Of a stretch of 64,000 bases of DNA, positions 1-64,000 are shown piece by piece. Position numbers and translations under genes: made by a program. This stretch comes from Hymenobacter psychrophilus. Its GTDB lineage: Bacteria; Bacteroidota; Bacteroidia; Cytophagales; Hymenobacteraceae. Below the pieces are notes generated by a model. The model was not told where the DNA came from. It made no database searches and saw only the letters and a program-made list of their open reading frames with translations. The DNA is taken from NCBI RefSeq assembly GCF_900107135.1, contig NZ_FNOV01000006.1, positions 186,001 through 250,000 on the forward strand, read 5' to 3'. Within the stretch, counting starts at the first letter, position 1. The number at the start of each line of letters is the position of its first letter.

Positions 1-129
1 AACCGGTTTCACCGCCATAAAATAAAGCTCGACCGCGCCGGCCTGTTCACCTCCGACTGGTCGGACCCAATGGCCGTGAGTTACGAGTGCGCCAACTGCG
101 CCTACCTGCACTGGTTTATGCCGCAGTAG
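1..129 (+). CDS. C-terminal end of an unidentified CxxC-containing protein (partial)
   Basis: The first frame is open from base 1 to a TAG at 127-129 and gives 42 residues ending in a segment with a Cys-x-x-Cys pair (YECANCAYLHWFMPQ). The start lies outside the window. The CxxC pair could bind metal, but the fragment is too short to assign a family. It converges on the amidase gene on the other strand, with 46 bases between the stop codons. Confidence 0.5.
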   Translation, partial: NRFHRHKIKLDRAGLFTSDWSDPMAVSYECANCAYLHWFMPQ

Positions 130-175
130 GCAGGGCCAACGTTCCCCTGCCTCATCCAGTCCGCAAGCGAATAGC

Positions 176-1663
176 CTACAGCACCGGCCGCTTCCCAAAC
201 CACGGCCGGGCCTGCTCCAGCTGGCCGGCCACGCGAAACAGCACGTCCTCGGCCCCCATTGGAGCCACGAACTGTACGCCGCAGGGGAGGCCCTCGGCGG
301 TCCAGTGCAGGGGCACCGACATGGCGGGCTGGCCCGTGAGGTTGACGAACTGGGTGTAAGGTGTCTTTTCCAGGCTCTGCTCGGCCAATTGCTCCACCAG
401 TCCCGAACGGCGCATGAGGCTACCCAGTCCGAAGGTGTTCACCAGTTTTAGCAGCAGCTGCTCGGTGGGCTTGGGCTGCAGCTCGCCAATGCGTACCGGG
501 GGCACGGCCAGCGTGGGCGTGAGCAGCAAGTCGTACGTCTGGTGGAAGCGGCCGAGGCTGCGGGCGCAGTCGTTCCAGGAGTGGCGGGCGGCGGCAAAGT
601 CGGCGGCCGAGTAGGTGCGGCCCAGCAGACCCAGCAGCCAGGTGGTGGGCTCCACATCGGCGGGGCGGGCGGGGCGGCCCAGGTGCTGGGCCAGGGCCGC
701 AATATTGGCCCCGGTTTCGCCGAAGTACAGCATCAGAAACGCCCGCGCCACGGCTTGGCCATCGAATGGCAGCGGCACTTCCTCCACAGTATGGCCCAGG
801 CTTTCGAGCAACGCGGCGGCCTCGCGCACGGCGGTAGCACATTCGGGGTGCAGGGGTTTACCCAGCGGGTGGCCCAGGCTGAAACCGATGCGCAACCGGC
901 CCGGCTCGCGGTTCACTTCTTCCAGATACGGCCGCGCCGGGTTGGGCAGGAAGTAGGGCGCACCGGCATCGGGGCCGGCGGTAGCATCGAGCAGGGCCGC
1001 GCTGTCGCGCACCGAGCGGCTGAGCACGTGCTCCACGGCCGCGCCCTGCCACTTCTCGCCCTGCTCGGGGCCGGTAGGGTTGCGGCCCCGGCTGGGCTTG
1101 AGGCCGAACAGCCCGCAGCAGGCCGCCGGAATCCGGATGGAGCCGCCCCCGTCGCCGGCCCCGGCTACCGGAGCTATGCCGGCCGCCACGGCCGCCGCCG
1201 CCCCGCCGCTGGAGCCGCCGGGCGTGTAGTCGAGGTTCCAGGGGTTGCGGCAGGCCCCGAACAACGTCGGCTCGGTTACGCCCATGAGCGCGAATTCGGG
1301 GGTGTTGGTTTTACCCAGCACGTTGAGGCCCGCCACCTGCCAGCGCCGCACCAGCTCGGCATCCTGCGCCGGCACGAAGCCCCGCAATGCCCGGCTCCCG
1401 GAGCTGTGCGGCACGCCCGCATACTGGGCCCCGAAATCCTTGAGCAGAAACGGCACGCCCCCAAAAGGCCCCGCCGGCAGCCCCGCCACGGCACGCTCCT
1501 GCGCGGCCTCGTAGAGCGGCAGCACGACGGCATTGAGGCGCGGGTTGACGGCCTGAGCGCGGGCCACGGCGGCGGCGCATAACTCGGCGGCCGTGAGTTG
1601 GCCCCGGCGCACGAGGTCGGCCTGGGCGAGGCCATCGAGTTGGTCGTATTCGGCGAAGGTCAT
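176..1663 (-). CDS. Amidase, amidase-signature (AS) family
   Basis: Predicted 495-residue amide hydrolase. The AS triad is visible: Lys75 in PFLLKDFG, the cis-Ser in the GGSSGG motif at about 149-154, and the nucleophilic Ser175 in [10 protein letters not shown]. Length fits stand-alone AS amidases. I chose the ATG at 1663 because the family N-terminus ([10 protein letters not shown]) begins there; the frame stays open upstream but that stretch is not family-like. No signal peptide, so probably cytoplasmic. No gatB or gatC lies nearby, so a role as GatA is unlikely and the substrate is unknown. It lies downstream of ettA on the same strand, separated by a 113-base gap with a hairpin. Confidence 0.9.
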
Positions 1664-1700
1664 GGGTGGGCTTGTTATTAGGAAGGTTAATCCTATGCAG

Positions 1701-1745
1701 TTCGGGCCTACCAGATAGCATGTGCATGCATCCGATAGGCCCGAA
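1701..1745 (-). terminator. Hairpin downstream of ettA, possible terminator
   Basis: A 10-bp perfect inverted repeat (1701-1710 with 1736-1745) lies 32 bases after the ettA stop and before the amidase start. No T-run follows it, so intrinsic termination is uncertain. Confidence 0.35.
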
Positions 1746-1776
1746 TAACGGTAAATCAACTTCAGAAAACCAATGC

Positions 1777-3444
1777 CTACCCCAGGCTGCGGTAGCGCAC
1801 GCGCTTGGGGGCCACGTCGCCGAGGCGCTTCTTCTTGGCTTCCTCGTAGTCGGAGAAGTTGCCCTCGAACCAAACCACTTCCGAGTCGCCCTCGAAGGCC
1901 AGGATGTGGGTGGCCAGCCGGTCGAGGAACCACCGGTCGTGACTGATAATCACGGCGCAACCGGCGAAGTTCTCCAGCGCGTCTTCCAGGGCCCGGATGG
2001 CGTTGACGTCGAGGTCGTTGGTGGGTTCGTCGAGCAGCAGCAGGTTGGCTCCCTGCTTGAGGGTAGTGGCCAGATGTACCCGGTTCCGCTCGCCGCCCGA
2101 GAGGCTGCCGACCTTCTTTTCCTGGTCGCCACCCCGGAAGTTGAAGTTGCTCACGAAGGCCCGCGAGTTCACCGGCCGGCCGGCTAGCATCATCGTTTCG
2201 GTGCCGCCCGAAATGGTTTCGAACACCGATTTGTTGGGCTCCAGCGTATCGTGCTGCTGGTCCACGTAGGCCGTCTGCACTGTGGGGCCCACTACGAACG
2301 TGCCGGCGTCAGGCTGCACCTGGTCGGTGATGAGGCGGAAGAGGGTGGTTTTACCGGCGCCATTCGGCCCGATAACGCCCACAATGCCGCCCTGGGGTAG
2401 GTTGAAGCTCAAGTTATCAAACAACAGTTTGTCGCCGAACGCTTTGCGCAGGCCTTCCACCTCAATCACCTGGGCGCCGAGGCGGGGGCCATCGGGGATG
2501 AAGAGTTCCAGCTTCTGCTCCTTTTCCTTCGAGTCTTCGCCCACCATTTTGTCGTAGCCGGCAAGGCGGGCCTTGCTCTTTGCCTGGCGGGCCTTGGGGG
2601 CCATGCGCACCCATTCCAGCTCGCGCTGCAGGGTTTTCTGGCGCTTGCTCTCGGTTTTTTCTTCCTGCGAAAGGCGGTTGGACTTCTGCTCCAGCCACGA
2701 GCTGTAGTTGCCCTTCCACGGAATACCCTCGCCCCGGTCGAGCTCCAGAATCCAGCCGGCCACGTTATCGAGGAAATAGCGGTCGTGGGTGACGGCAATC
2801 ACGGTGCCCTTGTACTGCTGCAAATGCTGCTCCAGCCACAGCACGCTTTCGGCGTCGAGGTGGTTGGTGGGTTCGTCGAGCAGCAGCACGTCGGGCTCCT
2901 GCAGCAGCAGGCGGCACAACGCCACCCGGCGCTTCTCGCCCCCCGAAAGGTTGCCGACTACCGCGTCCTCGGGGGGCGTGCGCAACGCGTCCATGGCGCG
3001 CTCCAGCTTGCTGTCGAGGTTCCAGGCATCAAGCTGGTCGAGGCGCTCCTGCACGGTGCCCTGGCGCTCGAGCAGCTTGTCGAAGTCGGGGTCTTCGCCG
3101 CCGAAGGCTTCGTTGATTTCTTCGAACTCCTTCAGCAGGGCCACCGTTTCGGCCACGCCTTCCTCCACTACCTGGCGCACGGTTTTGGTGGCATCCAGCT
3201 GCGGCTCCTGCTCCAGGTAGCCCACCGAGTAGCCCGGCGAGAACACCACGTCGCCCTGAATCTGCTTATCGACGCCGGCAATAATTTTCAGCAAACTCGA
3301 TTTACCCGAGCCGTTAAGGCCGAGCACGCCGATTTTGGCGCCGTAGAAAAACGAGAGGTAGATGTTTTTGAGAACCTGTTTCTGGGGCGGGTACACCTTG
3401 GTGACCCCGGCCATCGAAAAAATAATGGTGGGCTGGTCGCTCAT
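1777..3444 (-). CDS. ettA: Energy-dependent translational throttle protein EttA (ABC-F ATPase)
   Basis: A soluble ABC-F protein of 555 residues, the same length as E. coli EttA. It has two ATPase domains and no membrane segments. Walker A motifs are GLNGSGKSSL and GPNGAGKTTL; both domains carry NLSGGE/SLSGGE signatures and LLLDEPTNHLD/LLLDEPTNDLD Walker B motifs. The intervening linker is Lys/Arg-rich, as in the family. EttA binds the ribosomal E site and couples the first peptide bond to the ATP/ADP ratio. The start at 3444 (MSDQPTIIFSM) matches family N-termini; an in-frame extension to 3648 would overlap the divergent promoter region. It is divergent from the DUF349 gene. Confidence 0.93.
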   Translation of the reverse strand: MSDQPTIIFSMAGVTKVYPPQKQVLKNIYLSFFYGAKIGVLGLNGSGKSSLLKIIAGVDKQIQGDVVFSPGYSVGYLEQEPQLDATKTVRQVVEEGVAETVALLKEFEEINEAFGGEDPDFDKLLERQGTVQERLDQLDAWNLDSKLERAMDALRTPPEDAVVGNLSGGEKRRVALCRLLLQEPDVLLLDEPTNHLDAESVLWLEQHLQQYKGTVIAVTHDRYFLDNVAGWILELDRGEGIPWKGNYSSWLEQKSNRLSQEEKTESKRQKTLQRELEWVRMAPKARQAKSKARLAGYDKMVGEDSKEKEQKLELFIPDGPRLGAQVIEVEGLRKAFGDKLLFDNLSFNLPQGGIVGVIGPNGAGKTTLFRLITDQVQPDAGTFVVGPTVQTAYVDQQHDTLEPNKSVFETISGGTETMMLAGRPVNSRAFVSNFNFRGGDQEKKVGSLSGGERNRVHLATTLKQGANLLLLDEPTNDLDVNAIRALEDALENFAGCAVIISHDRWFLDRLATHILAFEGDSEVVWFEGNFSDYEEAKKKRLGDVAPKRVRYRSLG

Positions 3445-3620
3445 AAAAAAGAAAAAGACGGGAGAATACGTGTTTATTTCAAGCACAAGGTGGCCAGGCA
3501 ATGTCGAGCTTGGCCGGATTGCGGCTGCCGTTGCCGGCCTACCAAAGGTAGGCAGCTCCCCCAACAATTCGCCCCCGGCTCCGGCGGCGAATCTGGCTAA
3601 CAAGCCGTAAACTTGTACTT

Positions 3621-3662
3621 CGTTCTGCTCTCCGTTCTCCTTTCCCACTTAGTTGTCTTCTA
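3621..3662 (+). repeat. Degenerate heptad-phased repeat before the DUF349 gene
   Basis: Between the divergent ettA and DUF349 starts lies a pyrimidine-rich stretch that reads in steps of seven (CGTTCTG, CTCTCCG, TTCTCCT, TTCCCAC). Twelve bases, CTCTCCGTTCTC at 3628-3639, recur as the exact reverse complement at 39124-39135 in a clearer heptad repeat. Confidence 0.4.
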
Positions 3663-3669
3663 TTCGATT

Positions 3670-5040
3670 ATGGAATTATCCGCATCCCCCGACCAGCTGC
3701 TGGCCCAGGCCCGGCAGTATGGCTACACGGAGGGCAACCAGGTTTGGCTGCGCCCCGTGCTCGATTACCCGGCCCGGCCAGTGGGTCAGGTAAAAGAGTC
3801 GGCTGAGGCGTCGTTGCGCTATTTTGCCCAGCGTTTCGCTCGCTACCAGGCCAAGGTAGAAGAGTTGTTGCGCGATATGGAAGCCTCCGACAACAAGGGG
3901 TCGTTTCTGATGAAGGCGCTGCATCTCAAGGAGCAGGCCGGCACCTACGACGCACTGGGCGACTTCGCCGGGCTGCACCAGCAGCTCAGCGCCGCCGAAG
4001 AGGCCATCCAGGCCACCGTGCGGCACAACCGGTCCAAAAACCTGGCTACCAAACACAGCCTCATCGAGCAGGCCGAGGCCCTGCACGATACGCTCGACTG
4101 GCAGGAAGGCAGCAGCCAGCTCAAGGAACTGCGCCAGGCCTGGATTAAAACCGGGCCCGTAGAAAAGGAGCTGACCGACAAGCTGGAAATGCGCTTCCAG
4201 ACTGCCGCCGATGCTTTTTACGCCCGCAAGAAGGAGTACCTGGCCGTGAAAAAGGCCATGACCAACCGCACGCTCGACCAGTACAAAGACCTGATCAAGC
4301 GCTCGGAGGCCATTCAGAACTCCACTGAGTTCGAGGAAACCAGCCGCAAGCTTAAAGCGCTGCAGCAGAGCTGGCGGGACATTGGCGGCAACCTGCCCCG
4401 CAAGCAGGCTACCGACCTATGGGCGAGCTTTCGGGCTGCGCACAACCACTTTTTTGAGCGCCTCAAAACCCATATCGAAACGCAGCGGCAGCAGTTGGCC
4501 GGCGGCAGCACGACGGGGGGCAACAATGGCAACGGCGAAGAGAACCTGCGCCGCAAGCGGGCACTGGTAGCCGAGGCGCAGGCGCTACTCGAACGGCCCA
4601 TGCCCGAGGCCGTGGCTCGGGCCAAAGAGCTGCAGGCTGCCTGGAAACAGGTAGGCCCGGTGCGGGGCGAGGAGTCGGACCAGGTGTGGGAGCAGTTTAT
4701 TATGGCCTGCGACCGGGTGTTTGAAACCAGCGCACTCGATTATTACATGCGCAAGCGCCAGGCCGGGGCCGAGCCCGGCGCGCCCGCCACGGCCCCGGCC
4801 GAGGAGGCGGCGCTACGGGTGCAGGCCCTGCGCGAGTTCATCCGCCTCGATCAGCAGGAACGGCAGGTACTGGCCGACAACCTCGACAAGCTTAGCCCCA
4901 CCCCGGCCAACGATACGTTTCGCACACTGCTGCAAAGTAAAATCAGGGCCTTCGACCGTAAAATCAGAACCAAGAAAGACCTGATTAACATGTACCTGGA
5001 AGGAGCCAGCCACCAAAGCGCCCCCCGATCTGACCGCTAA
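3670..5040 (+). CDS. DUF349 domain protein
   Basis: A 456-residue, largely helical, charged protein made of DUF349-type repeats. The repeated signature LRQAWIKTGPV, LQQSWRDIGGNLPRK and LQAAWKQVGPVRGEESDQVWEQF is visible, each followed by a predicted coiled stretch. No signal peptide or membrane segment. DUF349 proteins are common and conserved in Bacteroidota, but their biochemical role is not established. The ATG at 3670 gives the family-like start MELSASPDQLLAQA. The upstream heptad-like pyrimidine tract and a weak TACTTCG box lie in the shared intergenic region with ettA. Confidence 0.85.
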   Translation: MELSASPDQLLAQARQYGYTEGNQVWLRPVLDYPARPVGQVKESAEASLRYFAQRFARYQAKVEELLRDMEASDNKGSFLMKALHLKEQAGTYDALGDFAGLHQQLSAAEEAIQATVRHNRSKNLATKHSLIEQAEALHDTLDWQEGSSQLKELRQAWIKTGPVEKELTDKLEMRFQTAADAFYARKKEYLAVKKAMTNRTLDQYKDLIKRSEAIQNSTEFEETSRKLKALQQSWRDIGGNLPRKQATDLWASFRAAHNHFFERLKTHIETQRQQLAGGSTTGGNNGNGEENLRRKRALVAEAQALLERPMPEAVARAKELQAAWKQVGPVRGEESDQVWEQFIMACDRVFETSALDYYMRKRQAGAEPGAPATAPAEEAALRVQALREFIRLDQQERQVLADNLDKLSPTPANDTFRTLLQSKIRAFDRKIRTKKDLINMYLEGASHQSAPRSDR

Positions 5041-5065
5041 GCTTAACCTTCGCGGCGCATTTACG

Positions 5066-5097
5066 TTGTCGTCAGCAATTGCGCCAACGTACCTTTG
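5066..5097 (+). promoter_or_regulatory. Bacteroidota-type promoter for the DUF2795 gene
   Basis: TTG at 5066-5068 and a perfect TAnnTTTG element (TACCTTTG, 5090-5097) are 21 bases apart. This matches the -33/-7 arrangement of the Bacteroidota housekeeping promoter. The start codon follows about 110 bases downstream. Confidence 0.5.
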
Positions 5098-5210
5098 GCC
5101 GGCTGTCGAAAGGCAGTTCTGACAGGCCCACCGTATCGGCCGGATTTTTGCGGACGGCGCTCCGCGTTTTTGACCATTTTTTTAGTAGCTCTTTAGTAGC
5201 ACACCCGCTT

Positions 5211-5432
5211 ATGTACTGGACCCTCGAACTTGCTTCGTATCTGGAAGATGCCCCTTGGCCCGCCACCAAGGACGAGCTCATTGATTACTCCATCCGCTCG
5301 GGCGCCCCAATGGAGGTAGTAGAAAACCTGCAGGCCTTGGAAGATGACGGCCAGCCTTACGAGAATATTGAAGAGGTTTGGCCCGACTACCCGACCAAGG
5401 AGGACTTCATGTTCAACGAGGACGAATATTAG
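5211..5432 (+). CDS. DUF2795 domain protein
   Basis: A 73-residue acidic protein beginning MYWTLELASYLEDAPWPATK. The pattern of a short helix, APWPATKDELIDYSIRSGAP and then VVENLQALEDDG matches the small DUF2795 family widespread in Bacteroidota. Its function is unknown; the fold is probably a compact helical domain. The ATG at 5211 is the family start. The frame is open further upstream, but that would run across the promoter element at 5090-5097. Confidence 0.8.
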   Translation: MYWTLELASYLEDAPWPATKDELIDYSIRSGAPMEVVENLQALEDDGQPYENIEEVWPDYPTKEDFMFNEDEY

Positions 5433-5437
5433 GATTT

Positions 5438-5532
5438 GGTGCATAGCGCATAGTTTTTAGTGCTTAGAAGGCATGGGCGCATTTTTGCCCCGGCATCCAT
5501 TACGGCCCACTAAGCACTGCTCACTATGCACC
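5438..5532. repeat. Heptad-phased hairpin repeat between the DUF2795 and ABC ATPase genes
   Basis: The left arm reads GCATAGC, GCATAGT, TTTTAGT, GCTTAG and the right arm ACTAAGC, ACTGCTC, ACTATGC, so both are phased every 7 bases. GGTGCATAG (5438-5446) pairs with 5524-5532, and AGTGCTTAG (5459-5467) with 5510-5518. The ATG of the ABC ATPase gene (5526) lies inside the right arm. Confidence 0.6.
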
Positions 5533-6269
5533 AGGCCCTATCCATAGAAAACCTGATTGCGGGGTACGGACGACGAGTCCTGCTCCGCAATTTGTGTTTT
5601 ACGGTGCCCGAGCCGGCCTTTGTGGCGGTTATCGGACACAACGGCTGCGGCAAAACCACCCTGTTGCGGGCCCTCACCGGCCAGCTTCCGTACGAGGGCC
5701 GCGTGAGCGTAAATGGGCAGGATCTGGGGGCGGTGCGGCGGCCGGCCGCGGCCGGGCTACTGGCCCACCTGCCCCAACGGGCCAGCGTCGAGTTTTCGCT
5801 GCCCGTGCGTGAGTTGGTGGTAATGGGCCGCTTCCGTCATCACCGCTTCCTGGGCGCTTACTCGGCCGCCGATTATGCCCTGGCCGACGCGGCGCTGGCC
5901 CGCGTGGGCGCCGCCCACCTTGCCGGGCGCGACTTCACGCTGCTTTCGGGCGGCGAGCAGCAACTGGTGTGGCTGGCCCAGCTCAGCCTGCAAGACGCGG
6001 CCCTATGCCTGCTCGACGAGCCCACCCAGCAGCTCGATGTGTACTACCGGCGCCGGGTGTTCGGGCTGCTGCACGAGTGGGTGCAGCAGGAGGGCAAAAC
6101 CGTGCTCTGCATCACCCACGACCTCGACAACCTGCTGCAACTACCCGGCTACCTGCTCAACCTCTCGCGCCCCGCGCCCCAACTGCAGGTGCTCTCGCCC
6201 GAGCTGGTGGCCACCGAGCGGGCTTACCTGGAAAGTGAGGCGAGCTTAGGGCCGCATCCGCACGCATAA
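5526..6269 (+). CDS. ABC transporter ATP-binding protein (FecE/FepC-like)
   Basis: A 247-residue single ATPase domain with Walker A GHNGCGKTTL, Q-loop LAHLPQRASVEF, signature LLSGGEQQ, Walker B ALCLLDEPTQQLD and switch His ITHD. The sequence style is closest to the ATPases of iron-siderophore or cobalamin importers. No permease or binding protein is encoded nearby, so partners must be elsewhere and the substrate cannot be inferred. The start is fixed by the family N-terminus (ALSIENLIAGYG), which places the ATG inside a repeat hairpin. Confidence 0.85.
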   Translation: MHQALSIENLIAGYGRRVLLRNLCFTVPEPAFVAVIGHNGCGKTTLLRALTGQLPYEGRVSVNGQDLGAVRRPAAAGLLAHLPQRASVEFSLPVRELVVMGRFRHHRFLGAYSAADYALADAALARVGAAHLAGRDFTLLSGGEQQLVWLAQLSLQDAALCLLDEPTQQLDVYYRRRVFGLLHEWVQQEGKTVLCITHDLDNLLQLPGYLLNLSRPAPQLQVLSPELVATERAYLESEASLGPHPHA

Positions 6270-6300
6270 AGCCAGCCCTCCATCGGAAGACTGGCTTTAT
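6266..6300. terminator. Hairpin terminator after the ABC ATPase gene
   Basis: Perfect 10-bp inverted repeat (6266-6275 with 6291-6300) that overlaps the end of the ATPase coding sequence. It lies between convergent genes, so it could serve both strands. Confidence 0.55.
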
Positions 6301-6334
6301 GTAGTGGCCCGAGGCCCCTAGGGATTACCGCTGG

Positions 6335-6637
6335 TTAGGCTGCGTTAGCTGGCGCATCTTGCAGGTCGAACAGGCCCGTGAGCACATGCAGCAACGGGGT
6401 GCTGTTACCGCGCTGGCGGGCGGCGCCCAGTTGCTGGGCCAGCCCCTGCACCACGCGCTGTACCAGCGCCGTGGTCAGCTCATCAAGCGAGTTGGTCTGC
6501 TCTGGCGAAAGCCGCTTGCTGAAGCGCCGCAGCTCTTCCTGCCGCAGCCGTTCCAGGGCCTGCGTCAGGTGCTGAATCGTCGGAACGATGCTGGCTTCGG
6601 CGGCTACCGGGAGCAGAGGGGCAGATAGGAGGGACAT
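6335..6637 (-). CDS. Stand-alone glutamyl-tRNA reductase dimerisation-domain-like protein
   Basis: A 100-residue helical protein. Its core (VPTIQHLTQALERLRQEELR, then SPEQTNSLDELTTALVQRVV) resembles the C-terminal dimerisation domain of glutamyl-tRNA reductase (HemA). The catalytic and NADPH-binding domains are absent. It could be a free-standing partner or decoy of HemA, a remnant, or a helical protein with chance similarity. It is the last gene of a minus-strand operon, 47 bases after the globin lipoprotein. The ATG at 6637 was chosen over a TTG at 6664. The domain reading comes from pattern recognition only. Confidence 0.55.
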   Translation of the reverse strand: MSLLSAPLLPVAAEASIVPTIQHLTQALERLRQEELRRFSKRLSPEQTNSLDELTTALVQRVVQGLAQQLGAARQRGNSTPLLHVLTGLFDLQDAPANAA

Positions 6638-6684
6638 AGCAGGCAGATGGAAATCAGGAAACAAATACCAATGGCGGGAGCAGG

Positions 6685-7182
6685 CTAGTGGCCCACCACG
6701 TCATCGTGCATATTGTCGATGATGACGTACAGCTCAGCCTTGTCGCTGGCCGACACATTGTTGCTATTGAGCGAACCCTCCAGTTGCTGGCGCCATACAC
6801 TGAACTCGTTGGGCGTAACGGCCATGCCGCGGTGCGCAGCCAGCATGCTCAGGCCCTTATAGGTAAGCGGACCGCCGGTAGCCTCGCCCAACTGATCGAC
6901 GAAGTTATTGCGCAGCCGCTGCAGGCGGGTAGGGTCGGTGGGGGCCTGGCCGTTCACGCCGTTTACCGCATCAAGCATGGGCTTGTGCGAGCGTAGCATC
7001 ACCGAGTTAGGCACGGCCGTTTCGGCCCCTACGTTGGCCACCAGCCCGTCCACGATGCGGGCAATACCTTCCGTTTTGCCCAAACGGTCATAGAGGGTGG
7101 GAGCTGCTTCCTCTTTGCTGCCGCAGGCACCCAGCAGCAGGGAACTGGCCAGCAGGCTGGCCGCGAGTAGGTTTTTTTTCAT
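6685..7182 (-). CDS. Truncated-haemoglobin-like lipoprotein
   Basis: A 165-residue exported lipoprotein: signal peptide with lipobox LLLGAC (Cys20), then a group 1 truncated haemoglobin-like domain starting LYDRLGKTEGIARIVDGLV. The likely proximal haem ligand is His117 in LSMLAAHRGMAVT, matching the AHxGxG region of trHbN-type globins. Truncated globins are normally cytosolic, so the lipoprotein signal is notable. It probably sits in the periplasm or outer membrane and may bind O2, NO or act in electron transfer. The ATG at 7182 directly precedes the signal peptide. It is the fifth gene of the cytochrome-YceI-DUF5777 operon. Confidence 0.8.
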   Translation of the reverse strand: MKKNLLAASLLASSLLLGACGSKEEAAPTLYDRLGKTEGIARIVDGLVANVGAETAVPNSVMLRSHKPMLDAVNGVNGQAPTDPTRLQRLRNNFVDQLGEATGGPLTYKGLSMLAAHRGMAVTPNEFSVWRQQLEGSLNSNNVSASDKAELYVIIDNMHDDVVGH

Positions 7183-7231
7183 GAAAAGTAAATCAGTTAA
7201 AAGAGAGGTAGCTGGTTTGGCTTTGCAGCCG

Positions 7232-7666
7232 CTAGAGCTGCACAAAAAGACGCCGCAGGTTGAAGGCAAAGCGCACCCGTTCGATGGCCTGTAGGTAGCT
7301 GGGTGGTACGGGGCACTGCCGGGCCGCCTCGGCCGCGGTAGCCTCGGACTGCGGCAATGGGCTCAGCGCCAGCCGTTGCTGCAGTTCTTCGGCGCTAAGC
7401 TCGGCAGAATGATAGGCCAGCGTCAGCAGATGCTTTTCGGGGCGCAGGGCGCAGGCCGTTACACCCGGCAGAGCCAGCGCCCGGGCTTGCAGTTGCCGGG
7501 CAGCGGCGCCCGGCTGCAGGCCCGGTGCCGCTAGGGTAATAAACTCAGTGGTCGGCGTGAACTCGTGCAGGCTGGGCTCCTGCCAACTGCCCCAACCTAT
7601 CAGCGTCAGTAACACCAAAGCCCCAGCCAGCTTGGCTTTCGCCCAGCGGAAATGTCGCGTAGTCAT
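7232..7666 (-). CDS. Membrane-anchored HMA-like protein
   Basis: A 144-residue protein with one N-terminal hydrophobic segment (about residues 13-27) followed by a small domain. The pattern of a helix (AARQLQARALALPGV), a strand with Cys (TACALRPEKHLLTLAYH) and a helix (SAEELQQRL) recalls the beta-alpha-beta fold of heavy-metal-associated domains. The canonical CxxC is missing, so metal binding is doubtful. It lies 12 bases after the DUF5777 gene and 49 bases before the globin gene. Function unknown. Confidence 0.6.
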   Translation of the reverse strand: MTTRHFRWAKAKLAGALVLLTLIGWGSWQEPSLHEFTPTTEFITLAAPGLQPGAAARQLQARALALPGVTACALRPEKHLLTLAYHSAELSAEELQQRLALSPLPQSEATAAEAARQCPVPPSYLQAIERVRFAFNLRRLFVQL

Positions 7667-7678
7667 ACCAAAACAGGG

Positions 7679-8581
7679 CTAGAGCTGCGACTTGAGGGTG
7701 AAATTACGGGCCACAGTGAAGCCGAAGTACAGGTCGCCGGAGAAGAACTTGCCGGTGGTTTCGGGCACGAAGAATTTTTCCGTCATGCCCAGCGAGTTGG
7801 TCACGTGCAGCTGGAAAATATGGCCGCCCGTTTCCAGGTCCACGCCCAGGCCCAAGGCGTTGCGGAAGTTATCGGCCGTGTTGCCCGGCAACAGGTAGTA
7901 GTAATCGGCGGTGAGGGCCGTGCGCTTCGTTATTTTCTGGCGCAAGCCGCCGCCCAGTGCGTACACGTCGTTCTGCTGGCCCGGCGTGGCTACGTAGTTG
8001 CGGTGAATGAGCGTGGGCATGAGTTGCACCGACAGGTTGGGGCTGAACTTGCGGGCAATCAGGGCTTGGTAGGAGTACGTAACCCGCGACGCCGTCGAGC
8101 GGTCTTCGCCGGGCGCCAAGTTGAATTTGAGCGTGTTGATGGCTGACGAGGCGAACAACGTGACCGATACGGGCATGGCCCGCGCGCCGGTTGTCTGGCG
8201 GATAGCCCGGTACTTCAGCGAGCCGTCGTAGGTTTTCTCCTGCGAGCTACGGCCGATGCCAACAGTTAGCCGGTCGGTGAGGCCGTACTCGAAGCCCAGG
8301 CGCAGTACGGCTTGGTCGAGGCCAAAGAAGTTGTATGCGCCGCTGTTGAGCGTGCCGAAACGGTGCTGAATCAGGAAGGCCAGGGTGCCCTCGCCCGGCG
8401 TTTCAACCGACTGCGAATTGATGATGTGGGTGGCCTTGAACGTGGCCGACACTACCTCCCGCTTCTGCGGGTCGGTGGTCTGCGAGTCGAGCTGGCCGAG
8501 CAGGTCGCCGGTTTGAGCGTATGCGGCAGGTGCCAGCAACAGGCCCAGCCCGAGCCCCAAAACGGATACAAATGTTTTCAT
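7679..8581 (-). CDS. DUF5777 family outer-membrane beta-barrel protein
   Basis: A 300-residue protein with a signal peptide ending PAAYAQ. The rest alternates polar and hydrophobic residues in beta-strand fashion (for example LRLGFEYGLTDRLTVGIGRS) and ends in an aromatic-poor terminal strand. The sequence fits DUF5777, a Bacteroidota barrel family of unknown role that I recall near c-type cytochromes and YceI proteins. It lies 24 bases after the yceI-like gene. Likely located in the outer membrane. Confidence 0.75.
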   Translation of the reverse strand: MKTFVSVLGLGLGLLLAPAAYAQTGDLLGQLDSQTTDPQKREVVSATFKATHIINSQSVETPGEGTLAFLIQHRFGTLNSGAYNFFGLDQAVLRLGFEYGLTDRLTVGIGRSSQEKTYDGSLKYRAIRQTTGARAMPVSVTLFASSAINTLKFNLAPGEDRSTASRVTYSYQALIARKFSPNLSVQLMPTLIHRNYVATPGQQNDVYALGGGLRQKITKRTALTADYYYLLPGNTADNFRNALGLGVDLETGGHIFQLHVTNSLGMTEKFFVPETTGKFFSGDLYFGFTVARNFTLKSQL

Positions 8582-8605
8582 ATAAAGCAGTTGCGAAATG
8601 AATTC

Positions 8606-9253
8606 TTAGTTGGCGGGCCGCGTTGCGGCCGGCGCCGCTACTGGGTTGGCAATCAGCACCACCCGAACGCGGACTATTTTGGCAATATTCTCGCGCACCA
8701 GCAGCGGCACCTCAATGTTGTAGTCGGCCGGCGCCACATTGAAGCTGGCAAAGGCCTGTAGCTGGCCATTTTTAATTTCGAGCGTGGCCGGCACCACAAT
8801 CCGGCGCGTTACGCCGTGCAGCGTCAGGTCGCCTTCGGCCCGGAAGTTATGGTTGCCCGGCACCGTCAGCACCGACAGGTCGGCATCGGTGAAGCGGCCA
8901 GTGAAGGTGGCCCGCGGAAACTTGTCGGATTCCATATAGTTCTCGTTGAAGTGCTCCTGCATCAGGGTGCGCTTGAAGGTGAACTCCTTGATCGGAACCG
9001 AGAAGGCGAACTGGTTGGCCGTTACATCGACGATGGAAGCCGTCGAATTATTAATGGCCTCAATATCCTCGATGATACTGGTTGAAAAGAACGTAACCCT
9101 CCCCTCCTTGGTCATGAAACGCCCCTGCGCGTGGCCGTGGAAAGGAGCCGCCAGTAGCAGCGCGCCACCTAAAATCCCCTGTAGCCTGCGCAACGCCCAG
9201 CCAGCACGCCCTAAAAAGGCGGTAGCAACTAAAATAGCCTGGGAAGTAGCCAC
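8606..9253 (-). CDS. YceI family periplasmic protein
   Basis: A 215-residue exported protein with a long hydrophobic N-terminus ending GHAQ, then a YceI domain: KEGRVTFFSTS, FAFSVPIKEFTF, FPRATFTGRF, GDLTLHGVTRRI and the final strand. YceI proteins are lipocalin-like barrels that bind long isoprenoid or amide lipids and are often found with cytochromes. The start appears to be GTG at 9253, 9 bases after the cytochrome gene, which suggests translational coupling. Confidence 0.85.
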   Translation of the reverse strand: MATSQAILVATAFLGRAGWALRRLQGILGGALLLAAPFHGHAQGRFMTKEGRVTFFSTSIIEDIEAINNSTASIVDVTANQFAFSVPIKEFTFKRTLMQEHFNENYMESDKFPRATFTGRFTDADLSVLTVPGNHNFRAEGDLTLHGVTRRIVVPATLEIKNGQLQAFASFNVAPADYNIEVPLLVRENIAKIVRVRVVLIANPVAAPAATRPAN

Positions 9254-9262
9254 TACCCGCGC

Positions 9263-9655
9263 TTAGTTATCGGGTTGGCCGGCCTCAATCCAGGCCTTAA
9301 TTTTGGCAATGTCGCACACGGCTATCTTGGCCCCTCCCTTGGGCATCGGATCGAAGCCGGGAGCGTGCTGTACCGAGCCAAGAATGAGGCTGGCCGATTG
9401 CTTTTTGATACCCTGGAAGTCGCTGTAGTCGTTGCCGCCACCCAGCGTCTGGTACACGGAGGCGCCGTGGCAGCTGCGGCAGTTGGCATCAAAAATGGGC
9501 GAAATATCCTTCGCATAGCTCACAGCTTCGGTTGCCGTGGGGCAAGGGCTGGGCACTTCCCCGGTCGAGTAGGTGCAACTACTGGCTACGGCCGTTAGCA
9601 GCACGGCCAGCGCCGCACTTATTCCCAGAATAGGAGTAGTAAAAGTTAGTCTCAT
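9263..9655 (-). CDS. Monohaem c-type cytochrome lipoprotein
   Basis: A 130-residue protein with a signal peptide and probable lipoprotein Cys27 (AVASSC), a CRSCH haem-attachment site at residues 59-63, and a candidate axial Met104 in FDPMPKGG. The domain (SYAKDISPIFDANCRSCHG) is of the small Bacteroidota/Planctomycete type. It would carry electrons in the periplasm. It is the first gene of the operon, and two inverted repeats lie 79-131 bases upstream. The ATG at 9655 is preferred to an upstream one because it starts the signal peptide. Confidence 0.85.
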   Translation of the reverse strand: MRLTFTTPILGISAALAVLLTAVASSCTYSTGEVPSPCPTATEAVSYAKDISPIFDANCRSCHGASVYQTLGGGNDYSDFQGIKKQSASLILGSVQHAPGFDPMPKGGAKIAVCDIAKIKAWIEAGQPDN

Positions 9656-9733
9656 AGTAAACAGATGATTCGGCAGTCGTTCTGACAATCTGACTCGTAG
9701 ACCGCGGGCAGCTCATTGCACCCGCCAGACCGG

Positions 9734-9786
9734 ACTTCTATCAGAAGTTGTATTCCAGATTTGGGCTTGGTTTACCAAATATGGAA
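9734..9786. promoter_or_regulatory. Two inverted repeats upstream of the cytochrome/globin operon
   Basis: ACTTCT-ATC-AGAAGT at 9734-9748 is a perfect 6+3+6 palindrome. TTCCAGATTTGG (9753-9764) pairs with CCAAATATGGAA (9775-9786) at 11 of 12 positions. GGACTTCT (9732-9739) recurs directly at 9825-9832. Neither is followed by a T-run, so operator sites for the operon are as likely as a crtY terminator. The rest of 9656-10024 shows nothing gene-like. Confidence 0.4.
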
Positions 9787-10024
9787 TGGCCAACCCATAT
9801 ACACTAGCACTATTCGATAAGACAGGACTTCTCCCAGTCGGAAGGGTAAAAAAACCCCATCAAAAAATCACACCAACTTCGAAACAGCCAAGTTCTTCCG
9901 ACCTATAATGCAACTGTTCAGCTTCTTTACATCCCTTTGCAAAAGCACCCAAAAACAGCCCGTCAGCCAGAGGGCCAGCAGTCTCTTGGGGTACTTTTTA
10001 CAAACGGATGCCAATCTTGGGCCG

Positions 10025-11242
10025 CTACCCGCGGCGGCCCGGGCGGCGGCGCAGCTCGTGCCAGATGGAGCGCAGGAAGGGCCAGGGCGTCACCGAATTC
10101 ATCACCTGGAAATTCTCCTTCCAGCTGGTGCGCTCGTCCAGAAAATCGAACACGCGGTCAGGGGGGTTGCGCTCGAAAAGCTGGCTGAAGATGTCGCGCG
10201 TCTGCTCGCCCCGGCGCTGCATGATGTCGAGCAGCAGCGTATCGAAGAGGCGGAATTGCCACTGGTCGCCGGTACTGTGGCGGGGCGGGTGGCCCGTTTC
10301 GGCCAGCGCCGCCGTCAGGCGGGCCGAGTGGGCCAGAATGCGCTTGAAGGCGTAACCACTGCTGGGCTTGGCGCGGCCAGCCCGGGTGCCTAGGTTAAGC
10401 ACGTGCGCCCCCTGCCGGGCGGGCAGCGGGTGGTCGGTCATCGGAATGGCCCCGACTTCCTCGGCCGTAATGCGGTAGTTGCCAGCACCGGGTAGCGCGG
10501 CCAGGTAGCGGCGCAACGCAACTTCGTACTCGGCTTTATCGAGCGGCGTTTCCGAAAACAGCGTGTACTCGACCAGCGCCCGGCGCGGGCCGAAGGGCAG
10601 CACGTACATAAAGCGCACCTCCTGCCCCTGCTCGCCCCGAAAATCCATAAGCTCGGCCGTGGTGGGGTCGAAGGCATCGTGCTCGGTTTCTACCTCCCAG
10701 CCCACAAAGTGCTGGAGCAGGTAGCGGTGGCGCGGGCGGCGCAGCTCAGCCAGCCGGGGCGGGCGGCTGTCGAAGGCGTAACGGGCCGTAAACTCGCCCT
10801 CGGGCGTGCCGGCCCGGGCACCGGTGGGCGTGCTGACCAACTCCTCTACCGTGGTTTTTACCCAGGTAAACTGCGGGTTACCAGTCAGCATCTGCCGCAC
10901 GAAGCGGTAGAAATCCAGCCCCCGGATCATCTTGTAGCGGTAGCGCTCCGGAGCTAGTATCCGCTCGAAGCTGGGGCTGCGAAAGGCCAGTTTCGCCCAC
11001 TCGTGGGCCACAATACCATCGAAAAGCGTGGGCCCATCGGCCCAGAACGACCAGGTTCGGTCGTTGCGGTCCTTGGCGTCGGGCTCCAGAATAAGCACCC
11101 GCTTGCCCGCCAGCCGCGGCTCTTGGCTGATGTAGTACGCTAAGCTCAGGCCCGCCGCCCCACCGCCCACCAGCAGGTAATCGTAGTCGCGCACCAGGGC
11201 GGGTACTTGGGGCGGGGCAGACGAAGCAGCGGGGGTAACCAT
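10025..11242 (-). CDS. crtY: Lycopene beta-cyclase (CrtY family)
   Basis: A 405-residue flavoprotein with an N-terminal dinucleotide-binding motif (YDYLLVGGGAAGLSLAY), a following LEPDAKDRNDRTWSFW segment typical of bacterial CrtY, and the downstream MYVLPFGPRRALVEYTLF and GAIPMTDHPLP motifs. It converts lycopene to beta-carotene, consistent with the red carotenoid-rich Hymenobacter lineage. No other crt genes are in the window. The ATG at 11242 lies 25-30 residues before the Rossmann motif; the open frame upstream crosses a terminator hairpin, so it is not coding. Confidence 0.88.
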   Translation of the reverse strand: MVTPAASSAPPQVPALVRDYDYLLVGGGAAGLSLAYYISQEPRLAGKRVLILEPDAKDRNDRTWSFWADGPTLFDGIVAHEWAKLAFRSPSFERILAPERYRYKMIRGLDFYRFVRQMLTGNPQFTWVKTTVEELVSTPTGARAGTPEGEFTARYAFDSRPPRLAELRRPRHRYLLQHFVGWEVETEHDAFDPTTAELMDFRGEQGQEVRFMYVLPFGPRRALVEYTLFSETPLDKAEYEVALRRYLAALPGAGNYRITAEEVGAIPMTDHPLPARQGAHVLNLGTRAGRAKPSSGYAFKRILAHSARLTAALAETGHPPRHSTGDQWQFRLFDTLLLDIMQRRGEQTRDIFSQLFERNPPDRVFDFLDERTSWKENFQVMNSVTPWPFLRSIWHELRRRPGRRG

Positions 11243-11291
11243 AGCTAAACCAAGAAAATCCGGGCCGGAAACTCCGGCCAAGCTACAAACA

Positions 11292-11321
11292 AAAAAGCCG
11301 CTCCCGAAGCAGCGGCTTTTT
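11292..11321. terminator. Intrinsic terminator between the LOG-family gene and crtY
   Basis: An 11-bp perfect stem (11292-11302 with 11311-11321), A-rich on one side and T-rich on the other, works in either direction. It ends the LOG-family transcript, so crtY probably has its own promoter in the 49 bases before its start. Confidence 0.7.
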
Positions 11322-11430
11322 CCCATTACGGTGTCACGAAGCAACGAACAAGGCTCAGATACAGCGGGGCATTACGCTGCCACCAGCTACAAAATCTGCG
11401 CAATCCGTTAAAATCCGGGTTACTACCTGG

Positions 11431-12294
11431 TTAGAAGTTGGGCGACAACAGGTACTTGCCGTAGAACTCGTCGATGATTTTCACCGCGTCTTCGGCCGTA
11501 TCCACCAGCTGCACCAGGTCCATATCTTCGGGCGAGATGTTGTGCTCGTCCTCCAGCATCACCTGCTGAATCCAGTCGAACATGCCCTGCCAGTACTTGG
11601 TGCCCACCAGCACGATGGGGAAGCGGCCGATTTTCTTGGTCTGAATGAGCGTAATAGCCTCGAACAGCTCATCGAGGGTACCGAAGCCGCCGGGCATGCC
11701 GATGAAGCCCTGGGCATACTTCACAAACATCACCTTCCGCACGAAGAAGTAGTCGAAGTTGATGATTTTGTCGGGGTCGATGTAGATGTTGTTGAACTGC
11801 TCGAAGGGCAGCTCAATGTTGAGGCCCACCGACTTACCGCCCTCGGAGTGGGCACCCTTGTTGCCGGCCTCCATGATGCCGGGGCCGCCGCCCGTGATAA
11901 CGCCGTAGCCGTGGCGCACGAGTTTAGCCGCAATTTCTTCGGCCATTTTGTAGTACGGGTTGTCGGGCTTGGTACGGGCCGAGCCGAAAATAGACACGCA
12001 GGGGCCGATTTTCGACATCTTCTCGAAGCCCTCCACGAACTCGGCCATCACCTTGAAGATCTGCCAGGAGTCGGCAATCTTAATCTCGTTCCAGTCCTTG
12101 TCAACAAACGCCTTGCGAATGCGCTGCTCGTCTTCTACCTGCACCGTCCGCTCACCGTGGGTTTGCTCGCGGATGTCGCTGATGGTCTTGACTTTATTGT
12201 CGTTGACGTTGGGCTGAACGATGGTCTGGCCACTGCCAGCGTTCAGGTTCTGGTCGGCCGTTTTGGTACGGCTTTCTTTTTTGAGTTTCGACAT
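11431..12294 (-). CDS. LOG family protein (TIGR00730, Rossmann fold)
   Basis: A 287-residue protein with a polar N-terminal region of about 90 residues, then a lysine-decarboxylase-like Rossmann domain. The two LOG signatures are present: GGGPGIMEAGNKGA and MPGGFGTLDELFE. LOG proteins hydrolyse nucleoside monophosphates at the N-glycosidic bond and release cytokinin-type bases in some organisms; the bacterial physiological role is often unclear. The ATG at 12294 begins MSKLKKESRTK. A 22-bp GC-rich hairpin lies 22 bases upstream of this start. Confidence 0.85.
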   Translation of the reverse strand: MSKLKKESRTKTADQNLNAGSGQTIVQPNVNDNKVKTISDIREQTHGERTVQVEDEQRIRKAFVDKDWNEIKIADSWQIFKVMAEFVEGFEKMSKIGPCVSIFGSARTKPDNPYYKMAEEIAAKLVRHGYGVITGGGPGIMEAGNKGAHSEGGKSVGLNIELPFEQFNNIYIDPDKIINFDYFFVRKVMFVKYAQGFIGMPGGFGTLDELFEAITLIQTKKIGRFPIVLVGTKYWQGMFDWIQQVMLEDEHNISPEDMDLVQLVDTAEDAVKIIDEFYGKYLLSPNF

Positions 12295-12316
12295 GGGAAT
12301 TTTAAAGGAAAAATGA

Positions 12317-12374
12317 GGCGCAAACTGCTCCGGTCCGGGCCCGGAAGTATGTCCGGACCGGAGCAGTTTGCGCC
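12317..12374. repeat. 22-bp perfect palindrome upstream of the LOG-family gene
   Basis: Arms 12317-12338 and 12353-12374 are exact reverse complements with a 14-base loop. It ends 22 bases before the LOG-family start codon and would form a strong hairpin in the 5' leader if transcribed. No T-run follows. A run of nine G (12430-12438) lies a little further upstream. Confidence 0.7.
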
Positions 12375-12487
12375 GGAAAAAGCAAGCCGTAAATAAGGTA
12401 GGCAAAAAGGAAGGCCGCCTCCACAAAAAGGGGGGGGGCGACCTCACATAGCGGTTCGCAAGATAGCAATTTGTGGGCGATGGAACT

Positions 12488-12584
12488 GTCATTCTGAGCG
12501 GAGCGAAGAATCTCGCGTGCAATGGTAATTTCCTGCGACAGGATTACTGTGGCACGCGAGATTCTTCGCTCCGCTCAGAATGAC
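12488..12584. repeat. Interspersed palindromic repeat, GTCATTC family, copy 1
   Basis: Arms of 33 bases (12488-12520 and 12552-12584) are perfect reverse complements around a 31-base loop. The arm contains GAAGAATCTCGCGTGC, shared with copies at 16052-16150 and 33498-33601. It lies 14 bases after the permease stop on the minus strand. Confidence 0.85.
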
Positions 12585-12598
12585 AATTTCTCTTTACC

Positions 12599-13858
12599 CT
12601 ACTTCGCCCGAATGGCAATAACCGGGTCGAGGTTGGCTGCCAATACGGCCGGGATGATGCCGGCTACCACCCCGATGAGCACCGACACGGTGAGGCCCAG
12701 CGCAATGCGCCCGCCGCTCATGAACAGCGGCAGCGAATCCTGCGGGATGAGCGTGATAAACCACACCAGCAACAGGCCCGCGGCCCCGCCCAGCAGGCAC
12801 AGAAACACGGCTTCAAACAGGAACTGGAAGAGAATGAAGTAGTTTTTGGCCCCCAGCGACTTCTGAATGCCGATGATGTTAGTACGCTCTTTCACCGACA
12901 CGAACATGATGTTGGCAATGCCGAAACCGCCCACCAGCATGGCAAACGAGCCAATAACGCCGCCGGCCACGCCCAGAATAGAGAACAATCCCGAAATAGC
13001 GCTGGCCAGCATTTCGGGGCGGTTGAGCACGAAGTTGTCGTCTTCGCGGGGCTTAAGGCCGCGGATGTTGCGCATCAGGCCCTTCACCTCGTATTCGAGG
13101 TCGAGCAGGCCGGGGTCGGCGTCGAGGCCCTTGATGCCGATGGTGGCCGACACGCCCGAGCCGGTGCCGGGGTTGATGGCGAATATTTTAGAAAAGGCCC
13201 CGAACGGAATAAAGCAGTTGGTATCGTTGCTCTTGATTTCGAGCAGGCTCTTGCCAGCCTTTTCCATCACCCCAATCACGGTAAAGCGCTGGCCGCGGGT
13301 TTTAAACTCCTGCCCCAGCGCCGGGCGGCCCGGAAACAGGTTGGCGGCAATATCGGCCCCAATGATGGCCACGTTGCGGGCCCCGTCCACTTCCTGGGAC
13401 GTAAAGTAGCGGCCCTCGGCCACGGGCACGTCCGAAATGTTGCGGTACTGATAGCTCACGCCCTGCAAAAAGGCGTCGTCGACGCTGTTGGAGCCGGCCT
13501 TGAAGGTATTGCCCGATTTGCTGGCAAAAATGGCCACGCCCGCATTGTTGGGCCCCAGCTGCTTTTGCAGCAGCCGATACTCGCGGATGCTGGGCACGGG
13601 CCGGTTGAAGTACTTCCACCAAGCAAAGTTGGGCTCGAACACCCAGGGCCATTTGTCTACATAAATCACCTTGTCACCCACGAAGTTCATGCTGCTGCGG
13701 ATGTTCTTTTCGAGCGAATCGACGACTGTGAACACGGCAATAATGGCGAAGATGCCCACTGTAACGCCCAGCAGCGACAAAACGGTGCGTAGCAAATTGC
13801 CCTTCAGCGCATCCCAGGCGAAGCGAAAACTCTCAAGCGTGAGGCGGATGGCTTTCAT
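12599..13858 (-). CDS. MacB/FtsX-like ABC transporter permease
   Basis: A 419-residue membrane protein: one N-terminal transmembrane helix (VLSLLGVTVGIFAIIAVFTVV), a large periplasmic MacB_PCD-type domain of about 220 residues, then three C-terminal helices typical of FtsX domains. This is the topology of MacB/LolC-type type VII ABC systems, which move lipoproteins, peptides or drugs mechanically rather than through a channel. No ATPase or membrane-fusion protein is adjacent, so partners are encoded elsewhere. The gene is divergent from queA. Confidence 0.85.
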   Translation of the reverse strand: MKAIRLTLESFRFAWDALKGNLLRTVLSLLGVTVGIFAIIAVFTVVDSLEKNIRSSMNFVGDKVIYVDKWPWVFEPNFAWWKYFNRPVPSIREYRLLQKQLGPNNAGVAIFASKSGNTFKAGSNSVDDAFLQGVSYQYRNISDVPVAEGRYFTSQEVDGARNVAIIGADIAANLFPGRPALGQEFKTRGQRFTVIGVMEKAGKSLLEIKSNDTNCFIPFGAFSKIFAINPGTGSGVSATIGIKGLDADPGLLDLEYEVKGLMRNIRGLKPREDDNFVLNRPEMLASAISGLFSILGVAGGVIGSFAMLVGGFGIANIMFVSVKERTNIIGIQKSLGAKNYFILFQFLFEAVFLCLLGGAAGLLLVWFITLIPQDSLPLFMSGGRIALGLTVSVLIGVVAGIIPAVLAANLDPVIAIRAK

Positions 13859-14055
13859 AAGATCGGGAGCTAAGAATTATAGTGCCTACGGCTGTTTAGT
13901 AGCCAGCGGAACGAGGATCGGGCGTACGCACGTTGCAGTAGCATATCTGTTCTGCGGGCTGCCAAACAGCAATGGGTACTTTACTCGCGAACGGACGTAG
14001 CGAGGGCAATTAATGTTTCCGGGCGAAAATTAACTATTAATCCGTTAAATATCCG

Positions 14056-14063
14056 TACTTTTG
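14056..14063 (+). promoter_or_regulatory. -7 promoter element for queA
   Basis: TACTTTTG is a perfect TAnnTTTG match 49 bases before the queA ATG, preceded by an AT-rich stretch but no clear TTG at -33. It rules out an in-frame start further upstream for queA. Confidence 0.5.
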
Positions 14064-14111
14064 CGGCTCGATTTTTTTACTAGTTTCCCCAACTATTGCC
14101 CTGTCTGGCCC

Positions 14112-15161
14112 ATGAAGCTTTCTGAGTTCAAATTCGAATTGCCCGAGAATCTGGTGGCCCAGCACCCGGCCAAAAACCGCGACGAGTCGCGCCTGATGGT
14201 GCTGCACCGCGATAGTGGCAAAATCGAGCACCGCTCCTTCAAAGACATTCTGGAGTACTTCGACGAAGGCGACGTCTTTGTGGTGAACGACACGAAGGTG
14301 TTTCCGGCCCGCATGTACGGCAACAAGGAGAAAACCGGCGCCCAGATAGAAGTGTTTCTGCTCCGCGAATTGAACACGGAAATCCACCTCTGGGATGTGC
14401 TCGTCGACCCGGCCCGCAAAATCCGGGTGGGCAACAAGCTCTACTTCGGCGAGTCGGATATGGTAGCCGAAGTGATTGACAACACCACCTCGCGCGGCCG
14501 CACCATCAAGTTCCTCTACGACGGCCCGCAGGAGGATTTCTACAAGGCACTCTACAGCCTGGGCGAAACGCCAATTCCAAAGGAGTTCATCACCCGCGAC
14601 ACTGAGGCGGCCGATAAGGAGCGCTACCAGACGATTTACGCCAGCAACATCGGTGCCGTGGCCGCGCCTTCGGCCGGCCTGCACTTCACGAAGGAAGTGA
14701 TGAAGCGCCTGGAAATCAAGGGTATCGAAGTAGCGCCCGTTACGCTGCACATCGGCCTGGGTACTTTCCGCACCGTGGATGTGGAGGACCTGACCAAGCA
14801 CAAAATGGACTCGGAGAACTTCGTGGTGCCCGGCACTACGGCCGTGGTGGTAAACAAGGCCCTCGATACCAAGAAGCGCGTGTGCGCCATCGGCACGACG
14901 GCCATGCGGGCCATGGAGTCGTCGGTTTCGGCCCACGTGCGCCTCAAGGCCAACGAAGGCTGGACTGACCGGTTCATTTTCCCGCCCTACGATTTCAAAA
15001 TCGCCAACGCGCTGCTCACCAACTTCCACACCCCGGAAAGCACGCTGATGATGATGGCCTCGGCCTTTGCCGGCCACGATCTGCTGATTGAGGCCTACAA
15101 GCTGGCCATCAAGGAGAAGTACCGCTTCTTCAGCTACGGCGACGCCATGCTGATTATCTAG
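14112..15161 (+). CDS. queA: S-adenosylmethionine:tRNA ribosyltransferase-isomerase QueA
   Basis: A 349-residue cytoplasmic enzyme that transfers and isomerises the ribosyl moiety of SAM onto 7-aminomethyl-7-deazaguanine in tRNA, forming epoxyqueuosine. Family motifs include [20 protein letters not shown] at the N-terminus, [33 protein letters not shown]-like [12 protein letters not shown] and the C-terminal [10 protein letters not shown]. Start at 14112 agrees with family length and with the promoter at 14056. The stop codon is embedded in a tandem heptamer repeat and is followed by a terminator. Confidence 0.95.
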
Positions 15162-15210
15162 AGCTTAGAGCTTAGAGCTTAGAGCTTAGAGCTTAGAGCT
15201 TAGAGCTTAG
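15159..15210. repeat. Tandem heptamer repeat (TAGAGCT, seven copies) containing the queA stop
   Basis: Seven identical TAGAGCT units run from 15159 to 15207, followed by TAG. The first three bases are the queA stop codon. Copy-number change would leave QueA unaltered because every unit starts with TAG. Confidence 0.95.
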
Positions 15211-15238
15211 GATATAGTCCTGATGCTTGAAACAGGTT

Positions 15239-15279
15239 ACGCCGGATGCTGCTTTTATGGTAGCGTCCGGCGTTTTTTG
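15239..15279 (+). terminator. Intrinsic terminator after queA
   Basis: ACGCCGGA (15239-15246) pairs with TCCGGCGT (15266-15273) and a run of six T follows. It lies between queA and ispD, so ispD is transcribed separately. Confidence 0.75.
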
Positions 15280-15315
15280 TTGTAGATGCCTTACTTGCGT
15301 TTCTACTCTGCTCCG

Positions 15316-16035
15316 ATGAACGAACCCAAGTTCCCAGGCTCTCCAGCCTCCAAGTACCCCCGATATACCATTATTGTGGCGGGCGGCAGCGGCACGCGCA
15401 TGGGCGCCGACCGTCCCAAGCAGTTTCTGGAACTGGCCGGCGAGCCGGTGCTGCTGCATACGCTACGCCGTTTTGCCGATCCGGCGCTGGGCGTGCGCGA
15501 GCTGGTGGTGGTGCTGCCGGCCGGGCAACTGGAAACATGGCAGACCCTGTGCGCGCAATACAATGTGCAAATTCCGCATGCGCTGGTGGTGGGCGGGGCC
15601 ACGCGCTGGGCCTCGGTGCGGGCCGGCCTGGCCCAGCTGGCCGACCGTGAAAGTGGCGTAGTGGCCGTGCACGACGGTGTGCGCCCCCTCACGCCCCGCG
15701 CCGTGATTGAGGCCACCTACGAGGCCGCCTATAACCACGGGGCGGCCGTGGCGGCCGTGGTGCCCAAAGACTCGGTGCGCAACCTGAGCCAGCAGGGCAG
15801 CTACGCCCTCAACCGCGCCCGCCTGCGCCTCGTGCAGACCCCCCAGTGCTTCGATCTGGCCCTGTTGCGCCGCGCCTACCAGCTACCCGAGCTCAGCACC
15901 TTCACCGACGACTCCAGTGTAGTCGAGGACCTGCACCCTATTCAGCTGGTAGAAGGCGACTACCGCAACCTTAAAATCACGACGGCCGAGGATTTGTATG
16001 TGGCCGAGGCGCTGCTGCGGGCCGGGAAAGGGTGA
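15316..16035 (+). CDS. ispD: 2-C-methyl-D-erythritol 4-phosphate cytidylyltransferase
   Basis: A 239-residue MEP-pathway enzyme joining MEP and CTP to give CDP-methylerythritol for isoprenoid synthesis. Family motifs: AGGSGTRMGADRPKQFLEL for nucleotide binding, VAVHDGVRPL, the ACQTPQ-equivalent RLVQTPQCFD, TDDSSVVE and NLKITTAEDL. The ATG at 15316 is preferred; an earlier one at 15286 sits only a few bases behind the queA terminator. The pathway supplies precursors used by carotenoid enzymes such as CrtY upstream, though there is no operon link. A GTCATTC palindrome follows the stop. Confidence 0.93.
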   Translation: MNEPKFPGSPASKYPRYTIIVAGGSGTRMGADRPKQFLELAGEPVLLHTLRRFADPALGVRELVVVLPAGQLETWQTLCAQYNVQIPHALVVGGATRWASVRAGLAQLADRESGVVAVHDGVRPLTPRAVIEATYEAAYNHGAAVAAVVPKDSVRNLSQQGSYALNRARLRLVQTPQCFDLALLRRAYQLPELSTFTDDSSVVEDLHPIQLVEGDYRNLKITTAEDLYVAEALLRAGKG

Positions 16036-16051
16036 TTTGCGCTGGGGAAAC

Positions 16052-16150
16052 AACGTCATTCAGAGCGAAGCGAAGAATCTCGCGTGCTGACATTGGGCTA
16101 CTGGCACAACATCAGCACGCGAGATTCTTCGCTTCGCTCTGAATGACGTT
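16052..16150. repeat. Interspersed palindromic repeat, GTCATTC family, copy 2
   Basis: Arms of 39 bases (16052-16090 and 16112-16150) are perfect reverse complements around a 21-base loop. The core is shared with copies 1 and 3. It lies 16 bases after ispD and 30 bases before the isomerase start. Confidence 0.88.
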
Positions 16151-16180
16151 TCTTTGCTTATCAACCTACTCCTCTCGCTT

Positions 16181-16975
16181 ATGCCTACCCTGCTTTACGA
16201 CGTGCGCCCCGATGGCGTGGCCACCATTACGCTCAACCGGCCCGACGTTTTCAATGCTTTCGATGATGCCCAGAGCTACGAGCTGCAGGACGCGCTTAAG
16301 CAGGTGGCGCGCGATACCAATGTGCGGGCCGTGGTGCTCACGGGGGCCGGCCGGGCTTTCTGCTCGGGCCAGGACTTGAAGGCGGCGCGCGAGGCCGAAG
16401 CCGCCGAGGGCCAGCCCCGCTCCTTCTACGATTCGCTGCACAAGCGCTACAACCCCATCATCCGGGCCATGCGGGCGCTGCCCAAGCCCATTATAGCCCG
16501 CCTGAATGGCGTGGCAGCTGGCGCCGGCTGCTCGCTGGCCCTGGCCTGCGACGCCATCGTGGCCTCGTCGGATGCCTCGCTGATTGAGGTGTTCATCAAC
16601 ATCGGGCTCGTGCCCGATTCGGGCTCGTCGTGGTTTCTGCCGCGGATGGTAGGCACACTCAAGGCGTTTGAGCTGTGCACGCTGGGCTCGAAGGTAACGG
16701 CCGAGGAGGCGCTGCGCCTGGGCCTGGTGAACCAAGTGGTAGCCCCCGAGCAGCTCGACGAGGCTGCTTACGGCTTGGCCGCCCGCTACGCCGCCGCTCC
16801 CACCAAAAGCATCGGCCTCATCAAGCAAATGCTCAATAAGGCCGCCACCGCCACGCTCGACGAAATACTCGATTACGAAGCCCACTGCCAGCAGATTGCG
16901 GGCGAATCGGACGACTACCGCGAGGGCGTGCAGGCCTTTCTGGAAAAGCGCAAACCCGAATTCAAGGGCCAGTAA
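16181..16975 (+). CDS. Enoyl-CoA hydratase/isomerase family protein, PaaG-like
   Basis: A 264-residue crotonase-fold enzyme. The oxyanion-hole segments are GRAFCSGQDLKAA and GVAAGAGCSLALACD, and the acidic residue in FINIGLVPDSGSSWFLPRMVG matches the catalytic Asp region of PaaG, the 1,2-epoxyphenylacetyl-CoA isomerase. No other phenylacetate genes are nearby, so a general fatty acyl-CoA isomerase is possible. The ATG at 16181 gives the family start MPTLLYDV; an earlier in-frame start at 16154 sits beside the palindromic repeat. Confidence 0.85.
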   Translation: MPTLLYDVRPDGVATITLNRPDVFNAFDDAQSYELQDALKQVARDTNVRAVVLTGAGRAFCSGQDLKAAREAEAAEGQPRSFYDSLHKRYNPIIRAMRALPKPIIARLNGVAAGAGCSLALACDAIVASSDASLIEVFINIGLVPDSGSSWFLPRMVGTLKAFELCTLGSKVTAEEALRLGLVNQVVAPEQLDEAAYGLAARYAAAPTKSIGLIKQMLNKAATATLDEILDYEAHCQQIAGESDDYREGVQAFLEKRKPEFKGQ

Positions 16976-17073
16976 AAACTGTCATTCCGCCGAAGCAGGA
17001 ATCCGGGTCAACCTGTCGAACGAAGCCGTTCGACAGGTTGACCCGGATTCCTGCTTCGGCGGAATGACAGTTT
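16976..17073. repeat. Long palindromic repeat with 47-bp perfect arms
   Basis: Arms 16976-17022 and 17027-17073 are exact reverse complements around a 4-base loop. It starts on the base after the isomerase stop codon and ends 15 bases before the convergent lipoprotein stop. Only the GTCATTC/GAATGAC ends resemble the copies at 12488, 16052 and 33498; the interior (CGAAGCAGGAATCCGGGTCA) is a different family. It could also act as a bidirectional terminator. Confidence 0.9.
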
Positions 17074-17088
17074 CAGCGCGGGTGGTTG

Positions 17089-17946
17089 CTACAAACCGCC
17101 GCCGATACGGATAGTGCGCGTGACGCCATTGACTGTAATGGAGGCGATGTTGTCGCAGGCCTGGGTGCCGGTAGGATCGTAGTTGAGCAGAGCCTGCTTG
17201 TCCTTATCGGTAACGATGGATACTGTGCCGGCCACAAAGGTGCGGGCGCAGCCAGGCTGGAATTTTTTGATGAGCGGTTGGCCAATGGTAGCCGTGTAAC
17301 TCACGCCTTTGCGGTTGGTGCCGCCGGCTTGGCCAGTTACGCTGTATTCGTCGTCGGTGAGGGTGCGGGTTCCTTCGCCGGCGGTGCGGGTGTAGGTTCG
17401 GCTGGCGTTCCAGGAGTGAGTGCCGGCGGGCGTAGTGATGCTGGCGTTCTGCACCAGCAGGCTCCAGGAGCCGCTGCCGAGCCGGGTGATGAGCCGGGTA
17501 CCGCTGTGCTGGTTGTCGTTGCGGTAGTAATCAACCAGCTTGATGGTCTTGGTGGCACCGGCTTCGCGCAGCGGACCGCCGAAAACGGTTACGATTTTGC
17601 CGCGCCGGGCCACACCATTGGGTCCCATGCAGTTAGTCAGGCCAAAATCGAGGATGAGCGTGCGGGTAGTTGCATCGTAGGTGCGCGTCAGGCAGCGGCC
17701 GGCCAGGCGGGTCAGGTCGTCGGATTCGGCAGCGGGGCTGTTCGGCACGGCCGCGTCGGTGGGGGCCGCCGCATCGGTGAGGTCGGCCAGGGCGGCGGTT
17801 TCGTCTTCAGCCAGGCTCTGGTCCTGCGCCGATACGGCTATGTCGGCGCTCTGCGGCTGGTCGTTACTCTTTTCGCATGAGGGCAGCAGCAGGATTGAGC
17901 CAGCCAGGGCAGCCATGTTCAATAGGTAGAAGGTGGGGCGCTTCAT
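17089..17946 (-). CDS. Exported lipoprotein of unknown function
   Basis: A 285-residue protein with a signal peptide and lipobox ILLLPSC (Cys near 24). An Ala/Asp/Glu-rich linker (about residues 35-80) leads to a beta-rich domain with four Cys (RCLTRTYD, TNCMGPNG, GCARTF, QACDNIAS) that could form two disulfides. Strand-like segments such as TRTLILDFGLTN and RTYTRTAGEGTRTLTDDEYSV resemble conserved Bacteroidota lipoproteins without a named domain. I cannot assign a function. It converges with the PaaG-like gene. Confidence 0.75.
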   Translation of the reverse strand: MKRPTFYLLNMAALAGSILLLPSCEKSNDQPQSADIAVSAQDQSLAEDETAALADLTDAAAPTDAAVPNSPAAESDDLTRLAGRCLTRTYDATTRTLILDFGLTNCMGPNGVARRGKIVTVFGGPLREAGATKTIKLVDYYRNDNQHSGTRLITRLGSGSWSLLVQNASITTPAGTHSWNASRTYTRTAGEGTRTLTDDEYSVTGQAGGTNRKGVSYTATIGQPLIKKFQPGCARTFVAGTVSIVTDKDKQALLNYDPTGTQACDNIASITVNGVTRTIRIGGGL

Positions 17947-18128
17947 AAAGGGGCACAGAACAGAAAGTGAGACGGAGGCCGGGAAACCGGTTTTCGGGGG
18001 TTAGAGGCTTCCCAGATAAAAAAGTTTAAGCCCGCCGGGAACTTATTTTTAAGCGGCCACAGTCGAACCCGATTTGGCGGGTCGCGTATAGGTCCAGATA
18101 CCCCTTGCCTTCTCAATCCCCTGACCTG

Positions 18129-18707
18129 ATGCTATTTTTCCGCGCTGCCTGCGTCCTGTTGCTGCTGCCTGCCTTGGTGGCCTGTTCAGGCTCAGCCAGC
18201 AATAAAGATCCGGTGTTTGAGGCCAAGCTTCAGAACGAGAAGCGTATCGGCGAGCAAAACATCACCAAGCGCCAGATCAGGGACGCCGAGATGATAGTAG
18301 AAACGGCCAGCCACCAGATGGAGCTGCTCGAAATCAGCCAGATAGCCCAGCGTAAGGCGGCTTCGGCCGATGCCAAATATGTGGCCCAGAACGTCATCAA
18401 TCAGGTAGGCACTCTGCTCAACGAGTTAAAGGCCCTGGCCCAACAGAAAAATCTGGTGCTGCCCACTGGCTTGAGCGAGAGCCAGGCCCAGCAGGTAGGC
18501 GAAATGACCGCCCTGAATGGCGCCGCCTTCGATCAGAAGTTTGGCGAGGCCTTGGTTAATACGCTCAAGCAGGACACTAACACCAACGAAGACCTGCAAA
18601 CTGACTCATACGACGGCGACCTGCGTCCCTTGGCCACCCGGCAACTGGTGGTGCTGCAAGACCTGCAGCGGGCGGCCGATGACCTGCAGGGTAAACTCAA
18701 GCCATAA
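18129..18707 (+). CDS. DUF4142 lipoprotein
   Basis: A 192-residue protein with an N-terminal signal and lipobox ALVACSG, then an all-helical domain: DAEMIVETASHQMELLEISQIAQRKA, YVAQNVINQVGTLLNELK and AFDQKFGEALVNTLKQD. This arrangement matches DUF4142, a ferritin-like helical bundle found in many exported proteins, usually of unknown role. A TTG at 18105 opens the frame, but the ATG at 18129 gives a proper signal peptide. The small lipoprotein gene follows 42 bases later, so they may be co-transcribed. Confidence 0.78.
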   Translation: MLFFRAACVLLLLPALVACSGSASNKDPVFEAKLQNEKRIGEQNITKRQIRDAEMIVETASHQMELLEISQIAQRKAASADAKYVAQNVINQVGTLLNELKALAQQKNLVLPTGLSESQAQQVGEMTALNGAAFDQKFGEALVNTLKQDTNTNEDLQTDSYDGDLRPLATRQLVVLQDLQRAADDLQGKLKP

Positions 18708-18749
18708 TTCTACCCGCTCATTTTACTCGTTTTCTTACTTCTCAGTCCT

Positions 18750-18983
18750 ATGAAATTGCGCCTCCTTCCCTTCCTGGCCCTGGCCGCCACCCTCTCGCTG
18801 GGCAGCTGCAACACTGAAACCCGTACCGATGGCACCGCCGGTGAAGCCGTGAGCGACCTTGACAGCGCGGCCGATGATGGGGGCGTGAAGGCCGACGCCG
18901 TGGTTATCGACAACGACGCCGGGCCGACCGTAACGGCTGATGCCGATTCGATACCGGCCGCTGACGCCGAGGTGAACCGCTAA
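18750..18983 (+). CDS. Small acidic lipoprotein
   Basis: A 77-residue protein: signal peptide MKLRLLPFLALAATLSLGSC with lipobox LGSC, followed by about 57 acidic residues rich in Asp, Ala and Glu without predicted structure. No recognisable domain. Low-complexity acidic lipoproteins of this kind are common in Hymenobacter-like genomes. It probably shares a transcript with the DUF4142 gene. Confidence 0.65.
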   Translation: MKLRLLPFLALAATLSLGSCNTETRTDGTAGEAVSDLDSAADDGGVKADAVVIDNDAGPTVTADADSIPAADAEVNR

Positions 18984-19392
18984 ACCGGCTGCCTAGCAGG
19001 GCTTTCCTGCTTCAAATGCGCTGCTTCCCAACCCACTTCCTTTGGAAACGGTAGCCACTGGCGGCCATAATGAAATGGGCTTTAGCAGGTTTGCACTGGG
19101 TAAGGGAATTAGTTGGGCTACTAAGAGCTTTGCCAGCAGGATGGCGAACGACCATCCCAAGGCCGACAGTGAACTGTAGCCTACTGCCAAAAGCAGGAAC
19201 GTGCTGCTGCCCACCAAAAAACATAAACACTGCACACAAGGCGTTGAATGCTATGGCCATACAGGCCTTGTTCTGCCAAAACAAAGTAGAAAACCGTTGC
19301 GCTTTTTGTGCGGCGGTTTTTTTGCGTCCGATATGCCTGACAAACTATATATTCCCGGGCTGGCAATTTATTCTCCTGTTGCCCCCCGGTAT
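18984..19392. other. Gene-free stretch upstream of the TMEM175 pseudogene
   Basis: About 400 bases with lower GC than its surroundings. Short open frames exist on both strands (for instance 19012-19284 on the minus strand), but none shows a domain, a convincing start or steady codon usage. A weak hairpin (AAACCG/CGGTTT with a T-run near 19315) is present. It may be decayed coding sequence. Confidence 0.4.
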
Positions 19393-20052
19393 ATGGATGG
19401 TAACGAAACCCCGTTGACGACCGCGAAGCACTTCATCTACAGCGCGTCATGCTGTTCACGGACGCTGTATTTGCTATTGCCATCACTCTGCTCATCATCG
19501 AAATTAAAGTGCCCGATTTACATGGAGTCCGCTTGGAGAGTGAGGTGCTGACGCGCATGGGAAGAGCTGATTATCAAGTTCATCGGCTTCTTCACGGCCT
19601 TCTATGGCATTGCCACTTGCTGGATTGCGCACCACCGTATTTTCCGGCATGTAGTGCGTACTACACCCCGGCTCATCTGGATGAACATCAATTTTCTGAT
19701 GAGCATTGTATTGATTCCCTTTACAGCAGCCTTCCAGAGCGAATATCCCTACTTAAAAACTCCCTGGCTGCTCTATTGCCTGAGCGTAATGCTTACCGGC
19801 TTCATGCAAATGCGCCTGCAACAATACCTACGTAACCCCACCAACAAAGTCACTGCCCCCCACGCCGCTCACTACCCCGACCTCGATTTGTGGCGCCCTC
19901 TGATTCCGGTCAGCGTTTTCGTGTTGAGCGTGCTACTAATAGTAGCGTTTGATTTACCTTGGATAAGTCGCTTCAGCCTGTTACTGGTCTGGCCCCTGAT
20001 GTGGCGCTACAACCGGCGCTATCAGCGGCTGACGCGCGAATACAATGCTTAG
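19393..20052 (+). pseudogene. TMEM175-family potassium channel gene with two compensating frameshifts
   Basis: The family N-terminal motif (MLFTDAVFAIAITLLIIEIK) and the later membrane segments (FFTAFYGIATCWIAHHRIFRH, LIPVSVFVLSVLLIVAF) lie in different frames. The start (MDGNETPLTTA from 19393) is in frame 1. A 1-base loss near 19425 moves to frame 3, which reads EALHLQRVMLFTDAV. An extra G near 19560 returns to frame 1 at EELIIKFIGFF. Joined, the product would be about 219 residues, normal for bacterial TMEM175. Frame 1 alone hits a stop at 19549-19551. Both shifts sit at short G runs, so sequencing error is possible. Confidence 0.7.
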
Positions 20053-20099
20053 CCGGTTTAAGCAGGTGGTTGCTTCTGCGCGGATAGTTTCCAGCGCTA

Positions 20100-20321
20100 C
20101 TACTCGGCGCGGGCCGGGGCGGCAGGATGATTGACCGCGTCTTTGGTTGGAGTAGCCAACGCATAAGGAGCCAACTTGGCAAGTTGCACCAACTCGGTTC
20201 GGGCAATAGTGGTGGTTGCGGGCTTAACGGCCGCGTTGGCTGGGGCCTTATCAGAGTCAGTTTTAGCAGGACCGGTGATGATGGCAATGGCTAGCAGAAC
20301 AGGGAAGACCAGGACTTTCAT
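20100..20321 (-). CDS. Small exported protein of unknown function
   Basis: A 73-residue protein with a plausible signal peptide (MKVLVFPVLLAIAIITGPAK) and a short Ala/Thr/Pro-rich mature part. No domain is recognisable. It converges with the TMEM175 remnant, 47 bases away. Its reality rests only on the signal-like N-terminus and an ATG in reasonable context. Confidence 0.45.
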   Translation of the reverse strand: MKVLVFPVLLAIAIITGPAKTDSDKAPANAAVKPATTTIARTELVQLAKLAPYALATPTKDAVNHPAAPARAE

Positions 20322-20513
20322 ACGGCAGGAAGAGGATTAGGAGCCCTCAAACTATAGAAATAACATTAGCATAACAAATATTCAGCAATAGAAATTTATT
20401 TAAAGGTGAGTACTCACTCAGGTTAGGAAGGCAACCAGACACCATGGTTGTTGCCGAACTTTCAATTGAAACAGCTAAATGTTGTCTTGGCAGCCGTATC
20501 GCTACCTGTAAGC

Positions 20514-20544
20514 AAAAAGGCCGGCCACCTTGTAGTGACCGGCC
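20514..20544 (-). terminator. Intrinsic terminator after uvrA
   Basis: Read on the minus strand, a 10-bp stem with one mismatch (20535-20544 with 20519-20528) is followed by TTTTT (20514-20518). It lies 25 bases beyond the uvrA stop. Confidence 0.7.
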
Positions 20545-20569
20545 CTCTAGAGCTAAAAATCAGCATTTA

Positions 20570-23500
20570 TTACGCCTCCGCGTACTTGCTCGTGCGCAGC
20601 TCCTCGGCCAGGAAACGGGCCGTGTGACCCTTGCCGGCCTTGGCTACGGCCTCGGGCGTGCCCTGGGCCACAATGTGGCCGCCGCCACCGCCGCCTTCGG
20701 GGCCGATGTCGATGAGGTAGTCGGCCACCTTAATCAGGTCGAGGTTGTGCTCTATTATTAGGACGGTGTTGCCCTTGTCGGCGAGCTTGTGCAGGACTAC
20801 GGCCAGGTGGTTGATGTCTTCGAAGTGCAGGCCGGTGGTGGGCTCGTCGAGAATGTAGAACGTTTTGCCGGTGTCCTTCTTGCTCAGCTCGGTGGCCAGC
20901 TTCACGCGTTGGGCCTCGCCGCCCGAAAGCGTGGTGGCCTGCTGGCCTAGTGTGAGGTAGCCCAGGCCCACTTCGTGCAGGGTCTGGATTTTGCGCAGGA
21001 TGCGGGGCTGGAACTCGAAGAACTCCACCGCTTTTTCCACCGTCATGTCGAGCACGTCGGTGATGGACTTGCCCTTGAAGCGCACCTCCAGCGTTTCGCG
21101 GTTGTAACGGCGGCCTTTACAGGTTTCGCAGGGCACATGCACATCGGGCAGGAAGTTCATTTCGATGGTGCGAATGCCGGCTCCCTCGCAGGTTTCGCAG
21201 CGCCCACCGCGCACGTTGAACGAGAAGCGGCCCGGCCCATAACCCCGGATTTTCGACTCGGGCAGGTTGGCGAACAGCTGCCGAATTTCGGTGAACACGC
21301 CGGTATAGGTGGCGGGATTTGAGCGCGGCGTGCGGCCAATCGGCGACTGGTCCACCTCAATCACCTTGTCAATAAACTCCAGGCCCTCTAGCTTATCGTA
21401 AGCCAGCGGCTCGCGCTTGGCCTTGAAAAAGTGCTGGTTGAGAATGGGGTACAACGTGTCATGAATCAGGCTGGACTTGCCCGAGCCCGACACGCCCGTG
21501 ACGGCCACCAGCTTGCCCAGTGGGAACTTGGCCGTTACGTTCTTAAGGTTATGCCCTTTCGCGCCGCGTAGCACCAGCTCGTTGCCTTCGCCCTTGCGCT
21601 TTTTCTTGCGCAGCTCGATGTGCTTGGCCCCGCTCAGGTACTGCGAGGTGAGCGAACCGGAGCTGAAAATCTCGGTGGGCGTGCCCTGGGCCACGATGTG
21701 GCCGCCGTGGATGCCCGCGCCGGGGCCGATGTCGAGCACGTGGTCGGCGTGCATAATCATGTCCTTGTCGTGCTCCACCACAATCACCGAATTGCCCAGG
21801 TCGCGCAGGTGTTGCAGGGCCTTTATCAGCCGCTCGTTGTCGCGCTGGTGCAGGCCGATGCTGGGCTCGTCCATGATGTAGAGCACGCCCACGAGCTGGG
21901 TGCCGATTTGGGTGGCCAGCCGGATGCGTTGGCTTTCGCCACCCGAAAGGGTGCGCACCGAGCGGTGCAGGTTCAGGTAGTCGAGGCCCACTTCGAGCAG
22001 GAAGCCGATGCGCTTGCGGATTTCCTTGAGCAGCTCGCGGGCAATCAGGTTCTGGCGCTCCGAGAGGCGGTCTTCCAGCCCCACGAACCAGTCGGCCAGC
22101 TCATTCAGGTCTAGTACGGCCAGCTCGCCGATGTGCTTGCTATCGATTTTGAAGTGCAGGCTTTCCTTTTTGAGGCGGTAGCCGTGGCACTCGGGGCACT
22201 CCTGGGCCTGGGTGTACTGCTGAATCCACTCCCGAATGTTGTCCGACTCGGAGTCCATCTGGCGGCGCAAAAACGGGATAATGCCTTCGAACGGCTCGGC
22301 GTAGCCGGGCTGCTTGGCGTCCTCAGCTTCCTCTTCCGAGATGCCGTAGAGCAGGTGCTGGAGCAGTTCGGGAGCCAGTTTTTGCAGCGGCGTGCTCAGG
22401 CTGGCCTTGTTGCGCTTGAGAATCTGGCCCAGCTGCTGGAAAATCCAGATGTCGCGGTACTCCCCCAACGGCGCAATACCGCCGCGGCTGATAGGGAGCT
22501 TGAGGTCGGGCAGCACCGTTTCCTCGGTTATTTCCTGCACCTGGCCCAGACCGTTGCAGGTAGGGCAGGCGCCGTAGGGCGAGTTGAAGCTGAACGTGTT
22601 GGGCGCCGGATCGTCGTAGGCAATGCCGGTGGCCGGGTCCATCAGGAAGCGCGAGAAGAACTGGGTGTTATCCTTCTTCTTGCTGTCGGGGTCGAGCACG
22701 AGCATGGTGCCCTTGCCCTGGGTAAGGGCGTTCTGCACCGAGCCCGAGAGCCGGAACCGGTCGTCCTCCTTCACCACGAGCCGGTCAATCACGATTTCGA
22801 TGTCGTGGATTTTGTAGCGGTCGACCTGCATCTTGGGCGTCAGGTCGAGCAGCTCGCCATCCACCCGCACCTTGGTAAAGCCCAGCTTGGCCACCTGCTG
22901 AAACAGCTCGCGGTAGTGGCCTTTGCGGCCCTTCACCACCGGGGCCAGCACCACCAGCTTGCGCCCGTCGTACTCGCCCAAGATGTAGTTGATAATTTGG
23001 TCGTCGCTCTGCCGAATCATCTTCTGGCCCGTGGCGTAGCTGAAGGCCTCGGCCGTGCGGGCGTAGAACAGGCGCAGAAAGTCGTAAATCTCGGTGATGG
23101 TGCCCACCGTGGAGCGGGGGTTGCGCGAAGTGGTTTTCTGCTCGATGCTGATAACCGGCGAGAGGCCCTCAATTTTGTCCACGTCGGGCCGCTCCAGCCC
23201 GCCCATGAAGGAGCGCGCGTAAGCCGAAAACGTTTCCATGTACCGCCGCTGGCCCTCGGCGTAAATCGTGTCGAACGCCAACGACGACTTGCCCGAACCC
23301 GAAATGCCGGTAAACACCACCAGCCGTCCCCGCGGAATCTGCACCGACACGTTCTTGAGGTTGTGCTCCCGGGCGCCGTACACCTCAATGTAGGGAGCTT
23401 CCAAATCGGCCGGGCCCAGCAGTTGCCCACCAATGGCGTTACGGTTTTCGACGATGGTTTCGCTCACTACCTCGCTCCGGGGCACCGCCTGCACGGCGGC

Positions 23501-23779
23501 CGTGCTGTGGTGCCCGTTGCCATCGGCCACGGCAGCGGCCACCGATACAGTGCCGGGGCTGGGTGGGCTGGCACTGGTCGCCTTGCCCGAACGGGCCGCG
23601 CGGGGTGCTTGGGCGGGCGTGGCTTTGGCCGGCGCCTCCTTGGTTGAAGCCTTTTTAGCCGAAGATACTGGGGGGGCCTTTTCGGTGGTAGTAGCCGTTG
23701 TAGCGGCCCGCTTGGCCTTAGCAGCCGGAGCGGTTTTGGTAGCGGAAGGAGCGAGAGCGACAGTCGTTTTTTTGGCCAT
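20570..23779 (-). CDS. uvrA: Excinuclease ABC subunit A with long basic N-terminal extension
   Basis: DNA damage-sensing ATPase of nucleotide excision repair, 1069 residues. The UvrA core begins near residue 130 ([14 protein letters not shown]). Walker A motifs are [10 protein letters not shown] and [10 protein letters not shown]. Zinc-binding CxxC pairs appear in [17 protein letters not shown] and CETCEGAG...CETCKGRR. Signatures [12 protein letters not shown] and [12 protein letters not shown] are present. The first 125 residues are an Ala/Lys/Thr/Pro-rich low-complexity tail not found in E. coli UvrA. The ATG at 23779 is supported by a -7 promoter element 35 bases upstream. An alternative start inside the tail cannot be excluded. 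Confidence 0.93.
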
Positions 23780-23813
23780 GCGGCAGCGGAGCGGATAAGT
23801 CTGCAAAGGTAAG

Positions 23814-23821
23814 GGAAACGC
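23814..23821 (-). promoter_or_regulatory. -7 promoter element for uvrA
   Basis: TACCTTTG on the minus strand is a perfect TAnnTTTG match 35 bases before the uvrA ATG. No clear TTG at -33 is seen. Confidence 0.5.
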
Positions 23822-24198
23822 GGCCCGATGGCTAATGCGAATAGCTTTTCAGTCAGGCAGTTTCGCCGACGGGCCCGCCAGAGGCAGCCTATCGGATGGG
23901 GCATAACAGCCGAAGCCGCCCGTTTGTGCCCGATGGCCCAAACTTCTCCATCCAGGCAGTAATAGCCAGTCTGTGGGCGGGCGGATGCACCGCGCATGCT
24001 GCCTCTGATTGCCCGGCCAGCTATTTTGCTTTAGCCCGGCCCAACTATAACCCGGTGCCGAGTGGCCTGCCGCGAACAAAACTAAGTTGGTTCCATTTTT
24101 GCCAACTGGCTAGCTATAATTCGGGCTATCGGCAACGGGGCCCGGACGGCATCCCATTCCGGCGGTGCTTTTCCCTTGTATCATCCTACTCCAACCGC
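23822..24198. other. Divergent intergenic region between uvrA and the His/Lys-rich protein gene
   Basis: 377 bases holding the uvrA promoter and presumably that of the plus-strand gene. A small inverted repeat (AGTTGG 24085-24090 with CCAACT 24102-24107) is visible. The reading frame of the downstream gene is open through much of it, but the translation there is not protein-like. Confidence 0.4.
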
Positions 24199-24681
24199 AT
24201 GCATTCTTCTTCCAAATTCCTGCTTACGGCTGTGCTGACGGCCTCTATAGCCGCTTTTAGTCTGCCGAGCCAAGCCCAGGTAACCATCAATGTAAACCCA
24301 CCCAGTTGGGGGCCGGCCGTGCCGGCGGGTACGCAGTACTACTACATCCCGGAAACGGGAGGATATTATGACCTGCGCGACCAGCAGTACATTGTGCGGC
24401 GCGATGGCAAATGGAAAAAGCTGAAGACCATCAACGGTTATTCCACCAGTTCCTTTCACCCGGTCGTTATCAACTATGTAGGCGCTCAGCCCTGGGTGCT
24501 CGTTCAGGAGCACCGGGTAAAATATCCTAAGCAAGGCCATCCGCAAGGTATGCCGCCCGGCCAGGCCAAAAAAGTCCGCGCCGTATATGTGGTGCCGGCC
24601 GGCTCGCCAGTGTACGTGGAGCAGGACAAAGGCCACAAGGGCCATGATAAGGGCAAAGGGCACGGTAAAGGTAAGCACTAG
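24199..24681 (+). CDS. Exported protein with Lys/His/Gly-rich tail
   Basis: A 160-residue protein with a signal peptide ending PSQAQ. The middle part is Tyr-rich (TQYYYIPETGGYYDLRDQQY and DGKWKKLKTINGY) and looks like a small beta domain. The last 20 residues are Gly/His/Lys-rich (GHKGHDKGKGHGKGKH) and could bind metal or polyanions. I recall similar uncharacterised proteins in Hymenobacter. The ATG at 24199 was chosen because it begins the signal peptide. Confidence 0.7.
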   Translation: MHSSSKFLLTAVLTASIAAFSLPSQAQVTINVNPPSWGPAVPAGTQYYYIPETGGYYDLRDQQYIVRRDGKWKKLKTINGYSTSSFHPVVINYVGAQPWVLVQEHRVKYPKQGHPQGMPPGQAKKVRAVYVVPAGSPVYVEQDKGHKGHDKGKGHGKGKH

Positions 24682-24684
24682 CTT

Positions 24685-24756
24685 TCCGTAGTTACTTAAC
24701 GCAATGGGTCGGTTTCTCGGAGGAGAGGCCGACCCATTGCGTTAAGTAGCTACGGA
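24685..24756. terminator. Long hairpin between convergent genes, probable bidirectional terminator
   Basis: Arms of 28 bases (24685-24712 and 24729-24756) pair with one mismatch around a 16-base loop. It begins 4 bases after one stop codon and ends 22 bases before the converging one. The stem is much longer than a normal terminator. Confidence 0.65.
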
Positions 24757-24778
24757 TGCATTTGAGCTACCTGAAATT

Positions 24779-26425
24779 TTAGCGCCCCAGCAGCTTTGCC
24801 CAATCCGTTTTGCGGCGGGCAGCGGTGGGCGTGGGCATCTGGTCGTGGCGGAACAGCGCCTCAATTATCATCATGTCGTCGTCGCGGCCCATGCCGGCAG
24901 CGGCTATCAGGCGGTTGCGGTGGGCATAGAGGGCCAGGAAATTCTGGCGGCGCACGTCGCCGTGGAAGATGATTTCGTCCCACTCGGGGGCGTGGCCGGC
25001 GTAGCGCAGGCTCTTGCCGTACTGTTGAGTCCAGAAGAAGGGCACCTCGGCAAAGGCTACTTCCTGGCCCAGCATGTTGCGGGCGGCGCAGGCGCCGTGC
25101 TGCTGGGCCAGCCGCCAATGCTCAATGCGGTGCTGGCCCAGGCCCGCCGCCAGCGGGAAGCGGGCCGCGTCGCCGGCCGCGTACACGTTTTCGGCCGCCT
25201 GCAGGTGGCTGTCTACGCGCAGGCCGCCATCTTTGTCCAGTTCGAAGGCCTCAGCCAGAAACCCGGTAGTGGGCTGCACACCCACGCCCAGCACCACCAG
25301 GTCGGCGGGCAGGCGCTGGCCTGAGGCCAGGCGCACGGCCGTTACGCGGCCGTTTTCACCCTCCAGGGCCTCAACTTCCACTTCCGCCTTGAACCGCACG
25401 CCGTGGCGGCGGTGCAGGTTGCGGAACATCGCCCCGATTTTTGGGCCCAATGACTTTTCGAACGGCTCTTTATCGCGCGCAAGCACCGTAACGCGCCGTT
25501 CCTGGGTAGCCTGCGCCTCGTTTTCGGCGGCCAGGCTGGCGGCGGCTTCCATGCCAATAAAACTGCTGCCGATGATAATTACGTGCCGAGCGGCGGCGGC
25601 AGCTTCCCGAATCCGGGTTGCATCCTGGGCCGTACGCAGGGGCAGCACGCCGGCCAGCTCGTGGCCGGGCAGCTTCGGCAGGGTATTGGGCTGGCTACCC
25701 GGGGCCAGCAACAGCTTATCATAGCGCAGTGGGTCGCGGCCGGTTAGCGTCAGTAGTTGGTCGGCCAGGTTCAGGCCGGTGGCGCGGGTATCGGTCAGGA
25801 CCTCGATTTGGTGCTGTTCGTAGAAAGCGGGCTTACGCAGCGGCAGGGCCGATTTATCGGCCTTGCCAACCAGATAAGCCTTGCTGAGCTTGGTGCGGTC
25901 GTAGGGCGCGGCCGGATCGGCGCCGACCAGTACGAGGCGGCCCCCGAAACCCTCAGCGCGTAGCGTCTGGGCGGCAAACTGCCCGGCCGCCCCAGCGCCC
26001 ACAATCACGAAGGTGCGCTGGTCGGGCGCGGCGCGGTCGGGCGCCGGCGGGTTACCGCCCACCAGGGCCGTGGGCGTAGCGTCGGGACTTTCGGCGGACG
26101 CGGTGGGGTGACGGGGTAGCGTTACCCACACGCGGCCGTCGGCCACGCGCACGGGGTAGGTGGGCAGGTCGTCGAGGGCCGGGGGCTGGCACAGGTGGCC
26201 ATCATCCACCCGGAAGCAGGCGTGGTGCCAGGGGCAAACGATTTGGTCGTTGATGATGCGGCCTTTTTCGAGCGGAGCCCCGTAGTGCGGGCAGCGGGCG
26301 GCCAGGGCCCGGTATTGCCCCTGGCGGCGCACCAGCAGCACTTCGGTTTCGGGGGTGGCGGGGTAGGTGCGCATTTCGCCGTCCCGGAGGGCGTCGGCGG
26401 GGGCGAGGTTTATTTCAGAAGGCAT
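24779..26425 (-). CDS. Rieske [2Fe-2S] domain-containing FAD/NAD(P)H reductase
   Basis: A 548-residue fusion. Residues 1-105 form a Rieske domain with ligands Cys45/His47 (RCPHYGAP) and Cys64/His67 (CPWHHAC). Then comes a pyridine-nucleotide disulfide reductase-like FAD domain with GAGAAGQFAAQTL and the NAD motif IIGSSFIGMEAA, and GVGVQPTTGF plus NVYAAGDAARFP near the end. The layout matches AIFM3-like proteins and ferredoxin reductases with a fused Rieske ferredoxin. The electron acceptor is unknown. Start at 26425 (MPSEINLAPADAL) is chosen over an upstream in-frame one. No oxygenase is adjacent. Confidence 0.88.
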   Translation of the reverse strand: MPSEINLAPADALRDGEMRTYPATPETEVLLVRRQGQYRALAARCPHYGAPLEKGRIINDQIVCPWHHACFRVDDGHLCQPPALDDLPTYPVRVADGRVWVTLPRHPTASAESPDATPTALVGGNPPAPDRAAPDQRTFVIVGAGAAGQFAAQTLRAEGFGGRLVLVGADPAAPYDRTKLSKAYLVGKADKSALPLRKPAFYEQHQIEVLTDTRATGLNLADQLLTLTGRDPLRYDKLLLAPGSQPNTLPKLPGHELAGVLPLRTAQDATRIREAAAAARHVIIIGSSFIGMEAAASLAAENEAQATQERRVTVLARDKEPFEKSLGPKIGAMFRNLHRRHGVRFKAEVEVEALEGENGRVTAVRLASGQRLPADLVVLGVGVQPTTGFLAEAFELDKDGGLRVDSHLQAAENVYAAGDAARFPLAAGLGQHRIEHWRLAQQHGACAARNMLGQEVAFAEVPFFWTQQYGKSLRYAGHAPEWDEIIFHGDVRRQNFLALYAHRNRLIAAAGMGRDDDMMIIEALFRHDQMPTPTAARRKTDWAKLLGR

Positions 26426-26570
26426 GGCAGCAGGTGAAGGATGGCTGCTTATGCCAACGCGCCGAAGCTGAGGCAGGTTATAAAAGCTGCCTGGTTTACA
26501 ACGGCCTCGTCCCACTCATCCTGCAGGCCTAGCGGCGCGTACAAGCAGGAATCATCAAGCTGTTTCTGCC

Positions 26571-26819
26571 ATGTCTGCTCCCTACCAACCCATCAGCTGC
26601 TCCTTCTACGACGAGTTGGAGGCCCGCGCCACCACCGGCCAGCCCTGCACCCTCACCTACCGCACCGAGCCCGACACGCCGCCCAGCACCTACCACGGCA
26701 TCATTCAGGATTTGTTCATCCAGGACAAAGTGGAGTACCTGCGCCTGGCCGATGGCTTCGAGCTGCGGCTGGACAACCTGCTGGCCGTGGATGACAAGGA
26801 GTTGCGGAATTACTGCTGA
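26571..26819 (+). CDS. Rof-like (YaeO) Rho-binding antiterminator
   Basis: An 82-residue acidic protein. The N-terminus YQPISCSFYDELEA and the segment VEYLRLADGFELRLDNLLAV match the pattern of E. coli Rof (YQPINCDDYDNLEL and VEYLVV...ELRLDKI). Rof is an Sm-like protein that binds Rho hexamers and inhibits termination. This copy has an insertion in the central loop. It would act in the cytoplasm. It is divergent from the Rieske reductase and 80 bases from the convergent membrane protein stop. The assignment is by motif similarity only. Confidence 0.7.
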   Translation: MSAPYQPISCSFYDELEARATTGQPCTLTYRTEPDTPPSTYHGIIQDLFIQDKVEYLRLADGFELRLDNLLAVDDKELRNYC

Positions 26820-26899
26820 GTCTGCCTGCTGACAGAAGTCGGCAATGCGCCCGGTAATTCGGATAACGCTTTGCAAATGAGCGTCGCCAACTACTATCC

Positions 26900-28597
26900 T
26901 CACTCCAGCCCGCGGCGGAAACCCTGGCTGATGCGGGGGCCGCGCCAATGCAGATCGGGCGGCAGGCGGCCGGCAGCGCAGGGCAGGGGGCAATTATTGC
27001 AGCGGAAGCCGGAGCCCCGGATGCCCAGCCGCACGGGGCGGCCTTCAAGGCGGGTGGAGGCAATGGGCAACGCGGCATAAGGAGCCGGCCGAAACCAGGT
27101 GGCCGGGCTGAACGCGCCGATTTCGTGGCGCAGGCCGTTGAGGCCATACACCAGTGCCAGCGCCAGCACAGCCCGCCGCAGCCAGGGGTCACCGGGTAAG
27201 CCGCCCGCCAGTAGCGCCGCCCCCACCGCTGCGGCCCCAATCAGGTAACCGTAGCCAAACCGGAAGGCCGGGGCAGCCGCAAACCACAGCCCGCAGCAGG
27301 CCAGCAGCAGGCCAAACAGGACGGTGGCAGACCGCTGCTGCCGGGCCGGGCTCAACAGCTGCCGCAGGGCCAACAGCAGCGCCAATGCAACTATAATCAG
27401 AGCCAGAACCTGATCGTGAGGAGCTTGCTGCCGCCACCAGAACGGTACCCAGGCCAGGGCTGGCTGGTGGCCACCGGTAACCCAGTCGCCGGCCGGCCAC
27501 CGGGCGAAGTAGCGGATTTCCAGCAGGTCGGCGACGGCCTGGGTGGCGGGCACGGTCCAGTCGAGAGGCAATGCGGCCCAGGGTGCCAGCGGGTACACCG
27601 GGTAGCCCGACAATACCACGTTGCGCCCCAGCCAGGGCAGGGCGACTAAAGCCCCGATCAGGCAGGCCAACCCTACAAGGCGCGGCATCGAAAGATTGGT
27701 CGGCCGCAGCCGCCACAGCGCGAAGCCCAGCGGCAGCGCCAGGTAGCCGGCCGAAGCTTTATACGTTACGGCCGTGGCCAGCAGCGCCACCAGCAACCCG
27801 GCTTCGGCCCGGCTCAGTTGCACCGAGCCACCGGGGGCCAGCAGCTTTTCCAGCAGCCAGCCCAGCACGAGCAGCGTGAGAATGGTCACGCCGCTGTCGG
27901 GCATGGGCGACGAAATCCAGGGGCGAAAAGCAATGAAAACGAAAACCAAGCTGAGCCCGCCGTACACGGCCAGCACCGCCGCCGGCCGGGGCCGGGCCAA
28001 CTGCCGGGCGGCGTAACTAATGAGCAGCACGAACCAGAAGCTGCTCGCTGCCTGCTGCCCCAGCGAAGCCCAGGGGCCGTTGGCGCGGGCACTGAAAAAA
28101 CCCGTGAGCAGGTGCAGATGCGAGTTGAAGGCCAGCCGGCCGTGCAAATTGCCCAGGCCCGGCACCACCGGGTAGGTTTGCAGCCACTGCACCGTTTGGG
28201 CGTGGTACAAGCCGGTATCCGAGAGAATGGGCATCTGCGCGGCGTGCAGCAGCAGCAGCGCCCCGAACACCAAGGCCAGTGCCACGGCACCCAACCAGCC
28301 CGGCTCCTGCCACGAGGCCCGTAACTCAACCCACCACGTTTGCCGAACCACCGCTGGCGCCTTTAGCAAGCACCAGAATCCGTAGCCCACCGCTGCCGCA
28401 GTCAGACCCAACTGCACCCCCGGCCCAATGCTCAACCCAAACGACAGCAGCGCCAGCAGCCAGCTCAGGCCCGCCAGCCCTACCGCCAGCCGCAGCTCGG
28501 GCGGCAGCGTGGGAGCCAGCCGGGGCCCCGCCAGCGCGTGGCCCAGCCCGTAGCTCACGCCCGCCACCCACAGCCACAACAGAAGCACCAGCAGCAT
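26900..28597 (-). CDS. Polytopic membrane protein, LIC_10190-like
   Basis: A 565-residue protein with around 12-13 hydrophobic segments. A conserved first-loop region follows the third segment (MPILSDTGLYHAQTVQWLQ, then VPGLGNLHGRLAFNSH) and resembles the Asp-bearing loop of GT-C type glycosyltransferases and of LIC_10190 family proteins. If it is GT-C-like it would use lipid-linked sugars at the membrane, but this is inference. It is Leu/Ala/Trp-rich with high GC, in strong contrast to the low-GC gene upstream on the same strand. Confidence 0.7.
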   Translation of the reverse strand: MLLVLLLWLWVAGVSYGLGHALAGPRLAPTLPPELRLAVGLAGLSWLLALLSFGLSIGPGVQLGLTAAAVGYGFWCLLKAPAVVRQTWWVELRASWQEPGWLGAVALALVFGALLLLHAAQMPILSDTGLYHAQTVQWLQTYPVVPGLGNLHGRLAFNSHLHLLTGFFSARANGPWASLGQQAASSFWFVLLISYAARQLARPRPAAVLAVYGGLSLVFVFIAFRPWISSPMPDSGVTILTLLVLGWLLEKLLAPGGSVQLSRAEAGLLVALLATAVTYKASAGYLALPLGFALWRLRPTNLSMPRLVGLACLIGALVALPWLGRNVVLSGYPVYPLAPWAALPLDWTVPATQAVADLLEIRYFARWPAGDWVTGGHQPALAWVPFWWRQQAPHDQVLALIIVALALLLALRQLLSPARQQRSATVLFGLLLACCGLWFAAAPAFRFGYGYLIGAAAVGAALLAGGLPGDPWLRRAVLALALVYGLNGLRHEIGAFSPATWFRPAPYAALPIASTRLEGRPVRLGIRGSGFRCNNCPLPCAAGRLPPDLHWRGPRISQGFRRGLE

Positions 28598-28801
28598 CGT
28601 CAGAGAAGGGGCAAAAGGTGTGTAGTATGGAAGGTGTTACTAAGTGGACTAATTATATCAGCCTGGAAACAGTAGCAGCTGCTCTTTAAAACAAAGACAG
28701 TCGCTGATATAAATATTGCTAAATAACCAGATATTGAAGGAATTGCGGAGTCGCTAATAGAGGAAATTAGGCAATAGATTAAACTATCATTTTGTTTGTT
28801 T

Positions 28802-30217
28802 TTAGGAACCAAAAAGAGGTAACACACTAAGATTATTATTTGTGCTTTGCGGCATTCTATATGCTGCGTTGTAGCGAGTTGTACCTGGAATTAATTCTAT
28901 AAGATTTTTCTTGACCATTAGTTGCAATACTCTCTTCATTTGGTTTTCAGATCCTATGTAGCATATTTCCCTAGCAATTTTGTTGTTGATACTATAGTTT
29001 GATTTTAGAAAATCCAAAATAAGCTCTTGAGGAGTAGCAAGCTTTTCGTGCTTCAGACTTACTTTGACATAATTCCCCTCCTGTAAAATTAAAGGAGGCT
29101 TTAATTTCATCTCTCTCATTGCAGTGAATGCTGTATTCAGGCCTTCACCAACATCTTTATTAGGAGGGTTTGGGAATTTGTTTATAAGTCTGACGATAAT
29201 ACCATTTCTTGCGAATCTTTCAGACAAAATATTTTCTGTAGTGATATGAGCCGGTAAAGTGCCTGGACTAATCACTTCTACTCTGTTGTCGAATATACGT
29301 ATATGTATATCATCAGAAATACTATAATCCCTATGCAATACTGCATTAGTGATTATTTCGTGCAAAGCAGTTTCAGGGTAAGTGACGTATTCCAGACCAG
29401 CAGCTGTAGATACTCTTACGGATTGAATTACATTAACTGTTTTTTGTAATGCATTTTGTATCTGAATATAAGCATTTCCATCTATTGATATTGGATCAAA
29501 ATCTAAAGCCGCTCTGGTTCCCTCATCGTCAGATGTTTTGTATCTATAGACTTTCAAGCCACAGCGTTTTGCCAGAATAGATTGAGGCTCATCCGAATAT
29601 AAAATTATCCCTGCAACAACTGGCTTGTTATTGCGAATTAATTGTTGTTTTCTGAGCCAGGATTCTGGTTCAGAATGAGGAATGACCTCATACATAAATT
29701 CATAAACGGAAAGAGAATTTGTTATCGTATCTATGTCAGCATTAATAGTTTCTATTTCAAAAGATGTAATTCCTTTATTACGCTCTAGGCGTTTGACGTC
29801 TTTTTCATCAGTATAAGGCAAATTTTGCGCGCCTCTTCTTACGTACACCTGACCATCAGACGATTTTTTTATCGAACCTGACTTAGAAATATCAACTTTA
29901 AGTATGTATCCTTCTTGTTTTACATTATTCAAAAATGAATATTCGAATCCATCCCCTAGAGGAAAAAGCATCTCAAATGCTTGTAGATGTCCATTTATAT
30001 CTTCTATTCGCGGGAATCCTTCCCAAAAGTTTTTATTTAAATTTTTATCTTCTCTAATGCCAATGTATAGCTCACCTCCCTCCGCATTAGCGAAGGCAGC
30101 AATTGTTTTTGTAAGCTTAGCAGGTTTTATCTCCTTAGACTTTACATCCAGGAAATGACCTTCTTCAAGAAGTAATATTTTTTCTACTTCTTCATCTGTG
30201 ACTGAGAGAGTCTTCAC
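28802..30217 (-). CDS. AlbA_2/Schlafen-type DNA-binding ATPase-like protein in a low-GC island
   Basis: A 471-residue protein. The N-terminus carries an AlbA_2 (Schlafen AlbA) signature: EGHFLDVKS, then IAAFANAEGGELYIGI. The middle and C-terminal parts match a HATPase_c_4-type ATP-binding module (ALHEIITNAVLHRDYS, RIFDNRVEVISPGTLP) followed by a probable winged-helix end. Such proteins are often annotated as transcriptional regulators or appear in defence islands. Base composition is clearly AT-rich compared with every neighbour, pointing to recent transfer. The GTG start at 30217 is only 12 bases behind the asnS stop, so it may ride on the asnS transcript. Confidence 0.82.
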   Translation of the reverse strand: MKTLSVTDEEVEKILLLEEGHFLDVKSKEIKPAKLTKTIAAFANAEGGELYIGIREDKNLNKNFWEGFPRIEDINGHLQAFEMLFPLGDGFEYSFLNNVKQEGYILKVDISKSGSIKKSSDGQVYVRRGAQNLPYTDEKDVKRLERNKGITSFEIETINADIDTITNSLSVYEFMYEVIPHSEPESWLRKQQLIRNNKPVVAGIILYSDEPQSILAKRCGLKVYRYKTSDDEGTRAALDFDPISIDGNAYIQIQNALQKTVNVIQSVRVSTAAGLEYVTYPETALHEIITNAVLHRDYSISDDIHIRIFDNRVEVISPGTLPAHITTENILSERFARNGIIVRLINKFPNPPNKDVGEGLNTAFTAMREMKLKPPLILQEGNYVKVSLKHEKLATPQELILDFLKSNYSINNKIAREICYIGSENQMKRVLQLMVKKNLIELIPGTTRYNAAYRMPQSTNNNLSVLPLFGS

Positions 30218-30229
30218 GCTATATATAGA

Positions 30230-31636
30230 TTAAAACTCCGCGCTGCCCGGAAACCGCGGAAACGGTATCACGTCGCGGATGTTGGCCATGCCGGTGATGA
30301 AGAGGATGAGGCGCTCGAAGCCCAGGCCGAAGCCGGCGTGCGGCGCGGTGCCGTACTGGCGCAGCTCCAGGTACCACCACAGGTCCTGCTCGTGCACCTG
30401 CATGGCGGCCATGCGGTCCTTCAGCTTGGTCAGGTCTTCCTCGCGCTGCGAGCCGCCGATGATTTCGCCGATGCCGGGGAAGAGCACATCCATGGCGCGC
30501 ACGGTCTGGCCGTCGTCGTTGAGCTTCATGTAGAAGGCCTTGATATCCTTAGGGTAATCGGTCAGGATAACGGGCTTCTTGAAGTGCTTCTCTACCAGGT
30601 AGCGCTCATGCTCGCTCTGCAGGTCGGTGCCCCAATCTACCGGGAACTCGAACTTCTGCTTGGCTTTCTTGAGGATTTCGACGGCCTCGGTGTAGGTCAG
30701 GCGCTGGAAATCGTTGTCGACCACGAACTGCAGGCGGGTGAGCAACTCCTTGTCGTACTGCTCGTTGAGGAACTTGAGGTCATCCTCGCAGTGGGCCAGG
30801 GCGTAGCGCACGAGGCTCTTGAGGAAGTCCTCGGCCAGGTCCATGTTGTCCTGCAGGTCGTTGAAGGCCACTTCGGGCTCAATCATCCAGAACTCGGCCA
30901 GGTGGCGGGCGGTGTTGGAATTCTCGGCCCGGAACGTGGGGCCGAACGTGTACACCTTGCCTAGGGCCATGGCGGCCACCTCGGCCTCCAACTGCCCCGA
31001 TACGGTGAGGTTGGTCTGCTTACCGAAGAAATCCTGCGCGTAATCCACGCCGGCTTTGTCCTCGGTCAGGGGCGGGTTCTGGTCGGGCAGCGTGGTTACG
31101 CGGAACATCTGGCCAGCACCCTCGGCGTCGGAGCCCGTCACGATGGGCGTGTGGACGTAGTAGAAGCCGTGGTCGTTGAAGTACTGATGCACGGCGAAGG
31201 CCATGGCGTGCCGGATGCGCAGGATGGCCCCGAACGTGTTGGTACGGGGGCGCAGGTGGGCAATGCCGCGCAGGAATTCGAGCGTGTGGCCCTTCTTCTG
31301 CAGTGGATAGGTGGTGGTATCGGCCGAGCCGTAGACCGTAATTTCGTCGGCCTGAATTTCGACGGCCTGGCCCTTGCCCTGCGAGGCCACCAACCGGCCG
31401 CGCACGGCCACGGCGGCGCCGTTTTCCACGCCGTCGGCCCGCAGCTTTTCCTCCGGAAACTGCTCGGCGTTGGCTACCACCTGAATGGAGTTGAAGCCCG
31501 AGCCGTCGTTGAGGGCGATGAACTGCACGTATTTGTTGCCGCGGCGGGTGCGCACCCAGCCTTTCACCAGCACCTCGCGGTCGAGGTCGGTGCTGCGCAG
31601 CAGGTCCTGCACGCTGGTTTTTCGGAGGTCGGACAT
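30230..31636 (-). CDS. asnS: Asparaginyl-tRNA synthetase
   Basis: Class II aminoacyl-tRNA synthetase of 468 residues. The N-terminal OB-fold anticodon-binding domain reads [19 protein letters not shown]. Catalytic-domain motifs include [21 protein letters not shown] (motif 2) and [15 protein letters not shown] (motif 3). Motif details ([11 protein letters not shown] and the length) fit AsnRS rather than AspRS. A perfect -7 element sits 22 bases upstream of the start. The low-GC AlbA_2 gene follows after 12 bases with no terminator between. Confidence 0.95.
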
Positions 31637-31658
31637 GGTCGGAGTCGTAAGTTGTCTG

Positions 31659-31666
31659 CAAAGGTA
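31659..31666 (-). promoter_or_regulatory. -7 promoter element for asnS
   Basis: TACCTTTG on the minus strand, a perfect TAnnTTTG match 22 bases before the asnS ATG. No clear -33 TTG. Confidence 0.5.
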
Positions 31667-31848
31667 GAAATGTAGGGCGAAGCGCCACTTTGTCCTGGTC
31701 CGAACCAGCCGCAGTTCCCGCCGGGCGCTAATCCGCCCTGGCTACCAGAACCGGCAGAGACGGAGCCTCCGTATCTAAGCCAGGGAAACGAGGCACCGCT
31801 CCACGATATATCCCAACTTTTTCGGCCCAACTCAAGTACAGAAAGGCC

Positions 31849-31856
31849 TATATTTG
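31849..31856 (+). promoter_or_regulatory. -7 promoter element for rpoN
   Basis: TATATTTG, a perfect TAnnTTTG match 49 bases before the rpoN ATG at 31906. It supports that start codon. Confidence 0.5.
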
Positions 31857-31905
31857 GCTTTACCTCCCCGTTTCGTAACCCGGCGGGGCGTACCGTTTTT
31901 AGCGT

Positions 31906-33495
31906 ATGCAACGACTGGACATGAAGCAGCTTCTTTCGCAGAAGCTGAGCCCCCAACAGATTCAATTCATCAAACTGCTCCAGATTCCGACGGCCGAGTT
32001 GGAGGCGCGCATCAAGGAGGAGCTAGAGGTGAATCCGGCCTTGGAAGAAGGCGAGGACGAGCCCGAAGACGAGTTCGACGACCTCGACAGCGGCGACGAT
32101 GACGCGGACGACGACTTCGACGACCCCGACGCGGCCCTCGATAACCCCGACAACACGCTCGACGAGGACTACGACGCCGACCAGCGCGACGAGCAGCCCG
32201 AAGTAGAGTTGCCCGTGAAGGAGGAGCCGACCGAGGCCCCAGAATCAAGTTCGGAGTCGGAAGACCTTGACTTGAGCGACTACCTCAACGACGACGAAAT
32301 AGCCGGCTACAAAATGCAGGGCGACGGCCCCGGCGAGGACGACGACGGCCGCGAAATGCCTCTGGCCGACACCAGCGGCTCGCTCATGGACAACCTGCTC
32401 AGCCAGCTCGGCTTTTCGGGCCTCGACGAGCGGCAGCAAATCATCGGCCGCCAGCTCATCGGTTCCATCGATGGCGACGGCTACATCCGGCGCGACTTAT
32501 CGGCCATTGCCAACGACCTGGCTTTCTCGCAGAACCTGGAGGTGAGCGTGCCCGAAGTGGAAGGCGTGCTGCACGTGGTGCAAACCTTCGATCCGGCCGG
32601 TATTGGCGCCCGCGACCTGCAGGAATGCCTGTTGCTGCAGCTGGAGCGTCGGCCCCAGGACGAAGCTATTGAAAATGCCGAGCGCATTCTGCAGGACACC
32701 TACGAGGAGTTTACCAAAAAGCACTACCAGCGGATTCAGCAGAAGCTCGACCTCGAAGACGACGAAATAAAGGAGGCTATCGGCCTCATTCTTAAGCTAA
32801 ACCCCAAGCCCGGCGGCAGTGGCCCGGTGGGCGGCGGCAAAATCCAGTACATCATCCCCGACTTCCTGCTCAGCCACGATAACGGCCAGTTCAACCTCAC
32901 GCTCAACACCCGCAACGCCCCCGAGCTGCGCGTGTCGCCGGCCTACACCGAGATGTTCCGGGCCTACGACAAGGCGTCGAAGAAGGATAAGAAGATGAAG
33001 GAGGCCGTGACGTTCGTCAAGCAGAAGCTCGACTCGGCCAAGTGGTTTATCGACGCCATCCGGCAGCGCCAGAACACGCTGCTGCGCACCATGGACGCTA
33101 TTGTGCGCTACCAGCGCGAGTTCTTCGAGGAGGGCGACGAAAGCAAGCTGCGCCCCATGATTTTGAAGGATATTGCCCTGGAAATCAGCATGGACATCAG
33201 CACCGTGAGCCGGGTGGCCAACTCGAAAGCCGTGCAGACGGAGTTCGGCATCTACCCGCTCAAGTACTTCTTCTCCGAAGGCATTGCCACCGATTCGGGT
33301 GAAGATGCCAGCTCGCGCGAGGTGAAATACATCCTCAAGGAAATCATCGAGGGCGAGCAGAAAAAGAAGCCCCTCTCCGACGATAAGCTGGAGAAGATGC
33401 TGAACGCCCGGGGCTACAACATTGCCCGCCGCACGGTGGCCAAGTACCGCGAGCAGCTCAACATTCCAGTGGCAAGGCTGCGCAAGGAGTTGTAA
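31906..33495 (+). CDS. rpoN: RNA polymerase sigma-54 factor
   Basis: A 529-residue sigma-54. Region I is Gln/Leu-rich (MKQLLSQKLSPQQIQFIKLL). The core-binding domain carries AGIGARDLQECLLLQ. The C-terminal RpoN box, ARRTVAKYRE, precedes the final LNIPVARLRKEL. Region II (about residues 48-150) is extremely acidic, with runs of Asp and Glu, longer than in E. coli RpoN. Sigma-54 needs an AAA+ activator and reads -24/-12 promoters. A long palindrome starts 2 bases after the stop, followed by a terminator. Confidence 0.94.
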   Translation: MQRLDMKQLLSQKLSPQQIQFIKLLQIPTAELEARIKEELEVNPALEEGEDEPEDEFDDLDSGDDDADDDFDDPDAALDNPDNTLDEDYDADQRDEQPEVELPVKEEPTEAPESSSESEDLDLSDYLNDDEIAGYKMQGDGPGEDDDGREMPLADTSGSLMDNLLSQLGFSGLDERQQIIGRQLIGSIDGDGYIRRDLSAIANDLAFSQNLEVSVPEVEGVLHVVQTFDPAGIGARDLQECLLLQLERRPQDEAIENAERILQDTYEEFTKKHYQRIQQKLDLEDDEIKEAIGLILKLNPKPGGSGPVGGGKIQYIIPDFLLSHDNGQFNLTLNTRNAPELRVSPAYTEMFRAYDKASKKDKKMKEAVTFVKQKLDSAKWFIDAIRQRQNTLLRTMDAIVRYQREFFEEGDESKLRPMILKDIALEISMDISTVSRVANSKAVQTEFGIYPLKYFFSEGIATDSGEDASSREVKYILKEIIEGEQKKKPLSDDKLEKMLNARGYNIARRTVAKYREQLNIPVARLRKEL

Positions 33496-33497
33496 GC

Positions 33498-33601
33498 TGA
33501 ACGTCATTCAGAGCGCAGCGAAGAATCTCGCGTGCTGACGTTGAGTTACTAACCCTAACGTCAGCACGCGAGATTCTTCGCTCCGCTCAGAATGACGTTC
33601 A
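33498..33601. repeat. Interspersed palindromic repeat, GTCATTC family, copy 3
   Basis: Arms of 45 bases (33498-33542 and 33557-33601) pair with two mismatches around a 14-base loop. The right arm is closest to copy 1 (CTCCGCTCAGAATGAC), while the left arm has two independent changes. It starts 2 bases after the rpoN stop. Confidence 0.88.
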
Positions 33602-33624
33602 ACCATACTAACAGTCGTCGTTAC

Positions 33625-33667
33625 CTAAAACGGCCCGGTTCGCACAATGCGAACCGGGCCGTTTTAG
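33625..33667. terminator. Bidirectional terminator between rpoN and the M16 peptidase gene
   Basis: A perfect 20-bp stem (33625-33644 with 33648-33667) with a 3-base loop and A/T-rich bases at each foot. It lies between convergent genes. Confidence 0.8.
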
Positions 33668-33685
33668 TTAGTCACAAGCTAAGAA

Positions 33686-36600
33686 CTAATCTTTGTCCTT
33701 GTCGCGCTTGGACTTCGTCTTCTCCTTTTTGCCCTTGGCGCTTTTGGTCACCACTTTCATCTTCTCCACGTCCATGCCGGGGGCCATTGCCGCGGGTGTG
33801 GGCACGGAGGTAGCAGTAGCAGTTACGCGGTTGCCGTCGTTGTCGAGCTCCACTACCTCGTAGCCCAGCTCCGAGAGGCCGGGGAAGGCCTTGGTCCGGT
33901 CGCCCACGACCACGATGTACATGTTATCGGCGGGCAGATACTTCTGGGCAATGCCCTGCACGTCCTCCTTCTTGAGGTTGTTGAGAATCTCGCTCTGCTG
34001 CTTCACGTAGTCCAGCGGCAGGTCATACTCCACGAGGCGGCTCAGAAAGGCGGCCTTCTGCTGGCCGGTTTCGTAGCGCAACGCGTCGCTCTGGCCCACC
34101 GAAGCCTGCAGGAACTGCAACTCCTCGTCGGTAATACCGTTGCGGTAGCCCTTGATTTCCGACATAAACTCCTTCACCGAAGCCGCCGTGGCATCGGCGC
34201 GCACGCCGGCCGAAGCGGTGTACGGACCGGCGTAGCGGGTGCCCTGGAAGCCCGAGCGGGCACCGTAGGTGTAGCCTTTGTCCTCGCGCAGGTTCAGGTT
34301 GATGCGCGAGTTGAAGGCGCCGCCCAGCAGGTAGTTGCTCAGGTAAGCGCGGTAGTAGTCGCCGGTGGCGTCGTAGGTGAGGGGCGAGAGGTAGCCCACC
34401 CGGATTTCCGACTGCGCCGCGCCTTCCTTGTTCACGAAGTAAATGCGCGTTTTTTCGGGCTGGGTGGCCTTTTCGCCGGCCGGCAGGCTAATCTGCTTCT
34501 GCTGCCAGCCCTTAAGGAAGCCCAGTTGCTTGGTCAGCGTAGCCTGGTCAACGTCGCCGGTAGCCACGAGGTAGCTTACGTTGGGCGCGTAGTAGTCCTG
34601 GTAGAACTTCTTCACGTCGTCGAGCGTGAGGCTGCCGACCGTGGCGGCCGTGCCGCTCGACGGCACGCTCATGATGTCGGCCGGGTTGTACACCAGCCGG
34701 TCGAAGGTGTTGTTGGCAATAACTACCGGCTGGGTTACCTGGTTGGCAATGCCTTCGAGGGCTTGCTTCTTGAGGCGGGCGAAATCCGCCTCATCGAAGC
34801 GCGGGTGCATGAGGCGCTGCTCGAGCAGGGCCATGGTGGCAGGCAGGTTCTTGGTCAGGCTCTGCACGTACACGGTCGTGTTGTCGTCGCCGGCACCTAC
34901 CCGGATGGCGCTGCCGAGCTTGTCGAGCTCCGAGCTGAACTGCTCCGAAGTGTATTTTTCAGTACCCTCGTTCATCATCGCGGCCGTGAGGGCGGCAATG
35001 CCGGCCTTATTACGGTCCATCTGCTCCAGGCGGCGGCCGCCGCGCATGGTCAGCAGCATGGTGGCAGTCGGAATTTCGGTGTTACGGTTGCCCATCAGGC
35101 GCAGGCCGTTATCGAGCTTGCTCTGCCACACCACGGGCACCTGCACCAGCGGCGCGGCCCCGCCCTTCGGCTGCTTGGTGCGGTCGAAGTTATCGGTGGG
35201 CTTGGTGTAGGCGAGACCCTCGTAACCGTAGTTGGGGGCTTGGTAGCCGTCTTTCGAAGCAGTGAAGTTGTCGGGCTTCAGGGGGGGGATAGCGCCGCTC
35301 TTGGGTACCACGCTCAGCACCACGGCATGCTTTCCTTTGATATACTGGTTGTACACCCGGTTCACATCGGCCGGCGTTACGGCCCGTAGCTGCTTGAGCT
35401 CCAGGGGCAGGCGGTTGGGGTTGTTGTAGTAGGTTTGGTTGGCGGCCAGCTGGCTCACCTTGCCGCTCACGCTGGCCAGGCTGTTCACCACCTGCGCCTC
35501 GGTGCTCGACTTGAAGCGGGCCACCTGCTCGGCCGTGGCGCCGGTGCGCTCAAACTCGGCCAGCGAGCCGCGGGCTATCATTTCGAGGCTATCGAGGGTT
35601 TTGCCGGGGAAGGGCAGCATCACCATGGTAAACTCACCGGCCAGCTCCGAGCTGGAGTTGTAGGCCTGGGCCTGCACGGCACGCTGGGACTTGATGAGGT
35701 TCTTGTAGAGCAGCGAGTTCTTGCCCTGCCCAATGATTTCGGCCAGCGCGTCGAGCGCGTACTCGTCGGGGTGGCCGGCGGGTACGGTCGGGAATACCAC
35801 CTGCAGCATCGGGAAGCGCACGTTGTCCTGGTAGCTCACGTAGCGGTCCTGGGCCAGCACGGGGGCCGCCAGCTTCTGGGCGGCCACGGCAGGGCCCTTC
35901 GGAATGGAGCCGAAGTACTTGGCAGCCAGCATCACAACGTCGGCAGCCTTCACGTCGCCGCCCACCGTGAGCGTGGCGTTGTTGGGGCCGTACCAGCGCA
36001 TGAAAAAGTTCTTCAGGTCGTCGACGTTGGAGCGGTCCAGGTCTTCGAGGTAGCCAATGGTGAGCCAGCTATAGGGGTGGCCATAGGGGTAGAGCGTCTT
36101 CGAGACGTTTTCGGAAGCCAGGCCGTAGGGGCGGTTGTCGTAGTTCTGGCCCCGCTCGTTTTTCACGGTCGAACGCTGCACCTCGAACTTCTGCTGGGTT
36201 ACGGCATCGAGCAGGAAACCCATGCGGTCGGCTTCGAGCCAGAGCGCGGTTTCGAGCTGGTTGCTCGGCACGGTTTCGTAGTAGTTGGTCCGGTCGCGGT
36301 TGGTGCTACCATTGAGCGTGCCGCCGGCGGCGGTTACCAGCTTAAAGTGCTGCTCGTCGCCCACGTTGTCGGAGCCCTGGAACATCATGTGCTCGAAGAA
36401 GTGGGCAAAGCCCGACTTGCCAATCTGCTCGCGGGCCGAACCTACGTGGTAGGTTACATCGACGTGCACCAGCGGGTCGGAGTGGTCCTCGGTGACAACT
36501 ACCGTCAGGCCGTTGGGGAGCACGTACTTTTCGTACGGAATTACCAGTTCGCCAGGCTTCTGGGTTACTTTCTCCACCAGTCTGGCCCCGCCCATCATCG

Positions 36601-36712
36601 GAGCGGCCATAGTTTTAGACTTGGTAGTGGGCGTGGTTTTTTTCTGGGCCAGCGCGGGCTGAATCGATAGCGTGGCGCCGAGGCCCAGCAGCAACAGGTG
36701 GTTGCGCGTCAT
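33686..36712 (-). CDS. M16 family zinc metallopeptidase, double length
   Basis: A 1008-residue exported protein with a signal peptide ending PALAQ. The first M16 half carries the inverted zinc motif HFFEH in FAHFFEHMMFQGS with a downstream Glu. The second half starts near residue 540 and has ALTAAMMNEGT in place of HxxEH, so it is probably an inactive clamshell partner, as in pitrilysins and PqqL-type proteins. The C-terminus ends in a Lys-rich tail (KGKKEKTKSKRDKDKD). It likely degrades peptides in the periplasm. Length and two-half architecture are typical for Bacteroidota M16 proteins. Confidence 0.9.
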   Translation of the reverse strand: MTRNHLLLLGLGATLSIQPALAQKKTTPTTKSKTMAAPMMGGARLVEKVTQKPGELVIPYEKYVLPNGLTVVVTEDHSDPLVHVDVTYHVGSAREQIGKSGFAHFFEHMMFQGSDNVGDEQHFKLVTAAGGTLNGSTNRDRTNYYETVPSNQLETALWLEADRMGFLLDAVTQQKFEVQRSTVKNERGQNYDNRPYGLASENVSKTLYPYGHPYSWLTIGYLEDLDRSNVDDLKNFFMRWYGPNNATLTVGGDVKAADVVMLAAKYFGSIPKGPAVAAQKLAAPVLAQDRYVSYQDNVRFPMLQVVFPTVPAGHPDEYALDALAEIIGQGKNSLLYKNLIKSQRAVQAQAYNSSSELAGEFTMVMLPFPGKTLDSLEMIARGSLAEFERTGATAEQVARFKSSTEAQVVNSLASVSGKVSQLAANQTYYNNPNRLPLELKQLRAVTPADVNRVYNQYIKGKHAVVLSVVPKSGAIPPLKPDNFTASKDGYQAPNYGYEGLAYTKPTDNFDRTKQPKGGAAPLVQVPVVWQSKLDNGLRLMGNRNTEIPTATMLLTMRGGRRLEQMDRNKAGIAALTAAMMNEGTEKYTSEQFSSELDKLGSAIRVGAGDDNTTVYVQSLTKNLPATMALLEQRLMHPRFDEADFARLKKQALEGIANQVTQPVVIANNTFDRLVYNPADIMSVPSSGTAATVGSLTLDDVKKFYQDYYAPNVSYLVATGDVDQATLTKQLGFLKGWQQKQISLPAGEKATQPEKTRIYFVNKEGAAQSEIRVGYLSPLTYDATGDYYRAYLSNYLLGGAFNSRINLNLREDKGYTYGARSGFQGTRYAGPYTASAGVRADATAASVKEFMSEIKGYRNGITDEELQFLQASVGQSDALRYETGQQKAAFLSRLVEYDLPLDYVKQQSEILNNLKKEDVQGIAQKYLPADNMYIVVVGDRTKAFPGLSELGYEVVELDNDGNRVTATATSVPTPAAMAPGMDVEKMKVVTKSAKGKKEKTKSKRDKDKD

Positions 36713-36844
36713 AAATTAGCGGAAATGGAGTGGGGTGGATTGGAGCCGGAAGATACGCAGCGAAGGACGAACCCCTAACTGCCCGCGTTGCATTGGCCAA
36801 TGGGCGTACTCGGTTGTTCATATAGTCTACATGTGCCCCAGGCG

Positions 36845-36852
36845 TATCTTTG
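36845..36852 (+). promoter_or_regulatory. -7 promoter element for the 131-residue protein gene
   Basis: TATCTTTG is a perfect TAnnTTTG match 22 bases before the ATG at 36874. It overlaps an earlier in-frame start, which is therefore unlikely to be used. Confidence 0.5.
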
Positions 36853-36873
36853 CCGCCTGCCTTATTCCTGCTG

Positions 36874-37269
36874 ATGTCTGCTGCCGATTACGTCCTCATC
36901 TCCTACCGCCCCGACCTGCACCTGCTGATTATGCGCTGGACGCGGCCCGCCACGCCGGCTGAACACCGCGCCGGCTACCAGCAGGCGCTGCGTGTGGCCC
37001 AGCCCGTGCAGGCCGGCCGCTGGCTCATCGATCTGCGCAGCCGCGGCCTGGCCGACCCCGCCGACCTGCGCTGGATACTGCACGACTTCCGGGCCGAGTT
37101 GCGGGCGGCGCTACCCGGCGTAGCCTGCCGCATTGCCTACTTCACCACCCCCTACCACGCCGACATGCTGGCCAGCCGCCTGCAGGAAATGAATGCAGGC
37201 GCCACCAGTGGCTTGGAGTTCCAGGTATTTGTGGAAGAAACGCCCGCCTACCAGTGGCTGGGTGCATGA
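36874..37269 (+). CDS. Uncharacterised cytoplasmic protein, STAS/SpoIIAA-like pattern
   Basis: A 131-residue protein alternating strands and helices: YVLISYRPDLHLLIMRW, then EHRAGYQQALRVAQ, then GRWLIDLRSRGL, a helix, and CRIAYFTTPYHADMLASRL. This order resembles SpoIIAA-like/STAS folds found in small Bacteroidota proteins, but I cannot name a family with confidence. No signal peptide. The start follows the promoter element at 36845. It is divergent from the M16 peptidase and converges with the MFS transporter, with a hairpin between. Confidence 0.65.
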   Translation: MSAADYVLISYRPDLHLLIMRWTRPATPAEHRAGYQQALRVAQPVQAGRWLIDLRSRGLADPADLRWILHDFRAELRAALPGVACRIAYFTTPYHADMLASRLQEMNAGATSGLEFQVFVEETPAYQWLGA

Positions 37270-37323
37270 GGACTTGAGCGGCTCGGCCGCCGGACGAAAC
37301 CGTGCTGCCATTGCGCGCAAAAA

Positions 37324-37384
37324 AAGGGCCTTGGCCGGAGAAGCAGACCGTAACAACGAATCTTCTTCTCTGGCCAAGGCCCTT
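37324..37384. terminator. Bidirectional terminator before the MFS transporter gene end
   Basis: Arms of 20 bases (37324-37343 and 37365-37384) pair with one mismatch; an A-run flanks the left arm, giving a T-run on the minus strand. It separates convergent genes. Confidence 0.65.
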
Positions 37385-37424
37385 ACTTATTTACTGCGTT
37401 GCCGGCTGGTTAGGCCGCGCCAAC

Positions 37425-39104
37425 TCACAGCCGCGGATCGGTTTCTACAGGAGCGTCGTAGCCACCGCCCGGCAAAGCCACAGGCTCGGCTGAAACCAGC
37501 CGGATATCGTCGGCGTCATCGACGCGCAGCGTGAGCAGGCCGCCAATAACCATCGTAACTCCGCCCAGCACCAGTACCGAGAGGGTATTGCCGCTGAACA
37601 GGTGGATGGTGAGGAAGCCTAGTACCGTAGCCGCTACAATCTGCGGAATGACGATGAAAAAGTTGAATACGCCCATATAGTAGCCCATGCGGTTGGCCGG
37701 CAGCGCGCCGGCCAGCATGGCGTAGGGCATCGACAGAATGCTGGCCCAGGCAATACCCACCAACCCCATGGCCACAGCCAACAGGGCCGGCGTATCCACA
37801 AAGCGCAGGGAAATCAGGCCTAAGCCACCCACTACTAGGCACAGCATGTGCGTGAAGCGGCGACTGGTGCGGCGGGCCAGTACCGGCAGCAGGAAAGCGA
37901 ACAGGGCGGCCACGCCGTTGCGCACCGACGAGCAAATGCCCAGCCAGTCGGCCCCGTCGTTGTACTGTTGCTGCACCCGGGTGAGCGTAGCAACTTCGGC
38001 GGGGGTAAAATCAGTGCTCTTCAGCGCATAACCCGCCAGGTTGGTGGTTATCACCTTGTCGGGGCTGCCGGACTGAAAGCGGTTGATATCGGCCAAATCG
38101 TTGCGGAGTGCAGTGAGCTCCTTGGCTTGCATCTCAGTAGTCGTGGCGGCGCTCAGGTCGAAGAAGCTTTTGGCCGCCACGTCTTTTACGGAAGCGGAGG
38201 CCGCCTGCACCCGCTGCTCGATTTTGGCAAACAGCTGGTTGTCTACGTGCATGTCGTAGATGTTGCTGGTGATGGCGTTGGTGGAGTAAATCCACATGGC
38301 AAACAGGGCAAACCAAGTGAAAAGCTGCACCACGGCTAGCTGTTGCATGGCCTTGGGCATATGGAAAATGCCCATAAACGACTCTTTCAACCCGTCGAAT
38401 ACCCGGGTGCCGGCTTTTTCGCGCTCAAACTCGGCCATGTCGGCCGGCGGGTACTCGCGGGTGGTGAGCACGGTGTACATCACGGCCAAAAAGAACGCCA
38501 CGCCGCCCGCGTAAAACGCATATTTCACGGAGGGTGGAATCTGGCCCTGCGGGGCCGTGTTGGCAATATCGAACAGGTTGGTGAACACCCACGGCAGCCC
38601 GGCCGCGATTACCGAGCCCACGCCAATAAAAAAACTTTGGGTCGCAAAACCCGTAGTCCGCTGGTTGTTAGGCAACAGGTCGCCGACAAAGGCCCGGAAC
38701 GGTTCCATCGAAATATTGATACTCGCATCCATCACCCACAGCATCCCGGCCGCTATCAGCAGCGACCCCGAATTGGGCATAATAAACAACGAGAGCGTAG
38801 CCAGCACCGCACCCAAGAAAAAGAACGGTCGTCGGCGGCCCCAAGTAGGGTGCCAGGTGCGGTCGGAAAAATAGCCGATGATGGGCTGCACGAGCAGGCC
38901 GGTGAGCGGGGCGGCAATCCAGAGCAGCGGCAGGTCGTCTTTGCTGGCGCCCAGCGTTTCAAAAATGCGGCTCACGTTGGAGTTCTGCAGCTCGAAGCCG
39001 AACTGGATACCCAGAAAGCCGAAGCTCATGTTCCAGATTTGCCAGAAGCTCATGCGGGGCTTGTCGCGGGTGTCGGCCGAAACTGTGGCGGTGGGGGAAG
39101 CCAT
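37425..39104 (-). CDS. MFS sugar permease, SLC45/GPH-like
   Basis: A 559-residue membrane protein with about 12 predicted helices. The segment GYFSDRTWHPTWGRRRPFF is the loop 2-3 signature of sucrose/maltose-type MFS carriers, and WVMDASINISMEPFRAFVGD follows in the expected place. A soluble insertion of about 110 residues sits between helices 6 and 7 (near VQAASASVKDVAAKSFFDL). Given the two upstream amylase genes on the same strand, it probably imports maltose or maltodextrin across the inner membrane. The ATG at 39104 starts MASPTATVSAD; a heptad repeat lies immediately upstream. Confidence 0.85.
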   Translation of the reverse strand: MASPTATVSADTRDKPRMSFWQIWNMSFGFLGIQFGFELQNSNVSRIFETLGASKDDLPLLWIAAPLTGLLVQPIIGYFSDRTWHPTWGRRRPFFFLGAVLATLSLFIMPNSGSLLIAAGMLWVMDASINISMEPFRAFVGDLLPNNQRTTGFATQSFFIGVGSVIAAGLPWVFTNLFDIANTAPQGQIPPSVKYAFYAGGVAFFLAVMYTVLTTREYPPADMAEFEREKAGTRVFDGLKESFMGIFHMPKAMQQLAVVQLFTWFALFAMWIYSTNAITSNIYDMHVDNQLFAKIEQRVQAASASVKDVAAKSFFDLSAATTTEMQAKELTALRNDLADINRFQSGSPDKVITTNLAGYALKSTDFTPAEVATLTRVQQQYNDGADWLGICSSVRNGVAALFAFLLPVLARRTSRRFTHMLCLVVGGLGLISLRFVDTPALLAVAMGLVGIAWASILSMPYAMLAGALPANRMGYYMGVFNFFIVIPQIVAATVLGFLTIHLFSGNTLSVLVLGGVTMVIGGLLTLRVDDADDIRLVSAEPVALPGGGYDAPVETDPRL

Positions 39105-39111
39105 TTTTTGG

Positions 39112-39146
39112 GAAGTGAGAAGTGAGAACGGAGAGGCGGGAAGCAG
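39112..39146. repeat. Heptad repeat upstream of the MFS permease gene
   Basis: Five units in phase every 7 bases: GAAGTGA, GAAGTGA, GAACGGA, GAGGCGG, GAAGCAG. It starts 8 bases before the permease ATG on the coding strand's 5' side. Twelve bases match, in reverse complement, the tract before the DUF349 gene (3628-3639). Confidence 0.6.
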
Positions 39147-39214
39147 CAATGAAGTGCGATAAGGTGGAAGTGAGATGGACGTTCAGCTCAACCTCTATAT
39201 CCGCTCTTATCGCG

Positions 39215-41059
39215 CTACTTGATTTCAAAGATATGGCTGCTTTGTGGGGCCAGCGTAACGGTGGTGCCGCCTGGCACGGTGCCGGCGTCGCCCAGTAAAT
39301 CGGTGTAGCGGAGCGGCTGGCCGGCGGGCATGCCCAGGCGCTCCAGCACGGCGGCGGGCAGGCTCAGGGGCAGCTGGCAGGCTTGGCTGGGGCTGAAATT
39401 GACGACTACCAGCAGCTTTTCGCGCCCGGTGTAGCGCAGGTAGGCGTACACGCGCTCGGTATTGTAGCCGGGCGCAGTGCTGGCAAACGTGCTTTGCAGC
39501 TCATAGAAGTAGCCTTTCCGGATGGCTTCGCGCTGGCCTGAAAGCGTGAGCAGGCGCACATAAAACGCGTGCAGCTGCTGCTGCTCGGGGCTGAGCAGGC
39601 CGCCATCGAACCTGCCGCCGTTCAGCCATTTCTGGTGCTCGGGCACACCCCAGTAGTCGAAAATGGTCGTGCGGCCGTCCTCGCCCGAGAAGCCCTCCGA
39701 GCCGTGGGCCGGCTCGCCCACGTCCTGCCCAAAGTAAAGCATAACCGGGCCGGTACCCAGCGTGGCCGAAACCGTCATGGCCGGCAGGGCGGCGCGGGGG
39801 TTGCCGGCAAAGTCCTTGCTGGCAATGCGCTGCTCGTCGTGGTTTTCCAAAAAGCGCAGCATGTGGCCACCAAAACCGCGGCTTTCCTCACTCCACACGC
39901 GGGTGATGTCGCGGGTGCTGCCTTCGTCGCGGGTCAGGCGGCGCAGGCCATCGTAGAGGCCCACCTTGTCGTAGAGGTAGTCGAAACCGCCGCGCTCAAT
40001 GTACATCTGGTAGGTTTTGGCGTCGTAGGCTTCGCCGATAAACAGCAGGCCGGGCTTCACCTTTTTCAGCTCCGGAATCACCCAGGCCCAGAACTCGACC
40101 GGCACCATCTCGGCCATGTCGCAGCGGAAAGCGTCCACATCTTTGCGGGCCCAGAACACCAGAATATCGCGCATTTTATGCCACGTATCCGGCACGGGCT
40201 CGAAGTGCGGCTGGCGGCCGTTCTGGTAATCGATACCGTAATTGAGCTTGATGGTTTCGAACCAGTCGTTGACGCTCGGGGCGGCCGAAAAAACGTCGTT
40301 GCCGGTAGCTTTGGCGGGGTTTTCCTGGTACTTACCGTCCTCGTGGGGTGCTTTCACAGCCCCCAGCGGGTTGTAGTCGGCCGGCACTACGAAAGGCTGG
40401 CCGGGCAGGTAGTAGAAGTTGTTGTCGGGCCGGAAAGCCTGGCTTTTATCGTCCTGCTCGCCCAAATCCACCACGCCCGCCGGCCTGGCATCCGACTTAT
40501 AGCTGCGGGCTACATGGTTGGGAATGAAGTCGATAATAACCTTGAGGCCATTGGCGTGGGTGCGTTTTACCAGGGCCTCAAACTCGCGCAGGCGGTTGGG
40601 CACGTCCACGGCCAGGTCGGGGGCCACGTCGTAGTAGTCCTTGATGGCGTAGGGCGAGCCGGCCCGGCCCTTTACCACGTCGGCATCGTCGGCCGGAATG
40701 CCGTAGCGGGCATAGTCGGTCAGCGTGGCATGGTCGAGTACGCCGGTGTACCACACGTGGCTCACCCCCAGGCCCTTAATAGCCTGCAGCGCCTGGTCGT
40801 TGATGTCGTTGAACTTACCGACGCCGTTTTCCTGCGCGGTACCGTAGGGCTTATTTACGGCCGTTTTATTGCCGAACAGGCGGGTCATCAGCTGGTAAAT
40901 TACCAGCTTGTGGTCCTGAGGCGTTTCGTCGGTGGTATTGGGGTCGGTGGTGGTCATGGGGAAAGTCGGCGGCGCGGGGGTGGTAGTGGGCGCGGTGGCG
41001 GGCTGGTTGGCGGCGCAGCTGGTGAGGGCCAGCAAAGCGGCCAAGTGGAGGTACTTCAT
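39215..41059 (-). CDS. GH13 alpha-amylase family lipoprotein
   Basis: A 614-residue exported lipoprotein with lipobox LLALTSC. GH13 signatures: VIIDFIPNHVAR (region I), the nucleophile Asp in FRCDMAEMVP (region II), the acid/base Glu in LLFIGEAYD (region III) and FLENHDEQR (region IV). The C-terminal beta domain follows. It probably acts on starch or maltodextrin at the outer membrane or in the periplasm. The ATG at 41059 begins MKYLHLAALL. It starts 28 bases after the neopullulanase stop and is followed 110 bases later by the sugar permease, so all three are likely one operon. Confidence 0.9.
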   Translation of the reverse strand: MKYLHLAALLALTSCAANQPATAPTTTPAPPTFPMTTTDPNTTDETPQDHKLVIYQLMTRLFGNKTAVNKPYGTAQENGVGKFNDINDQALQAIKGLGVSHVWYTGVLDHATLTDYARYGIPADDADVVKGRAGSPYAIKDYYDVAPDLAVDVPNRLREFEALVKRTHANGLKVIIDFIPNHVARSYKSDARPAGVVDLGEQDDKSQAFRPDNNFYYLPGQPFVVPADYNPLGAVKAPHEDGKYQENPAKATGNDVFSAAPSVNDWFETIKLNYGIDYQNGRQPHFEPVPDTWHKMRDILVFWARKDVDAFRCDMAEMVPVEFWAWVIPELKKVKPGLLFIGEAYDAKTYQMYIERGGFDYLYDKVGLYDGLRRLTRDEGSTRDITRVWSEESRGFGGHMLRFLENHDEQRIASKDFAGNPRAALPAMTVSATLGTGPVMLYFGQDVGEPAHGSEGFSGEDGRTTIFDYWGVPEHQKWLNGGRFDGGLLSPEQQQLHAFYVRLLTLSGQREAIRKGYFYELQSTFASTAPGYNTERVYAYLRYTGREKLLVVVNFSPSQACQLPLSLPAAVLERLGMPAGQPLRYTDLLGDAGTVPGGTTVTLAPQSSHIFEIK

Positions 41060-41087
41060 AGCAGTAAGAAAACAACCGGAAACCAAT

Positions 41088-42983
41088 CTAGCGCAATTCC
41101 ACCACCCAGGCCGTTTTGCCCGGAATCGTGAACGATGTCAGGTTGGGCAGCGTGGCACCGGTGGTTACTTCCACGCCCGAGCTAAAGCCGCCGGTGCGCT
41201 CCGCAAATCGGGTGCCGTCCACGGTTTTCTCGCCCGGGTTGCCGTTGAGCAGCACCATCAGGGTGCCGGCCGGCGAGTAGCGGAAGTAGGTATACACCCC
41301 GTCCTGGGGGATGAACTGCATAAGCCGGCCGCTGTGCACAAAGGCGTGGTCTTTCCGGTAGTTGGCCAGCTTGCGCACGTACTCGAAGGCCTCGCCGGCC
41401 TGGCCCGTGCGGCCGGCCGCCGTAAAGTAGGTCTGCTTATCGCCCGCAAAGCCGCCCGGGAAGTCCTCGCGCACTTTGCCGTCGGGGTTCGAAAAGTTCT
41501 TCATCAGCACCTCGGTGCCGTAGTAGAGCTGCGGAATGCCGCGCATGGTCAGCAGCCAGGCCAGGCCCATTTTGTACTTGGCGAAGTCCTCCCCTATCAC
41601 CGAGTAAAAGCGGCTCATGTCGTGGTTGTCGAGGAAGGTGACGTTGCGGCTGGCGTCCTCGTACATCCAGTCGCCCTGCAGGGCCTCGTACACCCGGTTC
41701 AGGTTGGGCTGGTCGCCCCGTAGCGCGTCATGAATAGCGCCCTGCGACTGAAAATCGAACACCGATTCCAAGTTCGACTTGAACCCATCGACGGGCTGGA
41801 AGATGTTGCGGGCGAAGAAGGCCTGCTGGGCCGTGCTGCCCACCCAGGCTTCGCCGAACTTGAACAGATTCGGAAACTCGTCGTTCAGCGCCTGGCCCCA
41901 CTGCATCAGGAAATTGGGGTCGGAGTACGGGTAGGTATCGATGCGGTAGGCGTCGAGACCGGTGTATTCCACCCACCACAAAAAGTTCTGAATCAGATAG
42001 GTGGCCACCAGCGGGTTGCGCTGGTTCACGTCGGGCATCGTGGTATCGAACCAGCCCTGGTTATACAGCTTGCGGTCGAGGGCCGAGCCGTAGGGGTCGT
42101 TGAGGGCCGAGGCGTTGTAGTTGCTGCGCGTGAAGCGGGGCCACTGGTTGAACCAGTCGGGGGCGGGCTGGTCGAGGAATAGGTAGTTGCCCGAGCCCAT
42201 GTGGTTGAGCACCACGTCGTGGACCACTTTCAGCCCGTTCTGATGGGCACGCTCCACAAACTGCCGGTATTGCTCGGTGGTGCCGTAGCGGCGGTCGGTG
42301 TTGTAGTAGTCGGTGAGGGCGTAGCCGTGGTAGCTGGCTTTGGGCATGTCGTTTTCCACCACCGGCGTCAGCCAGAGGGCCGTTACACCCAGGCTCTTGA
42401 AGTAGTCGAAGTGGTTTTCTATGCCCTGCAGGTCGCCGCCGTGGCGGGCGTACATCGAGTCGCGGGCCGCTTTAGGGGCGCGCATGGAGGCCACGTAGTC
42501 GTTCTTCGGGTCGCCGTTCGAGAAGCGGTCTGGCATCAGGAAGTAGATGAAATCCTGCTGGCTGAGACCCTGCACCTTGCTTTTGTCCTGGGGCGTGGTA
42601 CGCTCCCGCAGCTCGTAGGCGTAGCTAAATTTCTTGTTGCCCTGGAATTCCAGTTGCAGCTTGCCGGGCCGGGCCGTGGGGCTGATAGTGAGGTTGAGCA
42701 GCAGGTAATTGGGGCTGGCCAGCTGTTGCACGCCATCCAGCGTTACGCCGGGGTAGGTGCGCAGCGTGGCCGTGGCTGCCCGCAGGCCGGGGCCGTGCAC
42801 GAGCAGCTGCAGCTTGGGGTTCTTCATGCCCACCCACCAGAACGTGGGGTCGATGCGCTGGATGGCGGCCGTTTTGGCGGCGGTTGTTTCGGTAGGGGCA
42901 GCGGGAGCCGGGGCGGCCAGCGCGGGGGCGGCTACGGCCAGCAGTACACCGGCCAGCAGGGGCAGGAATCGGAAAGCGAGCAT
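41088..42983 (-). CDS. Neopullulanase/cyclomaltodextrinase (GH13), SusA-like
   Basis: A 631-residue periplasmic enzyme with a signal peptide (MLAFRFLPLLAGVLL...ALAAP). The N-terminal domain (IDPTFWWVGMKNPKLQLLVHG) is the cyclomaltodextrinase N-module, followed by a GH13 barrel: VVHDVVLNHMG, the nucleophile in YRIDTYPY, the acid/base in KFGEAWVG, and FLDNHDMSRF. It hydrolyses cyclodextrins, pullulan and maltodextrins. The ATG at 42983 opens the signal peptide; another in-frame start at 43016 is possible. First gene of the maltodextrin operon and divergent from the phosphorylase-like gene. Confidence 0.9.
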   Translation of the reverse strand: MLAFRFLPLLAGVLLAVAAPALAAPAPAAPTETTAAKTAAIQRIDPTFWWVGMKNPKLQLLVHGPGLRAATATLRTYPGVTLDGVQQLASPNYLLLNLTISPTARPGKLQLEFQGNKKFSYAYELRERTTPQDKSKVQGLSQQDFIYFLMPDRFSNGDPKNDYVASMRAPKAARDSMYARHGGDLQGIENHFDYFKSLGVTALWLTPVVENDMPKASYHGYALTDYYNTDRRYGTTEQYRQFVERAHQNGLKVVHDVVLNHMGSGNYLFLDQPAPDWFNQWPRFTRSNYNASALNDPYGSALDRKLYNQGWFDTTMPDVNQRNPLVATYLIQNFLWWVEYTGLDAYRIDTYPYSDPNFLMQWGQALNDEFPNLFKFGEAWVGSTAQQAFFARNIFQPVDGFKSNLESVFDFQSQGAIHDALRGDQPNLNRVYEALQGDWMYEDASRNVTFLDNHDMSRFYSVIGEDFAKYKMGLAWLLTMRGIPQLYYGTEVLMKNFSNPDGKVREDFPGGFAGDKQTYFTAAGRTGQAGEAFEYVRKLANYRKDHAFVHSGRLMQFIPQDGVYTYFRYSPAGTLMVLLNGNPGEKTVDGTRFAERTGGFSSGVEVTTGATLPNLTSFTIPGKTAWVVELR

Positions 42984-43403
42984 ATGCGGGGTGGGAATGA
43001 GGAACGGAATAGACAAAGTACGCCCTCACCCGCCCGCCGCGCTACTGTTTCGGGCGGCCAAAATGATGATGTGTTGATGAATACGCATGCTGCCTTACCA
43101 TACGGGGCCACACCAGGTTACTATACCGGGCAATAAGGCACTTGGCGGCGGGCGGCGGCTACTCCAACCCGCGCCTTCCGGCTGGTCTCAAGTACCTGAT
43201 GCCGTTGCGGATGGCCCGGCCGGCAAGATTCGGGCGGGGGTACTGGTGCCCGCTTAGCTAGTATCGGTGGCTGGTTAGCATCCGGGCCATTAAGGAGATG
43301 CATGGGCGCATCGGGCAGATCTTTTCTCGTTTTTTTGGGTGTCCGTTGGCCTGGCTACGCCGCCCGGCCTCGGCCTTTCTCTTTACCCGCAATTTCTGCC
43401 CGC
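42984..43403. other. Divergent region of the maltodextrin locus
   Basis: About 420 bases between the neopullulanase and phosphorylase-like starts. It must carry both promoters. GTACTTTGT on the minus strand near 43012-43020 is a near match to TAnnTTTG for the neopullulanase operon. I see no regulator gene here. An open frame from 43302 into the phosphorylase-like gene is not protein-like before 43404. Confidence 0.4.
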
Positions 43404-45056
43404 ATGGCTTTCGACCTCTCCTTCTATACCCCCGCTCCCGAGTTTGCCACCCCGGCCGCGTATTTCTCCATGGAATTCGCCCTCGATCAGGCCCTGAAAA
43501 CCTACTCCGGTGGCCTGGGCTTTCTGGCCGGCTCGCACATGCGCTCAGTCTATGAGCTCAAGCAGAACGTCATCGGCATCAGCATTCTGTGGAGCTACGG
43601 CTACTACGACCAGGGCCGTAACGAGGACCAGACCATGCGGGCCGAGTTCCACCGCAAGCACTACAGCTTCCTGCAGGACACCGGCATCACCTTCCCTATT
43701 ACCATCCACGACGCCCAGGTGCAGGTGCGCGCCCTTTACCTGGCCCCCGAGACCTTCGGCACGGCCCCGATGTTTTTCCTGACCACCGATATTCCGGAAA
43801 ACGACTACCTCTCGCGCACCATCTCCCACCACCTCTACGACGGCGATACGGCCACCCGCGTGGCCCAAAGCATTCTGCTGGGCGTAGGCGGCGGCAAGCT
43901 GCTCGATGTGCTCAACCGCCATACGGAGGTGTATCACCTCAACGAGGGCCACGGCCTGCCACTGGCTTTCTTCCTGCACGAGAAGTTCGGCCGCGACCGG
44001 GCCAAAGTGCGCGAGCACCTCGTGTTTACCACCCACACGCCCGAGCTGGCCGGCAACGAGGAGCACCCGCTGGAGCTGCTCTACAAGATGTCGTTTTTTG
44101 GCCGGCTGACGCTGGGCGAAGTGCGCGACCTGGGCATCGTGGAAAACGAGCGGGTCAACTACACGCTCACGGCCCTGCGCTTCGCCCGCATCAGCAACGG
44201 CGTGTCGAAGGTGCACGGCAAAGTGGCCAACGAAATGTGGGGCACCAACCAGGGCATCTGCCCCATCATTGCCATTACCAACTCGCAGAACGGCACTTAC
44301 TGGCGCGATGAAAAGCTGCACGAAGCCCTGGAAGCCAACAACGATGAGGCCCTGCAAGCCCGCAAGCGCGAGCTGAAGAAGCGCCTTTTCAACCTCGTGG
44401 CCGACCAGACCGGCAAGCTGCTCGACCCCGACGCCCTCACGCTGGTATGGGCTCGCCGCTTTGCCGGCTACAAGCGCGCCGACCTGATTCTGCGCCACTT
44501 CGAGCGGTTCCAGCAGCTGGTTACCGACACCGGCCGGCCCCTGCAGGTTATCTGGGCTGGCAAACCATACCCCAAAGATTTCGGGGCCATTGCCATCTTC
44601 AACAGCCTCATCGATAAAACCCGCCACTTCAATACCTGCGCCGTCCTCACGGGCTACGAGCTGGCGCTGTCGGCGACCATGAAGAAGGGTTCCGATATCT
44701 GGCTGAACACGCCGCGCTTCCCCCGCGAGGCCTCGGGCACCAGCGGCATGACGGCCGCCATGAACGGCAGCATCAGCCTGAGCATCCCCGATGGCTGGAT
44801 TCCGGAATTCGCCCGCGACGGCGAAAACAGCTTCCTGCTGCCGCTGGCCGACCTCAACGCCTCCGAAAACGAGAAAGACGACCTCGAAGCCACCGGCATC
44901 CTCGACGCCCTCGAAAACACCATCATCCCGCTCTACTACGACCAGCCCGCTAAGTTCCTGGCCATGCGCAAAGCCGCCATGCGCGACGTGGAGCCCGAAT
45001 TCGAATCAGGCCGCATGGCTACCGAATACTACCAGCGGATGTACGACGCGAAATAA
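43404..45056 (+). CDS. Alpha-glucan phosphorylase-like GT35 protein lacking the PLP lysine
   Basis: A 550-residue cytoplasmic protein of the TIGR02094 type. Recognisable blocks: YFSMEFALDQALKTYSGGLG, YHLNEGHGLPLAFFL, FTTHTPELAGNEEH, ARRFAGYKRADLIL, VIWAGKPYP and PRFPREASGTSGM. In active glycogen phosphorylases the residue after the GTSGM-type motif is the Lys that carries PLP; here it is Thr450 (GTSGMTAAMNG). It may therefore use another mechanism or act as a sugar-nucleotide transferase; I recall similar Bacteroidota proteins. Start at 43404 gives MAFDLSFYTPAPEF. It lies divergent from the amylase operon and so probably handles imported or stored glucans. Confidence 0.8.
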   Translation: MAFDLSFYTPAPEFATPAAYFSMEFALDQALKTYSGGLGFLAGSHMRSVYELKQNVIGISILWSYGYYDQGRNEDQTMRAEFHRKHYSFLQDTGITFPITIHDAQVQVRALYLAPETFGTAPMFFLTTDIPENDYLSRTISHHLYDGDTATRVAQSILLGVGGGKLLDVLNRHTEVYHLNEGHGLPLAFFLHEKFGRDRAKVREHLVFTTHTPELAGNEEHPLELLYKMSFFGRLTLGEVRDLGIVENERVNYTLTALRFARISNGVSKVHGKVANEMWGTNQGICPIIAITNSQNGTYWRDEKLHEALEANNDEALQARKRELKKRLFNLVADQTGKLLDPDALTLVWARRFAGYKRADLILRHFERFQQLVTDTGRPLQVIWAGKPYPKDFGAIAIFNSLIDKTRHFNTCAVLTGYELALSATMKKGSDIWLNTPRFPREASGTSGMTAAMNGSISLSIPDGWIPEFARDGENSFLLPLADLNASENEKDDLEATGILDALENTIIPLYYDQPAKFLAMRKAAMRDVEPEFESGRMATEYYQRMYDAK

Positions 45057-45225
45057 AGCTGTTAGCTGAGAGCTGTTAGCTATTAGCTGACCGCCTAATA
45101 AAAAGAGGGCCTTATCATGCAAAGACGAGCCGTTGTTACGGCCGTTCAAGCGTGGTAGGGCCCTTCTTTTGTTGGGATACCAGACGGTCAAGCTAACAGC
45201 TAATAGCTCTCAGCTAACAGCTTAA
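45057..45225. repeat. Heptad-phased inverted repeat enclosing a terminator
   Basis: The left arm starts on the base after the phosphorylase-like stop: AGCTGTT, AGCTGAG, AGCTGTT, AGCTATT, AGCTGAC. The right arm (45191-45225) reads AGCTAAC, AGCTAAT, AGCTCTC, AGCTAAC, AGCTTAA. Together they form a large inverted repeat. Inside are AAAAGAGGGCC (45101-45111) and GGGCCCTTCTTTT (45158-45170), a likely bidirectional terminator. It ends 4 bases before the converging gene. Confidence 0.75.
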
Positions 45226-45229
45226 AACT

Positions 45230-46405
45230 TCAGGCCGTCAGAATGTGGGGCACGAACTCGGAGAGGTTGGTGATGATGCCCGGGTCGCGGCGGTAGCTGA
45301 GGGCGCAGGCCTCGCCGGCCCAGAATACGCCCGCCTGATAGCGGCGGCCCTGGGTATCGGTCGGGAAGTCGAGCCAGCGCTGGCGTACCTGGGGCTGGTT
45401 GCCGAACTCGCCGGGCTCCTCCTGACGGGTGCTAATGCCATCCATTTCGGTTAGGTTCTGGCCTTCGCGCCCAAACAGAGGCTTACGGACGTGATGGCCC
45501 TGCATGTTGCGCAGGCTGGCTTCCACCAGCAGCGGGTGGTGCGGAAACGTGTCCCAGAGGTGAGCCAGTAGGGCCTTGCTCTGGAACAGTAGCGTGTAGG
45601 CGGGGTTGCCAATGATGACGTCGCGGGTGAGCAGCAGCTGGGTGAGGTCGGCGGTGAGGGCTGGCTCCTCGTCGGCCAGCAGCTCCCAGGGCACCAGCTT
45701 GAACAGGAAATCGAAGCGCTGCCACTGGTCGGGGCCCACTTCGGCCCAAACGCCGCGCTCCTCGCCCTGCACGGATACGCGCATGGCATCTACGCCGCAC
45801 ATGTGGGCCGTGCCGAAGCCGGCGGCGCGGGCCGCCTCGGCCAGTACGGCGCAGTTGGTTTCGTCCTCGGCACTATCGGGCAAGTGTACCAGCAGTAGGT
45901 GGGCGTCCAGATCGGGGTTCAGCTCGCGCCAATGGCGCAGCTGGGCTTCCAGGCCCTCAAACAGACCGTTGGCCTGCCGCTCGTGGGCGGGGCGGCCGGC
46001 AGCCATCAGGCTGGCCCACTGCACCACGGCCGTTTCGGGGATGCTGGTAGCGGTGTCGGCATTGAACTCCACCAGCTTGGGACCTTCGGGAGTGTCGGCT
46101 AAATCGAAGCGGCCGTAGATGTGCCAGTGCCGGTCATCGTTCCAGGAGTGGCGCACGGCTTCCCAGAGGTTGAGCGGGATGCCCAGCTGGCGCAGAAAAT
46201 CGTCGGGAATCGGGTCGGGGATGGACTCCACCAGCATCTCGTAGAGCGTGTCGGCGGCCTGCAGCAGCGTTTCGGCCTCGGCTTCCGACACGGCCAACGC
46301 CTCGGGCGCCAGGTAAGCGGCGCAGGCTTCTTCCACAGCCCAGTCCCAGCCCAACTCACGCATGGCCGGCTCCACATTGCCCGACAGCGGCAGCAAACGA
46401 ATCAT
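45230..46405 (-). CDS. Glutathionylspermidine synthase family protein (YgiC-like)
   Basis: A 391-residue ATP-grasp-type protein resembling the synthetase domain of glutathionylspermidine synthase and E. coli YgiC. Visible blocks are WDWAVEEACAAYL, GRFDLADTPEGPKLVEFNADT, LFKLVPWELLADEEP, and the C-terminal KPLFGREGQN for nucleotide binding. The amidase domain of bifunctional GspSA is absent. YgiC-type proteins are predicted peptide- or polyamine-ligases with unproven substrates. A YgiB-like lipoprotein gene lies 45 bases upstream on the same strand, the same pairing as ygiB-ygiC. Confidence 0.85.
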   Translation of the reverse strand: MIRLLPLSGNVEPAMRELGWDWAVEEACAAYLAPEALAVSEAEAETLLQAADTLYEMLVESIPDPIPDDFLRQLGIPLNLWEAVRHSWNDDRHWHIYGRFDLADTPEGPKLVEFNADTATSIPETAVVQWASLMAAGRPAHERQANGLFEGLEAQLRHWRELNPDLDAHLLLVHLPDSAEDETNCAVLAEAARAAGFGTAHMCGVDAMRVSVQGEERGVWAEVGPDQWQRFDFLFKLVPWELLADEEPALTADLTQLLLTRDVIIGNPAYTLLFQSKALLAHLWDTFPHHPLLVEASLRNMQGHHVRKPLFGREGQNLTEMDGISTRQEEPGEFGNQPQVRQRWLDFPTDTQGRRYQAGVFWAGEACALSYRRDPGIITNLSEFVPHILTA

Positions 46406-46450
46406 ACAGGGTAAATTAAATATAAGAAGGTATGCTGGTTGCGCAGCCGC

Positions 46451-47137
46451 TTAGCCGCCGAAACCCCGCGAGCTGCTCCGGCTGCCGAAGCCGCTACGGC
46501 TGCCGCTGGGGGCCGAGCTGCGGAACGTGCCGCGTGGGGTGCTGCGCTGTACGCTGGAGCTGGGGCTGATACCCGCGTTGCCGCCGTTGCGGTTACCCGT
46601 AAAACCCCGCCCGAAAAAGCCCCGCCCTTCGTTGGTGCGCTCCTGGGCGATATTTTGCCGCCAGCCGTTATTGCCCTGCATAATGCCCGAAGAGGCGTAG
46701 GCGCCGGAGTTGGGTGTCATCCAGCGGCCAGCCATGTAGCCGATGCCGCTCCACATCAGCACATCCATCATGCCCCGGCCCGCCACCCGGTTTTCGGGGT
46801 TTTGGCGGGTGTAGTTCTGCATCTGCTGCTGCAAAGCCTGGCCTTGCAGTGTATCCACCTTGCCATCGGCGTGCCGCAGAATGGCCGCCACCTCTTCCTT
46901 GCCGGCCGGCCGCTCAGCCGTAATTTTCCACTCGCCCGGCTGGGTTTCCGTCATTTCGGTGATAACGCCCTGGCTGTAGGAGTCCGTGGCGGCATTGTCC
47001 CAGGAAGATTCCGCGGCTTCCGGACGGCTGTCGTTGGAGGAGCAGGCCGGCAGTATGCCTAAGCCCAGGCTGGACGCGGCCGTGAGCAGAAACAGATTGC
47101 GGCGCCAGTCGCCGAGGGGATAAAACGGGCGGTTCAT
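46451..47137 (-). CDS. YgiB/DUF1190-like lipoprotein
   Basis: A 228-residue protein with signal peptide and lipobox GILPACS. The middle part contains a short glycine-zipper-like stretch (MDVLMWSGIGYMAGRWM). The C-terminus is rich in Ser, Arg, Gly and Phe (GSRSGFGSRSSSRGFGG), like the tail of E. coli YgiB. Placement directly upstream of a YgiC-like gene supports the link. Function of YgiB is unknown. The ATG at 47137 opens the signal peptide. Confidence 0.65.
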   Translation of the reverse strand: MNRPFYPLGDWRRNLFLLTAASSLGLGILPACSSNDSRPEAAESSWDNAATDSYSQGVITEMTETQPGEWKITAERPAGKEEVAAILRHADGKVDTLQGQALQQQMQNYTRQNPENRVAGRGMMDVLMWSGIGYMAGRWMTPNSGAYASSGIMQGNNGWRQNIAQERTNEGRGFFGRGFTGNRNGGNAGISPSSSVQRSTPRGTFRSSAPSGSRSGFGSRSSSRGFGG

Positions 47138-47204
47138 AAGCGGAAGGACAAGAGAGAATTGGGAGGCTAAATTAGCAGGAATATGGTTCGGAAAGCCGTT
47201 TATA

Positions 47205-47801
47205 CTACGGCCGCTGCTCCAGCACGCCACGCAGCACCTGCCACACGTTGTCGGCCAGCAGCTTCTGGCCCTCGGCGTTGGGGTGCACGCCATCGGACAG
47301 GTTGAGGTGGCGCTGGCCGATGACGCCGTGCAGCAGGAAGGGCACGAAATCGACCTCGTTCTTATCAGCCAGCTGGCGGAACAGGGCCTTGAACTCGTGG
47401 GCGTAGTGCCCGAAACGGCCGCCGCCCAGCGTGGCCAGCGGGCCTAGGTCAAAGGGAAACTCCAGGCCCACCAGCACCCGGCGGGCCTCGGGGTGGGCGC
47501 GCTTTACTTCGTCGAGGATGAACTGCAGGTTCTGGGTGGTTTCGCGCACCGGCAGGCCCCGCAGGCCGTCGTTGGCCCCGAGTTCCAGTACGAACACATC
47601 GAGCTGGGGGAAGCGGGGCAGTACTGTGGGCAGGCGTTGGCGGCCGCCGGCGCTGGTTTCGCCGCTCACGCCGTAGTTGTGGGCTTTATAAGGAAGATTC
47701 AGGGCATCGATTTTCTCCTGAATGCGGGAGGGAAAGGCGGCGCTGGCCGGTAGCTGGTAACCCGCCGTGAGCGAGTCGCCAAAAAAGAGAATGGTTTGCA
47801 T
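47205..47801 (-). CDS. SGNH/GDSL esterase, TesA-like arylesterase
   Basis: A 198-residue hydrolase with the SGNH blocks in order: GDSLTAGYQL (nucleophile Ser), GVSGETSAGG, LELGANDGLRG, and the catalytic pair DGVHPN near the C-terminus. Related enzymes are TesA-type thioesterases/arylesterases, which are usually periplasmic; here no signal peptide is visible, so it may be cytoplasmic. Substrate unknown. It is divergent from the tail-fibre-like operon and 67 bases upstream of the YgiB-like gene. Confidence 0.88.
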   Translation of the reverse strand: MQTILFFGDSLTAGYQLPASAAFPSRIQEKIDALNLPYKAHNYGVSGETSAGGRQRLPTVLPRFPQLDVFVLELGANDGLRGLPVRETTQNLQFILDEVKRAHPEARRVLVGLEFPFDLGPLATLGGGRFGHYAHEFKALFRQLADKNEVDFVPFLLHGVIGQRHLNLSDGVHPNAEGQKLLADNVWQVLRGVLEQRP

Positions 47802-47932
47802 ACGGGGAAGCAGCCGGATACTGGCTTGGGAAAACGAATGTATACGGCGGCTTTCTGACCCAGGATTGTATGTTTTGAGCTGATCCAGGTATTTGCCTCA
47901 TTATCAATGCGTATAATCTGCCATATATAGTA

Positions 47933-47940
47933 TAGATTTG
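47933..47940 (+). promoter_or_regulatory. -7 promoter element for the tail-fibre/collar operon
   Basis: TAGATTTG is a perfect TAnnTTTG match in a notably AT-rich segment, 45 bases before the first start codon at 47985. Confidence 0.5.
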
Positions 47941-47984
47941 ATACAATATTCAGCACCGATGAGTGCAGCCCCAATTTCGCGAGT

Positions 47985-48953
47985 ATGAGCAAAAATTTAC
48001 GCTTTCAATTGTTGGTAGTAGCGGCGCTGACAGCGGGTTCTATGACAGCTGTCCATGCCCAGACCGGCAGCGTCGGGATTGGGGTGGCCGTGCCCAACGC
48101 CTCGGCCGCACTGGACGTGACCAGCACCACAAAGGGTATGCTGGTACCGCGTCTGACCACTGCCCAGCGCACGGCCATCAGCAGCCCGGCCCAGGGCCTG
48201 CTCGTGTTCCAGACCGACGGTACCCAGCCCGGCTTCTACTACAATGCCAGCGCTACTACCACAGCCAACTGGGTATGGCTGCCCGATAAAGCCGGGGCCG
48301 GCGATAACCTGGGCAACGGGACGGCTACTTCGGCCGTGAAGCTCAACAACTTCAGCCTCTCCAATAACGGCAGCGGCGGCATCACCATCAGCGACGCGGG
48401 CCAGGTAACGGTAACCGGCAACAGCATTGTAACTGGAACAAGCACCGTGAGTGGCAACGGTAACGTGGGCGGCACCCTGGCCGTGGGTACCACCTCCGCG
48501 CCGGTCGGCTCGGCGGCGCTGGAGGTTAGCAGCACCAGTAAGGGCCTGCTTCCCCCACGCCTGACACTGGCTCAGCGCACTACCATAAGCAGCCCAGCCG
48601 TGGGCCTGCTCATTGTCCAGACCGACAACACGCCTGGCCTCTACCAGTACACGGCTACGGGCTGGTCGACGGTGGGCGCGGGCAACTACACGGCCGAAAG
48701 CAATTCTAACGCCCCGGCTCCTACTACCGCCATAACCGTGAATCCGGCCGTAACCAACATTGTGTACACCAACAACAGCGCCGGCAACGGCGCCGTGACG
48801 CTGGGTACGGGTACCGAGGGCCAGCGTCTGGTTATCGTCAACAACGACAACGAGTTTCTGACGGTCGTATCGAGCAGCGGCACGGGCAATATCCTGTCGA
48901 AGTACGCGGCGCGCTACATCTACACCAGCGGGGCGTGGCGTCGCGAGTCGTAG
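47985..48953 (+). CDS. Exported tail-fibre-like repeat protein
   Basis: A 322-residue protein with a signal peptide ending TAVHAQ. It contains two copies of a module: SAALDVTSTTKGMLVPRLT...AQGLLVFQTD near residues 40-77 and SAALEVSSTSKGLLPPRLT...AVGLLIVQTD near 180-217. Each is a motif seen at the start of many Bacteroidota and phage tail-fibre-like proteins. The rest is Ser/Thr/Gly/Asn-rich beta structure. It heads an operon with three collar-domain proteins and a T9SS cargo, so it is probably cell-surface. There are no phage structural or packaging genes nearby. Confidence 0.75.
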   Translation: MSKNLRFQLLVVAALTAGSMTAVHAQTGSVGIGVAVPNASAALDVTSTTKGMLVPRLTTAQRTAISSPAQGLLVFQTDGTQPGFYYNASATTTANWVWLPDKAGAGDNLGNGTATSAVKLNNFSLSNNGSGGITISDAGQVTVTGNSIVTGTSTVSGNGNVGGTLAVGTTSAPVGSAALEVSSTSKGLLPPRLTLAQRTTISSPAVGLLIVQTDNTPGLYQYTATGWSTVGAGNYTAESNSNAPAPTTAITVNPAVTNIVYTNNSAGNGAVTLGTGTEGQRLVIVNNDNEFLTVVSSSGTGNILSKYAARYIYTSGAWRRES

Positions 48954-48998
48954 CCAGTCGTTCTCTTCTGTATTCCTCTCGTGCGTTCCGCTAGTTTC

Positions 48999-49649
48999 AT
49001 GGCCGACTTTTCTTCTTCGGCGTCCGGCTCGGCGGCTGGCCGCCGTTCCCTGCTCCAACGCTTCCAGCGCTGGCTCCGGCCCGGCGCGGTGGCTAGGCCC
49101 CAAGCGCTGGTTTCCATGCGCCCCAACGGCGGTCAGCCCTACGTGGGGGAAATTGCCATTTTCGCCGGCAACTTCCCGCCCTCCGGCTGGATGTTCTGCG
49201 ATGGTAGCCTGCTCCCTATTTCCGAGAACGAAACCCTGTTTCAGCTCATTGGTACCACTTACGGCGGCGATGGGCAGGAATCCTTCGCCCTGCCCGACCT
49301 AAGAGGCCGGGCACCGTTGCACCAGGGTAACAACGGAACCAGTAGCTACACTTTGGCGCAGCAGGGCGGGGTAGAGTCCGTGACGCTCACGGTGGCCCAG
49401 ATTCCTGCGCACACGCACACGCCAGCCGCCAGCACCGCGCCCGGCACCTCGGCCTCGCCGATAGGCACCGTACCGGCCGACAGTGGCTCGGGCTCGGCCC
49501 AGTACACGCAGGCCACCACCAACCTGGTAACCCAGCCGGCCCAAACGCTGGGCCCGGTTGGCGGCAACCAGCCCCACGACAATATGCAGCCCTACCTGGC
49601 GGTCAACTACATCATTTCGCTGTTCGGTATCTTCCCTTCACCGACCTAA
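48999..49649 (+). CDS. Phage tail collar-domain protein (MdpB-like), copy 1
   Basis: A 216-residue protein with a collar domain: GEIAIFAGNFPPSGWMFCDGSLL, then TLFQLIGTTYGGDGQESFALPDLRGRAP, and a C-terminal QPHDNMQPYLAVNYIISLFG. This is the microcystin-dependent-protein/tail-collar family. The first 40 residues hold a twin-Arg (GRRSLLQRF) but lack a strong hydrophobic core, so export is unclear. GTG at 48981 is an alternative start. Second gene of the surface operon; the next gene follows after 12 bases. Confidence 0.85.
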   Translation: MADFSSSASGSAAGRRSLLQRFQRWLRPGAVARPQALVSMRPNGGQPYVGEIAIFAGNFPPSGWMFCDGSLLPISENETLFQLIGTTYGGDGQESFALPDLRGRAPLHQGNNGTSSYTLAQQGGVESVTLTVAQIPAHTHTPAASTAPGTSASPIGTVPADSGSGSAQYTQATTNLVTQPAQTLGPVGGNQPHDNMQPYLAVNYIISLFGIFPSPT

Positions 49650-49661
49650 GTCCTTCGCACG

Positions 49662-50351
49662 ATGTCTTCAATAACTGATTCGCCCACGGGCGGTTCCTCG
49701 CGCCGGAGTTGGCTTAAAAAGCTGGGGGGAGTGTTGGGTGGCGGCTTGCTGCTCGGCAAAAGCCCGGCCGTGGCGGCTGCCCCGCTAGATGTGGCTGCTC
49801 CTCAAGGCAATCAGCCTTTCCTGTCGGAGATTATGATGGTCTCTTTCAACTTCGCTCCCAAGGGCTGGGCTTTATGCAACGGCCAGCTCTTGCCCATCAA
49901 CCAGAACCAAGCGCTCTTTTCCCTGCTGGGTACTACCTATGGCGGTAACGGGCAAACGACCTTTGCCCTGCCGGACCTGCGCGGCCGGGTTATTGCCGGT
50001 GTTGGAGATAATGTAACGCTGGGCCAGAAAAGCGGTGCCGATAGCCAGGTGCTGCTGGCCACGCAGATTCCGCCACACGTGCACGGCCTTAAAGCCAGCA
50101 CGGCTAATGGAACTACGAATCTCGCGGGCACATCGGGGCCCACAGTCCACAACTACCTGGCCGACAACGGCGGCGGTGCGCCTCAGTACGGTGGCAACTT
50201 GAATACGGCGCTGGCCAACTCGCCCGCGGCTGCCCCGCCCATAAACGTTTCGAGTATTGCGGGAGGTAGTCAGGCCCACGAAAACCGGCAGCCCTTCACC
50301 TGTCTCAATTATGTTATCGCCCTGCAGGGCATTTACCCAAGCTCCAATTAG
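49662..50351 (+). CDS. Phage tail collar-domain protein (MdpB-like), copy 2, with Tat-like signal
   Basis: A 229-residue protein. The N-terminus has a convincing twin-arginine signal (SRRSWLKKLGGVLGGGLLLG) ending near AVAAAP, then the collar domain: PFLSEIMMVSFNFAPKGWAL, FSLLGTTYGGNGQTTFALPDLRGRV and the C-terminal NRQPFTCLNYVIALQG. Tat export suggests folding before secretion, possibly with a bound cofactor or as a preformed multimer. Its stop is only 2 bases before the next start. Confidence 0.88.
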   Translation: MSSITDSPTGGSSRRSWLKKLGGVLGGGLLLGKSPAVAAAPLDVAAPQGNQPFLSEIMMVSFNFAPKGWALCNGQLLPINQNQALFSLLGTTYGGNGQTTFALPDLRGRVIAGVGDNVTLGQKSGADSQVLLATQIPPHVHGLKASTANGTTNLAGTSGPTVHNYLADNGGGAPQYGGNLNTALANSPAAAPPINVSSIAGGSQAHENRQPFTCLNYVIALQGIYPSSN

Positions 50352-50353
50352 CC

Positions 50354-51025
50354 GTGTCAACGTTATCCATTGCTGCTTCCCCCAGCCTGCCGGTCCGCCG
50401 GAGCCTGCTCAAGCGCCTGTCGGGCCTGGTGGCCGGGAGTTTTCTGGCCGGACCGCTGCAGGCGTTGCTGGGCCGCGCCACGCCCGCCGCGGCGGGTACG
50501 CTCACGGGCGGATCTGACCCGTTTGTGGCGGAAATAGTTATGTTTCCCTTCAACTTCGTACCCAAGGGCTACGCCCGCTGCAACGGTCAGCTGCTGCCTA
50601 TCTCCCAGAACACGGCCTTGTTTGCGCTGCTGGGTACCATCTACGGCGGGGATGGGAGGTCGACGTTCGCCTTGCCCAACCTGAACGGGCGGGTGGCCAT
50701 CGGGGCCGGCCAGGGCCCAGGGCTCAGTCTCTACGACCTGGGCCAGACCGGGGGCAGCGCCACCACCACCCTGAACGAAACGGAGCTGCCTGTGCACCAG
50801 CACACTCTGGCCCTAACCTACAGCTCTGAGCTGGGCACGCTGGGCTCACCCGAAGGTGCTTACCTGGCCAGCAACGGCTCCGGCGAGCCCCAATACGAGG
50901 CTTCTGGTGCCGGCTACATGGCCACCGGAACCATAGGCAATGCTGAACCTCACAACAACATGCAGCCCTATTTAGGCCTCTCCTATTGCATTGCCTTGCA
51001 AGGTGTTTTTCCGCCCCGCTGGTAA
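50354..51025 (+). CDS. Phage tail collar-domain protein (MdpB-like), copy 3, with Tat-like signal
   Basis: A 223-residue paralogue of the two preceding proteins. The N-terminus carries RRSLLKRLSGLVAGSFLAG, again Tat-like, ending near TPAAAG. The collar domain reads PFVAEIVMFPFNFVPKGYAR, FALLGTIYGGDGRSTFALPN and NNMQPYLGLSYCIALQG. The start is GTG at 50354, 2 bases after the previous stop, indicating translational coupling. The next gene starts 19 bases after its stop. Confidence 0.87.
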   Translation: MSTLSIAASPSLPVRRSLLKRLSGLVAGSFLAGPLQALLGRATPAAAGTLTGGSDPFVAEIVMFPFNFVPKGYARCNGQLLPISQNTALFALLGTIYGGDGRSTFALPNLNGRVAIGAGQGPGLSLYDLGQTGGSATTTLNETELPVHQHTLALTYSSELGTLGSPEGAYLASNGSGEPQYEASGAGYMATGTIGNAEPHNNMQPYLGLSYCIALQGVFPPRW

Positions 51026-51044
51026 GCGGCTTCCAATTTTCGCT

Positions 51045-52559
51045 ATGAAATACTTTTCACCCATTGGAAGCCTGTTGCTGCTTGCCGCCGGACCTGTTGT
51101 GGGCCAGGGTCTCTCCAACCAAGGTACCGTAATGGTCATTCAGCCAGGGGCGCAGCTCTCCGTAATGGGTGATGTAACCATCAGCGGCAACGGCAGCATC
51201 GACAACGCGGGCACCTTGAGCCTGACGGGCAACTGGACCAATAGCACGGCCGGCGGGGTGCTGACGCCGACCACCGGCACGGTGCAGCTGGTCGGCGCAG
51301 CTGCCCAGCAAATCGGTGGTACGGGTTCTACTACTTTCCACACGCTGGATGTGAGCGGGGCTACCGGCCCGGTGCAGCTGGCTACCGATATTTCGGTGGG
51401 CAACAGCAATGGCCTGCTGACGCTGGGGGCCACGCAGGTGCAGCTCAATTCCCGCACGCTTACGCTCAACAACGGAGCGGTTTCGGCCCTGAGCCAGACT
51501 ACCGGCCGCCTGATTGCCGAAACTGATCCGGCCGTCGGCTATGGGCGGCTGGTATGGGTAATCGGGGCCAGCACGGGCACCTATACTGTGCCAATGGGTA
51601 CAGGCGCTGCGCCAATGGCCATGACGGCGACCATCACAGGGGCGGGTAGCAGCAATGGCAGCCTGTCGTTTACCACCTACGCTACTCCGGCCAGTAATCT
51701 GCCCCTGCCCACGGGCGTTTCAGCGTTGCGGGGAGATGCCGCTTACGCCCTCGACCGCTACTGGATAGTTACGCCGGCCAACTACACCATTACGCCCACG
51801 TCCACCCTCACCCTGGGCTACCAGGAAACGGAGTGGAGTACCAGCCCCAACACCATCACCGAAAGCCAGCTGCGTCTGCAGCGCTGGAACGGCAGCAACT
51901 GGGAGCCTTCGCAGGGCAGCGTGAATACTGCTGCCAATACTTTCACCTCTGACTTGCAGAATACCTACGGCATCTTCGCGGCCGCCGACCTGGACCGGCC
52001 CCTGCCGGTAACGCTGGTGTCCTTCGTGGCGCAGGCGCGGGCGAAAGACGCCCTGCTTAGCTGGCATACGGCTCAGGAGTTGGAAAATAAAGGCTTTGAG
52101 GTAGAAGCTAGCATGGATGGCATCAACTTTCGCCGTCTGGGGTTTATAGCCGGGCACGGCACTACGGCCGTTGCCCAGCAGTACCGCTACACCGATGTGG
52201 GGGCCGCCCAGCGGGGCACACTCCAATACTACCGCCTGCGTCAGCTTGACTTGGACGGCACGGCTTCCTACTCGGCGGTAAAGAGCGTGACCTTCGACGC
52301 CCTGCCCACCGCTATTGCCACCTGGCCCAACCCAACGCACGGCGCCTATACCATGCTGCTCACGGCCGCTAAACCCCAAACGGTACAGCTGACCATGCAC
52401 GATGCCGTGGGCCGCCTGGTGAGCCAGCGTACGGTGGTGCTGCAGGCCGGCGAAAACCGGCTGCCCGCCGTGTTTGCTGCCGCTCAGCCCGCGGGTGTAT
52501 ACGCGTTGTCGGGCGTGGTTGATGGTCAGGTGGTGCGCACGCGGGTAGTGCGGCAGTAG
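51045..52559 (+). CDS. T9SS type A sorting-domain protein, adhesin-like
   Basis: A 504-residue secreted protein. Signal peptide ends AAGPVVGQ. The first 300 residues form a repetitive beta-rich region (VTISGNGSIDNAGTLSLTGNW), typical of G8/adhesin-like surface proteins. About residues 320-420 resemble a fibronectin-like stalk (LPVTLVSFVAQARAKDALLSW). The last 75 residues are a type A C-terminal T9SS sorting domain (WPNPTHGAYTMLLTAAKPQ... ending VRTRVVRQ). It would be exported through T9SS and anchored or released at the surface. Last gene of the operon. Confidence 0.85.
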   Translation: MKYFSPIGSLLLLAAGPVVGQGLSNQGTVMVIQPGAQLSVMGDVTISGNGSIDNAGTLSLTGNWTNSTAGGVLTPTTGTVQLVGAAAQQIGGTGSTTFHTLDVSGATGPVQLATDISVGNSNGLLTLGATQVQLNSRTLTLNNGAVSALSQTTGRLIAETDPAVGYGRLVWVIGASTGTYTVPMGTGAAPMAMTATITGAGSSNGSLSFTTYATPASNLPLPTGVSALRGDAAYALDRYWIVTPANYTITPTSTLTLGYQETEWSTSPNTITESQLRLQRWNGSNWEPSQGSVNTAANTFTSDLQNTYGIFAAADLDRPLPVTLVSFVAQARAKDALLSWHTAQELENKGFEVEASMDGINFRRLGFIAGHGTTAVAQQYRYTDVGAAQRGTLQYYRLRQLDLDGTASYSAVKSVTFDALPTAIATWPNPTHGAYTMLLTAAKPQTVQLTMHDAVGRLVSQRTVVLQAGENRLPAVFAAAQPAGVYALSGVVDGQVVRTRVVRQ

Positions 52560-52606
52560 CCTGGGAAAAGGCCGGCCGGAGAAACTATTTTCGGGGTTTT
52601 GTGCTT

Positions 52607-52614
52607 TACCTTTG
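52607..52614 (+). promoter_or_regulatory. -7 promoter element for the thioredoxin gene
   Basis: TACCTTTG, a perfect TAnnTTTG match 64 bases before the thioredoxin ATG. It lies just after the T9SS gene and marks a new transcription unit. Confidence 0.5.
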
Positions 52615-52677
52615 CTGGCAGATAAGAATCATTCTTACCTGCAAACATCGTTATCTGTCACCAAACCCCTTTTCAGA

Positions 52678-52995
52678 ATGTCCGTTATCAAAGCCACCGA
52701 CGCCGATTTCCAGCAATTGCTTCAGGAAAATGAGAAGGTAGTGGTGAAATATTATGCCGACTGGTGTGGCAACTGCCGCCTGTTTTCGCCCAAATTTAAG
52801 CGCCTGGCCCAGGCCGAGGGCAACGAGGACATGAAGTTTCTGGACGTGAATGCCGAGAGCAGCCCCGAGGCCCGCAAGCTGGCCAACGTCACCAACCTGC
52901 CCTTTTTCGCCGTGTTCCGCAACGGCGAGCTGGTTGACACCGTGGCCGCCAGCAAGGAGGAAGCCGTAGCCTCCCTCATTTCCCGCCTCAACTAG
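52678..52995 (+). CDS. Thioredoxin family protein with CGNC active site
   Basis: A 105-residue cytoplasmic thioredoxin-fold protein. The active site is DWCGNCRLF, with Asn in place of the usual Pro of WCGPC. The cis-Pro loop NLPFFAVF and the C-terminal helix are present. An atypical CxxC dipeptide usually shifts the redox potential. It is followed after 14 bases by a DUF6952 gene; I recall the same pairing in other Bacteroidota. The ATG at 52678 begins MSVIKATDADF. Confidence 0.87.
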   Translation: MSVIKATDADFQQLLQENEKVVVKYYADWCGNCRLFSPKFKRLAQAEGNEDMKFLDVNAESSPEARKLANVTNLPFFAVFRNGELVDTVAASKEEAVASLISRLN

Positions 52996-53009
52996 TCCGC
53001 ACCGTTGCC

Positions 53010-53252
53010 ATGAAAATGCCCGTTATCCGCCATTTGGTGGAAACCCAGACCCTGGAAAGCCTGGTAGCCGCCGAAGAAGCGTTGCTGGAGGAACAGACGC
53101 CTGCTTTCGAGGTGGAGGGCGAGGACGAAGGCGAGCAGCTGACCCATGTGTTTGCCGCCATCTTCATCCTCAACCACATCCAGGACCATAAATCTGACTT
53201 CAAGACCGCCCTGCGCGAGTACACTAAGAAGGTGCGCGTGAGCATCAGCTAA
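53010..53252 (+). CDS. DUF6952 family protein
   Basis: An 80-residue acidic helical protein (MKMPVIRHLVETQTLESLVA... HVFAAIFILNHIQDH). It fits the small DUF6952 family, which sits next to thioredoxin-like genes in Bacteroidota. Role unknown; co-translation with the thioredoxin suggests a functional link. It is followed by a strong hairpin. Confidence 0.7.
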   Translation: MKMPVIRHLVETQTLESLVAAEEALLEEQTPAFEVEGEDEGEQLTHVFAAIFILNHIQDHKSDFKTALREYTKKVRVSIS

Positions 53253-53269
53253 GGCCTAAAGCCGAAGGG

Positions 53270-53340
53270 GAAGCGCAAAAAGCCGAAGCCGTTGAACATC
53301 AGCCCATAGCTGATTCAACGGCTTCGGCTTTTTGCGCTTC
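53270..53340 (+). terminator. Long hairpin terminator after the DUF6952 gene
   Basis: Perfect 27-bp stem (53270-53296 with 53314-53340) with a 17-base loop. The stem contains an A-run and a matching T-run but is far longer than a minimal terminator. Confidence 0.65.
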
Positions 53341-53371
53341 TCCTTTGACTGAAAAACGTCTATCTTCCCTC

Positions 53372-54340
53372 ATGCGCCGCCTCACTGCCTTTCTGCTGCT
53401 ACTATTGTTGCTGCCGGCCCCGGCCCGGGCCTGGGGATTTTTCGCGCACCGGCTGATTAACCGGCTGGCGGTGTACACGCTACCGCCCGAAATGGTGGGG
53501 TTCTACAAGGCCAACATCGATTACCTGACTACCAACGCCACCCGGCCCGACTCGCGACGTACGGTGGTACCCGGCGAAGCCCCCCGCCACTTCCTCGACC
53601 TGGATGCCTACGGCGACTCGGCCGCCTACAAGCTGCCCCGCTCTTACCCCGACGCGGTAGCCCTGCTCAGCGAGGATTCGCTGCTGCGCCATGGCATTGT
53701 GCCCTGGCAGGTAGCCCGCATGAAAGGCCAGCTGACAGCCGCGTTTCAGGCCCGCGACACCGACCGGATTCTGCACCTCTCGGCCGATTTGGGCCACTAC
53801 ATTGCCGATGCCTGCGTGCCGCTGCACACCACCCGCAACTACAACGGCCAGTTCACGGGCCAGCGCGGCATTCATGGGTTCTGGGAGAGCCGGCTACCCG
53901 AGCTATTAAGCAGCGGCTACGACTTTTTCACCGGCCCCGCGCCCTACCTGGAGCGCCCCACCGACGTTATCTGGGCCACCGTGGCCCGCTCCAACACTGC
54001 CCTCGACTCGGTGCTGCGCTTCGAGCAGGAACTGAGTGGCGAGTTTTCACAGGACCGCAAGTACGGCTTCGAGCAGCGCGGCAACGCTACCGTGCGCACC
54101 TACTCGCGCGACTTTGCCCGCGCCTACCACCAGCGCCTGAGCGGGCAGGTAGAGCGCCAAATGAAGCTGGCCCTGCGTTTGGTAGGAGCCTTTTGGTACA
54201 CGGCCTGGGTGGACGCCGGCCAGCCCGACCTCGATAAGCTGCCGCGCACACCCTCGGCCAAGGAGCAGCAGCGCCTGGCCCTCGAAGCCAAGCAACTCGA
54301 AGGCGCCCCCACCCGTGCCGCCGCCGGCCACGAAGAGTAG
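53372..54340 (+). CDS. Zinc-dependent phospholipase C/S1-P1 nuclease-like protein
   Basis: A 322-residue exported protein. The signal peptide ends ARA and the mature chain begins with Trp-Gly (WGFFAHRLIN), the free N-terminal Trp that binds zinc in this superfamily. Further ligands fit AHR, LSADLGHYIADACVPLHTT (HxxxD...H) and the HGFWE motif. It may hydrolyse phospholipids or nucleic acids; the overall pattern looks closer to the zinc phospholipase C group of Bacteroidota. The last 40 residues are charged and probably disordered. The ATG at 53372 opens the signal peptide. Confidence 0.82.
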   Translation: MRRLTAFLLLLLLLPAPARAWGFFAHRLINRLAVYTLPPEMVGFYKANIDYLTTNATRPDSRRTVVPGEAPRHFLDLDAYGDSAAYKLPRSYPDAVALLSEDSLLRHGIVPWQVARMKGQLTAAFQARDTDRILHLSADLGHYIADACVPLHTTRNYNGQFTGQRGIHGFWESRLPELLSSGYDFFTGPAPYLERPTDVIWATVARSNTALDSVLRFEQELSGEFSQDRKYGFEQRGNATVRTYSRDFARAYHQRLSGQVERQMKLALRLVGAFWYTAWVDAGQPDLDKLPRTPSAKEQQRLALEAKQLEGAPTRAAAGHEE

Positions 54341-54552
54341 CAAATAACCGGCTAGTAGGACCCAAACCAGTTGTTCCGATGCCGAAGCAATAATCTCCTG
54401 GCAACCTGACCTCTTACTGCCCTAAATAGCCGTTCTTTGCGGCCCCAATGCGGGCCGGAAGCCCTTGGCTGCCAATGCCGCGCCGGCCGGATAACTCCGC
54501 GTTCCGGAATGCGTAGGAGCCGGACACCTGGGCTACATTCAGTAAGAATAAT

Positions 54553-56886
54553 ATGCGGAGAATTTATTGTGTGCTGGCCCTGCTGGCGCTATTGCTTCCG
54601 GGGGCCGTACAGGCTCAGAAAGTAGGCTTGGTACTAAGCGGGGGCGGCGCTAAGGGCATTGCCCACGTGGGCGTGCTACGGCAGCTGGAGAGAAACCAGA
54701 TTCCCATCGACTACATCGTAGGCACCAGCATGGGCGCCATTGTGGGGGCCATGTACGCCGCCGGCTACTCACCCGATGAGATTGAGCAGATTGTGCTGCG
54801 GCCCGAGTTCCAGACCTGGGTGTCGGGGGCGCCGCTGGAGGGCAAGGTGTACAACTACTACGATGCCGACCCCACGCCCGCCCCGCTGAACCTGCGTCTG
54901 GCCATCGACTCGGCTTTCCGCATCAACGTTACGCCGCGGCTGGTGAACGACGTAACGCTCAACTATGTGCTGGCCACCATGCTGGCCCCGGCCGGTGCCA
55001 TTGCCAACTACAACTTCGATAATCTGCTGGTGCCCTACCGGGCGGTGGCGACCGAGGTGTTTACCCGCGAGAAAGTTATTCAGCGCGACGGCTCGCTCTC
55101 CGACGCCGTGCGCAACTCCATGGCTTTCCCGCTGGCCTTCCGGCCCATCCGCCAGGCCGATGGCCGCTACCTGTTCGACGGGGCGGTGGTGGATAACTTT
55201 CCGACCGGCGTGATGCGCCAGGAGTTTCAGCCCGACGTTATTATTGGGGTGAACGTAGGCGACGTAGCATTTAAGAAGTACCCCAAGGAGCGCGACGACC
55301 AACTGCTGACTTCCACGCTGCTGTTCCTGGGCTCGAACGTGGCCGACACGTCGTCGGTGGGGCCCAACGGCATCTTTATTCAGCCCGATTTAGGTGACAT
55401 TACGGCCGCTGATTTCAACCAGGCCAAGCGGCTGGTAGAACTGGGGGTGAAGGCGGCCGACCGCAAAATGGACGAACTGCGCAGCCGCATTGCGCGCCGC
55501 CAAGATACAGTGGCGCTCCAGAACCGCCGGCTGCTGTTTCAGCAGCGCGCTCCGAGTACGGAGTTCAAACAGATAACCGTGCAGGGCCTGCCGCCGCAGC
55601 AGCAGGAGTTTGTGCGGCGCTTCTTCCAGCGTTCGGGCTCGGATTACTACACGCCCGGCGACGTGGAGGAAGGCTACTACCGGCTGGTGAGCAACGACTT
55701 TTTCAACAACGTATACCCACGCATCCGCTACGATAAAAAGCAGCAGGGCTACGTGCTGGGGGTAGATGCGCGCCAGAACTCGAACCTGACGGCCAGCCTG
55801 GGCGGCGTGCTCTCGACCCGCTCGATGAGCAACCTTTACATCGGGGGCAGCTACCGCTACCTCAACCGCTTTCTGTACGCCATCAAGGCCGATGCTACCA
55901 TCGGCCGGTTTTACAACGGCGCCCGGGCGTCGTTCCGGATTAGTATCCCGGGCAACATTCCACTCTATATTGAGCCCGTATTCGCGTTCAATAACTTCAA
56001 CTACCAGGACACCAGCCCGCTACTGAAATCGTCGGCCCAGAACTCCCAGATTCAGCAGCGCGACGTGAAAACGGTGCTTCAGGTAGGCTTCAGCCCCAAC
56101 TACCGCAGCCGCTACATACTCAGCGGAGGCGTGTTCACCAACCGCGACCGGTTTGCTAACACCGACGACATCAGCAGCAACGCTACCCTCGACCAGAGCC
56201 GCCTCCAGGGATTCACGGCAGCCATCAATTTTGAGCGTAACTCCCTCAACCGCCGCCAGTACGCGGTGGCTGGCCGGCGGGTGAAACTGGGTTTCCGGGG
56301 CGTGCAGGCGCGGGAAAGCTACACGCCCGGCAGCACTGCCGAGGAGCTGGATAGCCGGCGCAAAACCCAGCAGTGGCTGAAGCTCAGCCTGTTCAATGAG
56401 CAGTACTTTACCTTCAACAAAACCGACTCGGTGGGCCGTAAAGTACACGCCTGGGGCTACCTGGCCGAAGTGCAGGCCACTACGCAGGGCGCGTTTGCCA
56501 CGTATCGCTCCTCGCTCACTACCTCGGCGGCCTTTCTGCCCCTCACCGATTCGCGCACGCTGTTTATGGACCGTTATCGGGGTACGGCCTACGCGGCAGT
56601 AGGCCTGCGCTATATCAAGGAAGTACTAACCAACGTGGAATGGCGCTCCGAGGCGTACTTGCACACGCTTGTCCGGCCCTGGGAGCGGCAGGATGTAAAC
56701 CCGCTGCTGCCGCAGCGCCTCAACTCCATCAGCCGCCCCTACCTGACGGTTATGACCGGGTTTATGTACCAGTCGCCGGTCGGGCCGCTCTCGCTCCAGT
56801 TTATTCACTATGATGACCCGCGCCAGAAGTTCGGCGTATTCGCTCATATCGGCTTCCTGCTCTTCCGCGACCGGGCCCTGGACTAA
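54553..56886 (+). CDS. Patatin-like phospholipase fused to POTRA and outer-membrane barrel
   Basis: A 777-residue exported protein. After the signal peptide (ending VQAQ) comes a patatin domain: LSGGGAKGIAHVGVL for the oxyanion hole, the nucleophile in GTSMGA, and the catalytic Asp in DGAVVDNFP. Around residues 335-415 lies a POTRA-like module (FKQITVQGLPPQQQEFV). The C-terminal 360 residues form a beta-barrel of the BamA/Omp85 type. The layout resembles PlpD of Pseudomonas, a type Vd autotransporter phospholipase, and is widespread in Bacteroidota. It likely acts at the outer membrane. Confidence 0.88.
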   Translation: MRRIYCVLALLALLLPGAVQAQKVGLVLSGGGAKGIAHVGVLRQLERNQIPIDYIVGTSMGAIVGAMYAAGYSPDEIEQIVLRPEFQTWVSGAPLEGKVYNYYDADPTPAPLNLRLAIDSAFRINVTPRLVNDVTLNYVLATMLAPAGAIANYNFDNLLVPYRAVATEVFTREKVIQRDGSLSDAVRNSMAFPLAFRPIRQADGRYLFDGAVVDNFPTGVMRQEFQPDVIIGVNVGDVAFKKYPKERDDQLLTSTLLFLGSNVADTSSVGPNGIFIQPDLGDITAADFNQAKRLVELGVKAADRKMDELRSRIARRQDTVALQNRRLLFQQRAPSTEFKQITVQGLPPQQQEFVRRFFQRSGSDYYTPGDVEEGYYRLVSNDFFNNVYPRIRYDKKQQGYVLGVDARQNSNLTASLGGVLSTRSMSNLYIGGSYRYLNRFLYAIKADATIGRFYNGARASFRISIPGNIPLYIEPVFAFNNFNYQDTSPLLKSSAQNSQIQQRDVKTVLQVGFSPNYRSRYILSGGVFTNRDRFANTDDISSNATLDQSRLQGFTAAINFERNSLNRRQYAVAGRRVKLGFRGVQARESYTPGSTAEELDSRRKTQQWLKLSLFNEQYFTFNKTDSVGRKVHAWGYLAEVQATTQGAFATYRSSLTTSAAFLPLTDSRTLFMDRYRGTAYAAVGLRYIKEVLTNVEWRSEAYLHTLVRPWERQDVNPLLPQRLNSISRPYLTVMTGFMYQSPVGPLSLQFIHYDDPRQKFGVFAHIGFLLFRDRALD

Positions 56887-56914
56887 GGGTGAACTGGTGA
56901 GTGAGTAACGGCTA

Positions 56915-56984
56915 TTACGCAGCAGCCCCAGCGGGGCGACCTATCGGATTACTGATACGTCGCTCCGCTGGGGCTGCTGCGTAA
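56915..56984. repeat. Palindromic repeat after the patatin gene
   Basis: Arms of 26 bases (56915-56940 and 56959-56984) pair with one mismatch around an 18-base loop. The arm core CAGCAGCCCCAGCGG differs from the GTCATTC family. Part of the right arm (CTGCTGCGTA) is repeated again at 56988-56997. Confidence 0.75.
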
Positions 56985-57099
56985 GGCCTGCTGCGTAGGG
57001 CCCGTTATAAACTGGTGAGCTGCTGTTCGGAGCCGGCTGGTGTCATTTACGGAAGCAATTCCCCGAACACCAACTCATTATCTCACTGGCCGGCCTCCC

Positions 57100-57903
57100 C
57101 TATTCTACCGGGTGTTGCGGGAGTTCCTCGCGGGGGCCAGCCACGCTGGAACCCGACAGCGGGGTGTCGCGGAAGATCAGGTTGAACAGGATGGCCACCA
57201 GCCAGCCCGCCAGCGGGGGCGCCAGCATATACAGCCACAGCGCGGTGTAATTTTGGGCCGCCACAGCCGAACCCAGGCTACGGGCCGGGTTGAGGCTCAT
57301 GCCTGAATACGGCGTTTCGACTACCACATAGAACGCCAGTAGCGCCGCCAGCAGCCAGCCGGCCAGGTTCTGGAGCCGTTTGGTGTGCAGGGCCATAAAC
57401 AGCACCGCCACCATCACGAACGTAATTACAAACTCGGCTCCGAAGGCCACTGCCACCCCATCGGGCCCGGGCTGGGTAAGCACGTAGTCGACTTTAGGAT
57501 GGGCGAAGTAGCGGCCCAACAGGGCCAGCAAGGCCTGCCCGGCCAGCAGCCCCCCGGCCACCTGGGCCAGGATGTACCAGCAGGCATCGGCCGGCTTTAT
57601 TTTGCCCAGCTGCCAGAAGGCGATGGTGACGGCCGGATTCACGTGGGCCCCCGAGCGTTTGCCCCAGGGACTATACACGATAACAGCCACCGTCAGGCCT
57701 ACTACCAGTCCGATTACGGCCCGGCCCAGTACCTCGTGGCCCGCCAGCCGTTCGGCCAGCCACGAGCCCGGATAGTGCACGGCCGTAGCAATCAGCCCCG
57801 ACGCAAACAGAAACAGAAACAGTCCCGATGCTTCGGCCAGGTAGTTAGACCAGTGCCGTTTAGCCGATACGAGCAGGTGGGCAAGGAAATTAGGTCGGCG
57901 CAC
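57100..57903 (-). CDS. Aquaporin/MIP family channel
   Basis: A 267-residue channel with about six helices. Both NPA boxes are present: HVNPAVTIAF and SLNPARSLGS. The first half contains GLVVGLTVAVIVYSPWGKRSG and the spacing is typical of MIP channels. Whether it carries water or glycerol cannot be decided from the motifs. The C-terminus is a short polar tail. The start appears to be GTG at 57903, with a run of ten G (57918-57927) 14 bases upstream that could vary in length. Confidence 0.88.
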   Translation of the reverse strand: MRRPNFLAHLLVSAKRHWSNYLAEASGLFLFLFASGLIATAVHYPGSWLAERLAGHEVLGRAVIGLVVGLTVAVIVYSPWGKRSGAHVNPAVTIAFWQLGKIKPADACWYILAQVAGGLLAGQALLALLGRYFAHPKVDYVLTQPGPDGVAVAFGAEFVITFVMVAVLFMALHTKRLQNLAGWLLAALLAFYVVVETPYSGMSLNPARSLGSAVAAQNYTALWLYMLAPPLAGWLVAILFNLIFRDTPLSGSSVAGPREELPQHPVE

Positions 57904-57987
57904 AGGAGTTGGTTGACGGGGGGGGGGCAGACTGGGTAAAATGCTGTGTTACGCCGCCGAAATTACACGGGCAATTCGGGGCACTAC

Positions 57988-58728
57988 TTACTCTGCAATT
58001 CGCTCGCTGGCAAACCGGCGCAGCAGTGCGGCTACTTCCTGGGGGGCCTCATAGGGCAGCAGATGGCCGGCACCAGCCACTATTTCGAGGGGCGTATCGG
58101 GCGGCAGCAACGGCAGCGTTTCGAGGCCATGCACCGAGGGCGAGAGTACCGCGTCCTGGTCGCCGGCCACCAGGGCGCAGGGCACCCTAATCTGGCTTAC
58201 CCGGGCGCTAATATCTTCGCGGCTGCCGCGCAGCAGCCACGCCTCCCAGGCCGCGCGCGAGCTGGCCAGGTTGTCGGCCACTACCTGCCGGTGCGTGGCC
58301 TCAGGCAGCGGCCGGGCCGTGATGTTACAGACCGTTTTTTCGGCCTCAGCCGGTTTGCCCCAGGCCTGCAGGCTGGTTTGGCGGTCTTCATCGGTCATGG
58401 GCTCGGGGCTGGGTGGCGAGGGGCTCAGCAGCACCACTCCCACCAGGCCCACCGGCTGCCGGGCAGCCAGTTCCAGCGCGATTTTGCCCCCCATACTATG
58501 GCCCACCAGCACGTAGCGGGTCAGCTTTTCGGCCTCCATGAAAGCAGCTACAGCATCGGCGTAGGCGGATACCGAGAACCCACGCGCCGGAGCCGGGGCC
58601 CCACCGAAACCACCTAAGTCAGGCGCGAGCAAACGGTAATCGGGCCGGAGCAGATTGGCTAGCTGGTCGAACTCGTGGCCGGCGCCGGCCCAGTAGTGCA
58701 GGGCCAGGAACGTGAGGGTGTTGGGCAT
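57988..58728 (-). CDS. Alpha/beta hydrolase
   Basis: A 246-residue alpha/beta-hydrolase with nucleophile elbow GHSMGG, an oxyanion region after LALHYWAGAGHEFDQL and a C-terminal His in AGAGHLLPYE. The acid is probably Asp in LVAGDQDAVLSP. No signal peptide. Similar to MenH/BioH-like small hydrolases, without a clear substrate. The ATG at 58728 starts MPNTLTFLALHYW; the frame is open further upstream but that would enter the region after the T9SS gene terminator. It precedes the aquaporin on the same strand by 84 bases. Confidence 0.85.
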   Translation of the reverse strand: MPNTLTFLALHYWAGAGHEFDQLANLLRPDYRLLAPDLGGFGGAPAPARGFSVSAYADAVAAFMEAEKLTRYVLVGHSMGGKIALELAARQPVGLVGVVLLSPSPPSPEPMTDEDRQTSLQAWGKPAEAEKTVCNITARPLPEATHRQVVADNLASSRAAWEAWLLRGSREDISARVSQIRVPCALVAGDQDAVLSPSVHGLETLPLLPPDTPLEIVAGAGHLLPYEAPQEVAALLRRFASERIAE

Positions 58729-58794
58729 AGTAAAGTGTGTACGAAGGTGGGCGGCTGATGGTCGGGAGCCGTGGCACTGGCCCATTACTACAAC

Positions 58795-58825
58795 AAAAAG
58801 GGGCAGCTCCTGATGGAGCTGCCCC
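58795..58825 (-). terminator. Intrinsic terminator after the second T9SS gene
   Basis: On the minus strand an 11-bp perfect stem (58815-58825 with 58800-58810, loop of four) is followed by TTTTT (58795-58799). It lies 26 bases beyond the T9SS gene stop. Confidence 0.8.
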
Positions 58826-58851
58826 TGATTATTACAACCGGATTCGGTTAT

Positions 58852-61194
58852 TTACTGCTTGCTTACCCGCATCACCTTGGCTTCGCCCGAAGGCATTACC
58901 AGGCGCACCAAGTAAATACCGCTGCGCAGGTTGGCTACGTTCGGCACGGATACGTCGTTGATACCGACAGTGAGTTGCACTGCCTGCTGGCTCACTACGC
59001 GGCCCGTCATATCGGTTACCGACAACTGGGCCGGGCCGGCTACGCTCGTGTTGGCCGTCAGGGTCAGCACCTCTCCGAAGGGGTTCGGGAAAGCCCGAAC
59101 TTCCGCTTTGGCCAATTCAGCGCCCCCATCAAACGTCACCACTTTAGGCGCATAATAATGGTCGGTACCGTCGAGGTCGATCTGGCGCAGACGGTAGTAG
59201 CGCACGCCGGTCTTACCCGCTTCGGTATCGATGTAGCGGTAGCGCAACAACTGGTTGCTATTGGGCGAAGCGCTGGGCACGAACGTCAGGGCCCGGTAGT
59301 TGCGGCCATCGTTGGACACCTGCAGCTCGTAGCCGCGGCTGTTCAACTCATTTACCGTTTCCCAGGTAATCTCGGCATTCTTACCTACGCGCTTGGCGTC
59401 AAACGCCGTGAGCGTAACGGGCAGCGGTGCGGTGAACTCGCTGAGCGAGAAGGTAGCAAACGTGGTTACATTGGTTTTGACCAGAGTATTACTTTCCGTA
59501 TCCAGTGCGTCGCGGCCCAGCTGCCCGAACGTGTTACCGCTCGATGTAGACACGAACAGGGCTAATTTACTCTCATCAAGCGTTTGATTGTTGGGGATGA
59601 GGTTCGTTAGCTCGTTATTGAGGTAACGGAACGTAAGCGTAGCATTCAGGCCGCCGGTGTTGGTCTGCTGGTCGGCAGGGCGTACTCCGAAGATGCGACG
59701 GATGGTTGGGCGGCTGTTGGAGCCATTATTAACGGAAGTGTAGTTTTCCGCCGTGTTACGCGTTACCGTTACAATGCCCGGGTTATTGCCAACGAAGTTA
59801 AGTGAGAGGCCAATGTTACCGAAATCCTGCGTAGTGCCCGCACGAGCAACCTCCGCAATCTTCACGTAGCCCCGCAGATACGAATTATCCGTTTCGCCCT
59901 CGATACGGGCCGACTGAATACCTACATTGTTGACGTTGGTAGCCGGAGAAAGCTCTACAAACGACACGTTTACCGCGCTGATATTGGTCCGCAGAATACC
60001 GTTGATGAAGCGGAGGACACCGCCGGCCTGAACAGTAAAGTTGGTAGTCAGGTCTTTGATGCCGCCACCCGAAATTTCCACATTAACCAGACCCGAAGCC
60101 GAGCCACTGATAATTTGGTCGGTACCGGCAAAGGCGATAGTCGTGTTTTCGCGCTGGATAAAGCTATCCTGCTGGTTGTTAAAGTCGCCAAATACATTCA
60201 GGCGACCTACTACCAGGCGGGTAATAGAACGTTGGGCCTGGCTGGTGCCATTCATGGTGAAGGTGCGGGTTTGCGCCGGACCCGAGGCGCCTCTTGGGCC
60301 AGTTGCCGTATTGTCGTAACCGGGTACATCGGTAGTTACAGTTGACGTGCCACCGCCTGGATTTTGGATGACGGTTTCGCGCGTGCTAGGAAGCTTAATG
60401 GCGTCGCTGTAGATGTTGGGGTATTGAATTGTGGAACCCGAACCAAAGTCCGGAATCGTGGCATCTTTACCGGAGTTAGGTACTCCGTTGCTCCAGTTGG
60501 CCGGATCAAACCAATTGTCATCCTGTCCGCCGGTCCAAGTAGTGGAAGTCGGAGGCTCAGTGGGGCGTACGCCGGTTACGGTGAAGGTGGCTTGGTAAGC
60601 CCCCCCAGGGGGCGTCTGAATGGTAAATGTACGAGGGGTACCATTGCTACGTGTGGTACGGCCAGAAACCGTAAAAAACACGTCGACGGTGTAAGAACCC
60701 GGTGCTAATGTCGTATTGGCGGTAGCTCCTCTGAGTAGGTCGATATTAGCTATATCATTGAAAAAGGATTTATCCCCGCCACTGGTGTTCACCAGAGGCA
60801 ATGCAATGGTACCACTAGTAACGGGGGCGCTAACACCATCAGCTGTTACATTGTAGGTAAGGGTAGCACTGTTAATGACATCAGGGGCAAACTCAGAGGT
60901 AAAAGCGGAACCGCCATTGAGCAGCAACGTGGTGTTGAAATTAGATACATCAAACGTACCCAAGTCCTCTCCATCAAAGTCAGGAGCCGCAGTGGTATTC
61001 TGCCCATCATAAGTCACGTTGCCAGTACCAGGGTCAATTATGATATTGGAGCCCGTAAAACGTGTGTTTGGGTTGCTCGGCTGCGCCTGCGCTGTGAAGC
61101 TCGTGCCGAAGAAAACAAACAGCGCCAGCAGGGGTAATAACCGTTGCCAGACTTGGCCCCGAAGGGCGGGAGGAGAAGATAATAGTGCTTTCAT
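58852..61194 (-). CDS. T9SS type A sorting-domain surface protein
   Basis: A 780-residue secreted protein. The signal peptide ends FTAQAQ. The large middle part is Thr/Asn/Gly-rich beta structure with no named domain; WTGGQDDNWFDPANWSNGVP near residue 240 is a motif found in many Bacteroidota surface proteins. The stalk before the C-terminus (LPVTLTAFDAKRVGKNAEITW) resembles that of the T9SS protein at 51045. The final 75 residues (FPNPFGEVLTL... VRLVMPSGEAKVMRVSKQ) form the T9SS type A sorting domain. A TATTTTTG box on the minus strand lies 127 bases upstream. Confidence 0.85.
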   Translation of the reverse strand: MKALLSSPPALRGQVWQRLLPLLALFVFFGTSFTAQAQPSNPNTRFTGSNIIIDPGTGNVTYDGQNTTAAPDFDGEDLGTFDVSNFNTTLLLNGGSAFTSEFAPDVINSATLTYNVTADGVSAPVTSGTIALPLVNTSGGDKSFFNDIANIDLLRGATANTTLAPGSYTVDVFFTVSGRTTRSNGTPRTFTIQTPPGGAYQATFTVTGVRPTEPPTSTTWTGGQDDNWFDPANWSNGVPNSGKDATIPDFGSGSTIQYPNIYSDAIKLPSTRETVIQNPGGGTSTVTTDVPGYDNTATGPRGASGPAQTRTFTMNGTSQAQRSITRLVVGRLNVFGDFNNQQDSFIQRENTTIAFAGTDQIISGSASGLVNVEISGGGIKDLTTNFTVQAGGVLRFINGILRTNISAVNVSFVELSPATNVNNVGIQSARIEGETDNSYLRGYVKIAEVARAGTTQDFGNIGLSLNFVGNNPGIVTVTRNTAENYTSVNNGSNSRPTIRRIFGVRPADQQTNTGGLNATLTFRYLNNELTNLIPNNQTLDESKLALFVSTSSGNTFGQLGRDALDTESNTLVKTNVTTFATFSLSEFTAPLPVTLTAFDAKRVGKNAEITWETVNELNSRGYELQVSNDGRNYRALTFVPSASPNSNQLLRYRYIDTEAGKTGVRYYRLRQIDLDGTDHYYAPKVVTFDGGAELAKAEVRAFPNPFGEVLTLTANTSVAGPAQLSVTDMTGRVVSQQAVQLTVGINDVSVPNVANLRSGIYLVRLVMPSGEAKVMRVSKQ

Positions 61195-61320
61195 TCTGAT
61201 GAAGAGTTAAAAAAGAGAGGGAATTTTTTCCAATTGTGGGACTAACGCGCCCGCGCTCAAGCGAGTTCGAATCGACTATACGGAATCGGAAAATTATGGC
61301 CGGATTTTTTTATAAAAAAT

Positions 61321-61328
61321 CAAAAATA
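61321..61328 (-). promoter_or_regulatory. Possible -7 element for the second T9SS gene
   Basis: TATTTTTG on the minus strand matches TAnnTTTG in a strongly AT-rich stretch between the bestrophin stop and the T9SS start. The resulting leader would be about 120 bases. AT-richness makes a chance match possible. Confidence 0.35.
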
Positions 61329-61417
61329 TGCAATCAGCCGGCTGGAAAACGCGTAAAACGGCTTACACATGTCATATATTCAATAAATTGTATAACAAAT
61401 AGCAATAAGCGAGCCAG

Positions 61418-62341
61418 CTACCGGACTACACTGTAAGGCGGATAAGCCAATGCTTTCTTAAAATGGGGAAGCTCTACGTTCAGCACGTCGTGCACACTCA
61501 CCCGGATTTTGTGGGCCAATTGGGTAATGGGTAAATCGTTGCTGTCGGTACCGAAGGGCTGCTCGATTTCCTCGGCAATCATGACCAGCCCCAGCATGAT
61601 ATAAGCTCCCACCATCGTGATGGGAATCATCCAGTAGCCGCTGGTAGCCAGTAGCACAAACGGCATGATGCCAATGAACAGGGTAATGAACATCTTGATG
61701 AAGAAGGTGTAAGAGAACGGAATAGGGGTAGACTTGATCCGCTCACAAACGCCGTTCACTTCCATCATACCCAGCAGATGGGGCTTGAAAACCAGTAAAT
61801 GAACGGGGTCGATTATCTGGGCCTGGCGCAGCTGCTCAATGCTTTCCTGTAAAACGGCCAGCAGGCAGACCGTGGGGCTCTCGGCAGCCTGCAGCCGTTC
61901 GATAATGTCGGGGGTAGCCTCGAACTGCTCGTAGCGAACATTGTTGCGCAGGCTGCCCTTGAGCGCCAGGGGGAAGTTGGAAATCAGGGCCGCGTAGTAG
62001 GCCCGGCTGCGGGCCGCATCGCGGGGCAGAATGGCATTGAGTTCGATGGCCAGCCCCCGGCAATGCGACACGAGCTGCCCCCATACCCGTCGCCCCTCGT
62101 AGTAGCGGTCGTAAGCCGTGTTGGTGCGGAACACCAGCAGCAGGCTGAGCATGATACCCAGAAACGAGAAGTACTCGCGGCCCAGCTGAATGGGAACGGC
62201 ATGGTAGCGCAGCACGATCAGGGCCACGGCAATGTTATAGACAGCCACCAAGGCTACCCGGCGTAGCAACAGCCGAATGATGCTTGACGTATGGAAATGC
62301 CAAAGGGCCCGCCACCAATCACCGGCTTTATAAACAATCAT
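61418..62341 (-). CDS. Bestrophin-like (UPF0187) channel protein
   Basis: A 307-residue membrane protein. N-terminal helix region (IIRLLLRRVALVAVYNIAVALIV), then the family signature SLLLVFRTNTAYDRYYEGRRVWGQL, and the C-terminal pair MIPITMVGAYIMLGL and EEIEQPFGTDSNDLP. Bacterial bestrophins form pentameric cation channels. The ATG at 62341 (MIVYKAGDWW) was chosen over one 8 codons upstream because the family usually starts with this segment. Confidence 0.85.
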   Translation of the reverse strand: MIVYKAGDWWRALWHFHTSSIIRLLLRRVALVAVYNIAVALIVLRYHAVPIQLGREYFSFLGIMLSLLLVFRTNTAYDRYYEGRRVWGQLVSHCRGLAIELNAILPRDAARSRAYYAALISNFPLALKGSLRNNVRYEQFEATPDIIERLQAAESPTVCLLAVLQESIEQLRQAQIIDPVHLLVFKPHLLGMMEVNGVCERIKSTPIPFSYTFFIKMFITLFIGIMPFVLLATSGYWMIPITMVGAYIMLGLVMIAEEIEQPFGTDSNDLPITQLAHKIRVSVHDVLNVELPHFKKALAYPPYSVVR

Positions 62342-62592
62342 AGTCGCGAAGTTTGGAGCCTGCAACGCGAACGACCCTAAAGAGTTTTGCGGCCCCTACC
62401 TCCTGCTCCACGCCAACAGCAGCCCGAAACGCTAAACAAAGCGAAAGCACTTGCCGGGAGAAGTCCAAAGCATCCGCCCCGATCTGTGAGCCGGCGTTTT
62501 GTCATCTTCTACGACCGTATGCCACACGGGTCATCGGCCAACGCGGGGCGATGCAAGCGCGGTTGGGCTATCAACCGGCCCGGACAACCAGC

Positions 62593-62630
62593 AAAAAGCC
62601 GCAGGAATCCGCCGAAACGGAACCTGCGGC
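62593..62630 (-). terminator. Intrinsic terminator after the GMC oxidoreductase gene
   Basis: On the minus strand an 8-bp stem (62623-62630 with 62598-62605) is followed by TTTTT (62593-62597). It lies in the 374-base gap 62342-62715, which otherwise should hold the bestrophin promoter; I see no gene there. Confidence 0.65.
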
Positions 62631-62715
62631 CTTTTGGGAAAAGCGCGGTTCAGGTCGCTTCGCCCCAGCTTGCGGGCGTTGCCAGTGAACAGCGCACGGC
62701 CATCGGCCGCGGTTT

Positions 62716-64000
62716 TTACGCCTGCTGGTTTTCCAAGAATTTATCAGCCGTGCGCAGGCTCAGGGCCATAATGGTGAGGGCCGGATTAACGCTGAGGGCA
62801 CTCGGAAACACCGAGTTGTCGCAGATGTAGAGGTTGGGCACATCGAAGGCGCGGCCGTCGGGGTCCACCACTGCATCGTTGGCCGAAGTGCCCATGCGGG
62901 CCGTGCCGATAATATGGGCGTAGCGCTCAAAAGCCCATATGTCTTTAGCCCCGGCGGCTTCCCAGATCTGACGCATGATGCGCTCGGCGTGCCGGTTCAT
63001 CCGCTGCTCGTTTTCCTGGGCTGTGAAGTGTACGCGGGGCTTGGCCACGCCGCGGGCATCCTTCTCGTCGCTGAGCTCCAGGAAATTATCGGCGTGGGGC
63101 AGGCAGTCGCCCAGCACGTTGATACCGGCAATGTGGTTGTAGTCGCGCATGTAATCGCGCAGGGGCTGGCCCCAGAGCTTACGCTGGCGCACCATCTGAG
63201 TGGCAAACGTAACGGGCATCACACCAATGCTTTGCAGCAGGTAACCGCCCACAAAGTCGGCGTCTTTGGGCCGGTGGGTGTCCTCCGAAATCAGTCCGCC
63301 CGGAATACCTTTGTAGGGCCGCACATCCTCGGGGAATGTACCCCAGACCTGCATGCCCACGTGGGCCATGAAGTGCTTGCCCACCTGCCCACTATTCAGC
63401 GCCAGCTCATTCAGCAGCAGCAAACGGGGCGTTTCGATGGCCCCGGCGCACAGAAACAGGTTGCGGCAGCGCTGGCGCACCGTACGCCCGCCCTGCTCAT
63501 ATACCACGGCCGTTACGTGGCCCCGGGCATCGCGCTCAATTTCGGTTACGTAGGCGCCAGTCCTGATTTCGGCTCCGTACTGCTCGGCCAAAGGCAGGAA
63601 GGTGACATCCATGCTCGCCTTGGCGCCGGTACTACAGCCGGCCTGGCAGAAGCCGCGGTTGGTGCAGGCCTCGCGCCAACCCACACCCTCCTGGTAATAG
63701 CGCGCCGACAGCGCCGCATTGGCGGCCGGCGACGTTTTAATGCCGAGTTGGGCGCAGGCCCGCTCCATGAGTTGGGCCGCGCCATTGAGTGGCAGCGGCG
63801 CCAGCGGGTAGCCCTTGCGGCGGCCGGCGTCCCATGGGTAAGGTGTGGGGCCCGAAACACCCAGAAAGTGCTCCAGCTCCTCGTAGTAGGGTTCCAGCTC
63901 CTCAATGCCAAAGGGCCAGTCAACTCCTTCCCCAAACTCGGTGTGCAGGGTCAGGTCGCCGCGGTGGGCACGGGGCGTGTAGGCGGTGTAGTGCAGCGTA
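62716..64000 (-). CDS. GMC family oxidoreductase, C-terminal part (partial)
   Basis: The frame is open from the stop at 62716 to the window edge, giving about 428 residues without a start; the FAD Rossmann motif must lie outside. Visible parts are CTNRGFCQAGCSTGAKAS, the FAD-contact block LFLCAGAIETPRLLLLNEL, and the C-terminal GTARMGTSANDAVVDPDGR...NLYICDNSVFPSALSVNPALTIMALSLRTAD, including the family GMC_oxred_C motif. The HxxGTxRMG pattern (HIIGTARMG) supplies the likely catalytic region. It resembles gluconate/sorbose-type dehydrogenases. An internal ATG at 63768 is not the true start. Confidence 0.87.
   Translation of the reverse strand, partial: TLHYTAYTPRAHRGDLTLHTEFGEGVDWPFGIEELEPYYEELEHFLGVSGPTPYPWDAGRRKGYPLAPLPLNGAAQLMERACAQLGIKTSPAANAALSARYYQEGVGWREACTNRGFCQAGCSTGAKASMDVTFLPLAEQYGAEIRTGAYVTEIERDARGHVTAVVYEQGGRTVRQRCRNLFLCAGAIETPRLLLLNELALNSGQVGKHFMAHVGMQVWGTFPEDVRPYKGIPGGLISEDTHRPKDADFVGGYLLQSIGVMPVTFATQMVRQRKLWGQPLRDYMRDYNHIAGINVLGDCLPHADNFLELSDEKDARGVAKPRVHFTAQENEQRMNRHAERIMRQIWEAAGAKDIWAFERYAHIIGTARMGTSANDAVVDPDGRAFDVPNLYICDNSVFPSALSVNPALTIMALSLRTADKFLENQQA

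Follow-up and report, generated by a model that had tools for sequence, protein, structure and literature searches.

The window analysed here is a 64,000-nt stretch of Hymenobacter psychrophilus DNA (NZ_FNOV01000006.1). At 6335-9655 it carries a string of six genes in which an exported globin is followed by a gene of HemA type. How haem supply is matched to extracytoplasmic haem proteins is, in our judgement, largely open. The locus raises the question of whether the six genes form one system, and whether the globin is coupled to haem supply.

All six ORFs lie on the minus strand, in the order cytochrome c, YceI, DUF5777, protein 4, globin and last gene. Intergenic gaps of 9, 24, 12, 49 and 47 bases had been noted, and the ORFs and their starts agree exactly (cytochrome c, ATG 9655; YceI, GTG 9253; DUF5777, ATG 8581; protein 4, ATG 7666; globin, ATG 7182; last gene, ATG 6637). 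If the last gene instead began at a TTG at 6664, its distance from the globin gene would be smaller. Export signals of the products were judged by eye. A 17-base inverted repeat 3' of the last gene (6265..6301) is a probable terminator, shared with a convergent ABC gene, and the six genes may form one transcript. Among the five relatives with the six-gene order that were compared, a repeat of 14-17 bases is found in three (L064, L065 and L066), as in the window, and is absent from L067 and L068. The repeat is not among the matches of a consensus terminator scan; the sigma-70 and terminator scan gave no more matches here than in shuffled sequence.

Block 1 is composed of a small exported cytochrome c (9263..9655), a YceI-like exported protein (8606..9253) and a DUF5777 predicted outer-membrane barrel (7679..8581). 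Profile searches on the latter two return the expected families (PF04264, 1.6e-15; PF19089, 1.2e-90). The cytochrome had been proposed to bind haem; the CRSCH motif is present, in accordance with the proposal, whereas the PF13442 match in the Pfam search (20.8 bits) is below the cut-off of 27. By sequence, the cytochrome and YceI have weak PDB matches, the DUF5777 protein has none at E 1, and no paper on DUF5777 was found in the literature searched. The cytochrome gene stands ahead of YceI-DUF5777 in all 80 records with enough upstream DNA, although some places are counted twice among them.

Conservation of the gene order in relatives, as predicted, is seen in five other genus genomes (L064-L068), which share the identical six-gene order; H. 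actinosclerus and H. aerophilus are carriers of it. This order, present in 6 genomes with the window, and the presence of the triad ahead of protein 4 and the globin in 20 of the 32 globin loci of the window's family (a set that excludes four low-scoring globin genomes, G094, G013, G111 and G115) would be consistent with one envelope system of six genes, for electron transfer or gas sensing. However, the triad is far more widespread than the globin (of 200 family genomes, 149 have DUF5777 and 36 have the globin) and occurs without the pair at many loci. Conversely, the globin lacks the triad in 9 of the 32 family loci, with one further locus cut, and no triad is found in the 17 globin loci of Siphonobacter's family (f11) searched for it. 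A single system of six genes, which the original prediction had assumed, is therefore very unlikely and was rejected as a general rule, and gas or haem sensing is shown by none of the findings of this analysis. The locus is two blocks plus an addition, the last gene; the triad is a common unit, often alone, that shares a gene string with the second block here.

Block 2 is the pair of protein 4 and the globin, which adjoin each other in 30 of the 32 loci of the window's family and in 40 of 40 f11 loci. Among 395 genomes drawn over the phylum, the pair occurs in four, all in f1 or f11. Apart from the cytochrome, which is below cut-off but carries CRSCH, protein 4 (7232..7666) is the only product of the six without any above-cut-off Pfam match. 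A profile built from its family hits HMA domains (ATP7B, 7xuk, at 3.9e-15), and its model (pLDDT 82.9) has the HMA fold, superimposable on 6a71 with a Z of 12.0 and an rmsd of 1.3 over 66 residues. The metal-binding CXXC is absent from the family in an alignment of 30.

The globin (6685..7182) had been predicted to be a truncated globin with His117 as its haem ligand, and sequence and model agree with this. It matches Bac_globin (PF01152, 3e-9), and its model (pLDDT 91.4) superimposes on S. benthica HbN (Z 18.5, rmsd 1.1 over 116 residues). Cys20 and His117 are invariant in 30 of 30 rows, and in an alignment with truncated haemoglobins of known structure His117 falls on their proximal His F8. 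With its 2-on-2 fold and His F8, the protein belongs to group N of the truncated haemoglobins. Subgroup 1, that of M. tuberculosis HbN, was considered and rejected; it requires Tyr B10, and the B10 column holds V, I, L or M in all 30 rows. Residues Val48, Leu90 and Phe94, at B10, E7 and E11, form the hydrophobic distal pocket of subgroup 2, a placement made by pocket residues and alignment. No paper on a truncated haemoglobin in Hymenobacter was found in the literature searched.

In Siphonobacter's family, haem-synthesis genes lie beside the pair. A complete hemA is located 3' of the globin in 17 of 40 f11 loci, and hemF and hemH are found in 8 and 6 further loci, respectively, within the DNA examined; one of the three genes is near the pair in 15 of 17 loci of the first f11 set and in 16 of 23 of a second, later set. 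A complete hemA also follows the pair in one Hymenobacter (G189). In relatives, the HemA encoded in the operon is complete, with all three domains, and keeps the active-site motif. A strict motif search flagged three copies as possible catalytically dead second HemAs, a candidate discarded because the alignment has the active-site Cys in 61 of 61 rows.

The f11 operon HemAs form one clade (SH-aLRT 96), and by the tree the 17 hemA loci are one inherited event. The G189 operon HemA groups among Hymenobacter second copies (a set of 13 of 15 loci, with L144 and L148 excluded as first copies). The hemF and hemH genes are each confined to one genus, on the opposite strand and some kilobases from the pair. 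Independent placements of haem genes are therefore few, and the trees suggest that HemA-type genes joined the pair about three times. In two f11 genomes the pair-linked hemA may be a mere neighbour, because it is the sole hemA there. The small number of events and the distance and strand of hemF and hemH would fit a placement without functional meaning, due to chance or common descent. This is highly unlikely, given that three different haem genes lie near the pair across 9 of 14 f11 genera, that HemA-type genes of separate origin occupy the same spot, and that hemA, hemF and hemH are absent from 15 of 15 control triad loci, taken from a family other than f11.

The predicted coupling of the exported globin to haem supply is thus favoured by the f11 and G189 hemA loci, but not by the window's own family, in which 25 of 32 globin loci have no hemA, hemF, hemH or HemA-type orphan within the DNA examined and the haem-synthesis link is rarer than in Siphonobacter's family. 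Since relatives have a complete hemA beside a globin of this kind, a connection between the globin and haem supply is probable.

The last gene (6335..6637), likened by the original prediction to the dimerisation domain of HemA (GluTR), matches GlutR_dimer (PF00745) at 2.4e-12, above the cut-off and over profile positions 20-99 of 99. Its product of 100 aa matches PF00745 alone; neither the N-terminal catalytic domain with the active-site Cys nor the NADPH domain is found above the cut-off. In the PDB, the isolated GluTR domain of 4yvq ranks first, though with a weak match (E 0.014). The orphan is of HemA ancestry. No stand-alone GluTR dimerisation domain was found in the literature searched, which is no proof of absence. 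Among the matches listed, the orphan occurs in 6 of 120 genus genomes, each time 3' of this globin, and each of these genomes has exactly one full HemA elsewhere.

The orphan is under purifying selection: its pN/pS is 0.35-0.46 against the three nearest relatives, with upper bounds below 1 in 15 of 15 pairs. The C-termini of resident HemAs give 0.08-0.19 for the same window pairs, so the orphans evolve faster. A recent copy of the resident HemA is an unlikely source, as the HemA of the same genome takes only places 30 to 44 among 59 matches. AU tests, which draw on some 115 columns and involve long branches, reject one clade of the orphans with the G189 HemA (p-AU 0.004) or with the f11 operon HemAs (p-AU 0.016), and give a p-AU of 0.39 for the six orphans together. 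The orphan probably derives from a second-copy hemA.

The weaker selection on the orphan than on HemA is consistent with the orphan being what remains of a disrupted hemA, its product doing no harm or being little used; any haem link would then run only through the pair. Such remnants do arise, as G181 has a cut-down second hemA of 222 aa away from the globin. An open frame at the same place with pN/pS clearly below 1 in six species argues against this, and we regard it as rather unlikely. In plants, FLU docks on the GluTR dimerisation domain (PMC4726326); produced as a recombinant protein, this domain folds by itself and binds FLU (4yvq). By analogy, the orphan might form its own dimer and hold another partner, such as the cytoplasmic end of the HMA protein or a GluTR-docking regulator, leaving HemA untuned. 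The single full HemA per orphan genome is compatible with this as well as with tuning of HemA, but no such partner is known, and we consider it distinctly unlikely.

The likeliest reading is that the pair relies on haem supply or signals it, with the orphan binding to the resident HemA and so tuning it. Haem or one of its ligands would be the joint extracytoplasmic target of the membrane-anchored HMA-fold protein and the lipoprotein globin, and production of the two would be coupled to haem supply; in many relatives, a complete hemA following the globin would provide this coupling. The window's clade has only a HemA dimerisation domain at this place. The free domain would remain in the cytoplasm, pair with the resident HemA by the dimer interface or fill a docking site there, and thereby tune 5-aminolevulinate synthesis, up or down, when the operon is on. 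As a whole, with the pair acting in connection with haem supply, the orphan tuning HemA and the triad separate, this explanation is put forward tentatively.

A small exported globin module thus adjoins haem-synthesis genes in several lineages. Because a HemA-type gene stands at the same spot with apparently separate origins, the haem link can be probed with deletion mutants. Should the orphan bind HemA, it would be a regulator fashioned out of part of the very enzyme it targets. It is possible, though doubtful, that the free-standing domain, derived from a second HemA and produced along with the exported globin, represents a novel class of regulator, one that enters or caps HemA dimers and thereby links the synthesis of haem to a haem protein outside the cytoplasm.

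Known systems resemble the globin, protein 4 and the orphan in part. The globin is like S. benthica HbN of group N subgroup 2 in fold, hydrophobic B10/E7/E11 and His F8, but differs in its lipoprotein signal, in an extra-helix insertion at the position of the CD turn and, as a family, in the tandem forms of f11. Protein 4 shares the ferredoxin-like fold of the HMA domains of ATP7B, CopZ and MerP; unlike them, it lacks CXXC, has a membrane helix before the domain and another helix after it, and conserves its own W25, W28, C72 and C118. The orphan has the dimerisation domain of HemA but, at about 100 aa and 3' of a globin gene, neither the catalytic nor the NADPH domain. As in FLU regulation (PMC4726326), control would be exerted through a partner that meets the GluTR dimerisation domain. 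However, FLU is a TPR membrane protein, whereas the orphan, whose binding to HemA is putative, corresponds to part of its own target.

The six open reading frames at window 6335-9655, all on the minus strand, and their intergenic gaps match the original prediction when read from the window sequence, and the YceI, DUF5777, Bac_globin and GlutR_dimer identities are all matched by Pfam. The cytochrome gene product carries the CRSCH motif and scores below the Pfam cut-off. The last gene (6335..6637), a stand-alone GluTR dimerisation domain of ~100 residues (hereafter, the orphan), scores 47.5 bits against PF00745 (cut-off 22.9) and matches the NCBIfam HemA models weakly (5.6e-6); the complete HemA of this genome is on a different contig. 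The gene order is kept in relatives, with the same six genes and the same flanking genes in five other genomes (L064-L068). Both the gene list and its conservation hold up, and the locus consists of a common triad (cytochrome c-YceI-DUF5777), a narrower haem-linked pair (the HMA-fold protein 4 and the lipoprotein truncated globin), and a reduced HemA. On the minus strand upstream of the cytochrome gene (window 9776-9817), CGAATA precedes a TTTG-type element by ~30 bases; of the 69 upstream regions listed, 8 have CGAATA at a similar distance, every one from a near relative. GC content, ~0.6 in most of the window, drops to 0.45 at 28001-30000 and 0.51 at 60001-62000, which are possibly acquired DNA.

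DUF5777 is present in 149 of 200 genomes of the window's family and the globin in 36. YceI and cytochrome c precede DUF5777 in all 80 records with enough upstream DNA, some places being counted twice. Flanks were examined for 32 of the 36 globin genomes, and protein 4 adjoins the globin in 30 of these 32 loci; in L134 the contig ends at the site where protein 4 would be, and in L137, where the globin frame is short, protein 4 was not found beside it. The triad precedes the pair in 20 of the 32 loci, 8 of these with a CHRD-type gene between triad and pair (Pfam on one); L130 and L131 have the reversed order globin-protein 4 ahead of the triad. Among 390 genomes of the order and 395 of the phylum, strong protein 4 orthologues were detected only in this family and that of Siphonobacter aquaeclarae, which we take to be Spirosomataceae (40 of 222 genomes). 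The globin gene of L074 (G106) contains an in-frame TGA and its protein 4 is without both conserved cysteines, as if the pair were decaying together.

In S. aquaeclarae, hemA comes after HMA-globin. Among the first 17 pair loci of the latter family, in 6 the next gene identified is a hemA in the same orientation; within the 15-20 kb examined, hemF is found in 6 and hemH in 3 more (15 of 17 altogether). None of the three genes was found in 15 control triad loci without the pair, all from the window's family and somewhat shorter. A search of the 222 genomes gave 23 further pair loci, 16 with hemA (11), hemF (2), or hemH (3); of the seven others (L240, L242, L243, L244, L248, L253, and L255), four (L242, L243, L253, and L255) are truncated at a contig end. 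In plain counts over both sets, 31 of the 40 loci have a haem-synthesis gene near the pair, and in 17 of the 40 it is hemA; of the 14 genera, 9 show one of the three genes. The gap between the globin and hemA frames ranges from a few bases to ~530; hemF and hemH are on the opposite strand, some kilobases away. Pfam confirms these identities for representatives. In one genus of this family (L201-L206), genes for an ECF sigma factor and an RskA-type anti-sigma factor are divergent beside the pair (Pfam on L201 only).

The haem-synthesis link is rarer in the window's family, where the 32 globin loci include six with an orphan and one with a complete hemA (L077 of G189), and hemA, hemF, and hemH were not found in the DNA examined around the globin in 25. 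In L077, hemA is followed by a PF03640 secreted-repeat lipoprotein gene and then a second triad.

In HemA trees of 61 and then 69 sequences, the operon HemAs of the Siphonobacter family (6, then 17) form one clade (SH-aLRT 96) and that of G189 groups among Hymenobacter second copies (97). In AU tests, which for the orphans involve few columns and long branches, grouping them with the G189 HemA (p-AU 0.004) or with the operon HemAs of the Siphonobacter family (0.016) is rejected, and a single origin of the six orphans is not (0.39). The separate positions and the rejections suggest that HemA-type genes probably reached the pair about three times. The orphans of G176 and G078 match seven second-copy HemAs best; the other four give a mixed picture, with a second-copy HemA as best match for those of the window and G116 and a first-copy HemA for those of G175 and G108.

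Near the second hemA of Hymenobacter, a homologue of the cbb3-oxidase assembly gene (CcoG) occurs in 7 of the 13 loci examined (L138, L139, L141, L143, L145, L147, and L149) and hemF in 4 (Pfam on representatives), which suggests a low-oxygen haem-synthesis set. If the orphans derive from the second-copy line, they may descend from a gene with a role in low-oxygen respiration. A 222-residue frame in L069 (G181), not near any globin, retains the C-terminal portion of a second hemA and is probably a remnant.

Among the matches listed, the orphan occurs in at least 6 of 120 Hymenobacter genomes, each with one full HemA elsewhere. Against its three nearest relatives, the window orphan has pN/pS of 0.35, 0.41, and 0.46 (upper bounds 0.52, 0.58, and 0.61); the upper bound is below 1 in 15 of 15 orphan pairs (highest 0.95), synonymous sites being close to saturation in distant pairs. 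Resident HemA C-termini in the same three pairs give 0.08 to 0.19. Ratios below 1 yet above those of the resident C-termini indicate, at the sequence level, that the orphan is under selection, less strict than theirs. Its top PDB match, a weak one (0.014), is 4yvq, a structure of the recombinant Arabidopsis GluTR dimerisation domain together with FLU; FLU represses GluTR by binding at this domain (PMC4726326). In other bacteria, too, control is exerted at GluTR (PMC13258150). We infer the mechanism at the locus from gene placement, ancestry and precedent.

The protein 4 family profile (30 rows) matches HMA domains with a best value of 3.9e-15. In the model (pLDDT 82.9), an HMA core lies between a long N-terminal helix and a C-terminal helix, and this core superimposes on 6a71 (Z 12.0, rmsd 1.3, 66 residues). 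In the 30-row alignment, CXXC is absent, C72 and C118 are conserved in at least 90% of rows, and the invariant columns include W25, W28, P119, V120, P121, Y124, and R138.

The lipobox cysteine of the globin is invariant (30 of 30 rows). Lipoproteins of the Siphonobacter family carry three (L208:7872-9179) and two (L209:6211-7053) globin domains in one chain, and other loci there have globin frames of similar length. The globin model (pLDDT 91.4) fits S. benthica HbN best (Z 18.5, rmsd 1.1, 116 residues). The alignment and the residue names in PMC11904497 place Val48 at B10 (all 30 rows have V, I, L, or M there), Leu90 at E7, Phe94 at E11, and His117 at F8. According to the same paper, low O2 affinity accompanies such hydrophobic pockets; an HbN-like NO dioxygenase role is therefore unlikely for this globin.
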